DNA of 64,000 nucleotides from Ignavibacteria bacterium RIFOXYC2_FULL_35_21. GTDB lineage: Bacteria > Bacteroidota > Ignavibacteria > Kapaibacteriales > UBA2268. The position numbers were made by a program, and so were the translations under genes. Under the pieces are notes generated by a model. The model worked only from the letters and a program-made list of their open reading frames with translations, made no database searches and was not told the origin of the DNA. Shown here piece after piece: positions 1 to 64,000 of the stretch. Each line of letters begins with the position of its first letter. Within the stretch, counting starts at the first letter, position 1. The DNA lies in NCBI GenBank assembly GCA_001804705.1, contig MHAY01000049.1:1-64000 (forward strand), in the 5' to 3' direction.

Positions 1-137
1 AAGAAATGTTATGATGCTTTATTCAGAACCTAATAAATATTATGTTCAACAACCTTTATTCAATTAAATAATGGTCAACGTATTTCAGGACAAGACAAAT
101 TGTGGTTTTATATTTTATGAACCTATTTTTTTTAATT

Positions 138-210
138 TGTCATGCTGAGCGAAGTCGAAGCATCTTTGCCTCCTTTTTCAAAGGGGGTTCGGGGGTTTTC
201 AATTTCTATC
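138..210. repeat. Two abutting dispersed elements
   Basis: The stretch 138-166 contains CATGCTGAGCGAAGTCGAAG, a member of the family seen inverted at 27660-27686 (CTTCGACAAGCTCAG) and elsewhere. The stretch 169-210 contains CCTTTTTCAAAGGGGG followed by TTCGGGGGTTTTCAATTTCT. That second part recurs almost exactly at 292-334 and in inverted form at 16091-16122. Confidence 0.8.
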
Positions 211-260
211 AACTAATTCCTCACTAATTGTAAATTAACATAATTAAAATAACGATTGAA

Positions 261-334
261 TGTCATTCCTGCGAAAGCAGGAATCCATTTTGCCCCCTTT
301 TTCAAAGGGGGTTCGGGGGTTTTCAATTTCTATC
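261..334. repeat. GNRA-loop hairpin followed by second copy of the G-rich element
   Basis: Bases 265-284 form a perfect hairpin: ATTCCTGC, loop GAAA, GCAGGAAT. Bases 292-334 repeat the element at 169-210 (CCCCCTTTTTCAAAGGGGG and flank). Both are typical of short non-coding elements scattered between genes. Confidence 0.8.
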
Positions 335-442
335 CCCCAATCCCCAATCCCCTACAGCCTATCCACCTACAGACTAAACTTAATTTTACTCTTAACCTTT
401 TATTTACGAATTTTGTATCATTGATAATTTACAAATTAGGTT

Positions 443-1426
443 ATGAAAAAAATCAAGGTCTCTGTTATTGGCTCCGGTCATTTAGGAAGCATTCACACAA
501 GATTATGGAAATCAACACCCAACTCCGAATTGCTCGGTATCTTCGATACCGATTCAGAAAGAGCAAAAAAAATTGCAACTGAAAACGGGATTTCCATTTT
601 TAATTCATTAGAAGAAGCGATTCAATCCTCAGATGCCGTTACAATTTCTGCTCCTACTACATTTCATTACGAAATCGCCGATAAGTGCATTGAGAGCGGA
701 GTCCACTGCCTTATTGAAAAACCGATTACCTCAACATACATGGAAGCAAAAAAATTAATTGCTCAGGCAAAAAATAAAAATCTTGTCATTCAGGTTGGAC
801 ATGTCGAAAGATTTAATCCCGCATTGCTCGCAATTAAAAACTACAAATTGAATCCTATGTTCATCGAAGCACACCGTCTCAGCCAGTTCAAACCGAGGGC
901 TATTGATGTTTCCGTTATTCTCGATTTGATGATTCACGACATTGATATTATGCTCTGGCTTGTAAAATCAAAAGTCGAAAAAATTGATGGCAACGGTGTG
1001 GCTGTCCTTACCGATACACCCGACATAGCCAATGCAAGAATCAAATTTGAAAATGGAGCTGTTGCCAATTTGACCGCATCCAGAATATCTGCAAATCCGA
1101 TGAGGAAGCTGAGACTCTTCCAAAGCAATGCATATATTTCTATTGACTTCGGAAATCAGGATGTCGAGGTATTCAGATTATTGGAAGAAGATGAATCTGC
1201 TGAAGGAAATGCAATACCCGCAAACATGCTTGGCACACTCGAAGCCGGATTAAAAAACAAAAAAATTGTTTTTGAAAAACCTGTTGTTCCCGAAATCAAT
1301 GCAATCGCAGAAGAACAAAAATCATTTATCGAAGCAATCATCAATGGCTTACCAGCCGCCGTGAGTGCCGAAGAAGCCGCCGAAGCACTCAGGATTGCAG
1401 AATTAATTGCAGAGCAGATTGGGTAA
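443..1426 (+). CDS. Gfo/Idh/MocA-family NAD(P)-dependent oxidoreductase
   Basis: A 327-residue cytoplasmic dehydrogenase. The N-terminal Rossmann domain shows VSVIGSGHLG at residues 6-15, and the family's EKP motif lies at 92-94 (LIEKPIT), followed by VGHVERFNPA. The length matches the family. Substrate cannot be read from sequence. The VGHVERFNP stretch resembles members acting on UDP-sugars such as the UDP-GlcNAc 3-dehydrogenase GnnA of lipid A synthesis, but no partner aminotransferase lies in the window, so this is only a suggestion. The ATG follows a TTAGGTT ribosome-binding-like sequence. The gene converges with the methyltransferase gene, leaving five bases between the two stop codons. 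Confidence 0.85.
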   Translation: MKKIKVSVIGSGHLGSIHTRLWKSTPNSELLGIFDTDSERAKKIATENGISIFNSLEEAIQSSDAVTISAPTTFHYEIADKCIESGVHCLIEKPITSTYMEAKKLIAQAKNKNLVIQVGHVERFNPALLAIKNYKLNPMFIEAHRLSQFKPRAIDVSVILDLMIHDIDIMLWLVKSKVEKIDGNGVAVLTDTPDIANARIKFENGAVANLTASRISANPMRKLRLFQSNAYISIDFGNQDVEVFRLLEEDESAEGNAIPANMLGTLEAGLKNKKIVFEKPVVPEINAIAEEQKSFIEAIINGLPAAVSAEEAAEALRIAELIAEQIG

Positions 1427-1431
1427 TTTTG

Positions 1432-2199
1432 TCATTTTTCAGCAATAACAAGCATCTCAAAATCTTCGGTTGTCAATTTGTTATTTCTCGAAAATGCTCC
1501 TAGCTTTGCTCCATAGATATCAATTTTTATGTATCCAAGTGATTTTAATAACCATGTTATTTCGCTCGGAACATAATACCTTTCGTTGCAATCAAGTGTC
1601 TTTTTATTTCCTGAGTCATCTTCAAATTCAAAAGTATTGAAATCCCGGAATGTCATCAAATCGAAAGAATTACTTTTGTAAGTAAATTTCCCATCACTTG
1701 AATTTGATTCATAGAATTTTTCAACAGAATGAAATAAAGGAAATAATCCATTTAAAGTAGTGAATATAAATTTGCCATGTTCTTTAAGAGAATTCGACAC
1801 GCTTTTCAATATCTCAAAATTCATTTCGTCAGTCTCCATCAATGAAAATCCACCTTCGCATAGCATTATTGCAACATCAAATTCATTTGAAAAAGGTAAA
1901 TTCCGTGCATCTTGTTTTTGAAAATCAATCTTTAAATTGTTGTTCTTTGCTTTTTCTTTTGCCCTTGACAGTTGACTCTCGGACAAATCAATCCCTGTAA
2001 CTTCATACCCTCGCTTTGTTAATTCAATCGAATGTCGTCCGGTGCCGCAACCGACATCCAATATCTTTAAGGTCTTGTCTGATTTTAATTCTGCTTCAAT
2101 AAAATCACACTCACCAATTGTACCTTGCGTGTAAATTTCGTTATCATATTTTTTCCCATAGTTTTCAAATAATGACTCATACCATTGTTTCGTTTTCAT
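1432..2199 (-). CDS. Class I SAM-dependent methyltransferase
   Basis: A 255-residue soluble protein with the SAM-binding motif I ILDVGCGTG at residues 46-54 and the acidic motif II loop VTGIDLSESQL after it. A later QDARNLPF segment matches the adenine-contacting Asp region of class I methyltransferases. The substrate is unknown; the overall form is that of small-molecule or ubiquinone/menaquinone-type methyltransferases. It starts 17 bases after the ligA stop codon on the same strand, so it is probably cotranscribed with ligA. Confidence 0.85.
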   Translation of the reverse strand: MKTKQWYESLFENYGKKYDNEIYTQGTIGECDFIEAELKSDKTLKILDVGCGTGRHSIELTKRGYEVTGIDLSESQLSRAKEKAKNNNLKIDFQKQDARNLPFSNEFDVAIMLCEGGFSLMETDEMNFEILKSVSNSLKEHGKFIFTTLNGLFPLFHSVEKFYESNSSDGKFTYKSNSFDLMTFRDFNTFEFEDDSGNKKTLDCNERYYVPSEITWLLKSLGYIKIDIYGAKLGAFSRNNKLTTEDFEMLVIAEK

Positions 2200-2216
2200 T
2201 TCATAAAATCCCGAAT

Positions 2217-4280
<2,064 letters not shown>

Positions 4281-4335
4281 CTAAATTTTACCTCAATTGA
4301 ACCTAAATCTATAAAATCAAATTCCAAAAAGATAT

Positions 4336-4366
4336 TTTGTGTTTTCTTTTATATACCTTATATTTG
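4336..4366 (+). promoter_or_regulatory. Bacteroidota-type promoter for the L31-S18 operon
   Basis: TTTG at 4336-4339 is followed after 19 bases by TATATTTG at 4359-4366, the spacing and form of the Bacteroidota primary-sigma promoter (TTTG, 19-21 bases, TAnnTTTG). It lies 37 bases before the first codon of the small gene at 4404. Confidence 0.7.
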
Positions 4367-4403
4367 TAGTTTATGAAATAAATAATTTAAAGAAAGTATT
4401 AAA

Positions 4404-4574
4404 ATGGCAAAACAACAATCTTTCAGCGATAAAGTTAAGAAGAAAAAAGCAGATTCAAGAATTCAAGTTAAAGTTATTTATAGTTTTAAATCTGATGAGG
4501 GAAATGTCAGGTTTAGTGAAAAACAAATAACCGTTGACGATATGAACCAATTAGAGAAAGTTGCAATTAATTAG
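4404..4574 (+). CDS. Small conserved-looking basic protein, first gene of the L31-S18 operon
   Basis: A 56-residue protein beginning MAKQQSFSDKVKKKK. I do not recognise a named family. The N-terminus is lysine-rich and the remainder (IQVKVIYSFKSDEGNVRF) looks like a small beta-rich fold. It has no signal peptide and no membrane segment. It has its own promoter upstream, and its stop codon overlaps the ribosome-binding sequence of rpmE, so it is translated from the same message as two ribosomal proteins. This suggests a ribosome-associated or translation-linked role, but that is an inference from position only. Confidence 0.75.
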   Translation: MAKQQSFSDKVKKKKADSRIQVKVIYSFKSDEGNVRFSEKQITVDDMNQLEKVAIN

Positions 4575-4583
4575 GAAATGAAT

Positions 4584-4811
4584 ATGAAAAAAGGAATTCA
4601 TCCATATTATCATACCGTTGAAATTGTTATGACCGACGGTTCAGTGTTTCAAACGAGGTCTTGTGTTAAAACAGACAAAATGGTGCTTGAAATTGATTCA
4701 AAATCACATCCTTTCTTTACGGGCAAGCAGGTGTTGGTTGACACAGCAGGACGCGTTGAAAGATTTAATAAACGCTTTGAAAAAACAAAGAAAATCAAAG
4801 AAGGGGTATAA
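4584..4811 (+). CDS. rpmE: Large ribosomal subunit protein bL31, zinc-free form
   Basis: About 75 residues with the L31 hallmarks KGIHPYY at the N-terminus and HPFFTGKQ ... [10 protein letters not shown] at the C-terminus. Zinc-binding L31 carries CxxC-type cysteine pairs; here they are replaced ([10 protein letters not shown], and SKSHPFF where the usual form is C-x-x-C-HPF), leaving only one cysteine. It is therefore a C-minus form that should not bind zinc. The start at 4584 is chosen over 4578 because the AGGA at 4573-4576 sits seven bases from it and the protein then begins MKKGIHP. Confidence 0.92.
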
Positions 4812-4814
4812 AAC

Positions 4815-5081
4815 ATGAGCACTATTCATCCAATGCAAACAGGCAATGCCTTAAAAACAAATAAAAAAATCGTTAAGAAGAAAAATAATCCCTTAAAGAG
4901 TTCTAAGGTTATTGATTACCTCGACCCAAAATTTTTATCGAGATTTACAAATGACCAGGGGAAAATTCTTCCGAGAAGAATTACAGGTGCTAATGCTTTC
5001 CAGCAGAGAGAATTGGCAAGAGCAATCAAATATTCAAGGCACCTCGCATTGATTCCTTTCGTTGCCCAGGATGTTGCTTAA
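4815..5081 (+). CDS. rpsR: Small ribosomal subunit protein bS18
   Basis: An 88-residue protein with the S18 core [29 protein letters not shown] and [17 protein letters not shown]18 binds S6 on the platform of the 30S subunit. The N-terminal 35 residues are a basic extension ([11 protein letters not shown]). In many bacteria rpsR sits with rpsF and rplI; here it follows rpmE three bases downstream instead. The stop codon is followed at once by heptamers TGTAGAA, TTAAGAA and then an intrinsic terminator. Confidence 0.95.
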
Positions 5082-5102
5082 TGTAGAATTAAGAATTTAT
5101 AA
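5082..5102 (+). repeat. Heptamer array at the rpsR stop codon
   Basis: Directly after the TAA at 5079-5081 come three heptamers: TGTAGAA, TTAAGAA, TTTATAA. They match the polarity and GAA-ending form of the arrays behind other genes in the window. Confidence 0.6.
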
Positions 5103-5111
5103 AGAAAATTT

Positions 5112-5142
5112 AAAAAGCAGAATTTAATTCTGCTTTTTTTTT
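5112..5142. terminator. Bidirectional intrinsic terminator between rpsR and the DUF4397 gene
   Basis: AAGCAGAATT and AATTCTGCTT (5115-5135) form a near-perfect hairpin flanked by A5 on the left and T9 on the right. It can terminate the rpsR operon and the convergent minus-strand gene. Confidence 0.9.
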
Positions 5143-5143
5143 G

Positions 5144-5845
5144 TCAATAAGTAAATTCGATAATATCACATTTAAGCTGTCTTGGATTGGGTTGGATATA
5201 ATAACCTTTCAAAAGTAAATTATAATATTTTCCCGGCTTGAAATTGTAATTCTCTACCTTTGTAATTTCACTTCCATTACTATAATCATTAATAACGAGT
5301 GTAAAAATACCGGTTGGTATAGGCATAAATTTAGTATATGACTTATATTTGACAAGCTGGTTGATTTGGTAACTGTCGAATGCAAAAACAACTTCAGGTG
5401 CATCCTGTGAAAGATGTACAAACCTGACATAAGCATTCGTAGGAACTGGATTTTCTATGCTGTCATTAATTAATAATCCATTTACCCTGCTCTTAGTGCC
5501 GTAAGCAAAAAAAGTATAATGAGCATCTTTGATTAATTCAAACATAGAATTAAAGTGAATTGCAGAGTCTTTAAAGTTTTGAATTCTTATACTTGTTAAT
5601 CCGGAGGCAATTTTTTTGTATTCAACAAAAGTCGAATCATAAAGTAAATTTCTGCTGATAATTTTATCAACTGAACAAATGTCAACCGAATCAATATCAG
5701 GTATTGCGTTGATAAACATCACTTTTGCAAAATCTGTCGGTTCAACAACCTTGGGTGTGACAATATCCGGGACACATTCGCAGGATACAAATAAAATAGT
5801 AAAAATTAGTAATAATAAAATTGATGTACTTGATTTTAATTTCAT
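5144..5845 (-). CDS. DUF4397-type lipoprotein
   Basis: A 233-residue exported protein. The N-terminus is a lipoprotein signal peptide ending in the lipobox LFVSC (Cys about residue 22), so it should be anchored in the envelope. Two beta-rich repeats follow, each with the DUF4397 hallmark: VMFINAIPDIDSVDIC near residue 43 and AYVRFVHLSQDAPEVVFAF near residue 135. The family is widespread in Bacteroidota surface proteins with no settled function. A strong terminator separates it from the anti-sigma gene upstream, so it probably has its own promoter. Confidence 0.75.
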   Translation of the reverse strand: MKLKSSTSILLLLIFTILFVSCECVPDIVTPKVVEPTDFAKVMFINAIPDIDSVDICSVDKIISRNLLYDSTFVEYKKIASGLTSIRIQNFKDSAIHFNSMFELIKDAHYTFFAYGTKSRVNGLLINDSIENPVPTNAYVRFVHLSQDAPEVVFAFDSYQINQLVKYKSYTKFMPIPTGIFTLVINDYSNGSEITKVENYNFKPGKYYNLLLKGYYIQPNPRQLKCDIIEFTY

Positions 5846-5856
5846 AATAATTCACT

Positions 5857-5892
5857 AAAAAAAATAAACCCACAATATATATCGTGGGTTTA
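5857..5892 (-). terminator. Intrinsic terminator after the anti-sigma gene
   Basis: On the minus strand TAAACCCAC and GTGGGTTTA pair around a 10-base loop and are followed by eight T (bases 5857-5864). It lies downstream of the anti-sigma gene stop at 5929. Confidence 0.9.
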
Positions 5893-5928
5893 ATTAAATT
5901 ATTTTAAAAAAATAATTGTGATTGGTAA

Positions 5929-7335
5929 TTAAAAATTCACACTCCCTCCGAATGTAAATCCATATTTATCTGAAAGATAAGTTTTTGGACTAACTGTATA
6001 AATCAATCCTGCTGTTTCAAGTCCTAAATTGAATCTGAATAAACTAACCGGCTGAAACATCAAACCTGCCTGTAAACGGTATATCGTACCGACAGTAGTT
6101 AATTTTCCTGATGAGGTTCCTCCAACTGTAAATTGTCCGTAAGGATATACAACATCTTCCCATAAGAATTCGGGAGCAATGAATTTACATGTAGCACCAT
6201 ACCACATCAATTGCGGACTTTGTTTCTGACTCTGACTTTGACCATAATCATCTTTAAAAGTGAAAATTTGATTAAATGATTCCCACCCAACTTCAACTCC
6301 AAAAGACCAGTATGGGTTTGTTTTATACATAGCACTAAATGCTAAATTTGTATTCCATTTATTTTCTTCTTTTTTATCAAAAGTCTGGGATAAATCTACC
6401 TTCTGTGATGGATTCAAATCCAATCTTCTAACCTGAATAGTCCAACTGGAATTATCAACTGAAACCAACGAAAATGGATTTACAAGAAAATTTATGGGAC
6501 CATTATTTCTGTAGAAATCCTGTCTTGATTGTGTTGGATTGACCAGTACATTTGAATTTGTTGACATAGAAGAATTGACTCTTCTGTTTGCTGAATTTGT
6601 CAGTTTCATATCCTGAGAAGCATCACTTAGTAATTCTTCATCTGAAAAAATACCGTGTCTTTCGTTTAAATTATAAGCAGATAAGTCTGTTCCATTTCCC
6701 ATATCAACAGTATTTGCAGAATTACCAGATTGATTCCCCGAATTGGAATTTGTTCCAAAAAGAACATTAGACCTTGGATTACGGCTTGAATGTCTAACTA
6801 CAGAGCCATTATCGGCAAAGTCTTGGCTATTATCTTCCTGGTTGCCGGCAATTGAACGGACAATTGGTATTGATGACATACCTGAAATATTATTATTATC
6901 TGAGTTTTTTACATTCGGTCCCTGTGTAATTACAGTCTTATTGCCGCTTTTAAAATTTAAAATATCCGGATTCATAACCAGCATAGTTCCGGTAGTAAGG
7001 AGCATAAGAAGAAAGATGACATTCAATGCAAAATACTTTACCCAAAACCTCTTTATGGAGGTTATTGGGGAAGTTGCAACCGTGTCGCCTGCAAGGTTCT
7101 TTAGATACTCTTCGGAGGGTATCGAAAAACCAAGCGATGAAAAAATAACATTTGTAGCTTCAAGCGGTGGAGTTATCAGCGCCATATCGCTTTGTGCAAC
7201 TACCTGAAGTTTGACCTGCTGGCTAAAATCAAACCTCAAATCCTGGTTTGTAGCTAACTCTGCAAACAGTATATCCTGCTGCATCTGGCCAAGCTCGCCA
7301 TCCAGGTAATCGTGAATCATTCTTGAGTATTCCAT
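5929..7335 (-). CDS. Anti-sigma factor with inner-membrane segment and C-terminal outer-membrane beta-barrel
   Basis: A 468-residue protein. Residues 1-97 are soluble, beginning YSRMIHDYLDGELG as in anti-sigma factors that sequester ECF sigma factors. Residues about 98-120 form a transmembrane helix (FWVKYFALNVIFLLMLLTTG). Residues 121-296 are a low-complexity Asn/Ser-rich linker. Residues about 297-468 consist of alternating amphipathic strands with aromatic girdles (SFGVEVGWESF, YPYGQFTVGG, FRFNLGLETAGLIY) and end in GFTFGGSVNF, a typical outer-membrane barrel terminus with final Phe. This layout matches the dual membrane-spanning anti-sigma (Dma) class reported in Bacteroides. It lies 13 bases after the sigma gene. 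Partner and topology are inferred. Confidence 0.75.
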   Translation of the reverse strand: MEYSRMIHDYLDGELGQMQQDILFAELATNQDLRFDFSQQVKLQVVAQSDMALITPPLEATNVIFSSLGFSIPSEEYLKNLAGDTVATSPITSIKRFWVKYFALNVIFLLMLLTTGTMLVMNPDILNFKSGNKTVITQGPNVKNSDNNNISGMSSIPIVRSIAGNQEDNSQDFADNGSVVRHSSRNPRSNVLFGTNSNSGNQSGNSANTVDMGNGTDLSAYNLNERHGIFSDEELLSDASQDMKLTNSANRRVNSSMSTNSNVLVNPTQSRQDFYRNNGPINFLVNPFSLVSVDNSSWTIQVRRLDLNPSQKVDLSQTFDKKEENKWNTNLAFSAMYKTNPYWSFGVEVGWESFNQIFTFKDDYGQSQSQKQSPQLMWYGATCKFIAPEFLWEDVVYPYGQFTVGGTSSGKLTTVGTIYRLQAGLMFQPVSLFRFNLGLETAGLIYTVSPKTYLSDKYGFTFGGSVNF

Positions 7336-7348
7336 TGTAATTCTGCTA

Positions 7349-7912
7349 TTAATTATTAGACATTTCTTTCAAATATGGTGACAGTATTTCTTTTATTTGC
7401 TCTTTGGCTCTCCATACACGGTTCTTGATTGCAGAAACACTGATTCCGCAAATCTTGGAAATCTCCTTGTAGGATAAACCCTGATACTGTCTTAAAACGA
7501 ACGCTTCTCTATATTCAAAATCTAAAAGTTCAAGAGCCATCGAAATCAGCTCCAGAAGCTCTTTTTTCTCATAATCGGTTTCAACTGAAGAAACCTGATA
7601 ATCATCAATATTATAATTAGTTCTTTTATCTCTTTTATGGTTTAAGCATAAATTTCGTGCAATTGTCAAAAGCAACCCGGGAATATTATCAACAACGTCA
7701 AGTGATTGAGCATTGTTATAAAATTTCAGGTAAGTCTCCTGAAAAATATCCTGTGCATCATCATGATTGCCCATAACACGCAAACAATAAGCAAAAACCC
7801 TTTGGGCATACCTTGAATACAGTTCAGAAAAAGCTGCCTCAGCCATTGGCTTCTTATCCCGCAGGGCTTTGTAAAGCTCCATATCGCTGTATTTACCGAA
7901 GGTTCTTCCCAT
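7349..7912 (-). CDS. ECF-type RNA polymerase sigma factor
   Basis: A 187-residue sigma-70-family factor. Region 2 covers about residues 25-95 (RYAQRVFAYCLRV, DAQDIFQETYLKFY), and region 4 covers about 120-180 with a helix-turn-helix (FVLRQYQGLSYKEISKICG, SAIKNRVWRAKEQI). Regions 1 and 3 are absent, as in ECF factors. The next gene encodes a membrane anti-sigma factor, so activity is probably controlled by release from it after an envelope signal. A cognate target promoter could not be identified by eye. Confidence 0.93.
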   Translation of the reverse strand: MGRTFGKYSDMELYKALRDKKPMAEAAFSELYSRYAQRVFAYCLRVMGNHDDAQDIFQETYLKFYNNAQSLDVVDNIPGLLLTIARNLCLNHKRDKRTNYNIDDYQVSSVETDYEKKELLELISMALELLDFEYREAFVLRQYQGLSYKEISKICGISVSAIKNRVWRAKEQIKEILSPYLKEMSNN

Positions 7913-7940
7913 TTCAGTTTTTCTTGTTGATGATTTTAAA

Positions 7941-9053
7941 TTAAGCTTTTATTCTCATTTTATATCCCCTCAGAACGCCATTGCTAAGTACCATTTTCCT
8001 TTTCGGTTGAAAATAATTTACAATCTTGAGTGTTCCTCCAAATCTACCTGTATCATCCCGATAATACTTAGTAAAAAATATCCAGTTACCATCATTTGTC
8101 CACAGGGGATAGAGATTAAATTCAATGGTTGTATCTGTTTCTTCAGTCATATTTCTATACTTTCCGTCTTCTATTGTTCTGACCCATATATTCCCATCTC
8201 TTGATGCAAATACAACTTTTGTTTTGTCTGGTGATAAAGACGGCATTTTTGCTCCGATACCTGATATTTTTAATTCATTATCAGAATTACCATTGATTTC
8301 ATCTATAATAATAATATCTGATGATGAACCTGTGTCTTTTACAGCATAAGTTAAAAACCTGCTGTCATCTGACCAATCTATAGTTGCATTACCAATCATA
8401 GGAAAAAGCAATTGTTCAAAACTTCTTTCGTAAATGATAATGTTTGGGTCATCGGTTCTGACAACTTTCATCCTAATTGGGCCAAACAAACCATCTGTTT
8501 CATAAAAAGCAAGGAATCTACCATCAGGTGAAAAAGAAGGTTCGGTTCCCTCATAAAATTCAAATGTTGCTTCCCGGGCAAAACTCATATTTGCAATTAT
8601 TATGAGTTGGCCGCTTCCGACATAAATCGAAACATATTTTCCATCAGGTGAAATAACCGGCATTTCAATCAAGTCATACTGATTAGATATTGTAGTATCT
8701 ATAAATAGACTATCGCTATTGGTCTTGACTGTACAAATTACAGTATCTTCACCAATTATTTCTCTCAGGAAAACAATCATTTTGTTTCTTGAAGGACCGC
8801 TGTACAGCACACCGTCTTTAATAATTTCTCTGAGCTTACTTCCATCGGGTGATACCGCATAAATACCGGGTATTGTACCATTCAACGAAACTGCTGAAAA
8901 AAATATGTCGTTTGCATCCTTATCCTTGCTCTCACCAAGGTCACAGACATCACAACCATAAAATCCTGCTATGACAAAGAACGCTGCAAATAGTATAAAT
9001 TTTTTTCGAATAAAGCTTACCTTATTTACAAATTTTAAAACTTTTTCAAACAT
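7941..9053 (-). CDS. PD40/TolB-like beta-propeller lipoprotein
   Basis: A 370-residue exported lipoprotein: basic N-terminus, hydrophobic core and lipobox IAGFYGC, then Cys-Asp-Val-Cys. The mature part has repeated PD40 blades with SPDG-type loops (YAVSPDGSKLREI, PVISPDGKYVSIYV, EPSFSPDGRFLAFY, SLSPDKTKVVFAS), giving a six- or seven-bladed TolB-like propeller. Ligand unknown. The longest frame starts with TTG at 9065; the ATG at 9053 is preferred. It lies 28 bases upstream of the sigma gene on the same strand and might belong to the same transcript, in which case it could be a sensor or an early target. Confidence 0.8.
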   Translation of the reverse strand: MFEKVLKFVNKVSFIRKKFILFAAFFVIAGFYGCDVCDLGESKDKDANDIFFSAVSLNGTIPGIYAVSPDGSKLREIIKDGVLYSGPSRNKMIVFLREIIGEDTVICTVKTNSDSLFIDTTISNQYDLIEMPVISPDGKYVSIYVGSGQLIIIANMSFAREATFEFYEGTEPSFSPDGRFLAFYETDGLFGPIRMKVVRTDDPNIIIYERSFEQLLFPMIGNATIDWSDDSRFLTYAVKDTGSSSDIIIIDEINGNSDNELKISGIGAKMPSLSPDKTKVVFASRDGNIWVRTIEDGKYRNMTEETDTTIEFNLYPLWTNDGNWIFFTKYYRDDTGRFGGTLKIVNYFQPKRKMVLSNGVLRGYKMRIKA

Positions 9054-9119
9054 TTTACACTTCAACTATATATAATGACACATAAAAGGCAAAAAGGTCT
9101 CAAACTTTTTTCATTTTTT

Positions 9120-9911
9120 TTAAAATATTTCGCTATATAACTTCCTGAGCATATTAATATTTTTAACATTATGGACTCTGATTATGTCAATCGGTTTAGA
9201 TAAAAGCAAAGCATGGAGCAATGCAGTCGGTAAATCCCTATCGTCAGTATTTTCTATATTTAACAGGGTTCCGATGAAGGATTTCCTTGATATTCCAAGA
9301 ATTAAAGGTACTTTTAATTTCTTAAATTTTTCAATGTTTTTTAATAGTACTAAATTATGCTCTATTGTTTTTCCGAAACCGATCCCAACATCAGCAATTA
9401 TTTTTTTTACTCCCTTTCCTGCCGCATAAATAATACTATGCTCTAATTCTTTATACACATCTTCTACAACATTGTTATAAACGGGATTAACCTGCATTGT
9501 TCTCGGCTCACCCTGAATATGCATAATAATTAACCCGACCTGATTCTCTGATGCTACTTTCAGTAATTCATCATCGTTCTTCGTCCCAGAAATGTTGTTA
9601 ATCAGCTTTGCACCCTCTCCTACAGCTCTTAAGGCAACGTAAGGCTTTGTTGTATCGATTGAAATAATTGTATCAGGTTTTTTTCTTAAAACAGACCTGA
9701 TTACAGGTAAAACCCTTCTTAATTCTTCCTCTGCATCAACAGATAAAGAACCAGGCCTTGTACTTTCACCTCCTATATCAATGTACTCAGCCCCTTCTTC
9801 AATTAAATCCAAAGCATGTTTTACTGCGAGTTTGGAATCGAAGTATCTTCCTCCGTCGGAGAATGAATCTGGGGTTACATTAACGATACCCATTATTTTT
9901 GGAAAACTCAT
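9120..9911 (-). CDS. folP: Dihydropteroate synthase
   Basis: A 263-residue cytoplasmic enzyme that joins 4-aminobenzoate to 6-hydroxymethyl-dihydropterin diphosphate in folate synthesis. Signatures are IMGIVNVTPDSFSDGG at the N-terminus, IDIGGESTRPG, ISIDTTKPYVA, NNISGTKND, DVGIGFGKT and LILGISRKSFIG, covering the pterin and diphosphate sites of a full TIM barrel. The longest frame uses a TTG at 9932; the ATG at 9911 is preferred because AGGTG lies seven bases before it and the family N-terminus begins there. It follows the LON-domain gene on the same strand. Confidence 0.95.
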   Translation of the reverse strand: MSFPKIMGIVNVTPDSFSDGGRYFDSKLAVKHALDLIEEGAEYIDIGGESTRPGSLSVDAEEELRRVLPVIRSVLRKKPDTIISIDTTKPYVALRAVGEGAKLINNISGTKNDDELLKVASENQVGLIIMHIQGEPRTMQVNPVYNNVVEDVYKELEHSIIYAAGKGVKKIIADVGIGFGKTIEHNLVLLKNIEKFKKLKVPLILGISRKSFIGTLLNIENTDDRDLPTALLHALLLSKPIDIIRVHNVKNINMLRKLYSEIF

Positions 9912-9946
9912 AGAACAACACCTATTCTTCAACCAATAATAATTAT

Positions 9947-10570
9947 TTAAAAATACCCGTCATTTTTTATAATACGATTAACTGCTTCTGCCTGTTTTAA
10001 TGCCGGTAAGACATTTTGCAGATGAAGTAAAATACTCATCAATCTCTCATTTTCCGATTTTAATTCAAGTATTTGCTGTTTTTGTAAAGCCGATAATCCT
10101 GTTTTCTGAGCCAACAGGAATGATGGCTTTTTAGTCTTTATATCACTTAACCTTATTTCTTTAATGCTTTCATTTTTTAACAGATGAACAATGTCATTAT
10201 AGGTTTTGGCACAGTTCATCAAAGTTATCCTATCATATAATTCCGATACATCTTCAAAAAAATTCGGATGGCCAATCAAATAACCATAATCACTTTCATG
10301 CAGATTATTTATTTCATATCTTCTGCCACCATATATAATTATATCAAGTCTGCCGTCGTCATATTTCTTAATTACATCTAACCTTTTGGCCTCACATCCT
10401 GTATTATAATTCTTTGAACTGACACTTAAATTAATGCCAAAACCAATTTTATTTTCAGTAAAATCCTGAATCATTCGAAGATACCTCTCTTCAAAAATAT
10501 GAAGCGGTATTATTGAATCTGGAAACAATACAATTTTTAACGGAAAAACAGCTATTGTAGATGATTTCAT
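9947..10570 (-). CDS. LON N-terminal (substrate-binding) domain protein
   Basis: About 207 residues with the LON substrate-binding fold seen at the N-terminus of Lon protease: IAVFPLKIVLFPDSIIPLHI, then FEERYLRMI and IGFGINL. The C-terminal part is helical (SALQKQQILELKSENERLMSILLHLQ). No AAA or protease domain is present, so it is the stand-alone form common in Bacteroidota, of unknown role. The longest frame begins at a GTG (10576); the ATG at 10570 is chosen. It is the first gene of the minus-strand run that continues into folP. Confidence 0.85.
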   Translation of the reverse strand: MKSSTIAVFPLKIVLFPDSIIPLHIFEERYLRMIQDFTENKIGFGINLSVSSKNYNTGCEAKRLDVIKKYDDGRLDIIIYGGRRYEINNLHESDYGYLIGHPNFFEDVSELYDRITLMNCAKTYNDIVHLLKNESIKEIRLSDIKTKKPSFLLAQKTGLSALQKQQILELKSENERLMSILLHLQNVLPALKQAEAVNRIIKNDGYF

Positions 10571-10776
10571 TACCACATTCTTAAATTTTCCCTAATAAAC
10601 ATTTACACGTGTTATCCAAAATTTTCTTGCAAATTCAAGTTATTTTTGTACTGTGCAAACAAAATATAGTCGGCTACTACAGTATTAATCGAATATCAGG
10701 ATTAATAAAAATAAGCTTGGTTTAAAAAATATAATTATGTATATTAAAAATTAAGTTAGGTCATATAATTTAATTT

Positions 10777-10807
10777 TTTGATGTTCTTTTAAGAAAATTT
10801 TATTTTG
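10777..10807 (+). promoter_or_regulatory. Promoter candidate for the C39-like protein
   Basis: TTTG at 10777-10780 and TTATTTTG at 10800-10807 are 19 bases apart, the same layout as the rpmE-rpsR promoter, 70 bases before the start codon. Confidence 0.5.
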
Positions 10808-10863
10808 TAAAATTCCATATCTGTAGAAAGAATAATTTCATTTAAATTTTAAAAAAATTATAA

Positions 10864-10869
10864 AGGAGG
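10864..10869 (+). promoter_or_regulatory. Perfect Shine-Dalgarno sequence
   Basis: AGGAGG stands seven bases before the ATG at 10877, much stronger than most start regions here, and fixes the start of the 1020-residue gene. Confidence 0.85.
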
Positions 10870-10876
10870 CACCGTT

Positions 10877-13800
10877 ATGAAAAAAAAATACTTCCTAAAA
10901 AGTGCATTCATTGCATTAATATTCTTAATAGCATCAATTTCATCTTATGCAACTGACCTCAAGGTTCAGTCAATAATTCAACCAAAGGGTATAGCACAGT
11001 TGTTATTTCAGTACCAAATAATATTTATTATAGCAAATATTAACAGACTACCTGCGTTGAATTATTATAACCAGGTTACTATTACTAAGAAAAACGACCC
11101 CACTTATCAATGGAGTACAACGGTTGAAGGCATACCAATAGATTCATTTACTACTCAACAGCATTCTTCAGCCGAATCATGGACTCCTGTGAATCCTGGG
11201 GAATATACTATCAAAGTTCAAGTTTTTTTTGATGATGACATAGACCATTCAAATGACACAATATCATCCAGCATTACAGTTGAAGAGCCGGGGGAACCTT
11301 TCCTTAAATTTCCTTTTCAGTTAGGCCAGGTACAATACTATCATCCAAGACCTGTTGACAACTCAAACACAGGCCTTATGTCTGTAACCTACTCAAATCT
11401 AGATACAACAACGTATGTAAACGTTATGGGTAGAGTTGACTCTTCGAATCCATATAAATGGATTGTACAAAATGCTCCTTTATTTCCTTTTCATGACCCA
11501 TCAACATCAACATTTTTCTTTGATTTTGATGATTTGAATGTTGCTCCTGATACAAGAGTAACAACAATGGATATAAGCATAACATGGACTGACAAAATTT
11601 TATCAAGCCCGTTTGAAGTTACAAGGGATACAAGCATTGCTGTTAATCAAGTGTTATATGATGTAGCCACAACAAATGAAGTAGTTGATTCAATATTTAA
11701 CGTTCCGAGTTTTACACCAACAATTATTTGGGATACAACTAAGCCTACTACTTTTAATTACCGGGGATGTACAGTACCTAACATAGATTTAAATTCAACT
11801 TTGTACAATCCAACAACAGTTCCGGGATATGCCGGCGATAAAAATGCCTGTGGACCGGCTGCTGCGGGTAATAGTCTTGAGTGGCTCGAAAAAACCCATC
11901 CAAAGACACCATTGACAGGCACAACACACCGTGAAAAAATGGTTGAGTTGAGCAAAATGATGGATAGGGCTAATGAAGATGGGGTTACAACACAACAACT
12001 TGTCAAAGGCAAGCTCGCTTTCATTGATAAATACCGGCTGCCTATAAGAGTTAAGTTCCAGAGTGTTTTTGTCGGTGATTCAACTATCAAATCCCCGGGA
12101 AACAATTCGAGTAATGAAGCAAAAAATCATAATAGTGGAAATAAAACTCCTCCAAAATGGGATTGGTTGAAACAAGAATTTGAGCATGGCGAGGATGTTG
12201 AAATCCTTTTTGGTTGGTATGATTCAACGGGCAACCGGAATGGAGGACATTGGATTACTGTAACGGGCATCAGTGAAATTGGAACTGCAAAAGGAATATA
12301 TTTCAAAGATGACTGGGAGCAGGGAGCAGCCGGAGGATTAAGGCATCCATACTCCAACTGGATTGAAGGCGATAATGGTTGGTCAAGAATTAAAGGTTTG
12401 GATGAAGGTAACAGCATTTGCTGGGTTGAGAGCGTTGTTTCGGAAAGCTATGACTCAACTGTTCATCAGGATGCAGAACCATTAGGAATGAATGAATGCA
12501 GATTCTTTGAAATGATGTTTGGATTGGATGAAAAGAAAGGCGAAGTCGAAGTTGAAGTTACTCCTGCAGATGAGCCAAGATATTTGAATATGTGGGCAAC
12601 CAAGACCGATTCCAAAGAATTCAAATGGATAGGCTGGAATATTTTCCTTGCTCCATTCAGTGTATCGCAAAAATACACATTCTTCTATGATTTCGAAGAT
12701 ATAGGCTATCAAATTAGCGAACCGCATGATTCAATAAGATTTGCCATGACTGTTACCGATACACCAATCACTAAGAAGGATACTATTAAACATTATGTTG
12801 ATTACAAACTCGGAACGACTAACATTGTAATCGGCAATGGTAGTGCAGACGAGGATTTAATTACATTTCCTCCAATTACACCTTCGATTCCCGGTTTTGA
12901 AGGTTGGAACCTGAAAACATGGGTCTATCGCGGTTGCGAAATGCCGAATATTGATTTGGATTCAACAAGAAATAATCCCGGTACTTTAGCAGGATATGCC
13001 GGCGACAAGAATGCTTGTGGACCCGCTGCCGCTGCTAATTCTTTGGAGTGGCTCGAACAAACACATAACAAAATTGACTCAACAAGCACTCACAGGGACA
13101 AGCTTAAGGAGTTGAGCAGTTTAATGAACAGAGCAAACAATGCAGGCGTAATGCGTGCAGATTTTATCAAAGCTAAGCTTTCATTTATAGATAAATACAA
13201 ATTACCTATTCATGTTAAATTCCAGGGATTCATGTTCGATACAAACGACATTAATTCACCCAATCCGGCATTTGGGCATAAAGCAGAAAATAAGAACGAT
13301 TCAAACAGAATGCCTTCTCAGTGGGACTGGCTTGTTCAGGAGATGCAGAAGGGTGAAGATGTCGAACTCGAGTTTGGTTATTATGATAATACAGGGACAA
13401 GAAAAGGCGGACACTGGATTACAGTAACAGGCGTCAGCGATGTAACGACAGCGAAGGGTATATACTTTAAAGATGATTTGAATCAGAGAGATTCAAGCGG
13501 CTTAAGAAATCCTTATGTTAACCTTAAAGATACTCTTGGTTACACATACCTACAACAATTATCCACAGCCAGTGGATACACATGCTGGATTGAAACTTTA
13601 GTTTCCGAAAGCTATGATTCGACGATTACCTTTACGGGTGTAGAAGAACAACAATTGAAAGAAGAATATAAATTAAAAATCATACCTAATCCAAGTCCGG
13701 CAGGTAAGAATATTGATATAAGTTTAATTTTGCCATTAACGTCCATAGTTGAAGCCGAAATTTTTGACTTGAGAGGTAATTTGGTTTCAACCCTCTTTAC

Positions 13801-13939
13801 CGGTGTTATTCAGCAGGGACAGCAGAAGTTCAATTGGGAGAGTAAAAATTTGCAGGGGCAGAATGTTTCTGCAGGTACTTATGTTCTGTCAATAAAAATC
13901 GACGGTATATTGCTGAGTGAAAAAATTATTATCGAATAA
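10877..13939 (+). CDS. Secreted protein with two C39-like cysteine peptidase domains and a T9SS-type C-terminus
   Basis: A 1020-residue exported protein with a signal peptide (residues 1-26). After Ig-like segments come two homologous domains. Each has a KNACGPAAA motif (Cys325 and Cys714) followed by SLEWLE, and a GGHWITVTG motif (His458 and His846), the Cys/His arrangement of C39-like peptidases (Peptidase_C39_2). Each is preceded by YRGC.(V/M)PNIDL and followed by KGIYFKDD. The last 80 residues (PNPSPAGKNIDISL ... SAGTYVLSIKIDG) are a FlgD-like/T9SS type A sorting domain. It is thus probably carried through the outer membrane. Substrate unknown; whether both domains are active cannot be judged from sequence. 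Confidence 0.8.
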   Translation: MKKKYFLKSAFIALIFLIASISSYATDLKVQSIIQPKGIAQLLFQYQIIFIIANINRLPALNYYNQVTITKKNDPTYQWSTTVEGIPIDSFTTQQHSSAESWTPVNPGEYTIKVQVFFDDDIDHSNDTISSSITVEEPGEPFLKFPFQLGQVQYYHPRPVDNSNTGLMSVTYSNLDTTTYVNVMGRVDSSNPYKWIVQNAPLFPFHDPSTSTFFFDFDDLNVAPDTRVTTMDISITWTDKILSSPFEVTRDTSIAVNQVLYDVATTNEVVDSIFNVPSFTPTIIWDTTKPTTFNYRGCTVPNIDLNSTLYNPTTVPGYAGDKNACGPAAAGNSLEWLEKTHPKTPLTGTTHREKMVELSKMMDRANEDGVTTQQLVKGKLAFIDKYRLPIRVKFQSVFVGDSTIKSPGNNSSNEAKNHNSGNKTPPKWDWLKQEFEHGEDVEILFGWYDSTGNRNGGHWITVTGISEIGTAKGIYFKDDWEQGAAGGLRHPYSNWIEGDNGWSRIKGLDEGNSICWVESVVSESYDSTVHQDAEPLGMNECRFFEMMFGLDEKKGEVEVEVTPADEPRYLNMWATKTDSKEFKWIGWNIFLAPFSVSQKYTFFYDFEDIGYQISEPHDSIRFAMTVTDTPITKKDTIKHYVDYKLGTTNIVIGNGSADEDLITFPPITPSIPGFEGWNLKTWVYRGCEMPNIDLDSTRNNPGTLAGYAGDKNACGPAAAANSLEWLEQTHNKIDSTSTHRDKLKELSSLMNRANNAGVMRADFIKAKLSFIDKYKLPIHVKFQGFMFDTNDINSPNPAFGHKAENKNDSNRMPSQWDWLVQEMQKGEDVELEFGYYDNTGTRKGGHWITVTGVSDVTTAKGIYFKDDLNQRDSSGLRNPYVNLKDTLGYTYLQQLSTASGYTCWIETLVSESYDSTITFTGVEEQQLKEEYKLKIIPNPSPAGKNIDISLILPLTSIVEAEIFDLRGNLVSTLFTGVIQQGQQKFNWESKNLQGQNVSAGTYVLSIKIDGILLSEKIIIE

Positions 13940-13955
13940 TTTATTTAAACGGAAT

Positions 13956-13995
13956 AATAAAAGAGGCGGTATTAGACAATGCCGCCTCTTTTATT
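13956..13995. terminator. Bidirectional intrinsic terminator
   Basis: An 18-base stem with one G-T pair (13956-13973 with 13978-13995, loop AGAC) contains AAAAGAGGCGG/CCGCCTCTTTT. It lies between two convergent genes and its ends supply U tracts on both strands. Confidence 0.92.
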
Positions 13996-14003
13996 AAATA
14001 TTG

Positions 14004-14276
14004 TTATCTATCCTTAATGAAGAAGAAATAAAAGAAAAATGATTCGGGTAGAGCAAGCATTACAAGAGATAGCGTATCCCTTGTAAACCAGATTGTCTCC
14101 CAGCTTTGGGGCATTATTCTGGACATAGGGCTGGTTAAGGCCCACCCGATTGTGAAAAATAGACCAATAATCATAAGTGCGAGAATGGCGTCTCTTATTT
14201 TTCTTTTTTGCCAGTTTTTTGTAAAAGCATATAAAGCCGCTACAAGATGTAAATGAAAAATTAGTATTTCTATCAT
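14004..14276 (-). CDS. Small membrane protein of unknown function
   Basis: A 90-residue protein with three predicted membrane helices: around residues 4-18, 30-48 (AILALMIIGLFFTIGWAL) and 68-87 (LSLVMLALPESFFFYFFF). I do not recognise the family. It converges with the C39-like gene and shares its terminator. The cutA gene starts on the other strand 58 bases away, so the two may be divergently transcribed. Confidence 0.65.
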   Translation of the reverse strand: MIEILIFHLHLVAALYAFTKNWQKRKIRDAILALMIIGLFFTIGWALTSPMSRIMPQSWETIWFTRDTLSLVMLALPESFFFYFFFIKDR

Positions 14277-14334
14277 AAATTTATTAAATTATTGCTTTGT
14301 GAATTAAGTATTCCTACAAATACAGGAAAAAAAT

Positions 14335-14661
14335 ATGGAAAAATCAAATGAACTCCGAATTGTATTTGTAACAACAGCAAATTTCGAAAATGCGAGGCAA
14401 ATTTCAAAAATCCTTGTAACCGAAAAACTCGCTGCCTGCTGTTCTATTATGCAGAATGTAACTTCCATCTTTGGCTGGGAGGGTACGATTCATGAAAGAA
14501 ACGAATATATGATATTTATAAAAACCTCCGAAAAACGACTATCAGAACTTGAAGAAAGAATAAAGGAAATGCACTCCGATGATGTGCCGGAAATAATTTC
14601 ATTGAACATAGATAAATCATCCGACTCTTATATGCAGTGGCTGTTGCAGTGCACTAGTTGA
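14335..14661 (+). CDS. cutA: CutA1-family protein (divalent cation tolerance)
   Basis: A 108-residue protein with the CutA1 fold signatures: IVFVTTANFENARQISKIL, EKLAACCSIM, IFGWEGTIHERNEYMIFIKT and VPEIISLNI. CutA1 forms very stable PII-like trimers and is linked to copper tolerance in E. coli, though its general function remains unclear. Start supported by CAGGA eight bases before the ATG. It is 23 bases upstream of radC on the same strand. Confidence 0.93.
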   Translation: MEKSNELRIVFVTTANFENARQISKILVTEKLAACCSIMQNVTSIFGWEGTIHERNEYMIFIKTSEKRLSELEERIKEMHSDDVPEIISLNIDKSSDSYMQWLLQCTS

Positions 14662-14684
14662 TATATCAAAACGCAAATTAAAAC

Positions 14685-15410
14685 ATGCGGAAGGTTCAGG
14701 ATAATATTGAAAAAATAAATAACGAAAGCAAGTATAAATCTATTCGATATTGGAAAGAGGACGAACGTCCCCGTGAACGGCTAATATTACATGGTGCAGC
14801 CAGCCTCTCGGATTCAGAATTACTTGCTATCTTAATTTCATCCGGTACAAAAGGTTTCTCGGCTGTTGATGCTGCACGTGAACTTCTTGATAAATACTCA
14901 TCAATAACTCAATTAGCCTCATGCGACCTGAGTGAATTAAAAAATACCAAAGGAGTTGGACCTGCTAAAGCTGTGAAGCTGGCGGCGGCTTTCGAAATGT
15001 CAAAGCGAATTAAAGCCGAACCGTTTTCATCTAAAAAAATTTTCCGTACACCTGAAGATGTTGCCAATTATTATATTCCAAGATTTCAGGGTGAGCGTGT
15101 TGAAACTTTCCTGACCTTACTCCTTAACTCAACCAACCAGGTTTTCAGGGAGGTTGAAGTTACAAAAGGCTCTTTGAACAGCAGTATTGTTCATCCAAGA
15201 GAAGTATTCAGGGTTGCGATTACTGAAAGTGCCGCAGCAATAATATTAATACACAACCATCCTTCGGGTAATTCTGAACCTTCGAAAGAAGATTTGCTAA
15301 TAACTAAACAATTAGCAGAAGCAGGGAAAATTATTGATATAAAAGTTCTCGACCACATTATTATAGCCGGAGACTCGTTCACAAGCTTTGCACAAAAAGG
15401 CTTAATTTAA
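14685..15410 (+). CDS. radC: RadC-family JAB/MPN domain protein
   Basis: A 241-residue protein with an N-terminal helix-hairpin-helix part (LSDSELLAILISSGTKG, LKNTKGVGPAKAVKLAA) and a C-terminal JAB1/MPN domain carrying the metal-binding HNHPSGNSEPSKED motif (first His about residue 190). It is called a DNA repair protein by tradition, but its repair role is doubtful; the domain resembles zinc metallo-isopeptidases. The TAA is followed directly by four heptamers ending in GAA. Confidence 0.93.
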   Translation: MRKVQDNIEKINNESKYKSIRYWKEDERPRERLILHGAASLSDSELLAILISSGTKGFSAVDAARELLDKYSSITQLASCDLSELKNTKGVGPAKAVKLAAAFEMSKRIKAEPFSSKKIFRTPEDVANYYIPRFQGERVETFLTLLLNSTNQVFREVEVTKGSLNSSIVHPREVFRVAITESAAAIILIHNHPSGNSEPSKEDLLITKQLAEAGKIIDIKVLDHIIIAGDSFTSFAQKGLI

Positions 15411-15438
15411 TTCTGAATGCTGAATTATGAATTCTGAA
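15411..15438 (+). repeat. Heptamer array at the radC stop codon
   Basis: Immediately after the TAA at 15408-15410 the units are TTCTGAA, TGCTGAA, TTATGAA, TTCTGAA. All four end in GAA on the radC coding strand. Confidence 0.8.
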
Positions 15439-15450
15439 TGGAAAAAAATA

Positions 15451-16059
15451 ATGAAATCAATTAAATATTTAATTGTTATTTCTTTTACATTCCTTGTTAC
15501 AATCAATATACAAGGAAGAGAGAAACTCATTCCTTTCGAGTACGGCGATTTCATGGGATATAAAAACAATAAGGGCGAAATTGTATTACCAGCAAAATAT
15601 CGCATGGCTGAGAAATTTTCGAAGTACGGAATAGCGGCCGTTGTGGATGACAGTTCATGGGCATATATTGATACCAAAGGTAATGTTGTAATCAGGCCCT
15701 GTTCATGGGATAATTTTCCTGATGAGTTCTGCGATGGGCTTGCAAGATTCAAAAAAGATGAAATGTTCGGTTTCTTCAATCGTAAAGGCGAAATTGTAAT
15801 AACAAATAAATTCAGCTACTGCTCTCGTTTCTCTAATGGTCTTGCGGCATTTTGTGACGGATGCAAAAAGCAATACATAGGTGAATATGATTTTTACAAA
15901 GGCGGCAAATGGGGTTATATAAACACAAAGGGAAAAATTGTCATCGAGCCTATTTATGAAGAAGCATACGATTTCGAAAAAGGGAAAGCAATAGTGAAAC
16001 TGGATAGTGTTTGGTATTATATTAATAAAAATGGGAAAGTGATTAAGAAAGTAAAATAG
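15451..16059 (+). CDS. WG-repeat secreted protein
   Basis: A 202-residue protein with a short signal peptide (KSIKYLIVISFTFLVTI) and at least four WG repeats: GYKNNKGEIVLPAKY, WAYIDTKGNVVI, GFFNRKGEIVI, WGYINTKGKIVIEPIY, with a last partial YYINKNGKV. WG repeats are beta-rich modules of unknown ligand, common in Bacteroidota exported proteins. The longest frame would start at 15427 inside the heptamer array; the ATG at 15451 is preferred because it gives a clean signal peptide. Confidence 0.8.
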   Translation: MKSIKYLIVISFTFLVTINIQGREKLIPFEYGDFMGYKNNKGEIVLPAKYRMAEKFSKYGIAAVVDDSSWAYIDTKGNVVIRPCSWDNFPDEFCDGLARFKKDEMFGFFNRKGEIVITNKFSYCSRFSNGLAAFCDGCKKQYIGEYDFYKGGKWGYINTKGKIVIEPIYEEAYDFEKGKAIVKLDSVWYYINKNGKVIKKVK

Positions 16060-16090
16060 ATGCTTATGAAATGTTGATGTACAAAAAAAA

Positions 16091-16122
16091 GAAAACCCCC
16101 GAACCCCCTTTGAAAAAGGGGG
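16091..16122. repeat. Inverted copy of the G-rich hairpin element
   Basis: GAAAACCCCCGAACCCCC then TTTGAAAAAGGGGGC is the reverse complement of the element at 169-210 and 292-334. CCCCCTTT and AAAGGGGG form a stable hairpin between the WG-repeat gene and the SAM hydrolase gene. Confidence 0.85.
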
Positions 16123-16163
16123 CTGAGAAAAATAAATTATAAATAAATGATTAGGAGTAAAAA

Positions 16164-16988
16164 ATGAAAAATCCACTAATTGTATTGTTATCGGATTTCG
16201 GAGAATCTGACATTTACTCAGGTGTTGTAAAAGGTGTGATTAGCTCGATATGCAGTAATGCACACATAGTTGACCTGACACATAATATTTTGCCACAGAA
16301 CATAAAACAGGCGGCATTTCTTTTGAAAAACACATTGCAGTATTTTGCTCCTGAAACTATTTTTGTCTGTATAGTTGACCCCGGCGTCGGAAGCGAAAGA
16401 AAGTCAATCATACTTAAAACATCGGACAAATACTTTGTTGGTCCTGACAATGGTTTGTTGAGCTACATCATAAGTGATAAGGGTTGCGAAATTTACGAAC
16501 TAAGCAACAGCGATTATTTTCTTAATGATGTAAGCTACACTTTTCACGGAAGAGATGTGTTTTCTCCTGCGGCGGCTCACCTTGCTAACGGAACAGATAT
16601 TCAGAAATTCGGTAAACAAATAAAACTCAAAGATATTGTTACTATCCCTCCTCCGCTCTTCCAAAAAGAAGCTCTACACACATGGCTTGGTGAAGTGATT
16701 TATTATGATTCATTTGGCAATATCATTACATCGCTTGATGCGAAGGAAATTGGTGCATCGTTCGAGAATATTCAGGATGATAAAATAATTACTGAAGGCT
16801 GGAGGTTTGAAATTGCTGAGCACATTATTAAAGGATTAAAGAAAACATATTCATGTGCTAAGGCAGGAGAACTTCTTGCATACATTGGGAGTTTTGGTTA
16901 TATAGAAATTGCTTTAAGAAACGGAAACGCCGCACAAACACTTAACATCAAAAGCGGGGATAAAATCAGGGCGATAAAATTTAACTAA
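16164..16988 (+). CDS. SAM hydrolase (DUF62 / SAM hydroxide adenosyltransferase family)
   Basis: A 274-residue protein of the fluorinase/chlorinase/DUF62 family, which in its common form splits S-adenosylmethionine with water to adenosine and methionine. Signatures are LLSDFGESDIYSGVVKG at the N-terminus, IVDLTHNI, IFVCIVDPGVGSERK, FVGPDNGLLS and TFHGRDVFSPAAAHLA; a C-terminal beta domain follows with DSFGNIITS. The start follows AGGAG at 16153-16157. It appears monocistronic, isolated upstream by a hairpin. Confidence 0.92.
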   Translation: MKNPLIVLLSDFGESDIYSGVVKGVISSICSNAHIVDLTHNILPQNIKQAAFLLKNTLQYFAPETIFVCIVDPGVGSERKSIILKTSDKYFVGPDNGLLSYIISDKGCEIYELSNSDYFLNDVSYTFHGRDVFSPAAAHLANGTDIQKFGKQIKLKDIVTIPPPLFQKEALHTWLGEVIYYDSFGNIITSLDAKEIGASFENIQDDKIITEGWRFEIAEHIIKGLKKTYSCAKAGELLAYIGSFGYIEIALRNGNAAQTLNIKSGDKIRAIKFN

Positions 16989-17007
16989 TAGTGAACATTT
17001 TAATTTT

Positions 17008-17085
17008 GTCATTATGAACGATGTGAAGAATCTAATAATTTCACGCAAAGTTCGCAAAGCTATCGCAAAGTTCGCAGAGATAATA
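17008..17085. repeat. Compound repeat: TGA-type element plus CGCAAAG repeats
   Basis: GTCATTATGAACGATGTGAAG (17008 onward) resembles the GTCATGCTGAGCGAAGTCGAAG family. It is followed by ACGCAAAG, TTCGCAAAG, CTATCGCAAAG, TTCGCAGAG (17043-17079). The same compound structure recurs in inverted order at 30537-30640. Confidence 0.7.
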
Positions 17086-17120
17086 ATTCAATCTGGATGA
17101 TAGTTATTTTAGTATAACTT

Positions 17121-18911
17121 TTAGTGTATTATTTGAATTGTTTTATATAAAAAATTATTTGGTGTCTGTAATTTTAAGATATATGAACCTGATTCAAGAA
17201 TACCAACATTAAAATCAAAATTGTATTGGCCTGGTTTTAAGAATTTGTTTAATAATTCTGAGACTTTCTGGCCGAAAATATTATAAATTTCAAGCGATGT
17301 TTCTCCTTCTTCGATAATTCCTATATCAATGGTAATATTATCCGAAGCGGGATTTGGCCTTGCCTGCCTTAGATATACTGCACCATTATCATTAAACAGC
17401 CTTACAACAGGTTCTTTGCATAAATTCTTCAGACAAAACCGCCCATAAATTGTATCAACCTGTATTAAATTACATCTCCATTTGAAAAAAGTTAATTTAA
17501 TATCAGTACATTCTGCATTTCCGAGTGCGGCAATAAATTCAAAATTATTCAATAGTTTTCCTTGTGCCGTTCCGCTTATATTTATTATTTCATCATTCCC
17601 ATTAATTGTTCCTAAAGGAGTGTTGCCGGTTGGCAGCAATAGAGATTTATTATAACTGATAGTTGCATCAAACTGCCCGAGAGCACAAGCCTGGTCAACG
17701 GGAGAAACCACATGAAGAGGAATAACGATATAATCCCCAACTTCGCCATTAAGAGTATCGAGTTGAACTGATGTTTCATAATTAAGCACTACTACTTGTG
17801 TATCAAGAGTAACATAACATAAATTTTTATTATTAACAGTTACACTATATTTGCCGGGAAATCTTACAAAAATGGATTGAACCGTATCCCCGGTTGACCA
17901 TACATAAGAATCCCCGAGAGGTGCTGTCAACTTAACGCTGTCGCAAGGACAGATAGTCGCAGGCTTATCGGTAATTATAAACGCTTGTGGAAATGGAATT
18001 ACATTAACGGTAACGGTGTCATACGAAACACAACCTAAACTGTCGGTTACGGTAAGATTAAAGGTTGATGATGTATTAATATTCACAGTTGGTACAGCAA
18101 TATTAGGATTGCTTAAACCAAGTGCAGGCTGCCACGAATATTGAAATGGCGGTATCCCTTTTTGAGGGACTCTTCCGATTTGTGCTGTCTGCCCTTCACA
18201 AACATTAACATCGGGACCTGCATCAGCCTGAAGATAACAAACAGCCCTGAAAGATAAATCATCAATTGCAAAATCATTGCCACTTGCTTTATTAATTGCA
18301 TCAATAATTGTAATTATAGCCATCTTATTAGTGTCGGAATTCCACAGAAACTCCTGATAATACCACAGGCAAACTGTATCAGAAAGTTGCAAAACCCCCT
18401 TAAGTTTTTGACCGTTGATGTTAACTTCGAGCCTGGCAGGTTCACGGTAAATACAACTTGTTGCCCACAAAGAAAAGACATAGTCATTATTTGGAATAAC
18501 ATTCATTATTGAATCACCCCAAATAACCTCAGTGGGAATATAAGTACTATCGTCAATAAAATAACCGTTAACAAGCATCATCAGGCTGTCTGACCCGGGT
18601 GTATGGTCTGTACATGGTGAAAGAACATCATAAATTGCATAAGGATTAGAAGTTATTGTATAATAGCCTTCATATATAAGGTCATTTACTGAATAAATAT
18701 AGTCAGTGAAAAAACCTGTGTTCCCCTGGCTAAAATCCCCGTTAAAAATGTTTTCAAAAATGCTTAACTTGAAATTTTGCGACGATGCTGCATTATAAAT
18801 TGAAAAGAATGTAAAAATAAAAATCAAGATTAATTTAATTTCAATTGAATGAACTTTATTTAGAAAGTTCCAAGCATGATTGTACACTTTTTTTATAATG
18901 CCTACATTCAT
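17121..18911 (-). CDS. T9SS-exported protein with Ig/PKD-like and cohesin-like domains
   Basis: A 596-residue secreted protein. The signal peptide is preceded by a long basic stretch and ends near residue 45 (FFSIYNAASSQ). An N-terminal jelly-roll-like region (about 50-230) is followed by an adhesion Ig/PKD-like domain (ADAGPDVNVCEGQTAQIG, SWQPALGLSNP, VTDSLGCVSYDTVTV) and a second Cys-rich one (ATICPCDSVKLTAP). A cohesin-like domain follows (GEVGDYIVIPLHVVSP, LGQFDATISYNKSLLLPTG). The last 80 residues (ARPNPASDNITIDIG ... GSYILKLQT) are a T9SS type A sorting domain. Probable surface or secreted adhesin; ligand unknown. Confidence 0.75.
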   Translation of the reverse strand: MNVGIIKKVYNHAWNFLNKVHSIEIKLILIFIFTFFSIYNAASSQNFKLSIFENIFNGDFSQGNTGFFTDYIYSVNDLIYEGYYTITSNPYAIYDVLSPCTDHTPGSDSLMMLVNGYFIDDSTYIPTEVIWGDSIMNVIPNNDYVFSLWATSCIYREPARLEVNINGQKLKGVLQLSDTVCLWYYQEFLWNSDTNKMAIITIIDAINKASGNDFAIDDLSFRAVCYLQADAGPDVNVCEGQTAQIGRVPQKGIPPFQYSWQPALGLSNPNIAVPTVNINTSSTFNLTVTDSLGCVSYDTVTVNVIPFPQAFIITDKPATICPCDSVKLTAPLGDSYVWSTGDTVQSIFVRFPGKYSVTVNNKNLCYVTLDTQVVVLNYETSVQLDTLNGEVGDYIVIPLHVVSPVDQACALGQFDATISYNKSLLLPTGNTPLGTINGNDEIINISGTAQGKLLNNFEFIAALGNAECTDIKLTFFKWRCNLIQVDTIYGRFCLKNLCKEPVVRLFNDNGAVYLRQARPNPASDNITIDIGIIEEGETSLEIYNIFGQKVSELLNKFLKPGQYNFDFNVGILESGSYILKLQTPNNFLYKTIQIIH

Positions 18912-19026
18912 ATCAGGAGATTTTAATATTTAACTGCAATAATCACAAGCAAAATACAAAATGAGAATTAAAAATAAAAGAAATGAAATTAAAGTATTGC
19001 CATAATATATACATTTTCTAATCACT

Positions 19027-19074
19027 CTTCGATAAACTCAGAGTGACAACACTGTTTGTCATACTGAGTCCATG
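19027..19074. repeat. Inverted pair of the CTTCGA...CTCAG element
   Basis: CTTCGATAAACTCAGAGTGACA is followed after a few bases by TGTCATACTGAGTCCATGAC, so the two halves can pair. The same two-arm arrangement occurs between rnr and ribE at 27617-27686. Confidence 0.7.
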
Positions 19075-19132
19075 ACCACCGCCGATGCGATGGTAAAACA
19101 AAAATATGACAAATTAAAATCGTTCTTTATTT

Positions 19133-19261
19133 GAATAGCCACTATCTTCAGATAGTGGAGGTTTATTTCCACCCGATTCTGACTTTAGTCACTAATATTA
19201 TGGGAATAAATCCCGAATTGTGGTGAGTAACCATCCCACGACTTAAAAGTCGTGGCTATTC
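19133..19261. mobile_element. REP-pair or MITE-like element, 129 bp
   Basis: The ends are perfect 10-base inverted repeats, GAATAGCCAC at 19133-19142 and GTGGCTATTC at 19252-19261. Each end contains a perfect 8-base hairpin: CCACTATC-TTCA-GATAGTGG (19139-19158) and CCACGACT-TAAA-AGTCGTGG (19236-19255). Subterminal hairpins are typical of REP doublets and IS200/IS605-derived miniature elements. It has no coding capacity, and no transposase gene is in the window. Confidence 0.65.
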
Positions 19262-19544
19262 ATAATATATCAAGATTTCTGGTAATGTGTCATTAACAGC
19301 CTGTCGAAGTATGACTTTAATATGATTAAACTTCATTTTGAATGGTTTTTATACCAATTTAGCAATACCGAAATTAAATCTTATTGTCTTAGTATCATAA
19401 TGCAACTCTGTTAATACAAAGAATCAAACAAATCAAAGAAAAATGAATTCAAAATTGCGATTTCATAATATATTATTAATTTGCAAATTCAATAAACACT
19501 TGTGAAAATATTTTGTATTGAAATAATATAAATCAGGATGTAAA

Positions 19545-20513
19545 ATGAGTATTTTAGTAAACAAAAAATCCAAAGTTGTAGTTCAGGGTATAACAGGTTC
19601 CGAAGGAACATTTCACACAGCACAAATGATTGATTACGGTACAAAAGTCGTTGCGGGAGTAACGCCAGGCAAAGGTGGCATAGAATATAACGGCAGGGGT
19701 GAATCAATATTTAAAAAGGCTGTTCCTATATTCAACACTGTAAAAGAAGCTGTTTCTCAAACAGGAGCCGATGTTTCGATAATATTTGTTCCTCCACAGT
19801 CGGCAGGAGATGCCATACTCGAAGCAATTGATTCGGGAATACGTCTTATTGTAACAATTACAGAAGGTGTTCCGACAAGGGATATGATTAAAGTATATTC
19901 TGCCCTAAAAGCTTCCAATTCAAGATTAATCGGTCCCAACTGCCCCGGAATAATCACTCCGGGTGAATGTAAAATCGGTATAATGCCGGGATTTATTCAC
20001 CACCCCGGAAATGTCGGCGTAGTCTCAAGAAGCGGGACATTAACTTATGAAGCAGTGAAGCAAATTACGGATATGGGATTGGGGCAGTCAACCTGCATAG
20101 GTATCGGTGGTGACCCGATAATAGGCACTCAGTTTTTAGATGTCATAAAGCTTTTCAATGAAGACCCCGACACCGAAGCAATAATGATGATTGGCGAGAT
20201 AGGTGGAAACGCAGAAGAAACTGCAGCAGAATACATTAAAAAAAATGTAAAAAAACCTGTCGTGGGATTCATAGCCGGACGTACTGCCCCTCCCGGAAGA
20301 AGAATGGGACATGCAGGTGCTATCATATCAGGCGGAAAGGGTACTGCTGTGGAAAAAATCAAAGCCTTGCAGGATGCAGGTATTCATGTTGCCGAATCAC
20401 CCGCCCATATTGGTATTACTGTTGCTTCTGCACTTAAATCAAGAAAGCCGAAAATCAAAAAAACAAAAAAAACAGTAACGACCAAGGTTGCTACGACAAA
20501 GAAAACAAAGTAG
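19545..20513 (+). CDS. sucD: Succinyl-CoA ligase (ADP/GDP-forming) alpha subunit
   Basis: A 322-residue TCA-cycle enzyme subunit that binds CoA and carries the phosphohistidine. Seen are the CoA-binding Rossmann part ([17 protein letters not shown]), [53 protein letters not shown], and the active-site histidine H256 in [17 protein letters not shown]. Core length is normal, about 295 residues. The last 25 or so residues are an added lysine/threonine-rich tail ([14 protein letters not shown]). The beta subunit gene sucC is not adjacent. AGGA precedes the ATG. Confidence 0.95.
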
Positions 20514-20535
20514 AGTGGGAATAAATAAAAACAGC

Positions 20536-20586
20536 AAAGTAGAGACAGAACTGAGTTCTGTCTCTACTTTTTCAGTTCTGTCTCTA
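20536..20586. terminator. Palindromic GTAGAGACAG element acting as terminator after sucD
   Basis: AAAGTAGAGACAGAACT (20536-20552) and its exact complement (20554-20570) form a 17-base stem followed by TTT. A second right arm, AGTTCTGTCTCTATA, follows at 20574-20586. The same palindrome family occurs inside the coding sequence at 23542-23572 and 24523-24570. Confidence 0.75.
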
Positions 20587-20600
20587 TATTATATTGAAAT

Positions 20601-20632
20601 GAAACACAGGAAAATGCTTTTTCCTGTGTTTC
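20601..20632. terminator. Second hairpin between sucD and ndk
   Basis: GAAACACAGGAAAA, loop TGCT, TTTTCCTGTGTTTC: a perfect 14-base stem at 20601-20632. There is no long T tract, so it may be a structural repeat or a bidirectional terminator. Confidence 0.55.
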
Positions 20633-20710
20633 GTCATATATGCGAAATTTTAAATTAAAATTTTTTGAGGCCAAATCGAATTTAATGTGTCATTACATAT
20701 TGAGGAAATG

Positions 20711-21139
20711 ATGATTGAAAAAACTTTAGCTATTATTAAGCCCGATGCTATTAAGAAAAATGTTATAGGTGAAATAATTAGTATGATTACTAAAGCCGGA
20801 TTTAAAATACATGGAATGAAATATACTAAAATCAACAAAGAGCAGGCAGGCTCTTTTTATGAAGTGCATAAGGAAAGGCAGTTCTATTCTGACCTTGTAG
20901 ATTATATGAGCAGTGGGCCGATTGTTCCTATTGCATTGGAAAAAGAAAATGCAATCGAGGATTTCAGGAAACTCATCGGAAGCACAGACCCTGCCCAGGC
21001 TGATGAAGGAACTGTCAGGAAACTTTATGGTACATCGAAATCAAATAATGCTATTCACGGTTCGGATTCGGTCGAGAACGGAATAAATGAAATCGGATTT
21101 TTCTTTAGTAAAAGCGAGATTGAAAAATGTAGAATGTAG
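20711..21139 (+). CDS. ndk: Nucleoside diphosphate kinase
   Basis: A 142-residue enzyme that transfers the gamma phosphate among nucleotides through a phosphohistidine. It begins [16 protein letters not shown] and has the catalytic His at residue 116 in NAIHGSDS, followed by [11 protein letters not shown]. The longest frame begins with GTG at 20687; ATG 20711 is chosen because GAGGA lies four bases before it and the family N-terminus begins there. The last residues (EKCRM) and the TAG stop are encoded by TGTAGAA heptamers, so the C-terminus appears to have been set by the repeat array. Confidence 0.95.
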
Positions 21140-21153
21140 AATTTAAAATGTAG
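21128..21153 (+). repeat. Heptamer array overlapping the ndk stop codon
   Basis: Units are TGTAGAA (21128-21134), TGTAGAA (21135-21141), TTTAAAA, TGTAG. The TAG of the second unit is the ndk stop codon. Confidence 0.75.
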
Positions 21154-21205
21154 TTTGTCCGTAAGACATTTGTGTTTATCCATAATAGTTAAAGATAAAA
21201 TAAAA

Positions 21206-21736
21206 ATGCTGAAAACACTTGAACAAATAAGTACAGAATCAAAATATGTAAATCCATTTTGGGAATACAAAGTTGATAGATACAAAATGCCGACTGGAAG
21301 TATTGGTGAGTATCATTATGTAAATTCCCATGGTGCAACTATCATCATACCTATTACTGATAAAAATAAATTTGTGATGATTAATCAGTACAGATATTTG
21401 AATCAAAGAACAAGCCTGGAATTTCCCGGGGGCGGAATTAAAGATAACATGCTTCCTATTGATAATGCAATAAAAGAACTCATTGAAGAAACAGGCTTCA
21501 AAGCTTTTTCTATTAGATTAATTGGCGAGTACAATCCTTATAATGGTGTTACAAATGAGATTTGTCATGTATTTGTGGCTGACGGATTAATTCAGCAAAA
21601 GCCAAATCCGGAAGAAAGTGAAGAATTTGAATTGCTGGAATTATCTAAGCAGGAAATTAACAATAAAATCATCATTGGTGAAATTTGGGATGGCATGACA
21701 TTAGCTGCATGGGCTATCTATTTAATGAAAAAATGA
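21206..21736 (+). CDS. Nudix hydrolase, ADP-sugar pyrophosphatase-like
   Basis: A 176-residue Nudix protein. The Nudix box is present as GGGIKDNM ... AIKELIEETGF, with Lys in place of the usual Arg of REUxEExGU and a slightly longer first loop. The acidic helix (ELIEETG) that binds magnesium is intact. The N-terminal strand region (GATIIIPITDKNKFVMINQY) and overall length resemble ADP-ribose pyrophosphatases; the exact substrate is uncertain. The longest frame uses TTG at 21155, but ATG 21206 is favoured. The TGA stop lies inside heptamers AAATGAA, AAGTGAA, TAATGAA. Confidence 0.87.
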   Translation: MLKTLEQISTESKYVNPFWEYKVDRYKMPTGSIGEYHYVNSHGATIIIPITDKNKFVMINQYRYLNQRTSLEFPGGGIKDNMLPIDNAIKELIEETGFKAFSIRLIGEYNPYNGVTNEICHVFVADGLIQQKPNPEESEEFELLELSKQEINNKIIIGEIWDGMTLAAWAIYLMKK

Positions 21737-21757
21737 AAAGTGAATAATGAATAATAC
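21731..21757 (+). repeat. Heptamer array overlapping the Nudix gene stop codon
   Basis: Units AAATGAA (21731-21737, containing the TGA stop), AAGTGAA, TAATGAA, then TAATAC. Confidence 0.6.
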
Positions 21758-21769
21758 AAAGAGGAAAAA

Positions 21770-22768
21770 ATGAAAAAAATAATCATATTATGCTTAGCTA
21801 TATGCCTGTTATCATTTTCAATTTATGCAGATGATACACAGAAAGGTAAAATCACTAATGATAATAAAAAGGAAGAAATTGTAAAATATAAACCTAAGGT
21901 GATTTACCATACAAATGCTTACAGGCTGTATAAGATGACGGAAACTACAAATATACACAGAATTTATAGCGACAGTAGCACAAAAGATTTCAAACGTGAA
22001 GTATCCTATTACATGACTTTGACAATATTTAATAAACCCGAAAATGGTTTTCAAACTTTAAAGATTGTCATTGATTCGATGTTATATAAGTTGAGTGAAG
22101 GAGATAAGGTAATTGAGTTTAACTCGCAGGCTGAGCAAATGAAGCCAATCAGATTGAAAGACCTCGAGGTAATGTCGGTGCCATTGAACAGGCAGTTTGA
22201 CATGACTTATTCTCCATACGGAGAAGTGGCAAAGATTGAAAGTCCGGATATAGAGGAGGCAATTGATTTTATTAAAGAGGGAGATGCCAAGTATGGCACA
22301 AAAAATAAGGATGAACTGAAGAACCTGATTTGGTTTGACGGTTTATCTGACGCACGGCTTAAACATATTACAGATTTGCAAAAAATCATTTTTTCGCAGG
22401 AAGGAATGGCAAAGGATAGTCTGTGGCGTTCACCTTTTACTATTCAAATTGACGGGAAGGATTTTATTGATACGGTTAATTCGAGGATAGCTGAGTATAA
22501 TAACGGGAATTATGTGATTGAATCAAAAACAAACCATTTGAAGCCTGTCCCTAAAGATTCATATTTTTATGGTGTTGTTAAGCCTGCAAGGATTGAGGAA
22601 GCAAAGGGAGACGGATTTTATATTATTGAAATAAATCCCAGGGGTATTATATCGAATGTGGAGGCGGAGTTTGTTATAGAATCTAACTGCAAGGTTAGGT
22701 TTGAGCCATTTTATGAACGGGTGCAATCGAAGATGGTGTGGGAATATTTGGGACAGTTTAACTTGTAA
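21770..22768 (+). CDS. Exported protein of unknown function
   Basis: A 332-residue protein with a clear signal peptide (KKIIILCLAICLLSFSIYA) cleaved near residue 20. The mature part is beta-rich with no cysteine motif or metal-binding cluster that I can see. Central segments are VPLNRQFDMTYSPYGEV and FDGLSDARLKHITDL, and the C-terminal end is VWEYLGQFNL. I do not recognise the family with confidence. The ATG follows AGAGGA, a good ribosome binding site. It lies 33 bases after the Nudix gene and may be cotranscribed with it. Confidence 0.7.
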   Translation: MKKIIILCLAICLLSFSIYADDTQKGKITNDNKKEEIVKYKPKVIYHTNAYRLYKMTETTNIHRIYSDSSTKDFKREVSYYMTLTIFNKPENGFQTLKIVIDSMLYKLSEGDKVIEFNSQAEQMKPIRLKDLEVMSVPLNRQFDMTYSPYGEVAKIESPDIEEAIDFIKEGDAKYGTKNKDELKNLIWFDGLSDARLKHITDLQKIIFSQEGMAKDSLWRSPFTIQIDGKDFIDTVNSRIAEYNNGNYVIESKTNHLKPVPKDSYFYGVVKPARIEEAKGDGFYIIEINPRGIISNVEAEFVIESNCKVRFEPFYERVQSKMVWEYLGQFNL

Positions 22769-22800
22769 AATCCACATGAATTCTCCACCTTTGATAAGTG
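22767..22800. repeat. Copy of the AAATCCAC-TGAAT element
   Basis: AAAATCCACATGAATTCTCC ACCTTTGATAAG at the stop of the preceding gene is homologous to AAATCCACCTGAATCCCCC inside rnr at 26806-26847. Confidence 0.55.
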
Positions 22801-22981
22801 AGAAAAAAGAATAGTAAATAGAGAAAAAATAAAGAAATAAAAGAAAATCACCATTTGAACTTCTTTTTGAATCATCACAGCCTGTAAGTTGTGTCCATAC
22901 CAATAAAATTTAAGCCAAATGAGTTCATAATTTCTTAATTTTGAGGATGTATGAACTGTATAAACCCAAGCAGCATATAAT

Positions 22982-25369
22982 ATGAACAGAAGAAAGATAA
23001 ATATAAAAAAGGTTTTGATACCGAGCGACAGCATTGCTATTGTAGTGATTTTAATCGGTTTGCTGATAGCATTGTTTTTGTCGGAACTGGCTATCCGCCT
23101 GATAGGTGTTTCGATTATGATTCTCGGTGCAGTTGCATTATTCATGCTGATATCTCAAAGGTTATCGGAAATAGTCGAATCAAATAAATTTAAAGCATCA
23201 ACCCCGGCACCAAATTACCATATAACTATAAAAAAAGATACTGCGGCTAAGCGGCAGACTATTGAAAATTTTGAAGCAACTTTCACACCCGAAGAACAGA
23301 AAATGAGGGACACTTCGACCAGGCTCAGTGTGACAGAAGAATACATGACCCAGGAGGAGGGTTTCAGAATAATCGGGAAGAAGGATGCTAATGTAATTAA
23401 TAAAGAAGCAGAAAAGCCTCAAATAACAGTTGATGTAGGTTTTGAATATGAAGAGGAAATCTCGGGGATAAAAATTTTAGGAAAGAAAGAGCCAGAGAAA
23501 ATCGCTGTACAACCAGAACCTATTATTGAAGAAGAAAAAAATGTAGAGACAGGTCTGAGACCTGTCTCTACAACAGCGTCAGCCACCCCGGAATTATTTG
23601 AAGAAAGCTATAAAGAAGAGAGTAAAATTCCTACTGAAAAAATAGTTGCAGATTTAAAGGAACAAATTAGTAAGAATTTCATTAAGCAGGAAGAAAAATC
23701 CCCCGAACCCCACTTCGACAAGCTCAGTGCAGGCTCTTTGATAAAGGGTGAAAAATCAATTGGTATAAAACCGATTTATGATGGACAGGAATACAAAGAA
23801 AAGTATAAGGAAAAACATCTCGATATTCCTATTTCGGCTTTAATTGAGAATGAGCCTATCTTTGGGCAGGAACCAAGAAAAGAATTTCAATATTTCTTAT
23901 CGAAAGCATTGACAATCATCAGGTCTGTAACAATTACAAGGACTGCAACATTCATCATGGTAAATACTGAAAAGGAAGAGTTGATATTAGAAGCTTTCGT
24001 TTCGGATTATCCTTATGCTATTACAAAGAAATTAAAGTTTCCAATCGGAAACGACATTGTAAGCCAGATTATAAAAAATTTGAAACCTGAAATACTGACA
24101 GAAATAAATCCTGCGGCTGAGCTTGACCTAATACCATATTACAAACAATCTGTCGGAACAAGTTCATTTATAGGAGTTCCGGTGTTTTATGATAACTCGA
24201 TAATTGGTATCATCTGTGCCGATTCGGATGTTGTTGATTCGTATGATGCAAACACAGTTGGATTTTTAGGGCATTTCACCAAGCTGATTGGCTCTCTTCT
24301 TCATAGTTATATCGAGAAGCACGATTTGAAACAAAATTCAAGAACATTGCAGGCAATAAACCAATTCAGGTCAATCAGTGCGAAAAGGAATGCCACTGTT
24401 GATGATATTATCGAGTCGGTAGTTGATGCTGCCACTGGAGTTTTTGAATTTACAAATATCGGTATTTGTGCTTATGATGAGTCAATCAATAAATGGACAA
24501 TCAAATCATTCAGGACAAAAGATGTAGAGACGGTGCTGAATGTAGAGACAGGCATGAGGCATGTCTCTACTAATATTCAGGGGACAATAATCAACATACA
24601 ATCATCCCTTGTTGGAAAATCAATGACGACCAATAATACAGTATATGTTTCACCTGTTAATGAAAATGTTATTCGTTTTAATCAGGATGAACCTCCCGGT
24701 GCAAAAGGATACTTTGTCTCCGTACCATTGAAAACCTTTACAAACAATTATGGTGCATTATTTGTCGAAGGAGTTAGTCCTTCGAGCATGACATCTTACG
24801 ATGTAAAAGTACTCGAAACACTTGGAGAACATGCGGGTGCTGCACTGGAGCAGATTCAATTTTACAAAGTTTTGCAATTCAGCTCGCTGATTGATATATC
24901 AACCGGACTTTATAATCCTCCTGCACTTTATCAGCGTCTTGAAGAAGAATTTTTCAGAAGCAAAGAAATAAAATCAAAATTTATTTTTTGTCTGATTCAG
25001 ATTGACAAGTATGCATCATTCGACCCTGAAAAGTATCAGGACAGAGCCGAGCTTGTGCTTGAGCATATTACCAATGTTATTCACAAGCATATCAGAAGTT
25101 TTGATATATTCGGCAGGGTCGATTCGAATACGCTCGGTATAGTTCTTATTGGAACCAGTTTGAATGAATCAAAGATATGGGCTGAGAGAGTCCGTTCGGA
25201 AATAGCAACATCAGAATTCAGTATAGGAAATAAACGTTTCAACGTAACAGTCAGCATGGGTATTTCGGAATCAACCAAAGCAGAGAATGTCGAAGAATTA
25301 ATTTCAAATACACGTAAGGTACTTGATATATCCGCCGGAAAAACAAATTGTGTTTCGGTGTTCACATAA
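22982..25369 (+). CDS. Membrane GAF-domain protein with degenerate GGDEF domain
   Basis: A 795-residue protein. Two membrane helices lie near residues 20-60 (IAIVVILIGLLIALFL, GVSIMILGAVALFMLI). A long charged linker (65-295) contains in-frame repeat insertions at about 187-197 and 238-256. Two GAF domains follow (about 300-440 and 460-640), the second with an insertion at about 514-530. The C-terminal domain (about 645-795) has the GGDEF fold (LIDISTGLYNPPALYQRLEEE, VTVSMGIS), but the signature is replaced by GRVDSNTL at about 711-718. It therefore should not make cyclic-di-GMP and may only bind a ligand or partner. Confidence 0.8.
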   Translation: MNRRKINIKKVLIPSDSIAIVVILIGLLIALFLSELAIRLIGVSIMILGAVALFMLISQRLSEIVESNKFKASTPAPNYHITIKKDTAAKRQTIENFEATFTPEEQKMRDTSTRLSVTEEYMTQEEGFRIIGKKDANVINKEAEKPQITVDVGFEYEEEISGIKILGKKEPEKIAVQPEPIIEEEKNVETGLRPVSTTASATPELFEESYKEESKIPTEKIVADLKEQISKNFIKQEEKSPEPHFDKLSAGSLIKGEKSIGIKPIYDGQEYKEKYKEKHLDIPISALIENEPIFGQEPRKEFQYFLSKALTIIRSVTITRTATFIMVNTEKEELILEAFVSDYPYAITKKLKFPIGNDIVSQIIKNLKPEILTEINPAAELDLIPYYKQSVGTSSFIGVPVFYDNSIIGIICADSDVVDSYDANTVGFLGHFTKLIGSLLHSYIEKHDLKQNSRTLQAINQFRSISAKRNATVDDIIESVVDAATGVFEFTNIGICAYDESINKWTIKSFRTKDVETVLNVETGMRHVSTNIQGTIINIQSSLVGKSMTTNNTVYVSPVNENVIRFNQDEPPGAKGYFVSVPLKTFTNNYGALFVEGVSPSSMTSYDVKVLETLGEHAGAALEQIQFYKVLQFSSLIDISTGLYNPPALYQRLEEEFFRSKEIKSKFIFCLIQIDKYASFDPEKYQDRAELVLEHITNVIHKHIRSFDIFGRVDSNTLGIVLIGTSLNESKIWAERVRSEIATSEFSIGNKRFNVTVSMGISESTKAENVEELISNTRKVLDISAGKTNCVSVFT
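23542..23572. repeat. Palindromic element inserted in frame in the GGDEF-like gene
   Basis: TGTAGAGACAGGTC, loop TGA, then the exact complement ending TCTCTACA: 14-base arms. It encodes NVETGLRPVSTT in the linker. The intergenic relative is at 20536-20570. Confidence 0.9.
23694..23748. repeat. Composite dispersed element inserted in frame in the GGDEF-like gene
   Basis: AAAATCCCCCGAACCCC is joined to CACTTCGACAAGCTCAGTG and ends ATAAAGGG. The first part belongs to the 16091 family, the middle to the 27660 family. It is read as SPEPHFDKLSAGSLIKG. Confidence 0.75.
24523..24570. repeat. One and a half palindromic elements in frame in the GGDEF-like gene
   Basis: A half element TGTAGAGACGGTGCTGA (24523-24539) precedes a full imperfect palindrome GTAGAGACAGGC ... 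GGCATGTCTCTAC (24542-24570). Read as DVETVLNVETGMRHVST within the second GAF domain. Confidence 0.85.
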
Positions 25370-25391
25370 CAAATGGGATTCAAATAATAAA

Positions 25392-25418
25392 TGGGCAAAA
25401 TAAGTTCTGCCCCTACAT
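25392..25418. repeat. GGGGCAGAA-type palindromic element before rnr
   Basis: TGGGCAAAATAAGTTCTGCC followed by CCTACA resembles the paired elements at 35255-35325 (TGTAGGGGCAGAA and complement). Confidence 0.6.
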
Positions 25419-25425
25419 TAAAATT

Positions 25426-27570
25426 ATGGAAAAAAATGAATTAATAGAAAAAATCATAAATGCCCTGCGCGATGCGGTTGGGCCCGTTCAATTATTTGAC
25501 CTATCGAAAATTCTCCATATCAAATCAGATTCCCTCGATTATCAGAAACTGAAATCCGAATTGAGAGAATTATCAATGCTAAAAATTATTGAAAGGTTGT
25601 CACGTAGAAAATATGTTTTAAAGGAATATGATGACAGTTCTCTATACAAAGGAGTACTGAAAATCAGGGATGACAGGGCTTATGTTGAGTTAAACATAAA
25701 CGAATTAAAAAAAGTATATATAAAAAAGAAACATCTTCAGACTGCATTCGAAGGCGATACAGTCCAGTTAAAAATTCTCGAAATGAGAAGAGGCAGTAAG
25801 GCACATGGAGAGGTAATCAGTATTTTAAACCGTTCTCCTCATATTATCAGAGGAATAATCGAAAATGATAACAACGTTACCTATCTTCTTCCTGATGATG
25901 ACAAATATTATGTTGATTTCCTGATACCAAAAAACAAACTGAACGGTGCAAAGCATGGCGAAAGAGTAAAAGCTTCATTTGTTTCATGGGATGACCGCAT
26001 GAAAAGCCCGGTGGCAGAGGTTATTGAAATATTAAAAAGAAAACCCATACCCACAGCCGATTTCGATTCGATTGTAGAAGAATTTTATCTTCCCGGTGAT
26101 TTCAAACCGAATGTAATTGCCGAAGCAGAAGAAGCGGCTAAGCCGGTTAGCAAAGAAATTATTAACAACCGTCTCGATTTGAGAAAAGAATTAATTATTA
26201 CTATTGACCCTGTTGATGCTAAGGATTTTGATGATGCTCTTTCACTTAAAATACTTCAGAACGGCAACTATGAACTTGGTGTACACATAGCAGATGTCAG
26301 CCACTACATCAAGGAGAATACAAATATTGATGATGAAGCAAGATGGAGAGGAAACAGCATATACCTTGTTGACAGGGTTATTCCAATGCTTCCTGAGAAT
26401 TTATCAAATAATATCTGCTCACTTCAACCGAATAAAGTGCGTCTTGCCTACACAGTTTTTATGGAATATTCACCTTTAGGGATTTTGAAAAAATATGATA
26501 TTCGTGAATCTGTGATTAAAAGTAAGAAAAGATTTAATTATGATGAAGTAGATAAAATACTCATAACGGGTGAGGGCATTCATTCTGACTTACTATTATC
26601 ATTGAATAAATTAGCACAAACATTAAGAACAAAAAGATATTCAAGCGGTGGCATTGATTTCGAAACATCGGAAGTAAAATTCCAGATAGAAAATGGTATT
26701 CCTGAAAAGGCGATTATTAAAAGAAGCTCCCCTGCTACTATCCTGGTTGAGGAATGTATGCTTGCAGCTAATCAGGCCGTTGCGAAACATTTAAAGGTTC
26801 TTAGTAAAAATCCACCTGAATCCCCCATTAAAAAAGGGGGAAAATTGTTACCGTTTATATACAGAGTTCATGATGACCCTGTTCAGCAGAAGCTTAGTGA
26901 GGTTTTGGAATTTCTGAAAACACTGCATCCGTCTATTACATTAAAAGGAAAAAAATCATCAGACATTAATAAATTTTTAGAGAAATTTGATGATTTACCA
27001 GAAAAGCCTGTCGTTCACCAGATGCTACTCAGAGCTATGGCAAAGGCAGTGTATTCGGAAAAAAATATTGGGCATTATGGTTTGGGATTTTCCGATTACT
27101 CTCATTTTACATCTCCAATCAGAAGATATCCTGACTTACAGGTACACAGACTGCTTAAAGAATATAGCGATGGAAAAATAAAAATCGAACGAATCAAATA
27201 TCTTGAATCGGAAATGAAAATTGTTTCCGAACATTGCTCGGACAGAGAGCGAATAGCAGTAGAAGCAGAGAGAGCATCAGTAAAATTAGCTCAAACAATA
27301 CTGGCATCAAATTTTCTTGGTAAAGAGTTTGATGGGACAATATCGGGTGTAATCAGTTTTGGATTATTCATTCTTCTTGATGATATTTACGCTGAAGGAT
27401 TGCTTCACATCCGCGATTTGCATGATGATTTCTATTATTTTGAGGAAAGGAATTACAGACTCGTTGGAAGACGATATAAACGCACATTTTCGATTGGAAA
27501 AAGAATCAGAGTGAAAATCACTCACGTAAATACAGATGACAGAAAGATTGATTTGGCTTATATTAATTAG
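25426..27570 (+). CDS. rnr: Ribonuclease R (RNB-family 3'-5' exoribonuclease)
   Basis: A 714-residue exoribonuclease that degrades structured RNA. Order: an N-terminal winged-helix-like region (LIEKIINALRDAVGPVQLF), cold-shock domains, the RNB catalytic domain with the metal-binding DPVDAKDFDDALS motif (about residue 262 onward) and YSHFTSPIRRYPDL, then a C-terminal S1 domain (FDGTISGVISFGLFILLDD). An element of about 42 bases at 26806-26847 is read in frame as NPPESPIKKGGKLL just before FIYRVHDDP, where family members usually have a short loop. The longest frame begins upstream at 25348; the ATG at 25426 fits the family N-terminus. Confidence 0.95.
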   Translation: MEKNELIEKIINALRDAVGPVQLFDLSKILHIKSDSLDYQKLKSELRELSMLKIIERLSRRKYVLKEYDDSSLYKGVLKIRDDRAYVELNINELKKVYIKKKHLQTAFEGDTVQLKILEMRRGSKAHGEVISILNRSPHIIRGIIENDNNVTYLLPDDDKYYVDFLIPKNKLNGAKHGERVKASFVSWDDRMKSPVAEVIEILKRKPIPTADFDSIVEEFYLPGDFKPNVIAEAEEAAKPVSKEIINNRLDLRKELIITIDPVDAKDFDDALSLKILQNGNYELGVHIADVSHYIKENTNIDDEARWRGNSIYLVDRVIPMLPENLSNNICSLQPNKVRLAYTVFMEYSPLGILKKYDIRESVIKSKKRFNYDEVDKILITGEGIHSDLLLSLNKLAQTLRTKRYSSGGIDFETSEVKFQIENGIPEKAIIKRSSPATILVEECMLAANQAVAKHLKVLSKNPPESPIKKGGKLLPFIYRVHDDPVQQKLSEVLEFLKTLHPSITLKGKKSSDINKFLEKFDDLPEKPVVHQMLLRAMAKAVYSEKNIGHYGLGFSDYSHFTSPIRRYPDLQVHRLLKEYSDGKIKIERIKYLESEMKIVSEHCSDRERIAVEAERASVKLAQTILASNFLGKEFDGTISGVISFGLFILLDDIYAEGLLHIRDLHDDFYYFEERNYRLVGRRYKRTFSIGKRIRVKITHVNTDDRKIDLAYIN
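26806..26847. repeat. Hairpin element inserted in frame in rnr
   Basis: AAATCCACCTGAATCCCCC then ATTAAAAAAGGGGG: the CCCCC/GGGGG arms form a hairpin. It is homologous to the intergenic element at 22767-22800 and related to the 16091 family. It adds about 13 residues to RNase R. Confidence 0.8.
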
Positions 27571-27616
27571 ATATGAATATGAAAATTTATATTAACTATA
27601 ATTTTGTTTTAAATAT

Positions 27617-27686
27617 TGTCAGCCTGAGTTTATCGAAGGCGGATTTTTTCAAGGTAAGCACACTTCGACAAGCTCAGTGTGACATT
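27617..27686. repeat. Inverted pair of CTTCGA...CTCAG elements between rnr and ribE
   Basis: GTCAGCCTGAGTTTATCGAAG (27618-27638) and CTTCGACAAGCTCAGTGTGAC (27663-27683) are complementary with a few mismatches and form a stem-loop. No FMN-riboswitch-like sequence is seen before ribE. Confidence 0.75.
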
Positions 27687-27713
27687 TTATTTATATTTAA
27701 ATAAATTAATTAT

Positions 27714-28370
27714 ATGTTTACTGGCATTATAGAAGAAATCGGTAAAATCAAGGCACTGAAGCCAATTTCGGGGAGTATCAGAATTACAATTGATGCTAAT
27801 ATTGTTACAAAATATTTGAAGATTGATGATTCGGTATCTCTGAATGGTGCCTGCCAGACAGTGATTCAAAAGAGTGACACCGAATTTACAGTTGAAGCTG
27901 TCGAAGAAACATTAAGAAAATCCACACTCGGAAAATTCAGACCGGGAAAAATGATTAACCTTGAACGGGCAATGAGGCTTGGCGACAGGCTTGGCGGACA
28001 CTTAGTTCAGGGACATATTGACTGCATTGGTAAAGTTCAGACAATACAAAACGAAGGTACAGGCAAATTGCTCTGGATTGAATTTCCACCTGAATTTTCA
28101 AAATATGTTGTTCCTCTTGGCTCGATTTGTATTGACGGTGTCAGTCTTACCGTCGCAAAAAAAGAGAACCATCGCTTTATGGTATCAATCATACCCCATA
28201 CATGGAAAATGACAACATTCAATGAATTAAGAGTTGGTTCGGAAGTCAATCTCGAATTTGATATAATCGGCAAATACATAGAAAGCCTGACTGAACCTTA
28301 CTTCAATCAAAGTAAATCAAAACAGGAAAAATCATATTTAGAGCAATATATAGACCAGCCGGATTTGTAA
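27714..28370 (+). CDS. ribE: Riboflavin synthase alpha subunit
   Basis: A 218-residue enzyme that dismutates two 6,7-dimethyl-8-ribityllumazines to riboflavin. The N-terminus FTGIIEEIGKIKAL is diagnostic. Two lumazine-binding barrels follow: the first with SVSLNGACQTVI and EETLRKSTLGK, the second with GGHLVQGHIDCIGKV, CIDGVSLTVAKKE and SIIPHTWKMTTFNEL. Full length. Other rib genes are not adjacent. The TAA is followed directly by heptamers TTATGAA and TTATAAA. Confidence 0.95.
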   Translation: MFTGIIEEIGKIKALKPISGSIRITIDANIVTKYLKIDDSVSLNGACQTVIQKSDTEFTVEAVEETLRKSTLGKFRPGKMINLERAMRLGDRLGGHLVQGHIDCIGKVQTIQNEGTGKLLWIEFPPEFSKYVVPLGSICIDGVSLTVAKKENHRFMVSIIPHTWKMTTFNELRVGSEVNLEFDIIGKYIESLTEPYFNQSKSKQEKSYLEQYIDQPDL

Positions 28371-28394
28371 TTATGAATTATAAATTGAAATGAA
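28371..28394 (+). repeat. Heptamer array at the ribE stop codon
   Basis: TTATGAA, TTATAAA, then TTGAAATGAA directly after the TAA at 28368-28370. Less regular than the others. Confidence 0.5.
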
Positions 28395-28480
28395 CGTTTT
28401 TGTTGCAAAATTTAAGATAAATGTTAGGACCTGTAACGCATAATATTATCATTAATTTTTACAATTTCACAAAATATTAC

Positions 28481-28488
28481 TATATTTG
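28481..28488 (+). promoter_or_regulatory. TATATTTG box upstream of the HsdR-N-type gene
   Basis: TATATTTG matches the -7 box at 4359-4366, 60 bases before the start codon at 28549. The upstream TTTG half is weak (TTTA at about the right spacing). Confidence 0.35.
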
Positions 28489-28548
28489 ATTTATAACTTA
28501 TTTGAATAAATAAATGAGTTGCGAGCCATTTGTAAAAGGACATAGACC

Positions 28549-29625
28549 ATGAAAGAAATTGAGAATATTTTAAAAGAGATTCAAGAACAAGTGAGTGAAT
28601 TTCGTGATGACTATTTTTCAAATGAACAAGCAGTAAGAACTCAATTAATTGAACCAATTTTAAATGTGCTCGGATGGAGAACATCAAATCCAAAATTTGT
28701 AAAACCGAATGCACCTGACGAAGACGGCAAAATTCCTGATTATACGTTATTAAAAAATTCAAAAACAACTCTGATTGTTGAAGCGAAGAATTTAAAGGTT
28801 GACTTACAAAACAAAAATATTATTGACCAACTTGCAAATTATTGTTTTAAATCAGGAATTGATTTTGGCATTTTGACAAATGGAGTAAAATGGCTTTTAT
28901 TTAAAACATTTGAGAGAAATCCCAAAGACAGAATTATTTGGCAAGTTGACTTAGAAAAAGATAAAATTGACTATGTAACCAGAAGTTTATCATCTTTTAC
29001 TTATGCAAATATTGACACTTTGGATACTTTATTGAAGAAAAGCAAAACACTTGATAATAATTGGAAATTATTAATAGAATCGACTGATAGTGTAGTAACA
29101 ATAATTTCGCAAAAACTATTAGAAAAAATTAAACAAACTGAACCGACTTTCAAAATAGAGCCAACCGATTTAATAACATTTGCTCAAGGTAAATTAGTTG
29201 AACTTTTTGAATTAAGTGAATTTGATGAAGAAGAAAAAGGCGATGAAATTTTACCTGACGAAAAGAAAACAGAATTTGCAGAAGTTGAAGATGTGATTTT
29301 TAAAAGACTTCAAAAAAACAAAATAAGAGATAAAATTTCTGTTACATTTCCCGACAAAACTGTAATTAAACATAAAAAAGTAGTTGATACGTTTGTTGAA
29401 ACTATTAAACGAATTGGACCTGAGAAAATATTACCTTTAAATCTTTATAGGGCAGGTGTAGCAATTATTTCTGACATAAAAGACAACTTTTATTACCAGC
29501 ATAAAATTGGAAAATATTGGATTATGGTTCATACTTCGACAAAAGAAAAAATCGCAGTCCTTAACGAGATTAATGATAATTTGAATCTCAAATTGAAAAT
29601 TGAAACCTTTACAAATGAAAGATAA
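28549..29625 (+). CDS. Stand-alone type I restriction HsdR N-terminal-like nuclease domain protein
   Basis: A 358-residue protein. Residues 25-130 resemble the HsdR N-terminal PD-(D/E)XK nuclease domain: AVRTQLIEPILNVLGW, then D64 in GKIPDYTLL and E78-A-K80 in LIVEAKNL, then DFGILTNGVKWLLF. No helicase domain follows; the rest is helical with an acidic patch (FDEEEKGDEILPDEKK) and a C-terminal part of unknown fold (KYWIMVHTSTKEKIAVL). No HsdM or HsdS gene is nearby. Proteins of this form are frequent in defence and mobile contexts, but the function is unproven. It is more AT-rich than its metabolic neighbours ribE and fumC. Confidence 0.75.
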   Translation: MKEIENILKEIQEQVSEFRDDYFSNEQAVRTQLIEPILNVLGWRTSNPKFVKPNAPDEDGKIPDYTLLKNSKTTLIVEAKNLKVDLQNKNIIDQLANYCFKSGIDFGILTNGVKWLLFKTFERNPKDRIIWQVDLEKDKIDYVTRSLSSFTYANIDTLDTLLKKSKTLDNNWKLLIESTDSVVTIISQKLLEKIKQTEPTFKIEPTDLITFAQGKLVELFELSEFDEEEKGDEILPDEKKTEFAEVEDVIFKRLQKNKIRDKISVTFPDKTVIKHKKVVDTFVETIKRIGPEKILPLNLYRAGVAIISDIKDNFYYQHKIGKYWIMVHTSTKEKIAVLNEINDNLNLKLKIETFTNER

Positions 29626-29832
29626 ACAGTTTGATAATCTGTAACTTTTAAAAAAATTATTATTATTTATTCTTTTAAGTTTCTTTTTTTAGCCGACTTT
29701 GAAAATAATTACTAATTTAATTGTTAAATAAAATTTTTTCCCCTTAGCAAAATATTACTTATTTTCATTCATTATGCATTACATAAATCATTAGTAACTA
29801 AATTATAATTAAAATCACAGATAATAAATAGC

Positions 29833-30558
29833 ATGGCATTATATACTCCTAAAAGAATTCCTGCTAATTGGTATCAGTATAATGTGAAGTTTTCAATTGA
29901 ATTGCTTGAAGTGTTTATAAATAATATTGAAAATCAAATAAAAACTAGTATTCATGAATACAATGATAAAAAGGAAACTTTATTTTTAGATGAACAACCT
30001 GAAATAAATTATGCAAGAATAGTTGATGTTCACCAAGGATTAGATAGTGAAACATGGGATTTGAATGGAATTTTCAAAGAATACTTTCCTACACTTCAGA
30101 GAAGGTCTGCATTCCTTTCTTTATTTGGTTTTTTAGAACATGAGCTTGATAACCTTTGTATGCTATATAAAAAAACTAATAATTATAAAATTGATCCCAG
30201 AGATTTAAAAGATTTGGGAATTGAAAGAAGTATCAAATATTTAGATATTGTCGTATCACTGCCATTTGATAAAAGTAATAATAAATGGGTAAATGTTAAG
30301 TCAATTCAAAAAATCCGAAACCTTATTGTACATAATGAGGGGAAACTAATAGATATAGAAGGAAATCTCAGAAATAATGAACAACAAATTGTTTTACAAA
30401 ATGAATTTCTTTCAGGCGATAACGTGATAATTATGGAGGAGGGATACTTGAATTTTGTTCTCAAAACATTTGACCTACTATTTAAATATATTGATGAACT
30501 CATTCAAAATCAATATCGAATGACTATTGAAATTACCCATTCAACAAGCTCAGGGTGA
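29833..30558 (+). CDS. HEPN-like protein of unknown function
   Basis: A 241-residue mostly helical protein. An RX4H motif occurs as R162-N-L-I-V-H167 within IRNLIVHNEGKL, the pattern of HEPN-type RNases, preceded by a helix with FLEHELDNLCMLY. I do not recognise a named family. It lies downstream of the stand-alone nuclease gene on the same strand but 207 bases away, so cotranscription is uncertain. The final residues HSTSSG and the TGA stop are supplied by a dispersed CTTCGA/CTCAG-type repeat (from 30537), so the native C-terminus may have been replaced. Confidence 0.6.
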   Translation: MALYTPKRIPANWYQYNVKFSIELLEVFINNIENQIKTSIHEYNDKKETLFLDEQPEINYARIVDVHQGLDSETWDLNGIFKEYFPTLQRRSAFLSLFGFLEHELDNLCMLYKKTNNYKIDPRDLKDLGIERSIKYLDIVVSLPFDKSNNKWVNVKSIQKIRNLIVHNEGKLIDIEGNLRNNEQQIVLQNEFLSGDNVIIMEEGYLNFVLKTFDLLFKYIDELIQNQYRMTIEITHSTSSG

Positions 30559-30640
30559 CAATCTTTGCGTGCTTTGCGGCTCCTTTGCGAACTTTGTGTG
30601 AAATCCTTATGGATTCTGAAATAAATTCAGATTGACAATG
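30537..30640. repeat. Compound repeat overlapping the end of the HEPN-like gene
   Basis: ATTCAACAAGCTCAGGGTGACA, then TCTTTGCGTGCTTTGCGG and CTTTGCGAACTTTGTGTG, then GATTCTGAAATAAATTCAG and TTGACAATG. Read in reverse it has the same order as 17008-17085 (TGA-type element next to CGCAAAG repeats). Confidence 0.75.
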
Positions 30641-30734
30641 CCTAACATTTCTTAATTTTTGATTTATTTTGTAAGTTAAAAATCTAGATTAAACATGTAA
30701 ATCATAAAATGTAAAACAAAATACGGATGTTGTA

Positions 30735-32129
30735 ATGAAAACGAGAATTGAAAAAGACTCAATGGGTGAAATCGAAGTTCCTGCAGATGTGTATTACGGT
30801 GCTCAATCTGCAAGGTCGCTGATTCATTTTGAAATCGGAATCGAAAAAATGCCTCGTGAACTGATACGTGCTATGGGAACTCTGAAAAAGGCTTCTGCAC
30901 TTGTTAATGCCGAATTAGGAGTGCTTGCAAAAGACAAAGCCGAATTAATTGTAAAAGCCTCAGACGAAGTTATTGCAGGAAACCTGGATGCTCACTTTCC
31001 TCTTTCAATCTGGCAGACAGGTTCCGGAACTCAATCGAATATGAACAGCAATGAGGTAATCTCAAACAGGGCGATTGAGATGGCAGGTGGTGAAATCGGG
31101 AGCAAGAAACCTGTTCATCCGAATGATGATGTCAACAAATCGCAAAGCTCGAACGATACTTTCCCGACAGCAATGCACATAGCCGCCGCAGAGGAAATCA
31201 ATCTCAGGCTTATTCCTGCGTTGACTAAATTAAGAGATACTCTTCAGAAAAAATCTGAAGAATTTAATGATATTATCAAATCAGGAAGAACACATTTAAT
31301 GGACGCTGTACCACTGTCACTTGGTCAGGAATTTTCAGGTTATGTACAGATGCTTACAATGGGAATCGAAAGATTGAAAATCGTACTTCCCGGCTTGTAT
31401 GAACTTGCACTCGGTGGAACAGCGGTTGGCACAGGCTTGAATGCTCATCGCGATTTTGCAAAGAAAGTTGCGGCAAAGATTTCAGAATTAACAGGACTTC
31501 CTTTTGTCTCTGCTCCAAATAAATTTGAAGCACTCGGTACACATGATGCACTTGTATTTGCTCATGGAGCTATGAAGACAATCGCTGCATCTTACTTTAA
31601 GATTGCTAATGATGTCCGCTGGCTGGCATCAGGCCCACGCTGTGGACTTGGTGAGTTAAATATACCGGAAAATGAACCCGGTTCATCAATAATGCCCGGT
31701 AAGGTCAATCCTACTCAATCCGAAGCAATGACAATGGTTGCCGTGCAGGTTTTTGCAAATGATGTAGCTGTCAATTTCGGAGGTGCATCAGGTAACTTTG
31801 AATTAAATGTATTTAAACCTGTAATTATTTATAATTTCCTTCAAAGCGTAAGACTTCTGGCAGATACTGCAAAAATGTTCAATGAGCATTGTGCTGTCGG
31901 TATCGAAGCAAATCGCGATAAACTGAATTATTACATGAATAACACATTGATGCTTGTAACGGCACTGAATCCGCATATCGGATATGACAATGCGGCAAAA
32001 ATCGCAAAGTATGCTCATCATAACAATACATCATTGAAAGATGCAGCAGTCAAACTGGAAATACTGACTGAAGCTCAATTTGATGAGTATGTTAAGCCTG
32101 AAGAAATGCTCGGTCCAAGCCTCAAATGA
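30735..32129 (+). CDS. fumC: Class II fumarate hydratase
   Basis: A 464-residue TCA-cycle enzyme, iron-sulfur independent, forming malate from fumarate as a tetramer. Signatures are [54 protein letters not shown] and the superfamily signature [16 protein letters not shown] near residue 315. Full length. A TTATTTTG box at 30664-30671 may be part of its promoter. It is followed by a hairpin terminator and then murB. Confidence 0.96.
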
Positions 32130-32158
32130 TTTGATGTTTGTTCAATTATTATTAGTTT

Positions 32159-32200
32159 AAGGCTGTTCTTATTTTTGTTTGTGTAGAACAGCCTTTATTA
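32159..32200 (+). terminator. Intrinsic terminator after fumC
   Basis: AAGGCTGTTCT (32159-32169) and AGAACAGCCTT (32185-32195) form an 11-base perfect stem, followed by TATTATAAG. Confidence 0.75.
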
Positions 32201-32212
32201 TAAGATATATTT

Positions 32213-33232
32213 ATGGAAATTTTAAAAAACTATTCCTTAAAAAATCATAACACATTTGGCATTGACGCCAAAGCTGATTTCTATGTATCAATTAGAAATA
32301 ACGAAGAGATTGAAGAATTAATAAATACTTCACTTTTTCAGAATGATAAATTCTTCATTCTCGGAGGCGGCTCGAATGTTTTATTCACAGGCAACTTCAA
32401 GGGATTAATAATAGATATAAATATCAGGGGAATAAAAATTTTAGAAACCAATGATGACAAAATCACAATCGAAGTTGGTGCAGGTGAACATTGGGATGAC
32501 TTGGTTACTATATGTTTGAATAACAAATTTTTCGGTTTGGAAAATCTTGCATTAATACCTGGTAAGGTCGGCGCTGCTCCTGTACAGAACATTGGAGCTT
32601 ACGCTGTGGAACAAAAAGATTTCTTTTATTCTCTCACCGGATACAATATTGAGAAAAAACAATTTGAAACATTGAATTATGACGATTGTAAATTCAATTA
32701 TAGGGACTCTGTATTCAAGCACGAATTGAAAAATAATTTTATAATTACTCAGGTCAGGTACAAGCTGAACAAAAATGAAAATATAAATTTATCATATAAA
32801 GAATTATCACAGGAAATAAGTAAATTTAATATAGAAAAACCTGATGCAAAGCTTATTTATGATACGGTAAGGAGACTAAGAACACATAAACTGCCTGATT
32901 ACAGGCTGCTCGGCAATGCAGGAAGTTTTTTCAAAAATCCAATTATTAGTAAGGGTAAATTTGATAAATTGAAAGAAATATTCACTGAATTACAAGGATA
33001 CACCTTAGCTAATAATAAGGTGAAAGTATCCGCAGGCTGGTTGATTGAGCAGTGCGGATGGAAAGGCAGACAAATTGGTAAAGCAGGAGTATCAGAAAAG
33101 CATGCACTCATAATTGTAAATCATGGTAACGCAAAGGGCCATGATATTTTAAATTTAAGTGAACAAATAAAGCAATCTATTATTGATAAATACGATATTG
33201 AACTTGAAAACGAAGTTCTGATAATTGAATAA
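32213..33232 (+). CDS. murB: UDP-N-acetylenolpyruvoylglucosamine reductase MurB
   Basis: A 339-residue FAD enzyme that makes UDP-MurNAc for peptidoglycan. The N-terminus NHNTFGIDAKADFYVSI and the FAD-binding FFILGGGSNVLF and LALIPGKVGAAPVQNIGAY are clear. The catalytic serine lies in LLGNAGSFFKNPII, and the C-terminal glutamate in ELENEVLII, as in the E. coli-type (type I) enzymes, which the length also matches. It stands alone, outside any mur/dcw cluster. Confidence 0.95.
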   Translation: MEILKNYSLKNHNTFGIDAKADFYVSIRNNEEIEELINTSLFQNDKFFILGGGSNVLFTGNFKGLIIDINIRGIKILETNDDKITIEVGAGEHWDDLVTICLNNKFFGLENLALIPGKVGAAPVQNIGAYAVEQKDFFYSLTGYNIEKKQFETLNYDDCKFNYRDSVFKHELKNNFIITQVRYKLNKNENINLSYKELSQEISKFNIEKPDAKLIYDTVRRLRTHKLPDYRLLGNAGSFFKNPIISKGKFDKLKEIFTELQGYTLANNKVKVSAGWLIEQCGWKGRQIGKAGVSEKHALIIVNHGNAKGHDILNLSEQIKQSIIDKYDIELENEVLIIE

Positions 33233-33283
33233 GTTATTATTATGATTACAAAATAATACTAATAAAAAAACGTGAATTTATAA

Positions 33284-33592
33284 ATGGATATATTAAGTGA
33301 AATAAAAGAAAAAATAATTCAAGTTGAACCCGAAGCTGAAGTATATTTATTCGGTTCCCGGGCAAGAAATGATTTTAATGAAGACTCAGACTGGGACTTG
33401 CTTATACTATTACCTGGCGAAGTCAATGAATCCAGAAAAACAGAAATAATAAGGTCACTTCTTAAACTTGAATTAGATTATAATATAATATTTAATCGAA
33501 TTATTCACAGTAAAGATTTTTGGGAAAATAATATTTTATTAAAACAATCCCCTTTTTATGAAAATGTACAAAAAGATGCAATATTACTATAA
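33284..33592 (+). CDS. MNT-type nucleotidyltransferase, probable antitoxin
   Basis: A 102-residue minimal nucleotidyltransferase. It has the family motif GSX10DXD as G24-S25 ... D36-W-D38 (LFGSRARNDF, EDSDWDLLI). In MNT-HEPN toxin-antitoxin pairs such proteins neutralise the HEPN RNase, in studied cases by AMP transfer. The partner HEPN gene starts five bases after its stop codon, supporting a functional pair. Confidence 0.88.
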   Translation: MDILSEIKEKIIQVEPEAEVYLFGSRARNDFNEDSDWDLLILLPGEVNESRKTEIIRSLLKLELDYNIIFNRIIHSKDFWENNILLKQSPFYENVQKDAILL

Positions 33593-33597
33593 TTAAT

Positions 33598-34002
33598 ATG
33601 AGAACAGAATTGATTAAATATAGAATGGAGAAATCTTTTGAAACATTTGATGAAGCATTATTTTGTTATAATGGAAAAAAATATTCTGTCTGTCTCAACA
33701 GATTATATTATTCTGCATTTTATGCAATAAACGCATTATTATTAAGTAAGGATTTGTATTCCAAAACTCATAAAGGTGCAAAATCCCTATTTAACCAACA
33801 TTTTATTAAAAGCAATATCCTCTCAGAAGATGATTCTCTTTTATTCAGTAAATTATTTGATTTGAGGCAAGAGAATGATTATCAGGATTTCTCAAAAGTT
33901 GATTTTAGTATAATCCCTGAACTCATTGAAAAAACAAAAACTTTCATATCCTCAATAGATGATTTAGTATCTGATATTTTAAATAAATCACATAACACTT
34001 AA
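33598..34002 (+). CDS. HEPN-domain protein, probable toxin partner of the MNT protein
   Basis: A 134-residue all-helical HEPN protein: helix with LNRLYYSAFYAINALLLSKD, then THKGAKSLFNQHF, then LRQENDYQDF. In catalytically active HEPN toxins an RX4-6H motif cuts RNA; here the equivalent place is R-Q-E-N-D-Y, as in the DY-type HEPN subgroup, so RNase activity is uncertain. It sits between the MNT gene (five bases) and the Memo-family gene (three bases), so all three are probably translated from one message. Confidence 0.85.
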   Translation: MRTELIKYRMEKSFETFDEALFCYNGKKYSVCLNRLYYSAFYAINALLLSKDLYSKTHKGAKSLFNQHFIKSNILSEDDSLLFSKLFDLRQENDYQDFSKVDFSIIPELIEKTKTFISSIDDLVSDILNKSHNT

Positions 34003-34005
34003 TCA

Positions 34006-35232
34006 ATGGAAGATAAATTTATATTACCACAACTAAGACAGGACCTGCTTTACCATGAATTTGAAGCTGAAGGTTTAAAGTTTTTTATTTTATACGACCC
34101 GAAGGAATATGCACTACAGCCTATTGAACTACCGATAGAATTTTTGCCTTTGCTTCAACTTTTTAATGGCGAAACAACGCTAAAGAATCTTTGTGAAATA
34201 CTCGATTCTAAGAATCAGCCTGGATTTAATCAAGAACCGATAATTCAGCTTGTCGAAGTGCTTGATATACTCGGATATCTCGATACACCGAAGTTTCATG
34301 AAATTAAAAAAGACATAGATGAATACTTAGCCTCTCCCGTGAGGCCGCCGGTTTGTGCAGGAAATTCCTATTCCAAAGAACCTGAAGCATTAAGATTTGA
34401 AATTGATGCATTATTAAACTCGACAAGTCCGAATGGAATAAGAGCAGGAGCCAATGCAATTGTTGTTCCGCACATTGATTTCAGAATCGGTAAAATATCA
34501 CATGAGGTTTATTCAGCAGGTTATCATACTATAAAAAATACGGAAGCTAATTTGTTTGTAATATTCGGTACTGCACATTATGGCAATTCGGATTTATTTA
34601 TGCTGAGCCGCAAAGATTTTGCAACACCTCTTGGAATCGCTAATACTGATAATGAAATCATTGATGAATTGATAACAGAACTACCATATAAACCTTCTAT
34701 TGATGAACTGACCCACAGAAACGAACATTCGATTGAATTGCAGGTAGTACTCCTCCAACATATATTCGCTGATAGGGATTTTAAGATTTTACCTATTTTA
34801 ACAGGTTCATTTTTTAATTATATAAATGAAAAAACAAATCCCGCAAATGATGAAAAATTTGTTCAATTTATAACAACTTTAAAATCAATTATCGAAAGAA
34901 AAAGCAGAAAAGCAGTATATATAGCAAGTGCTGACTTTGCTCATATCGGAAGAAAGTTTGATGATAAATTCGATGCCGATACCGAATTAGCTCAACTCGA
35001 AAAAGAAGATATGCAGTTAATCCGTAATCTGGAAAACCTCGATTCAGAAAGCTTTTTCAAACAAATTGTAGATTGCGGCGATTCGCGAAAAATTTGCGGC
35101 TTATCACCAATTTATTCATTACTCAAAATAGCAGCACCAACAAAAAGCCAGTTCCTTAAATACAATCAATGGAATGAAATCGAAACGAAATCGGCTGTAA
35201 CATTTGCCAGCATGTCATTTTATCAATCGTAA
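34006..35232 (+). CDS. amrB: Memo-family protein (AmmeMemoRadiSam system protein B) with N-terminal extension
   Basis: A 408-residue protein. Residues about 115-408 are the Memo/MEMO1 domain, a dioxygenase-like fold: VRPPVCAGNSYSKEPEAL, NAIVVPHIDFRIGK, FVIFGTAHYG, RNEHSIELQVVLLQHIF, YIASADFAHIG and DCGDSRKICGLSPIYSLL, with the His, Asp and Cys residues of the putative metal site. Residues 1-110 are an extra domain (ALQPIELPIEFLPLLQLFNG) resembling a small winged helix or PqqD-like module. In AmmeMemoRadiSam systems the partners are AMMECR1 and a radical SAM protein; neither is in this window. Confidence 0.85.
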   Translation: MEDKFILPQLRQDLLYHEFEAEGLKFFILYDPKEYALQPIELPIEFLPLLQLFNGETTLKNLCEILDSKNQPGFNQEPIIQLVEVLDILGYLDTPKFHEIKKDIDEYLASPVRPPVCAGNSYSKEPEALRFEIDALLNSTSPNGIRAGANAIVVPHIDFRIGKISHEVYSAGYHTIKNTEANLFVIFGTAHYGNSDLFMLSRKDFATPLGIANTDNEIIDELITELPYKPSIDELTHRNEHSIELQVVLLQHIFADRDFKILPILTGSFFNYINEKTNPANDEKFVQFITTLKSIIERKSRKAVYIASADFAHIGRKFDDKFDADTELAQLEKEDMQLIRNLENLDSESFFKQIVDCGDSRKICGLSPIYSLLKIAAPTKSQFLKYNQWNEIETKSAVTFASMSFYQS

Positions 35233-35254
35233 GGACAGAAAATAATATATTCCA

Positions 35255-35325
35255 ATGTAGGGGCAGAAAATTTTCTACCCTATTCGATCAATCGCAGGGG
35301 CAGAACAATGTTCTGTTCCTACATG
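35255..35325. repeat. Two GGGGCAGAA palindromic elements between convergent genes
   Basis: First: TGTAGGGGCAGAAAA then TTTTCTACCC. Second: GCAGGGGCAGAACA then TGTTCTGTTCCTACA. Both can form hairpins and may act as a terminator for the Memo gene and the opposing TPR gene. Confidence 0.75.
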
Positions 35326-35326
35326 T

Positions 35327-36793
35327 TTATGATGAATGATGCCTGTTTTTGATTTTAAAGTAGGACATTTTTGCATAGTGCCTGAATTCGTTGAGGTCTC
35401 TGTCTTTTATCAAAGAGGATAAATCATATTTGTACTCTGCTTCTTTCAATGGATTAAGGTAAAGGGCAATTCCGTAGTAAAACGCAGCACGCCTCACTGA
35501 ATCAAGCTTTGCATACGTTTTAGCCAGCCAGTAATACCCGTCGGGCCAGTCATGGGCAAATTTTATTGTGTTTTCAAATGCTGATTTTGCCTGTGTGAAT
35601 TCATCATTTTCAAAATATGTAATTCCGATGTCGTACCAAACCTCAGCATTAAAAGGCTCCAATTCCGAGACTTTGTAATAACATGCTATGGCATCCGAAA
35701 GCCTGCCCTGATTATAAAGCAAATCACCTTTAGCATACCAAATATCAGGATTCTTTTTCTGGATTTCTATAGCAGATTCATAATCTTCCAAAGCTTTCAG
35801 AAAATCCTCCAAAGCGTCATAACATATCCCTCTTCCGAAATAGGATTGGTAATGTTTGGGATTCAGATTAAGGGCATTTGTAAAAATATTAATGGCTTTA
35901 ATATAATACCCCAGGTCGCCATAAATACTCGCTAAGTTGTGCAAAGTATCAACATCCATCGGGTCAAGTGCCAGAGCTTCCTGATAACTCTCGATGGCTT
36001 CCTTAACCTTGCCAAGGCTGGCAAAAGAATTACCTTTATTATGGTAGGCAAGAAAGAAATCTTTCTTTATGGCAAGCACCATATCAAAACACTCTATAGC
36101 CTGATGGTACTTCTCGAGTGTATGCAAAATCACACCTTTATTATGCCATAGGGCATAATCAAATGGTGATTCGTTAATTGACATTTCATAAAATTTTAAA
36201 GCATTTTCATAATCAGCAGCCGAATGATAACAAAAGGCAAGTTCCTGCTGGCAATCTTTTTTCAAATCGGTAGAGCCATGCAATAATAAATAAATTTTTA
36301 TAGCCTCTCTGTATTTTCTAGCTGATTGTAAAATATAAGCCTTTTGAAACAGTAGGTCTTCATTGCCTGGCTCATATATCATAGCTTCTTCAAGACACTT
36401 CAGTGCTTCATTGGTTCTTTGAAGCTGGTTCAAAGTTACAGACTTATGAAATAATGCTTCAGTATCCTTAGGGTTTATCGAAAGTATTTTATCGAGAATT
36501 TCCAATGCTTCTTCATAATTTTCGAGATTATTCATAATCATGCTCATTTTCAGAAGTGCATCCGTAGAATATGGCTCGAATTCAATCCATAATTTGCATA
36601 GTTCGAGTGCAATGGAATACTTTTCTTTATCAATACAATAATCAACCAATGCTTCAAGCTGCTCCGGTTCCGGAACAGTACTTTTATTTAGCTTTCCGTT
36701 TTTCAAAGCATGAGTAATACTCAGAAGTTGTTGTTCCATATCCTCGGAATTTGGCACTTCATTAAAATCTTCTATGTAATCGGTAAAACCCAT
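35327..36793 (-). CDS. Tetratricopeptide-repeat protein
   Basis: A 488-residue soluble protein made of about eleven TPR units (for example YEEALEILDKILSINPKDTE, ALWHNKGVILHTLEKYHQAI, TLHNLASIYGDLGYYIKA, VWYDIGITYFENDEFTQA). There is no signal peptide or membrane segment, so it is likely a cytoplasmic protein-binding scaffold. The N-terminal 65 residues are acidic and non-repetitive. Partner unknown. Similar long TPR proteins are common in Bacteroidota. Confidence 0.88.
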   Translation of the reverse strand: MGFTDYIEDFNEVPNSEDMEQQLLSITHALKNGKLNKSTVPEPEQLEALVDYCIDKEKYSIALELCKLWIEFEPYSTDALLKMSMIMNNLENYEEALEILDKILSINPKDTEALFHKSVTLNQLQRTNEALKCLEEAMIYEPGNEDLLFQKAYILQSARKYREAIKIYLLLHGSTDLKKDCQQELAFCYHSAADYENALKFYEMSINESPFDYALWHNKGVILHTLEKYHQAIECFDMVLAIKKDFFLAYHNKGNSFASLGKVKEAIESYQEALALDPMDVDTLHNLASIYGDLGYYIKAINIFTNALNLNPKHYQSYFGRGICYDALEDFLKALEDYESAIEIQKKNPDIWYAKGDLLYNQGRLSDAIACYYKVSELEPFNAEVWYDIGITYFENDEFTQAKSAFENTIKFAHDWPDGYYWLAKTYAKLDSVRRAAFYYGIALYLNPLKEAEYKYDLSSLIKDRDLNEFRHYAKMSYFKIKNRHHSS

Positions 36794-36875
36794 GCTTTAA
36801 TTAATAACCTTATATGAAATTATTTTTCAGTTGCAATATAAGTATCTTTATTAAAAAATAAGCAAAATATTTTTC

Positions 36876-36902
36876 TAAAAAAAATGCCGATAAATCGGCA
36901 TT
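36876..36902 (-). terminator. Intrinsic terminator after the DUF5362-like gene
   Basis: On the minus strand AATGCCGAT-TT-ATCGGCATT is followed by a run of T (36876-36884), just past the stop codon at 36908. Confidence 0.9.
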
Positions 36903-36907
36903 ATTCA

Positions 36908-37303
36908 TTAGTAATTATTAATTATAGCTGTACTGCCTGCTAATATGACTATTATAAATATTAATATTGCTATAGCTATCAAAACAAGATAAACAATAGC
37001 CAAAACTTTATATATGAAAAAATATCTTGACTGTTTTTCAATTGCCTGATGCAGATAAAGCGGGTCATTATTATATGTATAATTTTTAAAAGCTTCAGCT
37101 GACTCTCTTAATCTAATACCTGCAAAGATAGCAGGTATTCCGACAACTGCATATATAATAAACAAACATGACAGCGCACCTCCAATTATCAAAAAAATCC
37201 CAAGAAAATTCATATCCTTACTCATTTTAATAATTAATGCGCTGAAAGCAGCTTCAATCACAGTGTTTTGCGGCTGATAATTCTGCTCCGTAACATCTGA
37301 CAT
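36908..37303 (-). CDS. DUF5362-like integral membrane protein
   Basis: A 131-residue membrane protein. Helices lie at about 32-65 (FLGIFLIIGGALSCLFIIYA plus the VGIPAIFAGIRLRESAEAF loop) and about 95-125 (FFIYKVLAIVYLVLIAIAIL). The short soluble segment with GIRLRESAEAFKNY resembles the DUF5362 family of small membrane proteins of unknown function. Its start follows GGAGG. It has its own terminator. Confidence 0.7.
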   Translation of the reverse strand: MSDVTEQNYQPQNTVIEAAFSALIIKMSKDMNFLGIFLIIGGALSCLFIIYAVVGIPAIFAGIRLRESAEAFKNYTYNNDPLYLHQAIEKQSRYFFIYKVLAIVYLVLIAIAILIFIIVILAGSTAIINNY

Positions 37304-37450
37304 ACAACCTCCAAAAAAATTATGAAATATGTATTATGAATTTATAATAATGAAAGCCGAATACGCATACGGATTTACAAACAAATTTCACATATTCATA
37401 CAATACTTTTTCAGTATTAAATCAAGATGACCACGAATATTTTCTTGATT

Positions 37451-39652
37451 CTAAATTTTAACTTCGTTCAGCGGCAACGTTATCTGAACGATATTCATAT
37501 TATCAGGTTCAAGACTATCAATTGTCATCGTACCATTTAAAATTCTGATATTTGAAGCAGCAACAGCCAGATTAAATAGAATTTCATTCTTATCGGCTTT
37601 TAGAGCTTCAAATATAGAATCTTTGAATTCTTTATACAATGTAATCATATCGTTTAACAATGGATTTGAATCGCAAATTAACTGAATGTCAGTTACACTT
37701 TCATAAGTATTTTCCGATGATGAAATCCGGAAATTAACCTTTGTTGAATTGAGCGAAAGTGTTTTGAATAGATTCACAAATGTATCCGATAGTATGTTTA
37801 CATTTGCCACTGCAGTTGAACTTTTTACATCATCTGATAAACTGAAATTTACAGTCATTTCAGGAGAAATAAATTCCTGATATTTTTCAATTGCAGAATT
37901 AAGAACAAAAAATAATGATACTCGTGAAATATCCTTGCCTGATTGGTCACCTTTGACAACTTCGATCAGGTCGGAAGTAAACGAAAACAAATCTTCTGAG
38001 CTTTCATTAGCAAGCTGGAGATAGCTGTCATGCTCTTCCTGGTTATCATAAGCTTTTTGGGTGAGTAGCTGGATATAGCCGATTATTGATGTAATCGAAT
38101 TACGCAGTTTATGGCTTAATTTTATTATGAAATAATTTCTTGTCTCGTTAGTTTCGCGTGTGTACTGTTCGACAACCTGAATTTGTTTTGTCCTGACCTT
38201 GGCTTCTTCCTCTGCAAGTTTTTCGAGCGTAACGTCTCTGCCGATTGCATAAATTAATGAATCTTTTTTCGATACTGTGAAACTGAAATTTAACCATTTA
38301 CTACCGGTATCCCTGGTTGTCATCAATAAATCGAGTCTTGTGGTGAAATCATCATTAAAATCAGGTATTGAATCAAACATTTCCTGTAATTCAGAAGTAT
38401 TTTGACATAATGAATGAATTGTCTGGCCAATCATCTCATCGGGCTGGTAACCAAAAATAATCGAAGATGCAGGATTCATTGATTTCCAAGCCCCGTTCAT
38501 ATCCATAACCGCGATAATATCATTCGATGTATCGAGTATCCTTCTTTGTGAACGTGTCATCCTCTCAGCCAGGTCAATAGCTATTGCCTTCCTTGTTGTC
38601 GTTACGAGTACGAATCCGAATAATACAAAACTTAAGACCAAAGAAATTATGAAAGATATTAATGGTAAAGTCTGCTGGAACTGTCCCCCGAAATGAGGTA
38701 TTGTAGCAAATTTGACTTTTATGTCCCTGTCGGCAATCTTGAGAATTTTTTCAGTCATTAATTCGGGAGAGTTGCCGGCATTTATCAATCCAATATTTTT
38801 TGATGTATAGATTGAAGTTTCATTTCCACTGTAATCTTTATCGCTAAATTCAAATATTATACTAGTATCGCTTGGAACTTCTTCCCTCAGGGCATCTGCA
38901 AAAAATTCTTTTGCATTCAATTCAAGAATTACTACACCTTCAAAAAAATCTGTATTATAGCCAAAAGCTCCGAGGCTACCTTTCTTATGAACAATCGGAG
39001 AAACAAGAAAAATTTCATTTGTATCATGTCTGATGAATTTAAAAACAGGAGTTGCAATCATCTTATTTTGCGCCTGGGCTTTTGATATTGCATCGAATGT
39101 AATTTTATTTGTAGCAAAATCATATCCGCTTACATGCATATTTTTTTCTGAAGGCACAACAAATGCCGCAGGCATATAATACTCTCTGTTGCCAACGGGA
39201 TAAACTTTATAATCATATAAACCCTGGGACTGGGTGAAATGAATATGTTCTGACAGAAGTGAACTGTCAATTTTAGGTACATACATAAGACTTATAATCG
39301 ACGAATAAGTTTTCACGGGAACCGAGCCATAAAGGACAAAATAATCCCTCACAACCTGCACGAGGTTGTCATACAAGCCCCGCATTGACTGCAAAACCTG
39401 ATACGAGTTTTGAACCTTAAGCTCTACACGAGACATAACAGAGCTGTTTGCTTTATCAAAAGCTGCTGTTTTATCCGATTGAACTTTATCGGCAACAAAA
39501 ATCCAAATGAATACACTCAATACGAGAAATAATATCAGAACTATAAAAGCAGGGTAGGTTTTCTTTATATCGAATACTAATTTTCTTTGAGAAGCTGCCT
39601 GCTTTAATATTGATTCATATGACGTTTCTTTGAAATTTTGAACTTTTGACAT
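37451..39652 (-). CDS. CHASE/PAS sensor histidine kinase with degenerate ATP-binding domain
   Basis: A 733-residue membrane sensor. TM1 is near 33-54 (TYPAFIVLILFLVLSVFIWI); a periplasmic CHASE-type domain follows (about 60-320, with YDYKVYPVGNREYYMPAAFV), then TM2 near 330-352. A PAS domain covers about 370-480 (ILDTSNDIIAVMDMNGAW) and a HisKA-like segment has H514 in KLSHKLRNSITSIIGYI. The C-terminal domain lacks recognisable N, G1 and G2 boxes (no DxGxG; NLFKTLSLNS where NLL-N-A is usual), so autokinase activity is doubtful. The receiver protein gene lies 24 bases upstream. Confidence 0.82.
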   Translation of the reverse strand: MSKVQNFKETSYESILKQAASQRKLVFDIKKTYPAFIVLILFLVLSVFIWIFVADKVQSDKTAAFDKANSSVMSRVELKVQNSYQVLQSMRGLYDNLVQVVRDYFVLYGSVPVKTYSSIISLMYVPKIDSSLLSEHIHFTQSQGLYDYKVYPVGNREYYMPAAFVVPSEKNMHVSGYDFATNKITFDAISKAQAQNKMIATPVFKFIRHDTNEIFLVSPIVHKKGSLGAFGYNTDFFEGVVILELNAKEFFADALREEVPSDTSIIFEFSDKDYSGNETSIYTSKNIGLINAGNSPELMTEKILKIADRDIKVKFATIPHFGGQFQQTLPLISFIISLVLSFVLFGFVLVTTTRKAIAIDLAERMTRSQRRILDTSNDIIAVMDMNGAWKSMNPASSIIFGYQPDEMIGQTIHSLCQNTSELQEMFDSIPDFNDDFTTRLDLLMTTRDTGSKWLNFSFTVSKKDSLIYAIGRDVTLEKLAEEEAKVRTKQIQVVEQYTRETNETRNYFIIKLSHKLRNSITSIIGYIQLLTQKAYDNQEEHDSYLQLANESSEDLFSFTSDLIEVVKGDQSGKDISRVSLFFVLNSAIEKYQEFISPEMTVNFSLSDDVKSSTAVANVNILSDTFVNLFKTLSLNSTKVNFRISSSENTYESVTDIQLICDSNPLLNDMITLYKEFKDSIFEALKADKNEILFNLAVAASNIRILNGTMTIDSLEPDNMNIVQITLPLNEVKI

Positions 39653-39676
39653 ATCTCTTCAAATATATGTTAATAA

Positions 39677-40075
39677 TTATTTTTTTGCGAGTTTATTTTC
39701 AATTATTTGAATTACAATTTTGGCAAATGTTGTCGTATCGACAGGTTTCGATATATAATCATCGAAACCCAAAGCCAGGTACTTTTCACGGTCCGATGGG
39801 TGTGCAAATCCCGTAACTGCAATTATAGGCACAACATCACCATCAGGGTGTTGTCTGATAGCAGTCATGATTTCCGTACCGTTCATATCCGGTAATAATA
39901 TATCCACAATAATACATTTTGCTGTATTTGAGTTCAACCACTCGACAGCCGTCTTACCATCTTCAAATTCCTGGATCTGATACCCTGCCTTATTTAATAA
40001 TATACCAAACATTTTTCTTATGGCTTTATTATCCTCAATTAAACAAATCGGATTATTTTCTGTACCCATAACCAT
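39677..40075 (-). CDS. Single-domain response regulator receiver protein
   Basis: A 132-residue CheY-like receiver. The acidic pair is E14-D15 (CLIEDNKAIR), the phosphorylation site is D58 in CIIVDILLPDMNG, the switch Thr is in IIAVTGFA, and the conserved Lys in DYISKPVD. There is no output domain. It stands directly upstream of the CHASE/PAS kinase gene and is probably its partner. An alternative ATG lies six bases downstream at 40069, better spaced from TAGGT. Confidence 0.92.
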   Translation of the reverse strand: MVMGTENNPICLIEDNKAIRKMFGILLNKAGYQIQEFEDGKTAVEWLNSNTAKCIIVDILLPDMNGTEIMTAIRQHPDGDVVPIIAVTGFAHPSDREKYLALGFDDYISKPVDTTTFAKIVIQIIENKLAKK

Positions 40076-40200
40076 ACCTAAACAAATGTAAAACTAATAA
40101 TAAATAAATATTATGAGTGAAATTTTTACCTGTACACTTAAAAAAGTAATCATAGACCATACTAAAAACTCAAAAGTAATCATTTTATGTTTTTAAATAA

Positions 40201-41583
40201 TCATTGTACAATCAATATTTCTACTCTTCTGTTTCTTTTTCTCCCATCTTCTGACCTGTTATCACCGACAGGAACACGTGCGCCGTCACCTCTCGGGAAT
40301 AACCTGCCGGAAGCAATCCCTTTGCTCACAAGATATTGAACTACTTGTTTTGCCCTGTCTTCAGAGCGTTTCTGATTCTGCGAAAATGTCCCCTGGTCAT
40401 CTGAATGGCCAACAATACGGACAGTTGAGCTTGGATTAGCTTTCAAAAATTCAGCCACATTGTCTAAATACTCTTTAGCATCATTTGTAAGCGAGGTCGA
40501 AGCAGAACTTGGAAAGAAATAAGTCTTACGCTGTCCTGCCCTGATTGTTATCTTTCTTTGCGGTTCGGTTGTCGTTGTTACTTTTTCGGTAACATCAATT
40601 GTAGATTTTTCGGCAACCTCCTCACTGACCTGGGAACGTTCCACAGGTTTTGCTTCATAAGCCAGAAGTATCTCTTCAAAGCCACCGAAAAAAGGCCCGC
40701 TTTCACGCCTTGCTGTTGCATAAGCATCAGGCGGCGGTTTATAATTCGGATTAAATGCCAACGTATCCTTTTTTACATCATCCGGGCCTAATTTTATAAT
40801 TAACCCAATTCTTGCGAACAATGTATTTCTTGATGAACCGGAATCAGAAATAACGCTTGTTCCTCCATTCAGTGAAAGATATGGGCTAAAAAGAATTCTA
40901 TACTTATGGCTAATATCTGCAACAAGAAATTCGTAAGAGATTCCAAGGTGAAAACCTAACCTGAAATTTTGTGGAGATATTACATTTTTCTTATCATGAT
41001 CAATATTTCCTGTATTTTTAAATTTGTAGCGATTAATCAATTTTGACCCTGTAATAAAATCTAAATCGAATCCACCAAATGAATATAATCCTGGGATTGA
41101 AAAATTGTATCTTGCTGAAGGAGAAACTGAAACATAATTAAAATCCGTTATTGCTTCATATGATTCTTTGGTTGTGTCTTTGCTTGGTGTTGTTTCAGCA
41201 GTGCCACTTCGGAAATCCTGCAAAAACAGTGAAAGTGAAACGCCCCAATCCGAACCTTTGGGATTCCATTCAGCAAATAATCCGGCATAATAACCGATAC
41301 CAAAACCCGCAGGATAATTAATCATCGAATCTTTATATTCAGGTGGTATAGATGGATCAAATATTGGATCTGTTAATGGCATTATCAATTTGCTGAAAAA
41401 ATAGTCTGCGTTAACACCGCCATTTGCACCAAACCACCAATCCCCAAGGCCTCTATTGATAATCAATGTATCCTTTGAAGGCAATGGAATTAACTCCCTG
41501 AAATCGCCCATCGTCTGTGGTTTGAGCGGCATATTCAGTATCAGAAAAAAAATTATTATAACAATTATTTTTAGTCTTATCAT
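40201..41583 (-). CDS. Outer-membrane beta-barrel protein with OmpA-like peptidoglycan-binding domain
   Basis: A 460-residue exported protein with a signal peptide (RLKIIVIIIFFLILNMPL). Residues about 40-290 form an outer-membrane barrel-like region (GFGIGYYAGLFAEWNPKGSD, YRILFSPYLSLNGG, FARIGLIIKLGP). Residues about 355-460 are the OmpA C-terminal domain that holds diaminopimelate of peptidoglycan: YLDNVAEFLKANPSSTVRIV, GHSDDQGTFSQNQKRSEDRA, RNRRVEILI. It thus links the outer membrane to the cell wall and leads or borders the surface-protein cluster. Confidence 0.88.
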   Translation of the reverse strand: MIRLKIIVIIIFFLILNMPLKPQTMGDFRELIPLPSKDTLIINRGLGDWWFGANGGVNADYFFSKLIMPLTDPIFDPSIPPEYKDSMINYPAGFGIGYYAGLFAEWNPKGSDWGVSLSLFLQDFRSGTAETTPSKDTTKESYEAITDFNYVSVSPSARYNFSIPGLYSFGGFDLDFITGSKLINRYKFKNTGNIDHDKKNVISPQNFRLGFHLGISYEFLVADISHKYRILFSPYLSLNGGTSVISDSGSSRNTLFARIGLIIKLGPDDVKKDTLAFNPNYKPPPDAYATARRESGPFFGGFEEILLAYEAKPVERSQVSEEVAEKSTIDVTEKVTTTTEPQRKITIRAGQRKTYFFPSSASTSLTNDAKEYLDNVAEFLKANPSSTVRIVGHSDDQGTFSQNQKRSEDRAKQVVQYLVSKGIASGRLFPRGDGARVPVGDNRSEDGRKRNRRVEILIVQ

Positions 41584-41736
41584 CTTAAAGTTTTTATATT
41601 TTGTTATGAGTGAATAGTGAAATCATTTCTTTAAATTTTAATTCTCACTTATCACTATACTAATTTTTCACAATTTAAAATATTACCCCATATTTGCAAG
41701 TATCTTGCTCTACTAATATTATAATTTTTTATTTAA

Positions 41737-43683
41737 TTACCTAATAATCAACACATATTTTATCTTAATCTCGGAAGGTGCTTTTAGCAAAATAATATAA
41801 TATCCCGTTTGTAAAAATTGAGAATTTATTTTGAATGTATGATGACCCACCGAAAAATTCAAATTATTGAACTCTTTAACGAAATTTCCATGTATATCAT
41901 AAAACTGTAACGTATGTTCTCCTTTTTCAATTAAGTCCATTTCAATTGATAATTCCGATTCTGCCGGTTGGGGATAAGCATCGAGAGCCAGAGCCGAGTT
42001 TGAGAATTGAATCTCCCTCGATGTATTTCCTTCGCATGATGTTGATAATGTTATTGAACCGTTGTCTTTCTCTATATAATAATCACTGCTATTGGTAATA
42101 TCAAAATCGAGTATGTTTATTTGACTATTATTAGAAGAACTGAATAGAGCTATTGCAAGAAAATTTGCCAGAGTATCTGAAAGCCGTTTCGAATTAATAT
42201 TGATAACTGCTGTGTCAACCGGATTCATTGTTTGAGATGAAAATACAGAGTCTCTAAAATCAATTAGTCTTGCAGGATATTCGAGTTTCAATTGAAAATC
42301 AATCACCTTTTTGTCCGGGTTTGAAATGTCTTCAAGGCTTTCAGCTAATAACTGAATCCTGAAAAAATCACCTGTTTTTGAATATATATCGGGAACACTA
42401 ACTTTTAATGGATACTTAACAATACAATCAAGTGTGTCTTCATAATGATTTGATTTATAATTCTTCCACAGCTTGATTGAACCATCACGCCCTGCTGAAA
42501 TAATTGTATCCCCGGTTGAAGAATAGCCGCAGGAAAGAACCTGAACCCCATGATTTATCGGAATTGTCGCATCTGTGCCATTTTGAATGTACCATTGCCT
42601 CAATGTTCCATCGAGAGAACCGGAAAGAATCACAAAACCATCGGCTCTAAAACCGAGAGACCTGATTTGTCCCGTATGTCCTGTTAAAGTATCAACGATT
42701 AAACCGGTACTCATATCCATCAAACGGACTAATCCGTCAACACAACCCGTTGCAATAATTTGATTATCAGGTGATATAATTGAAGTCCGGACGAGGTGGG
42801 AACCACTGCGGTCTTCACTGTCGAATTTCATGATTAAAGATTTAGTAATAACATCATAAACATAAGAATCACCGCTGTATGTAGAAAAAAGCAGTAAGGA
42901 CCCATCATCGGAAAATGAACATGTATAGACATTTGAATAATCATCGGAATGAAATGATGCAATTGTATCTCCCGCCTGAACTGAAAAAAGCATCACATAT
43001 CCGTCATATGATGCGGCAGCAAATAACGGTTTAGCCTGATTTGCGGCACAGGATTTAACAATATTATTAAAATATCCTTTGCCATATTCAGTTGTACTTC
43101 TGCTAACTCTGTCCCAAAGAATTGCAGAAGAATCGAATGCTATTATTATAGTATCATAGCCATGAAATTGATATGCTCCGAAAACAAATTGATTAGTCAT
43201 CTTCAATGAGTCTATTGGATTCTTCGTTGTTATATCCCACAATTTTATTAAAGAATCGCCCCCTGATGTCAATGCGAATTTTCCGTCAGTGGATAAGCTT
43301 GCTGTCCTCACCTCAGAATTATGTGCATTTGGAATTTCCCACAATAGCATCGGTTCGTCTGTATAGTCGCTGATGAGACGAAGTTTAAGCATGAGGGTAT
43401 CGAATAATGGAACATCCCAATTATAATAATTTGATGCTATAGAATCTTCAATAAGCACCCAACTAATTCCATCGTCATTAGAATAAAATAAAGACGCACC
43501 TGTATTGATAGAAGCATTATTCCACTCGATTCGTGTTGTTCTTCCGGTTAGTACTGTATCATTAATTCCTGGTGAAATGAAATTTATTTGAGAATAAGAA
43601 TTAGAATAAACAAGTGCGAAAAATATGATAACGATAATAATTAGTTCACAATGAATAATTTTAAAAGGATTTTTATTTTTCAT
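41737..43683 (-). CDS. T9SS-exported WD40-repeat protein with cohesin-like domain
   Basis: A 648-residue secreted protein with a signal peptide ending near residue 32. A short Ig-like part (GINDTVLTGRTTRIEW) is followed by a seven-bladed WD40-type propeller, about 105-410 (TSGGDSLIKLWDI, ATGCVDGLVRLMDM, LSGSLDGTLRQWYI, SAGRDGSIKLWKN). A cohesin-like domain covers about 425-555 (YSKTGDFFRIQLLAESLEDI), and the last 80 residues are a T9SS type A sorting domain (DAYPQPAESELSIEMDLIEK ... GYYIILLK). WD40 propellers outside the cell are unusual but known in this group. The start codon is part of an AATGAAA heptamer run. Confidence 0.8.
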   Translation of the reverse strand: MKNKNPFKIIHCELIIIVIIFFALVYSNSYSQINFISPGINDTVLTGRTTRIEWNNASINTGASLFYSNDDGISWVLIEDSIASNYYNWDVPLFDTLMLKLRLISDYTDEPMLLWEIPNAHNSEVRTASLSTDGKFALTSGGDSLIKLWDITTKNPIDSLKMTNQFVFGAYQFHGYDTIIIAFDSSAILWDRVSRSTTEYGKGYFNNIVKSCAANQAKPLFAAASYDGYVMLFSVQAGDTIASFHSDDYSNVYTCSFSDDGSLLLFSTYSGDSYVYDVITKSLIMKFDSEDRSGSHLVRTSIISPDNQIIATGCVDGLVRLMDMSTGLIVDTLTGHTGQIRSLGFRADGFVILSGSLDGTLRQWYIQNGTDATIPINHGVQVLSCGYSSTGDTIISAGRDGSIKLWKNYKSNHYEDTLDCIVKYPLKVSVPDIYSKTGDFFRIQLLAESLEDISNPDKKVIDFQLKLEYPARLIDFRDSVFSSQTMNPVDTAVININSKRLSDTLANFLAIALFSSSNNSQINILDFDITNSSDYYIEKDNGSITLSTSCEGNTSREIQFSNSALALDAYPQPAESELSIEMDLIEKGEHTLQFYDIHGNFVKEFNNLNFSVGHHTFKINSQFLQTGYYIILLKAPSEIKIKYVLIIR

Positions 43684-43698
43684 TTTTCATTATCAAAA
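43671..43698 (-). repeat. Heptamer array between two T9SS genes
   Basis: On the minus strand, directly after the TAA at 43701-43699: TTTTGAT, AATGAAA, AATGAAA, AATAAAA. The third unit contains the start codon of the WD40 gene. Confidence 0.6.
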
Positions 43699-45018
43699 TT
43701 ATCGTATTAATTGAAGTTTAACGACAGCACGCGAAATTTCAATTGAAGGGTCCTCTATCGGATAGGCAATAAAAATCACATCATATAGGCCCTGAGATGC
43801 AAATTCACCTGCCTGAAATTCATATAAATGCTTACCAACCGATGCTTCAATACCTGCAATTAAATCACCTTTCTCATCCTTGAGCTTTTCCATCTCTCTG
43901 CCTTTTAAATCATAGACAGTAGCAGTAAGCATTACATTATCCTCAAGAAAAACCTCAATGGTTGTTTTATCCTTAAATGGATTCGGATAGGGGTGTGCCT
44001 TAGTAATAACAGCATTTGGTATTCTGGTACAGCCTTGTGCCAGAAAATGCTCGGTATCAAAAAAATCAACATAATAAAGTCTGTAGCAATAATCTGCCGA
44101 ACGGTATTTAACAGTATCATAGCTGTAATCGTATTTATGCCTAACTGAACTGGTTCCATTTCCAATAAGTCCTTGATCAAGTAACCTCGGACCGTCATAC
44201 CTTGCTATTGTTTGCCAGTCAGCCGCGTTAGTGTCAGTTATCCATGGACCCATCAAAGCACGTTTAAGAACAAATCCTGAATTATAAGCCTCTTTCAATG
44301 TTGTCCACCATATATGCACTCTTTTCTTGCCGGCATATTCTACGACGAAGGAATCAAGAATAAACTCGGGCTCCGGTGATTCATCAATTTTGTATGTTAC
44401 TGTATTTGACAAACTATCATCCATTTCCACATTATCGTTCTCATGGTAACGAATGACATTTGGAGCAAGAAGTGAATCCTTTTCTATTTTATATGCACAT
44501 GCCTGGTAATAATACTGTGGATTAAGCCATGCGAATGCTTTTGGTATCATTTTATCTGCTGTCTTCGACGCAAGAAGGAATTGGCCAATCAAAACAGTCG
44601 TATCAGTTGGAATAGGATGAGCAAAAACATATTCTTCAGGTCCGGCAATCGTTATGCTAAGTCTTCCCGGATAAACGTTAGCAGTAATATAGTAGTCTGT
44701 AACTGGCAACTGCCCTCCACCCGAAAAGGTTGCAAGTTTAAATTCACTGGTGCCGGGAATGAATTGAACAGTACAGCTATCAGGATGAATCGGAAAACTT
44801 GTATCGGCTATTGTTATTTCGAATGTACCGTTTGCAAAACGGTCCCATTTGTCTGAGCTTCTTATCAATTTCAGGTCAAACATAATTGTATCAGGTTTAA
44901 CCTGAATAACATTATCAATTGTTACTATACCAAGAGTATCAACACTCTGAGCTTCAAGTTGAAAAAAAGTCAGAAAAAAAAAGATAAAGAAAAATAATAT
45001 GTAAAATGTTTTTTTCAT
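43699..45018 (-). CDS. T9SS-exported protein with cohesin-like N-terminal domain
   Basis: A 439-residue secreted protein with a signal peptide (FYILFFFIFFFLTFFQLEAQS). Residues about 25-175 form a beta-sandwich resembling a cohesin-like domain (PDTIMFDLKLIRSSDKWDRF, GRLSITIAGPEEY). A middle Ig-like domain follows (VEYAGKKRVHIWWTTLKEAY), and the last 90 residues are a T9SS type A-like sorting domain (ITKAHPYPNPFKDKTTIEVF ... SQGLYDVIFIAYP). It is 15 bases upstream of the WD40 protein gene, so the two are probably expressed together. Confidence 0.75.
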   Translation of the reverse strand: MKKTFYILFFFIFFFLTFFQLEAQSVDTLGIVTIDNVIQVKPDTIMFDLKLIRSSDKWDRFANGTFEITIADTSFPIHPDSCTVQFIPGTSEFKLATFSGGGQLPVTDYYITANVYPGRLSITIAGPEEYVFAHPIPTDTTVLIGQFLLASKTADKMIPKAFAWLNPQYYYQACAYKIEKDSLLAPNVIRYHENDNVEMDDSLSNTVTYKIDESPEPEFILDSFVVEYAGKKRVHIWWTTLKEAYNSGFVLKRALMGPWITDTNAADWQTIARYDGPRLLDQGLIGNGTSSVRHKYDYSYDTVKYRSADYCYRLYYVDFFDTEHFLAQGCTRIPNAVITKAHPYPNPFKDKTTIEVFLEDNVMLTATVYDLKGREMEKLKDEKGDLIAGIEASVGKHLYEFQAGEFASQGLYDVIFIAYPIEDPSIEISRAVVKLQLIR

Positions 45019-45078
45019 TATTGATTTTTATATCCAAGATTACGAAAAGATTTTAATTAAATCTGATTGAAAATCCTA

Positions 45079-45105
45079 AATTCGTAATTCGTAATTCGTA
45101 ATTAA
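45079..45105 (-). repeat. Heptamer array at the stop of the dockerin-like gene
   Basis: On the minus strand TTACGAA is repeated three times, then TTTAGGA, starting four bases after the TAA at 45108-45106. Confidence 0.8.
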
Positions 45106-47199
45106 TTACGGAACAAGAGTGGCTCTGCCACGGTTATTCCATGAGAAATTCAAGTCCCTTGTATTTACTATACCACTTAAATTAATATCCTTCGTCAAAT
45201 ACCCTTCGTAATCCCTGTCGTCCCATGTTAGAACATGGTCATTGTTATCTATTATACCATCATTATTCACATCGCCTGCTATCATAGCAAACAATATTGA
45301 ACCGTCTGTTCTTTTTCCAATTGGTTTCACAGCATTTGCTCTTCCCAAAAGAATCTGAGGGTCTGTAAAATCAACATAATTACCTAAGGCTCTCGGATAT
45401 ATTCCAACCGCAAATTCTGTTGCAATGGATAAGTGATTCCTGTGTTTAACAACGAGATAATAATCACCTGCATCCATCCCGCCACTGCGGAGAACAACCG
45501 GTGATTTACCATCTATGTCAACAATATTTCCGTCAATTTTCAGTAAGCAAGTCCTATAAAATGGCTTCGGGTCATTCAAGTTACGTCTGAATTCAATTAC
45601 AATGTAATCAACTATCGAATCTGGCACTGATACTAAATTAATGAATTGCCTGTTCTGGTCAAGATTATATGGATAAATGTCAGGTGGTGTTAATGGAATT
45701 AAGCCTTTAATTCTTAAATCCTCAGCCATAGAACCAAACCGGTATGGTCCTTCGAGAAATAGTGTTGCAGTTAGTTCAAGTTTGCCACCCCTGCTGATTC
45801 CGACACCATAATCACCGAGAGAAACTACCTGTGGTGCTAAAGAATAAGCCCATTGGTTCGTTGTGTCCCATTTTGGCGGAATTTCTGAAGTTTCAACATC
45901 GGTCCATGCTCCTCTGTACCATCTCTGTAAAATCAGATAATCAAATTCAGGCCAAAGGGTTTTTGTTTCATCAACTGCAGTATCTAATAAGCTGTGCCTC
46001 CATCCGTAACCAAGAATAAGGTTCACGCCGTCAATCACAGGAATATTGTTTCCATCCAGTCCTGAGATTGTATAGGTCCTTTTAACCTTCATGTCTCCGC
46101 CTAAAATCGGCGGGAATGTCCGCGGTTTAATTCTGAAGGTCATTTCCTTTAGACCGTTGGATGCCGCTGAATCCCTGAACAATCCCCATGTATAAGGATT
46201 ATTGAATATAATTTTCAGACTGTCAAAATGCAGAACTGTTCTCCTGAAACTACCATCTATTTCGGCATCGGCACCATCAAAGATTGGATCTCTTAACGTT
46301 GTCAATGTTAAAACAAACTTATTACTTGTATCAGGTTCGGTTCTTATAGGTGATTTCAGATAAAGTGTATCATTTACAGTAATATTTCTTGTTATGGTAA
46401 TGCCTTGAGTTGTTTCATTTCTTAAATTCAGCAATTTTGTTGTGTCTAATGGTATTTCACCCGTTGTATTGCTGATTGAGCCTGTACCTGTGTACTTTAC
46501 GGATACATATCCTTCGAAGGTTGGTTGTTCCCTCAATGAACCTCCGACATGCCTGACAATCCATGTGGAATCCGCCATTGTAAAATTACTGTCAGTAGAA
46601 TTTCTCAATTCACCGTTAGTAAGTTCAAGCTTTGTATTGACCTTGAATCCGCCGCCACGAATTACATCTGCACCCTGTGGATTATCAATATTAAGATTTG
46701 AGAAATGACCATCACCTTCAATATCCTGGGAACTTACTGTTCCATTTAAGCGGACATCCCTTATTCCTGTTACTTTTGAATTATTGAACACAGAAGCCTT
46801 TGCATTAACTTCCTCCCTATCTACCTCAAACGGCACACTATCACTGACAATCAATGAATCCATTGTAGTCAAAGGTATCTTTCTGCCGTCACTTAATTTA
46901 AGAGAATCAACATATTTACGTGAAATATATCTTAGAACAAGTTGATTAAAATAGATATTCGGTATAACTTGTTGAGAACTCACTATTTTCCCCAGGAATT
47001 CAAATCTGCCACCCATTGTATCATTTAATGATTTAACTTGTCCCGATTTTAATTTAATTGTACCATTATTAGTGATTTTTCCCGGAGGCCTAGTTGAATC
47101 TGGTTGGTTATCCAAAGTATATCCCTGGCTCATCAATTTTCCCGAATTCAGGAAAATCAATGTAAAAATAATAATAATATGGAGATATTTATTCTTCAT
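45106..47199 (-). CDS. Secreted protein with dockerin-like C-terminus
   Basis: A 697-residue exported protein (signal peptide KYLHIIIIFTLIFLNSGKLM). The N-terminal half is beta-solenoid-like with short repeated turns (GKITNNGTIKLKSGQVKS, KVTGIRDVRLNGTVSSQ). A middle Ig-like region follows, and the last 60 residues hold two dockerin-type calcium-binding loops: GDVNNDGIIDNNDHVLTW and KDINLSGIVNTRDLNFSW. There is no T9SS type A domain; it ends RGRATLVP. The dockerin-like end suggests docking to a cohesin-like domain such as those in the neighbours at 41737 and 43699, but the pairing is an inference. Confidence 0.7.
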   Translation of the reverse strand: MKNKYLHIIIIFTLIFLNSGKLMSQGYTLDNQPDSTRPPGKITNNGTIKLKSGQVKSLNDTMGGRFEFLGKIVSSQQVIPNIYFNQLVLRYISRKYVDSLKLSDGRKIPLTTMDSLIVSDSVPFEVDREEVNAKASVFNNSKVTGIRDVRLNGTVSSQDIEGDGHFSNLNIDNPQGADVIRGGGFKVNTKLELTNGELRNSTDSNFTMADSTWIVRHVGGSLREQPTFEGYVSVKYTGTGSISNTTGEIPLDTTKLLNLRNETTQGITITRNITVNDTLYLKSPIRTEPDTSNKFVLTLTTLRDPIFDGADAEIDGSFRRTVLHFDSLKIIFNNPYTWGLFRDSAASNGLKEMTFRIKPRTFPPILGGDMKVKRTYTISGLDGNNIPVIDGVNLILGYGWRHSLLDTAVDETKTLWPEFDYLILQRWYRGAWTDVETSEIPPKWDTTNQWAYSLAPQVVSLGDYGVGISRGGKLELTATLFLEGPYRFGSMAEDLRIKGLIPLTPPDIYPYNLDQNRQFINLVSVPDSIVDYIVIEFRRNLNDPKPFYRTCLLKIDGNIVDIDGKSPVVLRSGGMDAGDYYLVVKHRNHLSIATEFAVGIYPRALGNYVDFTDPQILLGRANAVKPIGKRTDGSILFAMIAGDVNNDGIIDNNDHVLTWDDRDYEGYLTKDINLSGIVNTRDLNFSWNNRGRATLVP

Positions 47200-47269
47200 T
47201 AATTAAAATATAAATAAGAAAATTAGTCTTAACTAAATTTATAATTTTTCTGACCTAACTATATTTTAA

Positions 47270-47308
47270 AAAAAAATTTGGGTGGCAGTTATGAAGCCAC
47301 CACCCAAA
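47270..47308 (-). terminator. Intrinsic terminator after the 757-residue gene
   Basis: On the minus strand TTTGGGTGG (47308-47300) pairs with CCACCCAAA (47285-47277) and is followed by a run of T. The stop codon is at 47315. Confidence 0.88.
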
Positions 47309-47314
47309 AAATAA

Positions 47315-49543
47315 TTATTCACCTATTTCTATGACTTCCTGGTTCTGTACTGTTCCTGCGTTTGTTAACTGTGCAGTACCAAGTACTGCTGTATCAGCAC
47401 CAAGAGTACTTATCCAGATACCGGCAACATCGCCTACAGCCCTTGATTTGTTATCACCAGCATCGGCAAATGAGTTTGCATCGGCATTGAAGTTTCTAAT
47501 ACCGGCATAATAACCTGCAATCGAACCACTCAGATTAGTGTGGAAATTGTATCCTGCGCCGTTATCCTCATTACCAACGATTAGCACTGCATTGGGATAT
47601 GCTACAGGGAATTCAGGCCCGGCAATGATATTGCTCGATATCGTTATCTGGTTAGCTGCTGCTACACCACCGGGATAAGCCGTTGCTTCCTTGAGAGTAT
47701 TGTTTGTGTTGACTTCATCAGCACCACCCGCTGTTCCCCAAGCAGGTCCGTCAATACCAACATAAACAAGGTGACGGACAAGGGCATTATCATTTGCTGA
47801 CGGAAGAACACCTTCATCCCATGTATTCGGGTTGGTCCAACGTCCATCGTTGACTGTAATAAACAGTGTGGATGTACCCATGATAATATCTGAATTTGAT
47901 GTTACTTGACTAATTGTACCACCACCTGTACCTGCTATGAGAGAAATACCTGTACCTCCTGTCAGGTTAACATAACGCGGGTCTGAAGAGCCGCTGTTTG
48001 TTGCCGGGAAACCAGCAATTGTAATTTTCTGCTTTGCCTGGCCTGCATCATAACCTTCGAAGAATCTCATTCTGCTTTCCATGATAGCTGCTCCGGTATA
48101 TTCCGTGGCTATATAACCTGCTCTTAAAGTGGAAATTGTACCTGTACCGGTAAAAGTAGCACGGATTGTTCTGTTAACATCTGTTGTTGCTGTCCAGTCA
48201 TTACATAAAGCAGGCTGTAAAGCCGGATGAACATCAAGCTGAAAATCAGTTGGTGCGGTACTGAATGTTACCTGCGTCTGTTCATTATTAAACTTCAGCA
48301 TCGCTCCTGTTGGCAATGTTCCATAATAACGCATTTTACCGCGAATATAAACATCGTTATTTGCTGAGCTATAAGTAACGGTTGGTGCCCCTGCAGACCG
48401 GTATAAATTAAATACATTTGCGTCGGCAATAGCATTACCCATAATAACATTGCCTCCACTTACCGTCAGTGTATTACCTCTCATAAACATACTGCCATCG
48501 GGAGTCTTTGTTCCGGCATTGTGAAATTCCACATTACCATATAAATACTCTGGATTAGCAGAAATTCCGTCATTGTTAGCCATTGGTGTCTGTGCTCCTG
48601 CACCCTGATAATCAACGGTCGAATTAGTTGCAAATGTCATATTTGTTCTGCTTCCGACTGCAACCTGATTGGTAAATGTTCCGGGAATATCAAGTCTTGC
48701 ATCAACAGGTGTTCCGGAAAAACCAACGTTCAATGCACCAGGTATGGCAAGACCTGATTCAAGAGTTAATGTACCATTTAAAGTAAAAATACCCGTTGAC
48801 ATAAGGTTAAGCATATTTGCCGTACCTGCAGCCACATCCTGTACATTAAAATTAGCTGCACCATCAAAGTCCATAGTACCGGTACCGGTTGTTTTAAATA
48901 CACTTGCTGTAAGTGTAACATCACCATCGACAACCGATGCGCCATTTCCAATCGTAAAGTTTGCATTACAGGTTAAATCTGCGGCTCCATTTGATGTCAA
49001 ATACCCGCTTGCATAAACGGCGGCATTATTAACCTTCAAACCATCCAACAAATCTAAGTTGATATAATGATTTATTGCACCGGATTCATCTCCTTCACCG
49101 TAAACAACCTGCGGAACAACAGGCTGAGTGCCGTTTCCATCATAATGGAAAATACCGGCATAAGTTCTGTCGCCACCGCTCGATGGGTCATAAACGTTAA
49201 AAACATATACATCTGTCAATACATTTTTGGTCCCGCCAAAATAGTATAAATCTGTGTACCAGCGAGCTTGTACATCCTGTCCGGCGGCAACTCTTACCCA
49301 CTCGACTCTTCCGGGAATACGTGAAGCTGCGGCTGCTCCCAATGGTACCCCACCGTCAAATGAACCGCTTTGTGTTGGACTTCCACGCATACGGATAATT
49401 CCGTTAGTTCCTGCAGCATAAGTCCCGTTTGTATTATTAGTAAAGTTGGGAACCGGCTGCGAGTAAACTTCAAGCCCTGCCAATAATAGTAATATTACTG
49501 CTAATGCAGAAGCAAGCAAATGATTAGAATAACTTTTTCTCAT
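47315..49543 (-). CDS. Secreted surface protein ending in VIEIGE
   Basis: A 742-residue exported protein. The start is set at ATG 49543, seven bases after GGAGGA; this gives RKSYSNHLLASALAVILLLL as signal peptide, while the longer frame would begin at 49588. The body is beta-solenoid-like with Asn/Thr/Gly-rich turns (GNGASVVDGDVTLTASVF, MDFDGAANFNVQDVAAG). Near the end it has the unit NDGRWTNPNTWDEGVLPSAN, which also occurs six times in the giant neighbour. There is no T9SS type A domain. The last residues NAGTVQNQEVIEIGE resemble the end of the giant protein (SSAIINDGVIEIGE). Confidence 0.72.
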   Translation of the reverse strand: MRKSYSNHLLASALAVILLLLAGLEVYSQPVPNFTNNTNGTYAAGTNGIIRMRGSPTQSGSFDGGVPLGAAAASRIPGRVEWVRVAAGQDVQARWYTDLYYFGGTKNVLTDVYVFNVYDPSSGGDRTYAGIFHYDGNGTQPVVPQVVYGEGDESGAINHYINLDLLDGLKVNNAAVYASGYLTSNGAADLTCNANFTIGNGASVVDGDVTLTASVFKTTGTGTMDFDGAANFNVQDVAAGTANMLNLMSTGIFTLNGTLTLESGLAIPGALNVGFSGTPVDARLDIPGTFTNQVAVGSRTNMTFATNSTVDYQGAGAQTPMANNDGISANPEYLYGNVEFHNAGTKTPDGSMFMRGNTLTVSGGNVIMGNAIADANVFNLYRSAGAPTVTYSSANNDVYIRGKMRYYGTLPTGAMLKFNNEQTQVTFSTAPTDFQLDVHPALQPALCNDWTATTDVNRTIRATFTGTGTISTLRAGYIATEYTGAAIMESRMRFFEGYDAGQAKQKITIAGFPATNSGSSDPRYVNLTGGTGISLIAGTGGGTISQVTSNSDIIMGTSTLFITVNDGRWTNPNTWDEGVLPSANDNALVRHLVYVGIDGPAWGTAGGADEVNTNNTLKEATAYPGGVAAANQITISSNIIAGPEFPVAYPNAVLIVGNEDNGAGYNFHTNLSGSIAGYYAGIRNFNADANSFADAGDNKSRAVGDVAGIWISTLGADTAVLGTAQLTNAGTVQNQEVIEIGE

Positions 49544-49550
49544 TACAAAA

Positions 49551-49556
49551 TCCTCC
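49551..49556 (-). promoter_or_regulatory. Shine-Dalgarno sequence deciding the start at 49543
   Basis: On the minus strand GGAGGA lies seven bases before ATG 49543, favouring that start over 49588. Confidence 0.8.
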
Positions 49557-49811
49557 AAATAGTTCATAAATCTTTTATTATTAATCAAAAATTATTTTCT
49601 TAGTTATTTCTAAAATACAAACACTCCTTGTATATTAATACAAAATTAATTAATTGCAAATCATTTTGCAATCAGTATAAATACTTAATTTTATTAAGTA
49701 TTTCACAACAAAAATGAGTAATTATAAGCCCCGATAATCCTCCTGAAAAAATAGTTAATAATGACGTTCTATACAATTCATTTATTTTTAATTAACTTAT
49801 AACCACAATTC

Positions 49812-49874
49812 AAAATTTACATTTTACATTTTACATTCTTTTGACTTCCGACTACCGACTTTTGACTTCCGATC
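49812..49874 (-). repeat. Heptamer array at the stop of the giant gene
   Basis: On the minus strand shortly after the TGA: GGAAGTC, AAAAGTC, GGTAGTC, GGAAGTC, AAAAGAA, TGTAAAA, TGTAAAA, TGTAAAT. The GTCGGAA word is the same as in the long array at 63294-63503. Confidence 0.8.
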
Positions 49875-49877
49875 TTA

Positions 49878-52800
49878 TCATTCTCCTATTTCAATCACAC
49901 CATCATTAATAATTGCCGAACTATTAATCACACTTCCCCTTACATGAAGTGCATCAATTAAAGTGCTTATATTCAAATTTGAACTTTCATTTGTTAAATT
50001 CATTCTAACAAACACAGGTGCAGTTACATTTTTTGTGCCATTTCTCAACAGTATATTTCCATATCCCTGTGCATCGGGTAATCCGAATGGATTAGGCAAT
50101 ATTGTCTGTACTGCTCCATAGAAATCCATCGTACTGGTTTCCGAAAGATAATATGTACTGAAATTAGTCAATGAATTATTTGGGAAATCAGCTAAGCCAG
50201 AACTTAATATTCCGTTGTTATCGAGAATAAATGCCCCGGTCCCTGTCGTTGAATTTATTGAATTTGCTTGTAAATCAAGCAGTGAATTATTTATAACAAG
50301 CAAACTATCCAATTGCGGATTAGCTACATTTAGCGTTACAACATGATTCAGTCCGACTTCAACGACATCTTTGTTGTCTAAAACGGTAGCAAATGGAATG
50401 TCATCCACCTGAGGGCATACCGGAGGTAAGTGATTTGAATTAAAAGTCCACGTTGTGTTTAAATCCCAGTTACCTGTGGCAACGCTATAAAATCTTCTCG
50501 GTGACTTTTCACCTATGTAAAAATCACCTAAACCTGCCCACTTTGTTGCTCCTCCTGTTAATTCCACACTCGCAAGGCCTACATTCCAATTTAAATCTGC
50601 CCCATTTCTCTCAGACCATAATGGTACTTCAGCAGGTACGCTCATTCTTCTTACCACTGCATTTGCAGGAGTAACAGTTGCAAGTTCGCTTGATGGAAAT
50701 TCGAGATTAACATTTGCAACTCGTCCGCCCATTGCAAATGTTCCCCCTGATATAGGATTCAAACTCCAATATCGGGGTACACTGTGCAATGGATCCATCC
50801 TATTGCCGGAATTTGGTGAGTACGGGACCGGGTCTAAGTTAATACCATCAACAGCACCTGATGTACCGCCAACTCCAATCATGGTGATAACAGCAGGTGT
50901 AAAACTTGTACCATTTCCAATTTCATAAGTATAAGAACCAGCATCGCCAGGTATAACTTTCTGCAAATATCCATCTACATACCCTGTACCAGTGCGGTTT
51001 ACCGAACCTCCATTTTGAATAATGACCTTCCTGTCTGCATTTCTAACATTAATTATTGAAGAAGATGATAAATTCATTGTATGGGATACATATACTTGTG
51101 CAGTTGCTGATAAAGTATTCTTTGTTACATAAACGTATCCACCTGCCAAATCCAGGTCGTAATAATTCACACCATCCTGATTTTCCAGAGCAAGAGTATG
51201 ATTCGAAGGTCCATTAAATACAAAGTTCTTCGTCAATGGATTCGTTCTTGTTGTATTAAGCAAAACCATATCCCTGTCGAGGCGGATGCTCCTACTGCCG
51301 AAATTAAGAGTACCGTTAATTAATCTCAAATCCTCGCTTATATTCAAATATGGGTCAGGACTGCCAATTGCATCGTTACTCAGAAATATAGTATTAGTAG
51401 GAGCTATATTATTAATAGTCAGTGAAATTATATTATTTGGTAATCCTCTTCCTGACACCTGTCCTCCATTTATTCCGTTATAAATATAACGGCTATTTCC
51501 ATAAGTAGGGACATTTGTCGATAATATTGCTCCTGCCGAACCATCTGCCGTAATACCGCTCACATGGTGAATACCGAGAGATGTAGAATCTTCCATCACA
51601 TAAGTATTTGTTCTCACAGAACCGAATTGCCCCTGTACATATAGAGCACCCGGTGAGCCATCATTCTTTTCCAAATATAATGTCCTGACATCGGGTGTAT
51701 ATGTTTCGGGAACTGTAATTGTCCTGCTGTTTCCGATGTGAACAATATCACTAACACCGGGAACCAATAGAACAGGTGTAACTTTCGTTGTATATCCATC
51801 GAAAGACCAAATCGCAGTATTAGTCCCGTCCCATATTCCATCGCTATAACTCCAATAAACATATCCCGATGGTTCACCGGCGACAAAGTCTCCATATTCT
51901 GTATTGTTGGAAGATGTAACGTAGGTTGCAGTTCTTGCAGTAGTGCTTGTCTTTTTCCAGACACCCGCCGCAGGTAAAGCGGGAGTATATAAATGGTGTT
52001 CATAATATGTTGTTGGCCCTGCAACAGGGTCAGTCGGCAAATAAGTTGTTGTTAGTTTATAAGTCCTGTTAGGGCCCAAATCAAATCCATTGTTTGAAAC
52101 TGTCCAGTAACGGTGTACATAATTTGTCAATTTAACAGGCGGGTCGGCAATAGCCGAATGGTCAACCAGTGAAGTAATGGCACCAACTAATCCTGCAGTA
52201 CCTCCTGTTCCGACAGCCTCATATGTTACAGGCCTGTATTCTGTATTTAATGTAGTCCCAATCGGGAATACCAAGCTATTTGCCCCTGTAGGAAAATAAC
52301 GGTAAACCAAGCCGTCAACATGCCCCAAGCCATTCCTCAATACCTGCGGGTCGTTGCCGCTAACATTCGAATTAAATTCAACATATTTATTATTAGCTCT
52401 TGCATTGATATTGACTACATTGTTATTAGGAAACTCAAGAGAATTCCTTATAACCAAATTTGAATTGGCAGTACTACCAAGATATAACTCACCTGCTGTT
52501 TTATCAACCTTCATTCTATAAAGTTTCAATCCACCTGTTTCGTTATTTGTTATTGTCTGGCTGGCTGTTTCATTAAATACAAGCAACCATGGGTCAGACT
52601 GTGAACCGCCAGGGTCATAAAAATAACCATCATTAAGGAAATTACCTCTAAGTTCAACCGTATTAGTGTTAAGGCTGAATGTATGGCTGTTATCAGTTGT
52701 AAGATTGTTTTTAATAACAAAAACTTGCTCCGCTATATGAGTTTTTACACCTGCTCTCGTTGCATGAACATCCCAAACAGGCATGTTGCCGCCAAGCTTA

Positions 52801-55800
52801 ATGGGTTCTGCCGGTGTTGCTAAAGGCATTGTAGGATGGCCCGTCTGCAATGTTCCGGCAGCCATTCCGATTCCATTATCAGCGGCGCCTTTTACAACCT
52901 TGAAATCAGCAGAAGCACCTACTGTGCCTGATGCAACGACAATACTGCCTCCCGACATAGAGAATGTCGATGAGGATTTACTAATATCAAAACCCGCCAA
53001 GGTTGCATCAGTATTGCCATAAGACATAACTGTAAATGTACCTGAACTTAGATTAAAATCTATTTTATCGCTGGCACCCGTTCTCGTGAAACATCCCGCA
53101 ACATTCACATTGCCGTTGCTCACATTTAGCCTGGTACCTGTGTTATACAGAAAATATTCATCAATCGCGTTACCAACGTTTAGATTCCCTCCGGTAACGT
53201 CAATTCTCGTATTAACATTTGTTATCAAATCATCCGAAGTTGAAACGGCTCCGTTAAGTATATTCAACCCTGTATAAGGCTGCATGTTCTCGACATTAGT
53301 GCCTCCGGACAACCACAAAGTACCTGTCTGCACATTTGTCAGAATTCCTTTGTCCAAATAGAATAGATATTCAGGAACACTTCCTGTTTGTGAAGCAAAA
53401 GAGTTTGATGCTACAAGTAGAGTATCTGAAAATCCATTCACTTTGTCCATTACAACAGGTCCCATAGGCGCCCAATTACCCTCGCCGCTTATTGTTGAGG
53501 ATGAAGCCGTAATTGTGGAGCTTGGTGAACTATTAAATTTCAAAACTGTGTAATTATTCGCATCAGAATAAAGGTCTATAGCGTTTACCAAAGTTGAAAC
53601 ATTATAAATATTTTTCTGTATTGTTAAAGTATCCTTGGTATTACCTGATGATGGTGGACTTATGCTTCCACCGTCAAGAACACCCAGATTGCTTTCTATG
53701 GTAAGTTGCTTATTTGCAGGTGCTGTACCGAATTCCAATGAACCCGCCAAAGCACTTGCTGTATTTGAAGTACCGCCAATTTGAAGAGAGTCTATCTTAT
53801 CTGTCGAGATATTATAAGTTAATGTATGGCCATCCACAATAACTGTGTCTTTATCATATATTTGACCGGGATAATAAGCCGATGGCACACCGGTATGATT
53901 CTCATTTGACCAATTGGAACCAACATTCCAGTTTCCTGTATTGCGGCTCCAGAAAATCCTGCCTGTGAAAAATCCCGAAGCTTCACCTGCAGTCCAATCG
54001 CCGTCATAATATAATGAATTTGTTATCGAAATCGGAGATGGATTTGCTGTTGGATTAGTCCCTAAGTTTATTTCCCAAAAATTTGTTGTTTTATACAATC
54101 CGGGAATGTACAAAGCTTGATTACCATTGACATCACCGGGGACATACGTAAAGCTTAAAGAATTTGCAGTTACATTCGATATTCCGTTAGTAGCCACATT
54201 CCAGTATTTTCCCAATATATTATCTGACATCCTGTTTGGATGCAATCCCGATTTAAGCTTCAAAGCAACAGATGGATTTACCGTATAAGTACCGGTTAAA
54301 CTGATGCTTGCAGGGTTGTAGTTCGTTCCAACACCAACGGGAAAAAAATATGATTTTGCCCCTGCCCCACCGGTGTATTGTTTAATTATACTTCCGATCG
54401 TCGAAGAACCTTCGGATAATATCATCCTTGTTCCGCTGAAAGAACCCGCACCGGGACTGACAGCAAGAGCAGTGGGACCAAAAATCAAATCATAATTTAA
54501 TGGCCTCAGATAATTGTCCTGATTAAAAGTAAGCTGATTGTTAATTGTCGTATTTCTTTGCAATTGCACTGTACCGCTTGGTTTGTCAAGTGTTACATTA
54601 TAAAATGAAGTAGAACTTGAACCTTTGATATTCTGGGTAAGCGTGCTGTCAAATGTCAATGTTCCCTGCACTCCGCCACCAAAAGAATTTTGATTATTAT
54701 TATTTATGAATTCACCTTGTAATCTCAGTGATTGAGTATTAGCAGTATATGTTCCGTTAGTCAGAAGAATTGAGTCTTTAACAATATGGCCCGTGGTTTG
54801 AGTAACAGTAGAACTTGAGTTGACTGTACTAACAGTTAAAGAAGCAATTCTGGTAGGAATTGCACCGCCTGTGTTTTGCGTAAAGTTATTTAGATACCCA
54901 TTATTAACAATATTTATAGTATAGTCCTGAACCTCCCCATAATCACCTCCGCTAATACATGGGTCAAGAGTGCTATTATCATTTCTGACAGCAATTCTCA
55001 TACATGTTGTTCCCGCAACTGTCCCGGCAGGCACTGTGAAAGTTATATCAGCGGCATAAGCACTGTCAATATTAAATTGCCTGCCGGCTGCACTTGGGTA
55101 CCTTTCTGATGCAATATTTTCAAAATCTCCGTCGAAATCCTGGTCAAACCAAAACATTCCATAATAGCTCCCCGGGGAACCGGTATTTGCCAGCAGTAAC
55201 CTCATTGTGTATTGCGAGCCGGCAGTCAGTGTTATACACTTATCGGGGAAGTATCTCCATGCAAAAAGACTTTGTCTTGCATCAGTATGGTCAAAGAAAG
55301 GTGCTCCAAACGTAGCGCCTGCAGATACTCTGACCTGATGTATATAGCCAAATCCTGAATTCAATCCTGTACCGGAACAATACCTGAAGTCTGCATTAGT
55401 ATATGTTTCGCTAATTCTTCCTTTTGCAGTAAACTCATAATTGCCCGTGATATGGCCGTTATAGTTAAAGTTTCTTGCAATTGTTGCTCCACTATATTCT
55501 CTTTGAAGGTTACCTCTTGCAGTGTTTGTATGAAATCCGTCTTCAGCACCTGTTTCAATTATCCCGTCATCCATTAATTCAAAAACGCTGGCTCTGATAA
55601 CATTTGTCCCAAGAATCAATTTCCCGGGGCCTCCTGCCGTTGATTCAACTGTTACAGAACCAAGCCTTTGTTCGTGAAACTCAGGATTACCTGTAGAGCT
55701 TGGCCAGCCATTTCCTATATTGGCATCGAGTGTAACGGTTTTTCCTTCACCAATCATAGCGATATCAAGTCTTCTCATGGGGTATTTCCCAACTTGTGTA

Positions 55801-58800
55801 ATACCGTCAAGGAAGGTGCCGTCATTCACAGCACTGGAGTAACCAACTGTTGACCAGGTTGTCGAATCTGTCCAATTTCCATTTTGTACACTATAATAAT
55901 AAGTGATTCCGGGTCCCTGCTGGGCAAGTACCCAGTCACCATTCAATACTCTGTTATTCACAGGTAAACCCAAATCAAGAGTACCGAGTAAATTACCTGT
56001 ACCAATATTATAACCCATCGTCGAAGTGGTTGTAGCATTCGGAGAATATGTTGCACCTCCTCCGCCTGTCTGGTCTCTGTCGCCGCATGAACTACCGGAG
56101 CCGTTATTGAAAGTTGCACTCGGCGGCCGCAACCTTTGCCAATCAGTGCTTAAAGGGCCTCGCCAGAAAGCAAAGTCAAAACACATAATTAATGCACCGC
56201 CAGGTATATCCTGTGGATTCAAATATTGCCCGTTTACTGCAAGAACTCTATCTCCTCTCACCCAACCATTAGTCGTAGGACTGACCATTCTCCAATATTT
56301 TGCAATTGCCCTTTCCATGGGATAACTATATGCGGGTGGGCCAATAGTTGTCAGATCGGCAATATCCGGCTGATAGAAACCAAGTACCTGGATACCACAA
56401 TATCCTGCAACGTCATTTGCAGGTGTATTTGATAGCCTGATAGTAAATGGATTATATTGGTTACCGGTTCCAACTTCATAAGTTATTCCCGTTCCACCGC
56501 CGGTAGTAGCATTACCAACGGCGCCTTCGGGTATCCATTTCCTCATTTCTCCATTAACATGCCCTATACCTGTCCTTGTAACTGTAGCTCCGTTTACAAT
56601 TGTCATGAGCCATTCACCCTGATTATAATCAGGGCCAGTGGCTGTACTTGAACTGGGACTTAAATCAATATATGCAAGATTTGCTGCAGAAAAAGTCAGA
56701 TCTGTATTGACTGTTATCATCTGGCTAAAGCCTGCTACTGTAGGCATAAATACTACTCTCGAATTTAATGTAGCATTATTTATAGTCAGATTATTAAATG
56801 TCATATCGTTTAAAGCTGTAACAGTTTGTGATGTATTTCCAATAAAATTGAAAGTGCCTGTACCGGAATTAAACACTCCAACGCCGGATATTCGCCAGTT
56901 ACCGACAAGTGAGATACTATTTGCACCCGATGCTAATGTGCCTTGCTGGATATATAAACTGTCTGAAATTGTATTATTCGCATTCGACATCGTCAATGTT
57001 GTACCAATGGATTTAGCAATGGTCAAGGTTGCAATAACACCGGGAAGTCCGTTGCCTGTAACCTGCCCTGCTCCTCCTGTATAAACAAAATTGCCCCTGT
57101 TATTTGCAAGATAATTATAACTTCTTGTTGTCATCTGAACATTACCGGTAGCACCTGCATTTGTTATGCCTGCTGCATCGCCAAGGCTGACTGTTCCATC
57201 CTTCGTCAATCTGAATTCTCCGGTTCCACTGAGTATACTCGCACCAAAAATTAAAACACCGCTTGAATCAATTGTTACAATGCCATTGGCTGTTGTCGGA
57301 GAAGCATCTAAAGTTATTGTTTTACTGTTGCCTATATAAACAAGTGCATCGTTTGTCGGAGGTATTGCCGATGCAGGGCCACTATAACCCTGTGTTGACC
57401 AGCTAGAGGCAATTGTCCAGTTTGTGTTGTTTATACTATAAAAACTGATTTGTGAGGGTTCGCCAATTATAAAAGTACCCCATGATGATAGTTGCCTATA
57501 CTCGGTTGTTGATGCTGTTCTTGTTCCTGTCTGCGGTGTACCAAATCTATTTGGTGCTACCCATGCACCTCCGGAATAAAGTCTTGTTTCAAAGTATAGA
57601 GGGTCGGCACCGTTTCTTAAATCGCCATTTGGGTCAACTCCGTTTATAAAACTATTGATGATATTATAGGTCATCGCCCCAAGGCTGAAAGTGCTTCCTG
57701 ATGGAATTGCCGTAGTCCATTGCCTTCTGACATTTCTTGCATCACTCATACCGCTTCCTGCAGGATTTATTCCTACTGTTATTGGAGACGTGGTATTAGT
57801 CAGAGTGTCGGCGCTAACGCTAACTAATCCGGCTGTTCCACCACTGCCATTGAAGGTAAGGGTTGCAGGAGTATATCTCCTGTCATATCCAACTTCAAAT
57901 ACAGTTGAAGCTAATGCCGGGTCAACATATCTTCTCAGAGTGCCGTCAATATGACCGGGATTTCCACCGGGCCTTGTTAGTACTGCTCCCTGTGGAATTG
58001 TTGCATGACGTCCACGGCTCCTGACATTACCCCCGGGTAGGCCTAGAGTGTTTGTAACAATTATTCCATTATCGGATGTTGTACCTACGGCAGAAACATC
58101 AACATGATTCACATTGCTTACTGTCATATTATAAAATGTTTCATTGCCTGCAAGATATTTCTGCATGATTTGAGTGCTTGTTCCTGCAAAATTAACTAAT
58201 GAACCTCCGGCAGAGAAAGTTCCACCCTGATTTGTCCAATTGCCAAGTAGTGTCATTGTCGTAGGTGTTGCCGTTGTAGATGACATTGTCAGATTTGATG
58301 AGCTTAAAAAACTAATGTCCCCTTCGATTCTTATATCATCAAGCGGCTGAACATTTCCGGGCCCTGAAATAATCACGTGATGATAAGGATTTTCTGTCTG
58401 ATTTCTTGATGTTATTGTATTTGTAAATGACAAAACAGGAGAATTGAAATCAACTGTAGCCGTGGAAGGGTCGAATATGCCACCGGTATTCAGCCAATTC
58501 CCTGCATCTTTCAAATCAAAATAATTAGATGCGAATGTAGAGCTTTCGAGAGTGAGTAAATTTGTAACATTGAAAGTCGTTGAGGCAACGGATGAATTTA
58601 GCTGTTTTATTCCTGTGCCGGCTATTTTCAGATTATAGTATGATAAATTCACTAAATCACTAATTGGAGAAGCAGGCCTGCACTGTATGTTTTGAATTCC
58701 ACCGCTTTTCTTAAAAATAACAGTCGAACCGTCAGTAAAGAACTTTTGAGTTGCAACACCTGCAAAATCGAGTGAAGATATATCAAAATCGCCGATAATA

Positions 58801-60620
58801 TTTATATCTCCTTCATTTTGCAATGTAATGTTTGTACCGGCAGCCCTGTTGCCTCTTATTGTTAGACAATTATATTGTGCCACTGCAGGCGTTGCGGCAC
58901 TGCTCGGTATGGTAGCATTTCCAGTTCCATCAAAAGTAATAGTTCCTGATGTAAATGTATTAGTCAGATAATTGGTTGGGTAAGTAGTTCTGATGACAAG
59001 TTCCCCGCCTCTCATTGTAAATGTTCTGCCCGAACTATTACCATTAACTGAAAAGGAGCCAATATCCAGTGTTCCGACATTAATCACAAGTGAATCATTA
59101 ATTGCAAGATTCTTGCTTAAAGTTACAGTTCTTCCGAAAGCTTTATCGCAGACTATACTTCGGACAGGGGATGGAACTCCATCGCCGGATTCCTGGTCTA
59201 TTGTCGTACTGATATATTTATACACAGCATTTTGGCTGAAATTCCTTATCGTCGTCTGTACATTGCCGCCAGTTGGGCCGGTAGTTGATGCAGTTATTCC
59301 ATATTGACCGCCGATTTCAAGTCCTCCATCATCTTCGACTCGGAATATATTTCCTCCAATGTCATCATCGGTTTCAAATCTGAGAATACCACCGGATTCA
59401 ACCGATAATTCACCGACATTTGAAACAGGCCCGGTTATTCTTACTTTCAGGTTTATTCTAACTCTGTCTGACTGTTTATTCGGTGCTGTTGTCGAAGGAG
59501 CGCCCCCAAAGCTGATTTTCGACCAGGTACCGGCAGTATCATAATCTCCATTGTCTGTTATACTATAATATGTAGCTCTTCCTGCAGCATCTTCACCGCT
59601 TGTCCAGTCACCATCAATCGTGCTTATCTGTTGTGAATAGAAAAATTGATTGTTAAAATCTGAAACATTTACCACTCCGGGGTCAACACGCCAATATCCG
59701 CTTGGGTTTGCGTATGATGGATTAAACCATAATACCTTGTATTCACCTACATTTCCTGCTTCTTCGGATGGGTCCCAATGGAAAAGTACATTTGCTCCAT
59801 TTGTATTGATTGTAACATATTGTGAGTTTACAAGCCAATATTTCTTTAGAGATACATCCGTTTTTTCAACTTGCGGATGCTCATTATTAATACACTTTAT
59901 TGCTATCTGACAGCCTGCACCAAGAGAACCCCCGATTAAATTTATTTCAGCCGGTGTATAGACATCTCCGGTTGCACCCGGTGTCCCCAACGGAAATCCC
60001 AATGTTGGCAATGGCATTGAAGCCGAAGCATCTATCTTTCTAATCAGTGAGCCGCTATTAATTCCCTGCGAATTATATATACATTGTGTCTCGCTAAAAA
60101 CACTTGCTGTACTGAAATCGGAGAATATACTCGTATTTATCCCCATTGTCAGGTCATAATTTCCAATATCAATAACAGCATTTGCAATTAATCGCAACAC
60201 ACTATTAATTACCACTTCGTTTCCTGTATAAACATAGCCCCCCGTTTTATCAATTGCCCATTCGTAAAAAGTAACCGTTGCCGATGGACTCGTTATTGTC
60301 TGTGATGTCGGGCCATAGAAAGTAATCGTCGTCGAATTAGTCGTGAAATCTATAGCATTATTCAAAACTAAATTTCCACCAAGTGTAAACCCTCTCTCCA
60401 GTTCCACCGTTCCGGTATTTGTCAGATTACCTGAAATTCTCAAATAACTATTTCCCGTCTGACTTAATATACTCCCTGCATTTGTTACCGATGTGTTAGT
60501 ATTAACCTGAACCTGGGCACCTGTATTGATATAAAAATTCGAACTGCCATTGATATATAATTGTGAGTATGTTCCTTGAGGTATAACTAAAAGCACGAAA
60601 AACATAACCACATAAGCCAT
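49878..60620 (-). CDS. Giant modular surface protein, 3580 residues
   Basis: It is built from about six units. Each has a beta-solenoid stretch (NTTINNQLTFNQDN-like turns), then a beta-sandwich beginning GHVDG-type (residues about 192, 890, 1357, 2077, 2768, 3218) with VFEVG.....TPA and GGTAG motifs, then 155-226 residues later a GNWxxxxTWS segment (about 360, 1070, 1583, 2232, 2932, 3385). A GEVED domain lies near 1800-1900 (GGDYGEVQDYTINI). It has no T9SS type A domain and ends INDGVIEIGE. Likely a cell-surface adhesin. The annotated ATG gives MAYVVMFFVLLVIPQGTYSQ, a signal peptide lacking a basic region; an in-frame AUA at 60686 after a strong ribosome binding site would add it. Confidence 0.8.
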   Translation of the reverse strand: MAYVVMFFVLLVIPQGTYSQLYINGSSNFYINTGAQVQVNTNTSVTNAGSILSQTGNSYLRISGNLTNTGTVELERGFTLGGNLVLNNAIDFTTNSTTITFYGPTSQTITSPSATVTFYEWAIDKTGGYVYTGNEVVINSVLRLIANAVIDIGNYDLTMGINTSIFSDFSTASVFSETQCIYNSQGINSGSLIRKIDASASMPLPTLGFPLGTPGATGDVYTPAEINLIGGSLGAGCQIAIKCINNEHPQVEKTDVSLKKYWLVNSQYVTINTNGANVLFHWDPSEEAGNVGEYKVLWFNPSYANPSGYWRVDPGVVNVSDFNNQFFYSQQISTIDGDWTSGEDAAGRATYYSITDNGDYDTAGTWSKISFGGAPSTTAPNKQSDRVRINLKVRITGPVSNVGELSVESGGILRFETDDDIGGNIFRVEDDGGLEIGGQYGITASTTGPTGGNVQTTIRNFSQNAVYKYISTTIDQESGDGVPSPVRSIVCDKAFGRTVTLSKNLAINDSLVINVGTLDIGSFSVNGNSSGRTFTMRGGELVIRTTYPTNYLTNTFTSGTITFDGTGNATIPSSAATPAVAQYNCLTIRGNRAAGTNITLQNEGDINIIGDFDISSLDFAGVATQKFFTDGSTVIFKKSGGIQNIQCRPASPISDLVNLSYYNLKIAGTGIKQLNSSVASTTFNVTNLLTLESSTFASNYFDLKDAGNWLNTGGIFDPSTATVDFNSPVLSFTNTITSRNQTENPYHHVIISGPGNVQPLDDIRIEGDISFLSSSNLTMSSTTATPTTMTLLGNWTNQGGTFSAGGSLVNFAGTSTQIMQKYLAGNETFYNMTVSNVNHVDVSAVGTTSDNGIIVTNTLGLPGGNVRSRGRHATIPQGAVLTRPGGNPGHIDGTLRRYVDPALASTVFEVGYDRRYTPATLTFNGSGGTAGLVSVSADTLTNTTSPITVGINPAGSGMSDARNVRRQWTTAIPSGSTFSLGAMTYNIINSFINGVDPNGDLRNGADPLYFETRLYSGGAWVAPNRFGTPQTGTRTASTTEYRQLSSWGTFIIGEPSQISFYSINNTNWTIASSWSTQGYSGPASAIPPTNDALVYIGNSKTITLDASPTTANGIVTIDSSGVLIFGASILSGTGEFRLTKDGTVSLGDAAGITNAGATGNVQMTTRSYNYLANNRGNFVYTGGAGQVTGNGLPGVIATLTIAKSIGTTLTMSNANNTISDSLYIQQGTLASGANSISLVGNWRISGVGVFNSGTGTFNFIGNTSQTVTALNDMTFNNLTINNATLNSRVVFMPTVAGFSQMITVNTDLTFSAANLAYIDLSPSSSTATGPDYNQGEWLMTIVNGATVTRTGIGHVNGEMRKWIPEGAVGNATTGGGTGITYEVGTGNQYNPFTIRLSNTPANDVAGYCGIQVLGFYQPDIADLTTIGPPAYSYPMERAIAKYWRMVSPTTNGWVRGDRVLAVNGQYLNPQDIPGGALIMCFDFAFWRGPLSTDWQRLRPPSATFNNGSGSSCGDRDQTGGGGATYSPNATTTSTMGYNIGTGNLLGTLDLGLPVNNRVLNGDWVLAQQGPGITYYYSVQNGNWTDSTTWSTVGYSSAVNDGTFLDGITQVGKYPMRRLDIAMIGEGKTVTLDANIGNGWPSSTGNPEFHEQRLGSVTVESTAGGPGKLILGTNVIRASVFELMDDGIIETGAEDGFHTNTARGNLQREYSGATIARNFNYNGHITGNYEFTAKGRISETYTNADFRYCSGTGLNSGFGYIHQVRVSAGATFGAPFFDHTDARQSLFAWRYFPDKCITLTAGSQYTMRLLLANTGSPGSYYGMFWFDQDFDGDFENIASERYPSAAGRQFNIDSAYAADITFTVPAGTVAGTTCMRIAVRNDNSTLDPCISGGDYGEVQDYTINIVNNGYLNNFTQNTGGAIPTRIASLTVSTVNSSSTVTQTTGHIVKDSILLTNGTYTANTQSLRLQGEFINNNNQNSFGGGVQGTLTFDSTLTQNIKGSSSTSFYNVTLDKPSGTVQLQRNTTINNQLTFNQDNYLRPLNYDLIFGPTALAVSPGAGSFSGTRMILSEGSSTIGSIIKQYTGGAGAKSYFFPVGVGTNYNPASISLTGTYTVNPSVALKLKSGLHPNRMSDNILGKYWNVATNGISNVTANSLSFTYVPGDVNGNQALYIPGLYKTTNFWEINLGTNPTANPSPISITNSLYYDGDWTAGEASGFFTGRIFWSRNTGNWNVGSNWSNENHTGVPSAYYPGQIYDKDTVIVDGHTLTYNISTDKIDSLQIGGTSNTASALAGSLEFGTAPANKQLTIESNLGVLDGGSISPPSSGNTKDTLTIQKNIYNVSTLVNAIDLYSDANNYTVLKFNSSPSSTITASSSTISGEGNWAPMGPVVMDKVNGFSDTLLVASNSFASQTGSVPEYLFYLDKGILTNVQTGTLWLSGGTNVENMQPYTGLNILNGAVSTSDDLITNVNTRIDVTGGNLNVGNAIDEYFLYNTGTRLNVSNGNVNVAGCFTRTGASDKIDFNLSSGTFTVMSYGNTDATLAGFDISKSSSTFSMSGGSIVVASGTVGASADFKVVKGAADNGIGMAAGTLQTGHPTMPLATPAEPIKLGGNMPVWDVHATRAGVKTHIAEQVFVIKNNLTTDNSHTFSLNTNTVELRGNFLNDGYFYDPGGSQSDPWLLVFNETASQTITNNETGGLKLYRMKVDKTAGELYLGSTANSNLVIRNSLEFPNNNVVNINARANNKYVEFNSNVSGNDPQVLRNGLGHVDGLVYRYFPTGANSLVFPIGTTLNTEYRPVTYEAVGTGGTAGLVGAITSLVDHSAIADPPVKLTNYVHRYWTVSNNGFDLGPNRTYKLTTTYLPTDPVAGPTTYYEHHLYTPALPAAGVWKKTSTTARTATYVTSSNNTEYGDFVAGEPSGYVYWSYSDGIWDGTNTAIWSFDGYTTKVTPVLLVPGVSDIVHIGNSRTITVPETYTPDVRTLYLEKNDGSPGALYVQGQFGSVRTNTYVMEDSTSLGIHHVSGITADGSAGAILSTNVPTYGNSRYIYNGINGGQVSGRGLPNNIISLTINNIAPTNTIFLSNDAIGSPDPYLNISEDLRLINGTLNFGSRSIRLDRDMVLLNTTRTNPLTKNFVFNGPSNHTLALENQDGVNYYDLDLAGGYVYVTKNTLSATAQVYVSHTMNLSSSSIINVRNADRKVIIQNGGSVNRTGTGYVDGYLQKVIPGDAGSYTYEIGNGTSFTPAVITMIGVGGTSGAVDGINLDPVPYSPNSGNRMDPLHSVPRYWSLNPISGGTFAMGGRVANVNLEFPSSELATVTPANAVVRRMSVPAEVPLWSERNGADLNWNVGLASVELTGGATKWAGLGDFYIGEKSPRRFYSVATGNWDLNTTWTFNSNHLPPVCPQVDDIPFATVLDNKDVVEVGLNHVVTLNVANPQLDSLLVINNSLLDLQANSINSTTGTGAFILDNNGILSSGLADFPNNSLTNFSTYYLSETSTMDFYGAVQTILPNPFGLPDAQGYGNILLRNGTKNVTAPVFVRMNLTNESSNLNISTLIDALHVRGSVINSSAIINDGVIEIGE

Positions 60621-60693
60621 ATTTACACATATCGCCTTTGCAAGCTTTGTTTTTTTCTGTGTTATATTTTTGTAATTCGTATTTATTTATACA

Positions 60694-60699
60694 CTCCCC
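60694..60699 (-). promoter_or_regulatory. Shine-Dalgarno sequence before a possible AUA start of the giant gene
   Basis: On the minus strand GGGGAG lies seven bases before ATA (60686-60684), which is in frame with the giant gene and directly follows an in-frame TAA. No ATG, GTG or TTG lies between this point and the ATG at 60620. Confidence 0.5.
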
Positions 60700-60739
60700 T
60701 TAATTAATCATCAATTGTATTTCTGACTCATTTCTTTCT

Positions 60740-60879
60740 ACATTTTGCATTCTACATTCTACATTTTGCATTCTACATTCTACAATTTGCATTCTACATT
60801 CTACATTTTGCACTGTACATTCTACATTTTGCATTTTGCATTCTACATTTTGCATTTTGCATTTTGCATTCTACATTAA
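60740..60879 (-). repeat. Twenty-unit heptamer array at the stop of the C1q-like gene
   Basis: Twenty consecutive 7-base units mixing TGTAGAA, TGCAAAA and close variants on the minus strand. The first complete unit follows directly after the TAA at 60878-60876. TGTAGAA is the same word as at rpsR and ndk. Confidence 0.92.
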
Positions 60880-63023
60880 CTCAACTTATGAACTGAAACA
60901 TAAGTCTTTCCCGAACCACTTTTTATATTCTGGCTTGCACCGGTATCCTGTATAACCCTGATTGTTACAACCTGTCCTGCTGTTAATGGAATAACGTCAC
61001 TGACAACCGGGGCGCAATTATACAGGAAATATGTATCAATAAAATTATCAGTTAACTGTAGAATATTACCCTGAGCATACAATGACCCATCTATAAAAAT
61101 TGCAATTGATATTGTCGCCCCTAATGCAGGTGTACCGGTTATTTCAAATTCTGTCCGTGCATTAACCTGGTAATATCCGTCTTCTTTCGCCGTAAAATTA
61201 TTTCCCGATACGTCAAATTCGGATTGTGAATCATAACTTTCGGCATCAAATGGTATCGCTGCCCAGGTAGCAGTTCCACTCGATATGGAAGTTGCCGTTG
61301 TCAAATATCCCCTTGCCCTGCTTTGATGGTTCATATCCACAATTCCGGCGCTGCCTCCTTCGGTATGCACCCTCAACATTTTATTAGCATCACTATAAGC
61401 CCCTGTTGAAGAGAGTGACGAAGTATTACTTATTTCAAAATTATCATTATCAAGATTGTTTATACCTGACGAAACACTTTGCCCTCCGGATAAATAATAC
61501 CTTTGAGAGGCATCACCAGTACCACTTTGTACAATCATAAAAGGTGGATTTTGATTACCTGAATTATTATCATTAACTGCAACCTGAGTGCCGTCATTGG
61601 ACAAGAAACTTGTTGCAATCAGTGCATTTGCTGCATCATACCTAAGTGTCTGTCCGCTTGTTCCCGAAGGAACTGAACCTGAAGGAGTAGTCCAGCTTAA
61701 TAAACCGGCTCCATCCGTAGATAAGAATTGTCCACTTGAGCCATCTCCTGCCGGTAAAGTATATGTAAGACTTCCTGTCTGAGCCTGTGCAACAAATGCA
61801 GTTACGTCTGTACCTCCGGGTTCCGCAAAAGACAAGGCACCCGCAGTTCCGCTATTCGAGAGTAACAATCCCCCGTTACGAACTTCAAGTAATTGCCCGG
61901 GTGTACTTGTGCCGATACCAATATTGTCTGTTGTGTTATAAACTACACCTGCTCCGACAGTCCATCCGGCACTGCCTCCGCTAATTGTACTCCAGCTTAA
62001 TAATCCTGCTCCGTCGGTTGTCAAAACCTGTCCATTACTGCCATCTCCTGCCGGTAAAGTATATGTAAGACTACCTGTCTGAGCCTGTGCAACAAATGCT
62101 GTTACGTCAGTTCCTCCGGGTTCCGCAAATGACAAGGCACCCGCAGTTCCACTATTTGAGAGTAACAATCCCCCGTTTCGTACTTCAAGCAATTGCCCGG
62201 GTGTACTTGTGCCGATACCAATATTGTCCGTTGTGTTATAAACTACACCTGCTCCGACAGTCCATCCGGCACTGCCTCCGCTTATCGTTGACCAGCTTAA
62301 TAAACCTGCACCGTCCGTTGTCAAAGCCTGGCCATTTGAACCATCCGCGGTTGGCAGGGTGTACGTAACATTGGCCGTTTGTGCCTGTGCTTTGAAAGCA
62401 GTGTAATCTACTCCACCCGGTTCGGCAAATCTTAATTCGGTTGCCGCCCCGGTGTTTGTCAGTAAAATATTCCCATCACTAACTTCAAATCTTTGAGAAG
62501 GATTATTTGTACCAATTCCGAAATTACCCCCACTTAAAATTCTTGCCCTTTCAAGATTATTTGTCCTAAGAACAAAATCTTGTGCATCGCTTGTACCTAT
62601 AAAATCATTTACCGGATTGGTTGAAGCATTACCCGACAGTGACCAATAACTCCCACTTAACAAATATACCCAGCTTGTTCCGTCATAATAATAAAACCCC
62701 GCTGTATTATCCGTTTGGTAAATCAACAACCCTGTTACAGGTGTTCCAGGCCTTTGTCCAAGTGTCATTCTCGGTGCAAGAAATCCCATCGTACTTGACC
62801 GAAGTTCTAATATAGCCGATCCATCCGGGTCCGTGCATCCGATGCCCACATTATTTTGCGAATAAACAATCTGCCTACCCGTAAGAATCAGAAAAAAAGC
62901 AAAGTATAACAATACTCCAACTTTTAAATTTTCTAATTTTGAAGTAAAGTTTTTCTTCCCCCTCTTTTTTTCTGTTCCCGCCCGAACAAGTTCAAGCGCT
63001 TTAGCCAGTGTAACAAGTTCCAT
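60876..63023 (-). CDS. Tail-fibre-like surface protein with internal 100-residue repeats and C1q-like C-terminus
   Basis: A 715-residue exported protein. A basic stretch precedes a hydrophobic signal segment at about 35-56 (VGVLLYFAFFLILTGRQIVY). Next come NNVGIGCTDPDGSAILEL and GFLAPRMT, typical of Bacteroidota proteins resembling phage tail fibres. Then follow tandem units of 100 residues (GWTVGAGVVYNTTDNIGIGT ... GAGLLSWSTIS), two almost identical, one more divergent before them and a partial one after. Residues about 565-715 form a C1q/TNF-like beta-sandwich (SEFDVSGNNFTAKEDGYYQV, TISIAIFIDGSLYAQG), a trimeric binding head in known families. AGGTGA precedes the ATG. Ligand unknown. Confidence 0.8.
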   Translation of the reverse strand: MELVTLAKALELVRAGTEKKRGKKNFTSKLENLKVGVLLYFAFFLILTGRQIVYSQNNVGIGCTDPDGSAILELRSSTMGFLAPRMTLGQRPGTPVTGLLIYQTDNTAGFYYYDGTSWVYLLSGSYWSLSGNASTNPVNDFIGTSDAQDFVLRTNNLERARILSGGNFGIGTNNPSQRFEVSDGNILLTNTGAATELRFAEPGGVDYTAFKAQAQTANVTYTLPTADGSNGQALTTDGAGLLSWSTISGGSAGWTVGAGVVYNTTDNIGIGTSTPGQLLEVRNGGLLLSNSGTAGALSFAEPGGTDVTAFVAQAQTGSLTYTLPAGDGSNGQVLTTDGAGLLSWSTISGGSAGWTVGAGVVYNTTDNIGIGTSTPGQLLEVRNGGLLLSNSGTAGALSFAEPGGTDVTAFVAQAQTGSLTYTLPAGDGSSGQFLSTDGAGLLSWTTPSGSVPSGTSGQTLRYDAANALIATSFLSNDGTQVAVNDNNSGNQNPPFMIVQSGTGDASQRYYLSGGQSVSSGINNLDNDNFEISNTSSLSSTGAYSDANKMLRVHTEGGSAGIVDMNHQSRARGYLTTATSISSGTATWAAIPFDAESYDSQSEFDVSGNNFTAKEDGYYQVNARTEFEITGTPALGATISIAIFIDGSLYAQGNILQLTDNFIDTYFLYNCAPVVSDVIPLTAGQVVTIRVIQDTGASQNIKSGSGKTYVSVHKLS
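61680..61979 (-). repeat. Second copy of a 300-bp in-frame tandem repeat
   Basis: Offset by exactly 300 bases from 61980-62279. The first 81 residues encoded are identical between the copies; later ones differ slightly (SSGQFLSTDG, SWTTPS). Confidence 0.9.
61980..62279 (-). repeat. First copy of a 300-bp in-frame tandem repeat
   Basis: Encodes one 100-residue unit beginning GGSAGWTVGAG and ending LLSWSTIS. DNA differences from the adjoining copy are mostly in third codon positions. Confidence 0.9.
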
Positions 63024-63457
63024 TTTTCACCTGTTTTAATATATTATAAATTTATTTTTTCATTCATTTAATCATCGCATTTCTTGTCCTATGAGTCCTT
63101 AATTAAATGTTTCAATTTTATAATTAATCAAAATTTATTTTAAATCTCGGCTAATAAATCGTAATTAATTTAACTTAGACACACTTATACCACTTTAAAA
63201 TTAATTCAAATCATTTAAAAATTCAATCCGTAATTATACCTAAAATTTAAGATTCATTATTTAATAATTCAATTAATTTTTGTTCGTTCATTCCTTTCAA
63301 CTTCCGACTTCCGACTTCCGACTTCCGACTTCCGACTTCCGACTTCCGACTTCCGACTTCCGACTTCCGACTTCCGACTTCCGACTTCCGACTTCCGACT
63401 TCCGACTTCCGACTTCCGACTTCCGACTTCCGACTTCCGACTTCCGACTTCCGACTT
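63024..63457. other. Intergenic region ending in a heptamer array
   Basis: Bases 63024-63293 are plain AT-rich sequence that should hold the promoter of the C1q-like gene; the ribosome binding sequence AGGTGA is at 63027-63032. The rest is the array described separately. No gene is supported on either strand; the plus-strand open frame at 63280-63561 is only the array read through. Confidence 0.6.
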
Positions 63458-63503
63458 TCAACTTCCGACTTCCGACTTCCGACTTCCGACTTCCGACTTC
63501 CGA
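63294..63503 (-). repeat. Thirty-unit heptamer array GTCGGAA (CTTCCGA on the plus strand)
   Basis: On the plus strand: one CTTTCAA unit, 22 perfect CTTCCGA units (63301-63454), one CTTTCAA unit (63455-63461), then six perfect CTTCCGA units to 63503. The variant at 63455-63461 provides the TGA stop of the response regulator gene. Confidence 0.97.
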
Positions 63504-64000
63504 CTTAGGTAAACATACCTTACAAGCTCTGCAGTATTCTTCACCCCAAGTTTTTGCATGATATTTGACCTGTGAGACTGCACTGTCCTTACACTTATAA
63601 ATAACTTATCGGATATTTCCGGGCTTGTGTAACCGCTTGCTACTAAGTTCAGTATTTCTTGCTCCCTTTTCGATATTAATACCGGCGAACTGTCAATTTC
63701 GTGATAGGGAACAAACTTCTTATTCAGAAGATTTAAAATATTTTTACTAAAAACCCTTTCACCAAGTTTTACATTTCTCAAAGATGCTACCAAATCCTTA
63801 GCAGAAATATCTTTGGTCAGGTAACCGTCAGCACCTGCCGATAATGCACTTTCGATATGTACCCAATCCTCGAAAGCAGTCAAAATTATTACGTAAACAT
63901 CCGGAAATTCAAGTTTAATTAATTCGGTTGCCTCAATGCCATCCATCTTAGGCATCAAAATATCCAGCACAGCTATATCAGGCTTATGTATCTTTACAAG
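63458..64000 (-). CDS. NarL/LuxR-type response regulator, 5' end outside the window
   Basis: The frame is open to the right edge, so at least 180 residues are seen and the N-terminus is missing. The receiver's phosphorylation site is in DIAVLDILMPKMDG; the first in-frame start-like codon inside the window (63970) encodes that Val, so it is not the true start. VIILTAFED and GYLTKDISAKDLV follow. A LuxR helix-turn-helix occupies the C-terminal part (SKREQEILNLVASG, SPEISDKLFISVRTVQSHRS). The last 14 residues are (RKSEVGS)x2, translated from the heptamer array, and the stop is a variant heptamer. Confidence 0.93.
   Translation of the reverse strand, partial: LVKIHKPDIAVLDILMPKMDGIEATELIKLEFPDVYVIILTAFEDWVHIESALSAGADGYLTKDISAKDLVASLRNVKLGERVFSKNILNLLNKKFVPYHEIDSSPVLISKREQEILNLVASGYTSPEISDKLFISVRTVQSHRSNIMQKLGVKNTAELVRYVYLSRKSEVGSRKSEVGS

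Follow-up and report, generated by a model that had tools for sequence, protein, structure and literature searches.

Is the ECF sigma factor of this locus held at the inner membrane by a protein that is also anchored in the outer membrane, and which genes would such a pair control? The window, by which we mean the whole stretch of 64,000 nucleotides analysed here, comes from a Kapabacteria MAG, that is, from Bacteroidota outside class Bacteroidia. A sequence-only reading had assigned the gene at 5929-7335(-) to the dual membrane-spanning anti-sigma (Dma) class known from Bacteroides. The anatomy of the protein, its operon, its pairing and co-fold with the sigma factor, the promoter and the regulon were computed.

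A Dma-like gene and its ECF sigma factor

The gene coordinates of the sequence-only reading are correct. The 468-aa ORF, which ends in ...GGSVNF, is preceded on the same strand, with a gap of 13 nt, by the 187-aa sigma gene at 7349-7912(-), which matches the Pfam families Sigma70_r2 (E 4e-14) and Sigma70_r4_2 (E 5e-16). The DUF4397 gene at 5144-5845(-) and the promoter at 9073-9103(-) are additions to that reading. The features and their basis are as follows.

5929..7335 (-): Dma-like dual-membrane anti-sigma gene, 468 aa (ORF; homologues in 52/60 genomes; sigma upstream in 56/56)
7048..7335 (-): cytosolic anti-sigma domain, residues 1-96, helical (conservation; AF2; co-fold of a relative)
6973..7047 (-): inner-membrane helix, residues 97-121 (hydropathy; AF2 helix; N-terminally flanking basic residues)
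6457..6972 (-): periplasmic tether, residues 122-293, disordered and rich in Asn/Ser (pLDDT ~30; family linker lengths)
5932..6456 (-): predicted 8-stranded outer-membrane beta-barrel, residues 294-468, final Phe (AF2; Foldseek; homologue C-termini; sub-threshold PF13505)
7349..7912 (-): cognate ECF sigma factor, 187 aa (Pfam; ranks of Dma-linked sigmas)
7941..9065 (-): PD40 beta-propeller lipoprotein, lipobox FYGC (PF07676; precedes sigma in 12/13 named loci)
5144..5845 (-): DUF4397 lipoprotein, lipobox FVSC then ECVPDIVTPK (PF14344, E 4e-22; lipoprotein as third gene in relatives)
9073..9103 (-): predicted ECF promoter TTGAGACCTTTTTGCCTTTTATGTGTCATTA, -35 GAGACC, -10 GTGTC (conservation; genome site counts)
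5865..5892 (-): terminator-like hairpin between the Dma-like and DUF4397 genes (conserved in 4 species)

A Pfam scan of the 468-aa protein found no anti-sigma domain, and its match to PF13505 (OMP_b-brl) at residues 319-429 is sub-threshold (E 7e-5); the identification was therefore drawn from relatives and structure. Searching the sequences of solved structures with the whole protein brought up chance matches only. Hydropathy places a single transmembrane (TM) segment at residues 97-115, with basic residues flanking the helix on its N-terminal side. In the AlphaFold2 model, built from an alignment of only 13 sequences, helices cover residues 2-68, the TM helix spans residues 102-121, 176 residues (118-293) are disordered with pLDDT ~30, and strands run over residues 298-467 with pLDDT 80-92. 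The four parts named by the sequence-only reading, a cytosolic anti-sigma-like domain, one inner-membrane helix, a 175-residue linker and a C-terminal barrel ending in Phe, are thus all recovered. When the model was compared with the PDB by Foldseek, the C-terminal domain matched the closed 8-stranded outer-membrane proteins NspA (TM-score 0.68), OmpA (0.60) and OprF (0.56) and also a designed transmembrane barrel (0.68); it is predicted to be an outer-membrane barrel and not a soluble sandwich.

Across 29 aligned homologues, the N-domain and the C-terminus are conserved, the linker varies, and there is one TM segment. The N-domain ('YSRMIHDYLDGEL...LGFSIP', without a zinc motif) is the best conserved part of the family (mean majority 0.50). 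Among 56 homologues the linker measures 112-222 residues (median 151, 10-90% range 121-179) and contains 13% S and 12% N. An extended chain covers ~0.35 nm per residue, and at this value even the shortest linker of the family exceeds the normal periplasm in length.

Homologues and pairing with the sigma factor

Whole-genome searches found homologues, full-length or partial, in 52 of the 60 related genomes, and the window's own genome carries 7 copies of the gene. Since, in addition, a sigma gene lies directly upstream in 56/56 non-redundant homologues (median gap 16 nt), the ORF is not a product of chance. The named relatives are Ignavibacteria, Bacteroidetes and Candidatus Kapaibacterium MAGs; because NCBI taxonomy now places Kapaibacterium in Bacteroidota, class Eximiradiia, the homologues fall inside the phylum but outside Bacteroidia. 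When 395 genomes of the phylum were scanned, the full-length architecture turned up across the whole order and in a small number of genomes from other orders of the class, while elsewhere it was mostly the N-domain alone that matched, in short single-TM anti-sigmas. The protein belongs to a widespread, previously unassigned Kapabacteria family, and the proposal that the architecture extends beyond gut Bacteroidales is borne out in Kapabacteria.

Distant full-length homologues, and those with the N-domain only, also directly follow a sigma gene. Distances among the sigmas follow those of the N-domain (Mantel r 0.65, 0/2000 permutations) more closely than those of the barrel (r 0.46). The 7 Dma-linked sigmas of the own genome occupy ranks 1-7 among its 16 ECF matches. 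Relatives of the sigma were not found in viral contigs.

As the two genes of the window are out of frame with each other, co-folding was carried out on one in-frame relative, L043, whose sigma and N-domain were fused by reading the sigma stop codon as Gln, with 25 sequences in the alignment. The model has a pTM of 0.72, and the N-domain helices have pLDDT 75-89. By Foldseek (TMt), the L043 sigma resembles sigmas bound to their anti-sigmas (SigW/RsiW, 0.84-0.86; CnrH/CnrY, 0.78; RpoE/NepR, 0.78), whereas RNAP-bound ECFs score only 0.33-0.41. In this single fused-chain model the L043 sigma is predicted to fold with the N-domain in the anti-sigma-bound, not the RNAP-bound, arrangement. The association of N-domain and sigma expected by the sequence-only reading is predicted in a relative.

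A four-gene cassette with two lipoproteins

The PD40 gene matches PF07676 (E 8e-13); it probably starts at the ATG at 9053 rather than at the TTG at 9065. In 12 of the 13 named Kapabacteria loci the PD40, sigma and Dma-like genes occur together, with PD40 preceding sigma. This order and the conserved promoter ahead of PD40 strengthen the earlier suggestion of the PD40 lipoprotein as an extra component. Most of the 13 named loci also have a DUF4397 relative. More broadly, of the 55 loci that could be evaluated, about 39 have a lipoprotein gene adjoining the Dma-like gene (a pattern picked out 27, and inspection by eye another 12), with 16 detectable as DUF4397 relatives, and many of these third-gene lipoproteins begin with C-x-x-[VP]-x-D-[IVL]-[ND]-[TD]-P-[KR]. 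The cassette is conserved down to 25% identity. The conserved unit, new here, is PD40 lipoprotein, sigma, Dma-like protein and DUF4397-type lipoprotein.

The terminator-like hairpin at 5892-5865 is conserved in 4 species. In other genera the Dma-like and DUF4397 genes overlap or abut and leave no room for a hairpin; because the hairpin of the window stands between these genes, its DUF4397 lipoprotein may be expressed separately. Elsewhere in Bacteroidota, the neighbourhoods of DUF4397 loci are mostly unrelated, but 5 of 20, all in Bacteroidia (L101, L103, L106, L107 and L115), place the lipoprotein gene beside an ECF sigma and a Dma-type gene. The DUF4397 link is thus common to both Dma types.

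Comparison with the Bacteroides Dma proteins

Published descriptions treat the Dma proteins as one family confined to Bacteroidota; they are known through studies of how gut Bacteroides form vesicles. Dma2 is described as consisting of an N-terminal sigma-binding domain, a TM segment, a disordered tether and a barrel, and its operon includes das2 and BT_1557 (DUF4943) (PMC13088901). Using DUF4943 and synteny, we located true dma2 operons at two loci, L153 and L154, in the order sigma, Dma2 (356 and 351 aa), DUF4943 and a second secreted protein, which by synteny is DUF4858.

The window family resembles these systems in the order of its parts, the neighbouring ECF sigma, the secreted proteins encoded downstream and the apparent self-regulation of the locus. 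It differs in its N-domain, which is longer (~96 residues) and carries another motif than the ~45-50 residues of Dma2 and of the Bacteroidia proteins beside DUF4397; in its sigma, which belongs to another group; in its lipoproteins, PD40 and DUF4397 in place of DUF4943/DUF4858; and in its occurrence in Kapabacteria with 7 copies in one genome and a predicted regulon of type IX secretion (T9SS) cargo.

It is rather unlikely, in our judgement, that the two families are one by descent and that the window protein is a true homologue of Bacteroides Dma diverged beyond recognition. Common descent would account for the identical four-part layout (PMC13088901), for the small OMP_b-brl-class barrels in both families and for the DUF4397 lipoproteins shared with the five Bacteroidia loci, and a joint clade of the two Dma-linked sigma groups is compatible with the AU test (p 0.44). 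Against it, hhalign gives a probability of 0.8% between the window family and the Bacteroidia Dma-type proteins, the N-domains are unlike in length and motif, and the sigma tree sets the Das-type sigmas (support 100/99) apart from the Kapabacteria group (89/80). The profile of the Bacteroidia Dma-type proteins has 0 matches in Kapabacteria and recognizes one of the two Dma2 proteins (E 6.5e-5); the window-family profile matches neither Dma2 protein of L153/L154. As far as sequence comparison reaches, the window family shares the Dma layout, while membership by descent is not demonstrable. The original class assignment stands for the four-part layout, as predicted by AF2 and Foldseek, while the hhalign value and the separate sigma groups do not support family membership.

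The promoter and its predicted regulon

An ECF-type promoter, TTGAGACSTTTT-N5-TTTATGTGTCATTA, precedes the cassette upstream of PD40. The block hardly varies among 4 species, and other genera have it ahead of the cassette as well. Allowing up to 3 mismatches and with the reversed pattern as control, TTGAGACCTTTT-N5-TTTATGTGTCATTA has 25 sites in the own genome versus 0 for the control; sites are present in 17 of the 60 relatives, and control matches number 0 in all 60. A sigma-70 promoter scan found 28 sites, with 27 expected. Variants with GAGACC or GAGACG (G for C) cluster by genome, and the cassette's own site varies with them.

Among the first genes behind these sites beyond the cassette, at least 12 of the 19 evaluable ones encode a TIGR04183 T9SS sorting domain; the count rises to 15/19 with a local profile that was partly trained on nine of them. 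At least 150 of these domains occur in the own genome. With as many as 291 domain-bearing genes among 3000, both numbers being assumed, the enrichment would still have P < 2e-8 (hypergeometric). The SprA translocon is present in the genome. In two other genera, only 4 of 11 (G018) and 4 of 7 (G007) first genes have a detectable sorting domain; of the rest, most encode a signal peptide, and a further sigma gene of the Dma-linked group is among them.

From position and conservation, the promoter is predicted to belong to the Dma-linked sigma, with some sites open to use by a paralogous sigma. We regard it as improbable that it serves a different sigma, housekeeping or another ECF, which would remove the T9SS cargo set from the regulon of this system. 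The assignment comes from position and conservation only, and a paralogous locus (C13) has a related -10 element upstream, TATGTGTTAATATAG. The near-invariant block, however, directly precedes the cassette in several genera, its -35 and -10 are ECF-like at a fixed spacing with only ~25 sites, and the GAGACC/GAGACG choice varies by genome along with the cassette's own site.

Relation to other anti-sigma systems

It is very improbable that the protein is an ordinary single-pass anti-sigma ending in a beta domain that stays in the periplasm and out of the outer membrane: short N-domain and TM versions without a barrel do adjoin sigma genes (L085, L088) and outer-membrane insertion is a prediction, but the strands are confidently modelled (pLDDT 80-92), the best structural matches are closed outer-membrane proteins, the C-terminal residue is F or Y in 41 of 56 homologues, and the barrel is conserved across the order of the family.

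With class-I single-pass anti-sigmas (RsiW/RseA-like ASD) the protein shares a helical N-domain, a single TM segment and a SigW/RsiW-like bound sigma; it differs from them in having neither a zinc motif nor a Pfam anti-sigma match and in adding the tether and barrel. In a test for zinc-binding anti-sigmas (ZAS), the N-domain showed no cysteine motif and no zf-HC2 match at E<=1; among the homologues only L074 gives a zf-HC2 match, sub-threshold at E 0.053.

FecR/FpvR-type surface signalling uses two proteins, a TonB-dependent receptor and a separate anti-sigma. The path from outer-membrane barrel through inner-membrane anti-sigma to ECF sigma is alike, but here it runs through one chain. A FecR-type anti-sigma was ruled out, there being no FecR match and no adjacent TonB-dependent receptor; the neighbouring ORFs scanned comprise DUF4397, sigma, PD40 and a LON-domain protein, and no receptor.

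In Porphyromonas gingivalis, ECF sigma control is tied to the T9SS through PorXY-SigP (PMC4800418, PMC7712824). Both systems link an ECF sigma to T9SS genes and to cell-surface signalling. In PorXY-SigP, however, the sigma is activated by a two-component system and acts on genes of the T9SS machine, whereas here a membrane-spanning anti-sigma would control mainly cargo genes.

A model for trans-envelope control

Our best reading is that of a dual-membrane anti-sigma system, independently assembled or deeply diverged, that couples the state of the outer membrane to the expression of T9SS cargo. We think it quite probable that the locus encodes a sigma/anti-sigma switch in which the anti-sigma physically joins cytosol and outer membrane and controls mostly T9SS-exported proteins. 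The ECF sigma would be kept at the inner membrane by binding to residues 1-96; one helix would cross that membrane, and ~170 disordered residues would span the periplasm to the 8-stranded barrel. We infer that in vivo the barrel inserts into the outer membrane and anchors the protein there; the state of this membrane would be read by the barrel itself or by a partner. The PD40 and DUF4397 lipoproteins, encoded at the same locus, probably act as partners in input or feedback. Candidate signals are an unassembled barrel, a bound ligand or lipoprotein, or secretion load. On such a signal the N-domain would release the sigma, most likely by proteolysis in the tether and the membrane, and the freed sigma would transcribe, from GAGACS...GTGTC promoters, its own operon and a further ~20 transcription units, most of which are predicted to encode T9SS-exported proteins.

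We suggest more tentatively that unrelated anti-sigma domains were joined independently to a tether and barrel in Bacteroidia and in Kapabacteria, by convergence, and that the Kapabacteria version is an outer-membrane sensor that adjusts the production of T9SS cargo, with the DUF4397/PD40 lipoproteins as partners in the periplasm or at the surface. If so, single-chain trans-envelope anti-sigma factors would be a convergent solution. The analysis shows the Dma layout in a large second set of proteins, in uncultured Kapabacteria. Their sigma-binding domain is of another kind, one genome has seven copies, the lipoprotein partners are conserved, and the promoter can be read. Through the predicted regulon the trans-envelope architecture is connected with type IX secretion, which suggests a purpose for such sensors. 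DUF4397 and PD40 are testable partners, and the promoter sequence could be used for a reporter.

Further observations

The tether is unconserved apart from the motif SSIPIVRS (residues 154-161, 6853-6876(-)), ~40 residues past the TM segment; [IVLF]P[VIL][VI]SS is present in the linkers of most of the own family. It is possibly a protease or partner site; as a cleavage site it is weakened, since the motif fades outside the own family.

At L083:977-2446(+) and L084:1435-2811(-), a sigma of another group is followed by a TM protein that has a different short N-domain and keeps the homologous barrel. The own-genome contig C17 (L167:2037-3465) was assigned to this variant by its sigma only. At L085:1002-2707(-), a sigma is followed by a short single-TM anti-sigma with the same N-domain and then by a separate TonB_C-domain lipoprotein, possibly a split-gene counterpart of the fused anti-sigma.

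Elsewhere in the window, 10877-13939(+) encodes a 1020-aa protein of two repeated halves with a T9SS sorting tail; each half contains NACGPAAA..SLEWLE and GGHWITVTG and is cysteine-peptidase-like. At another locus of the own genome (L185, G000:C34:17011-17502), four promoter-like sites ~153 nt apart precede one large secreted-protein gene.
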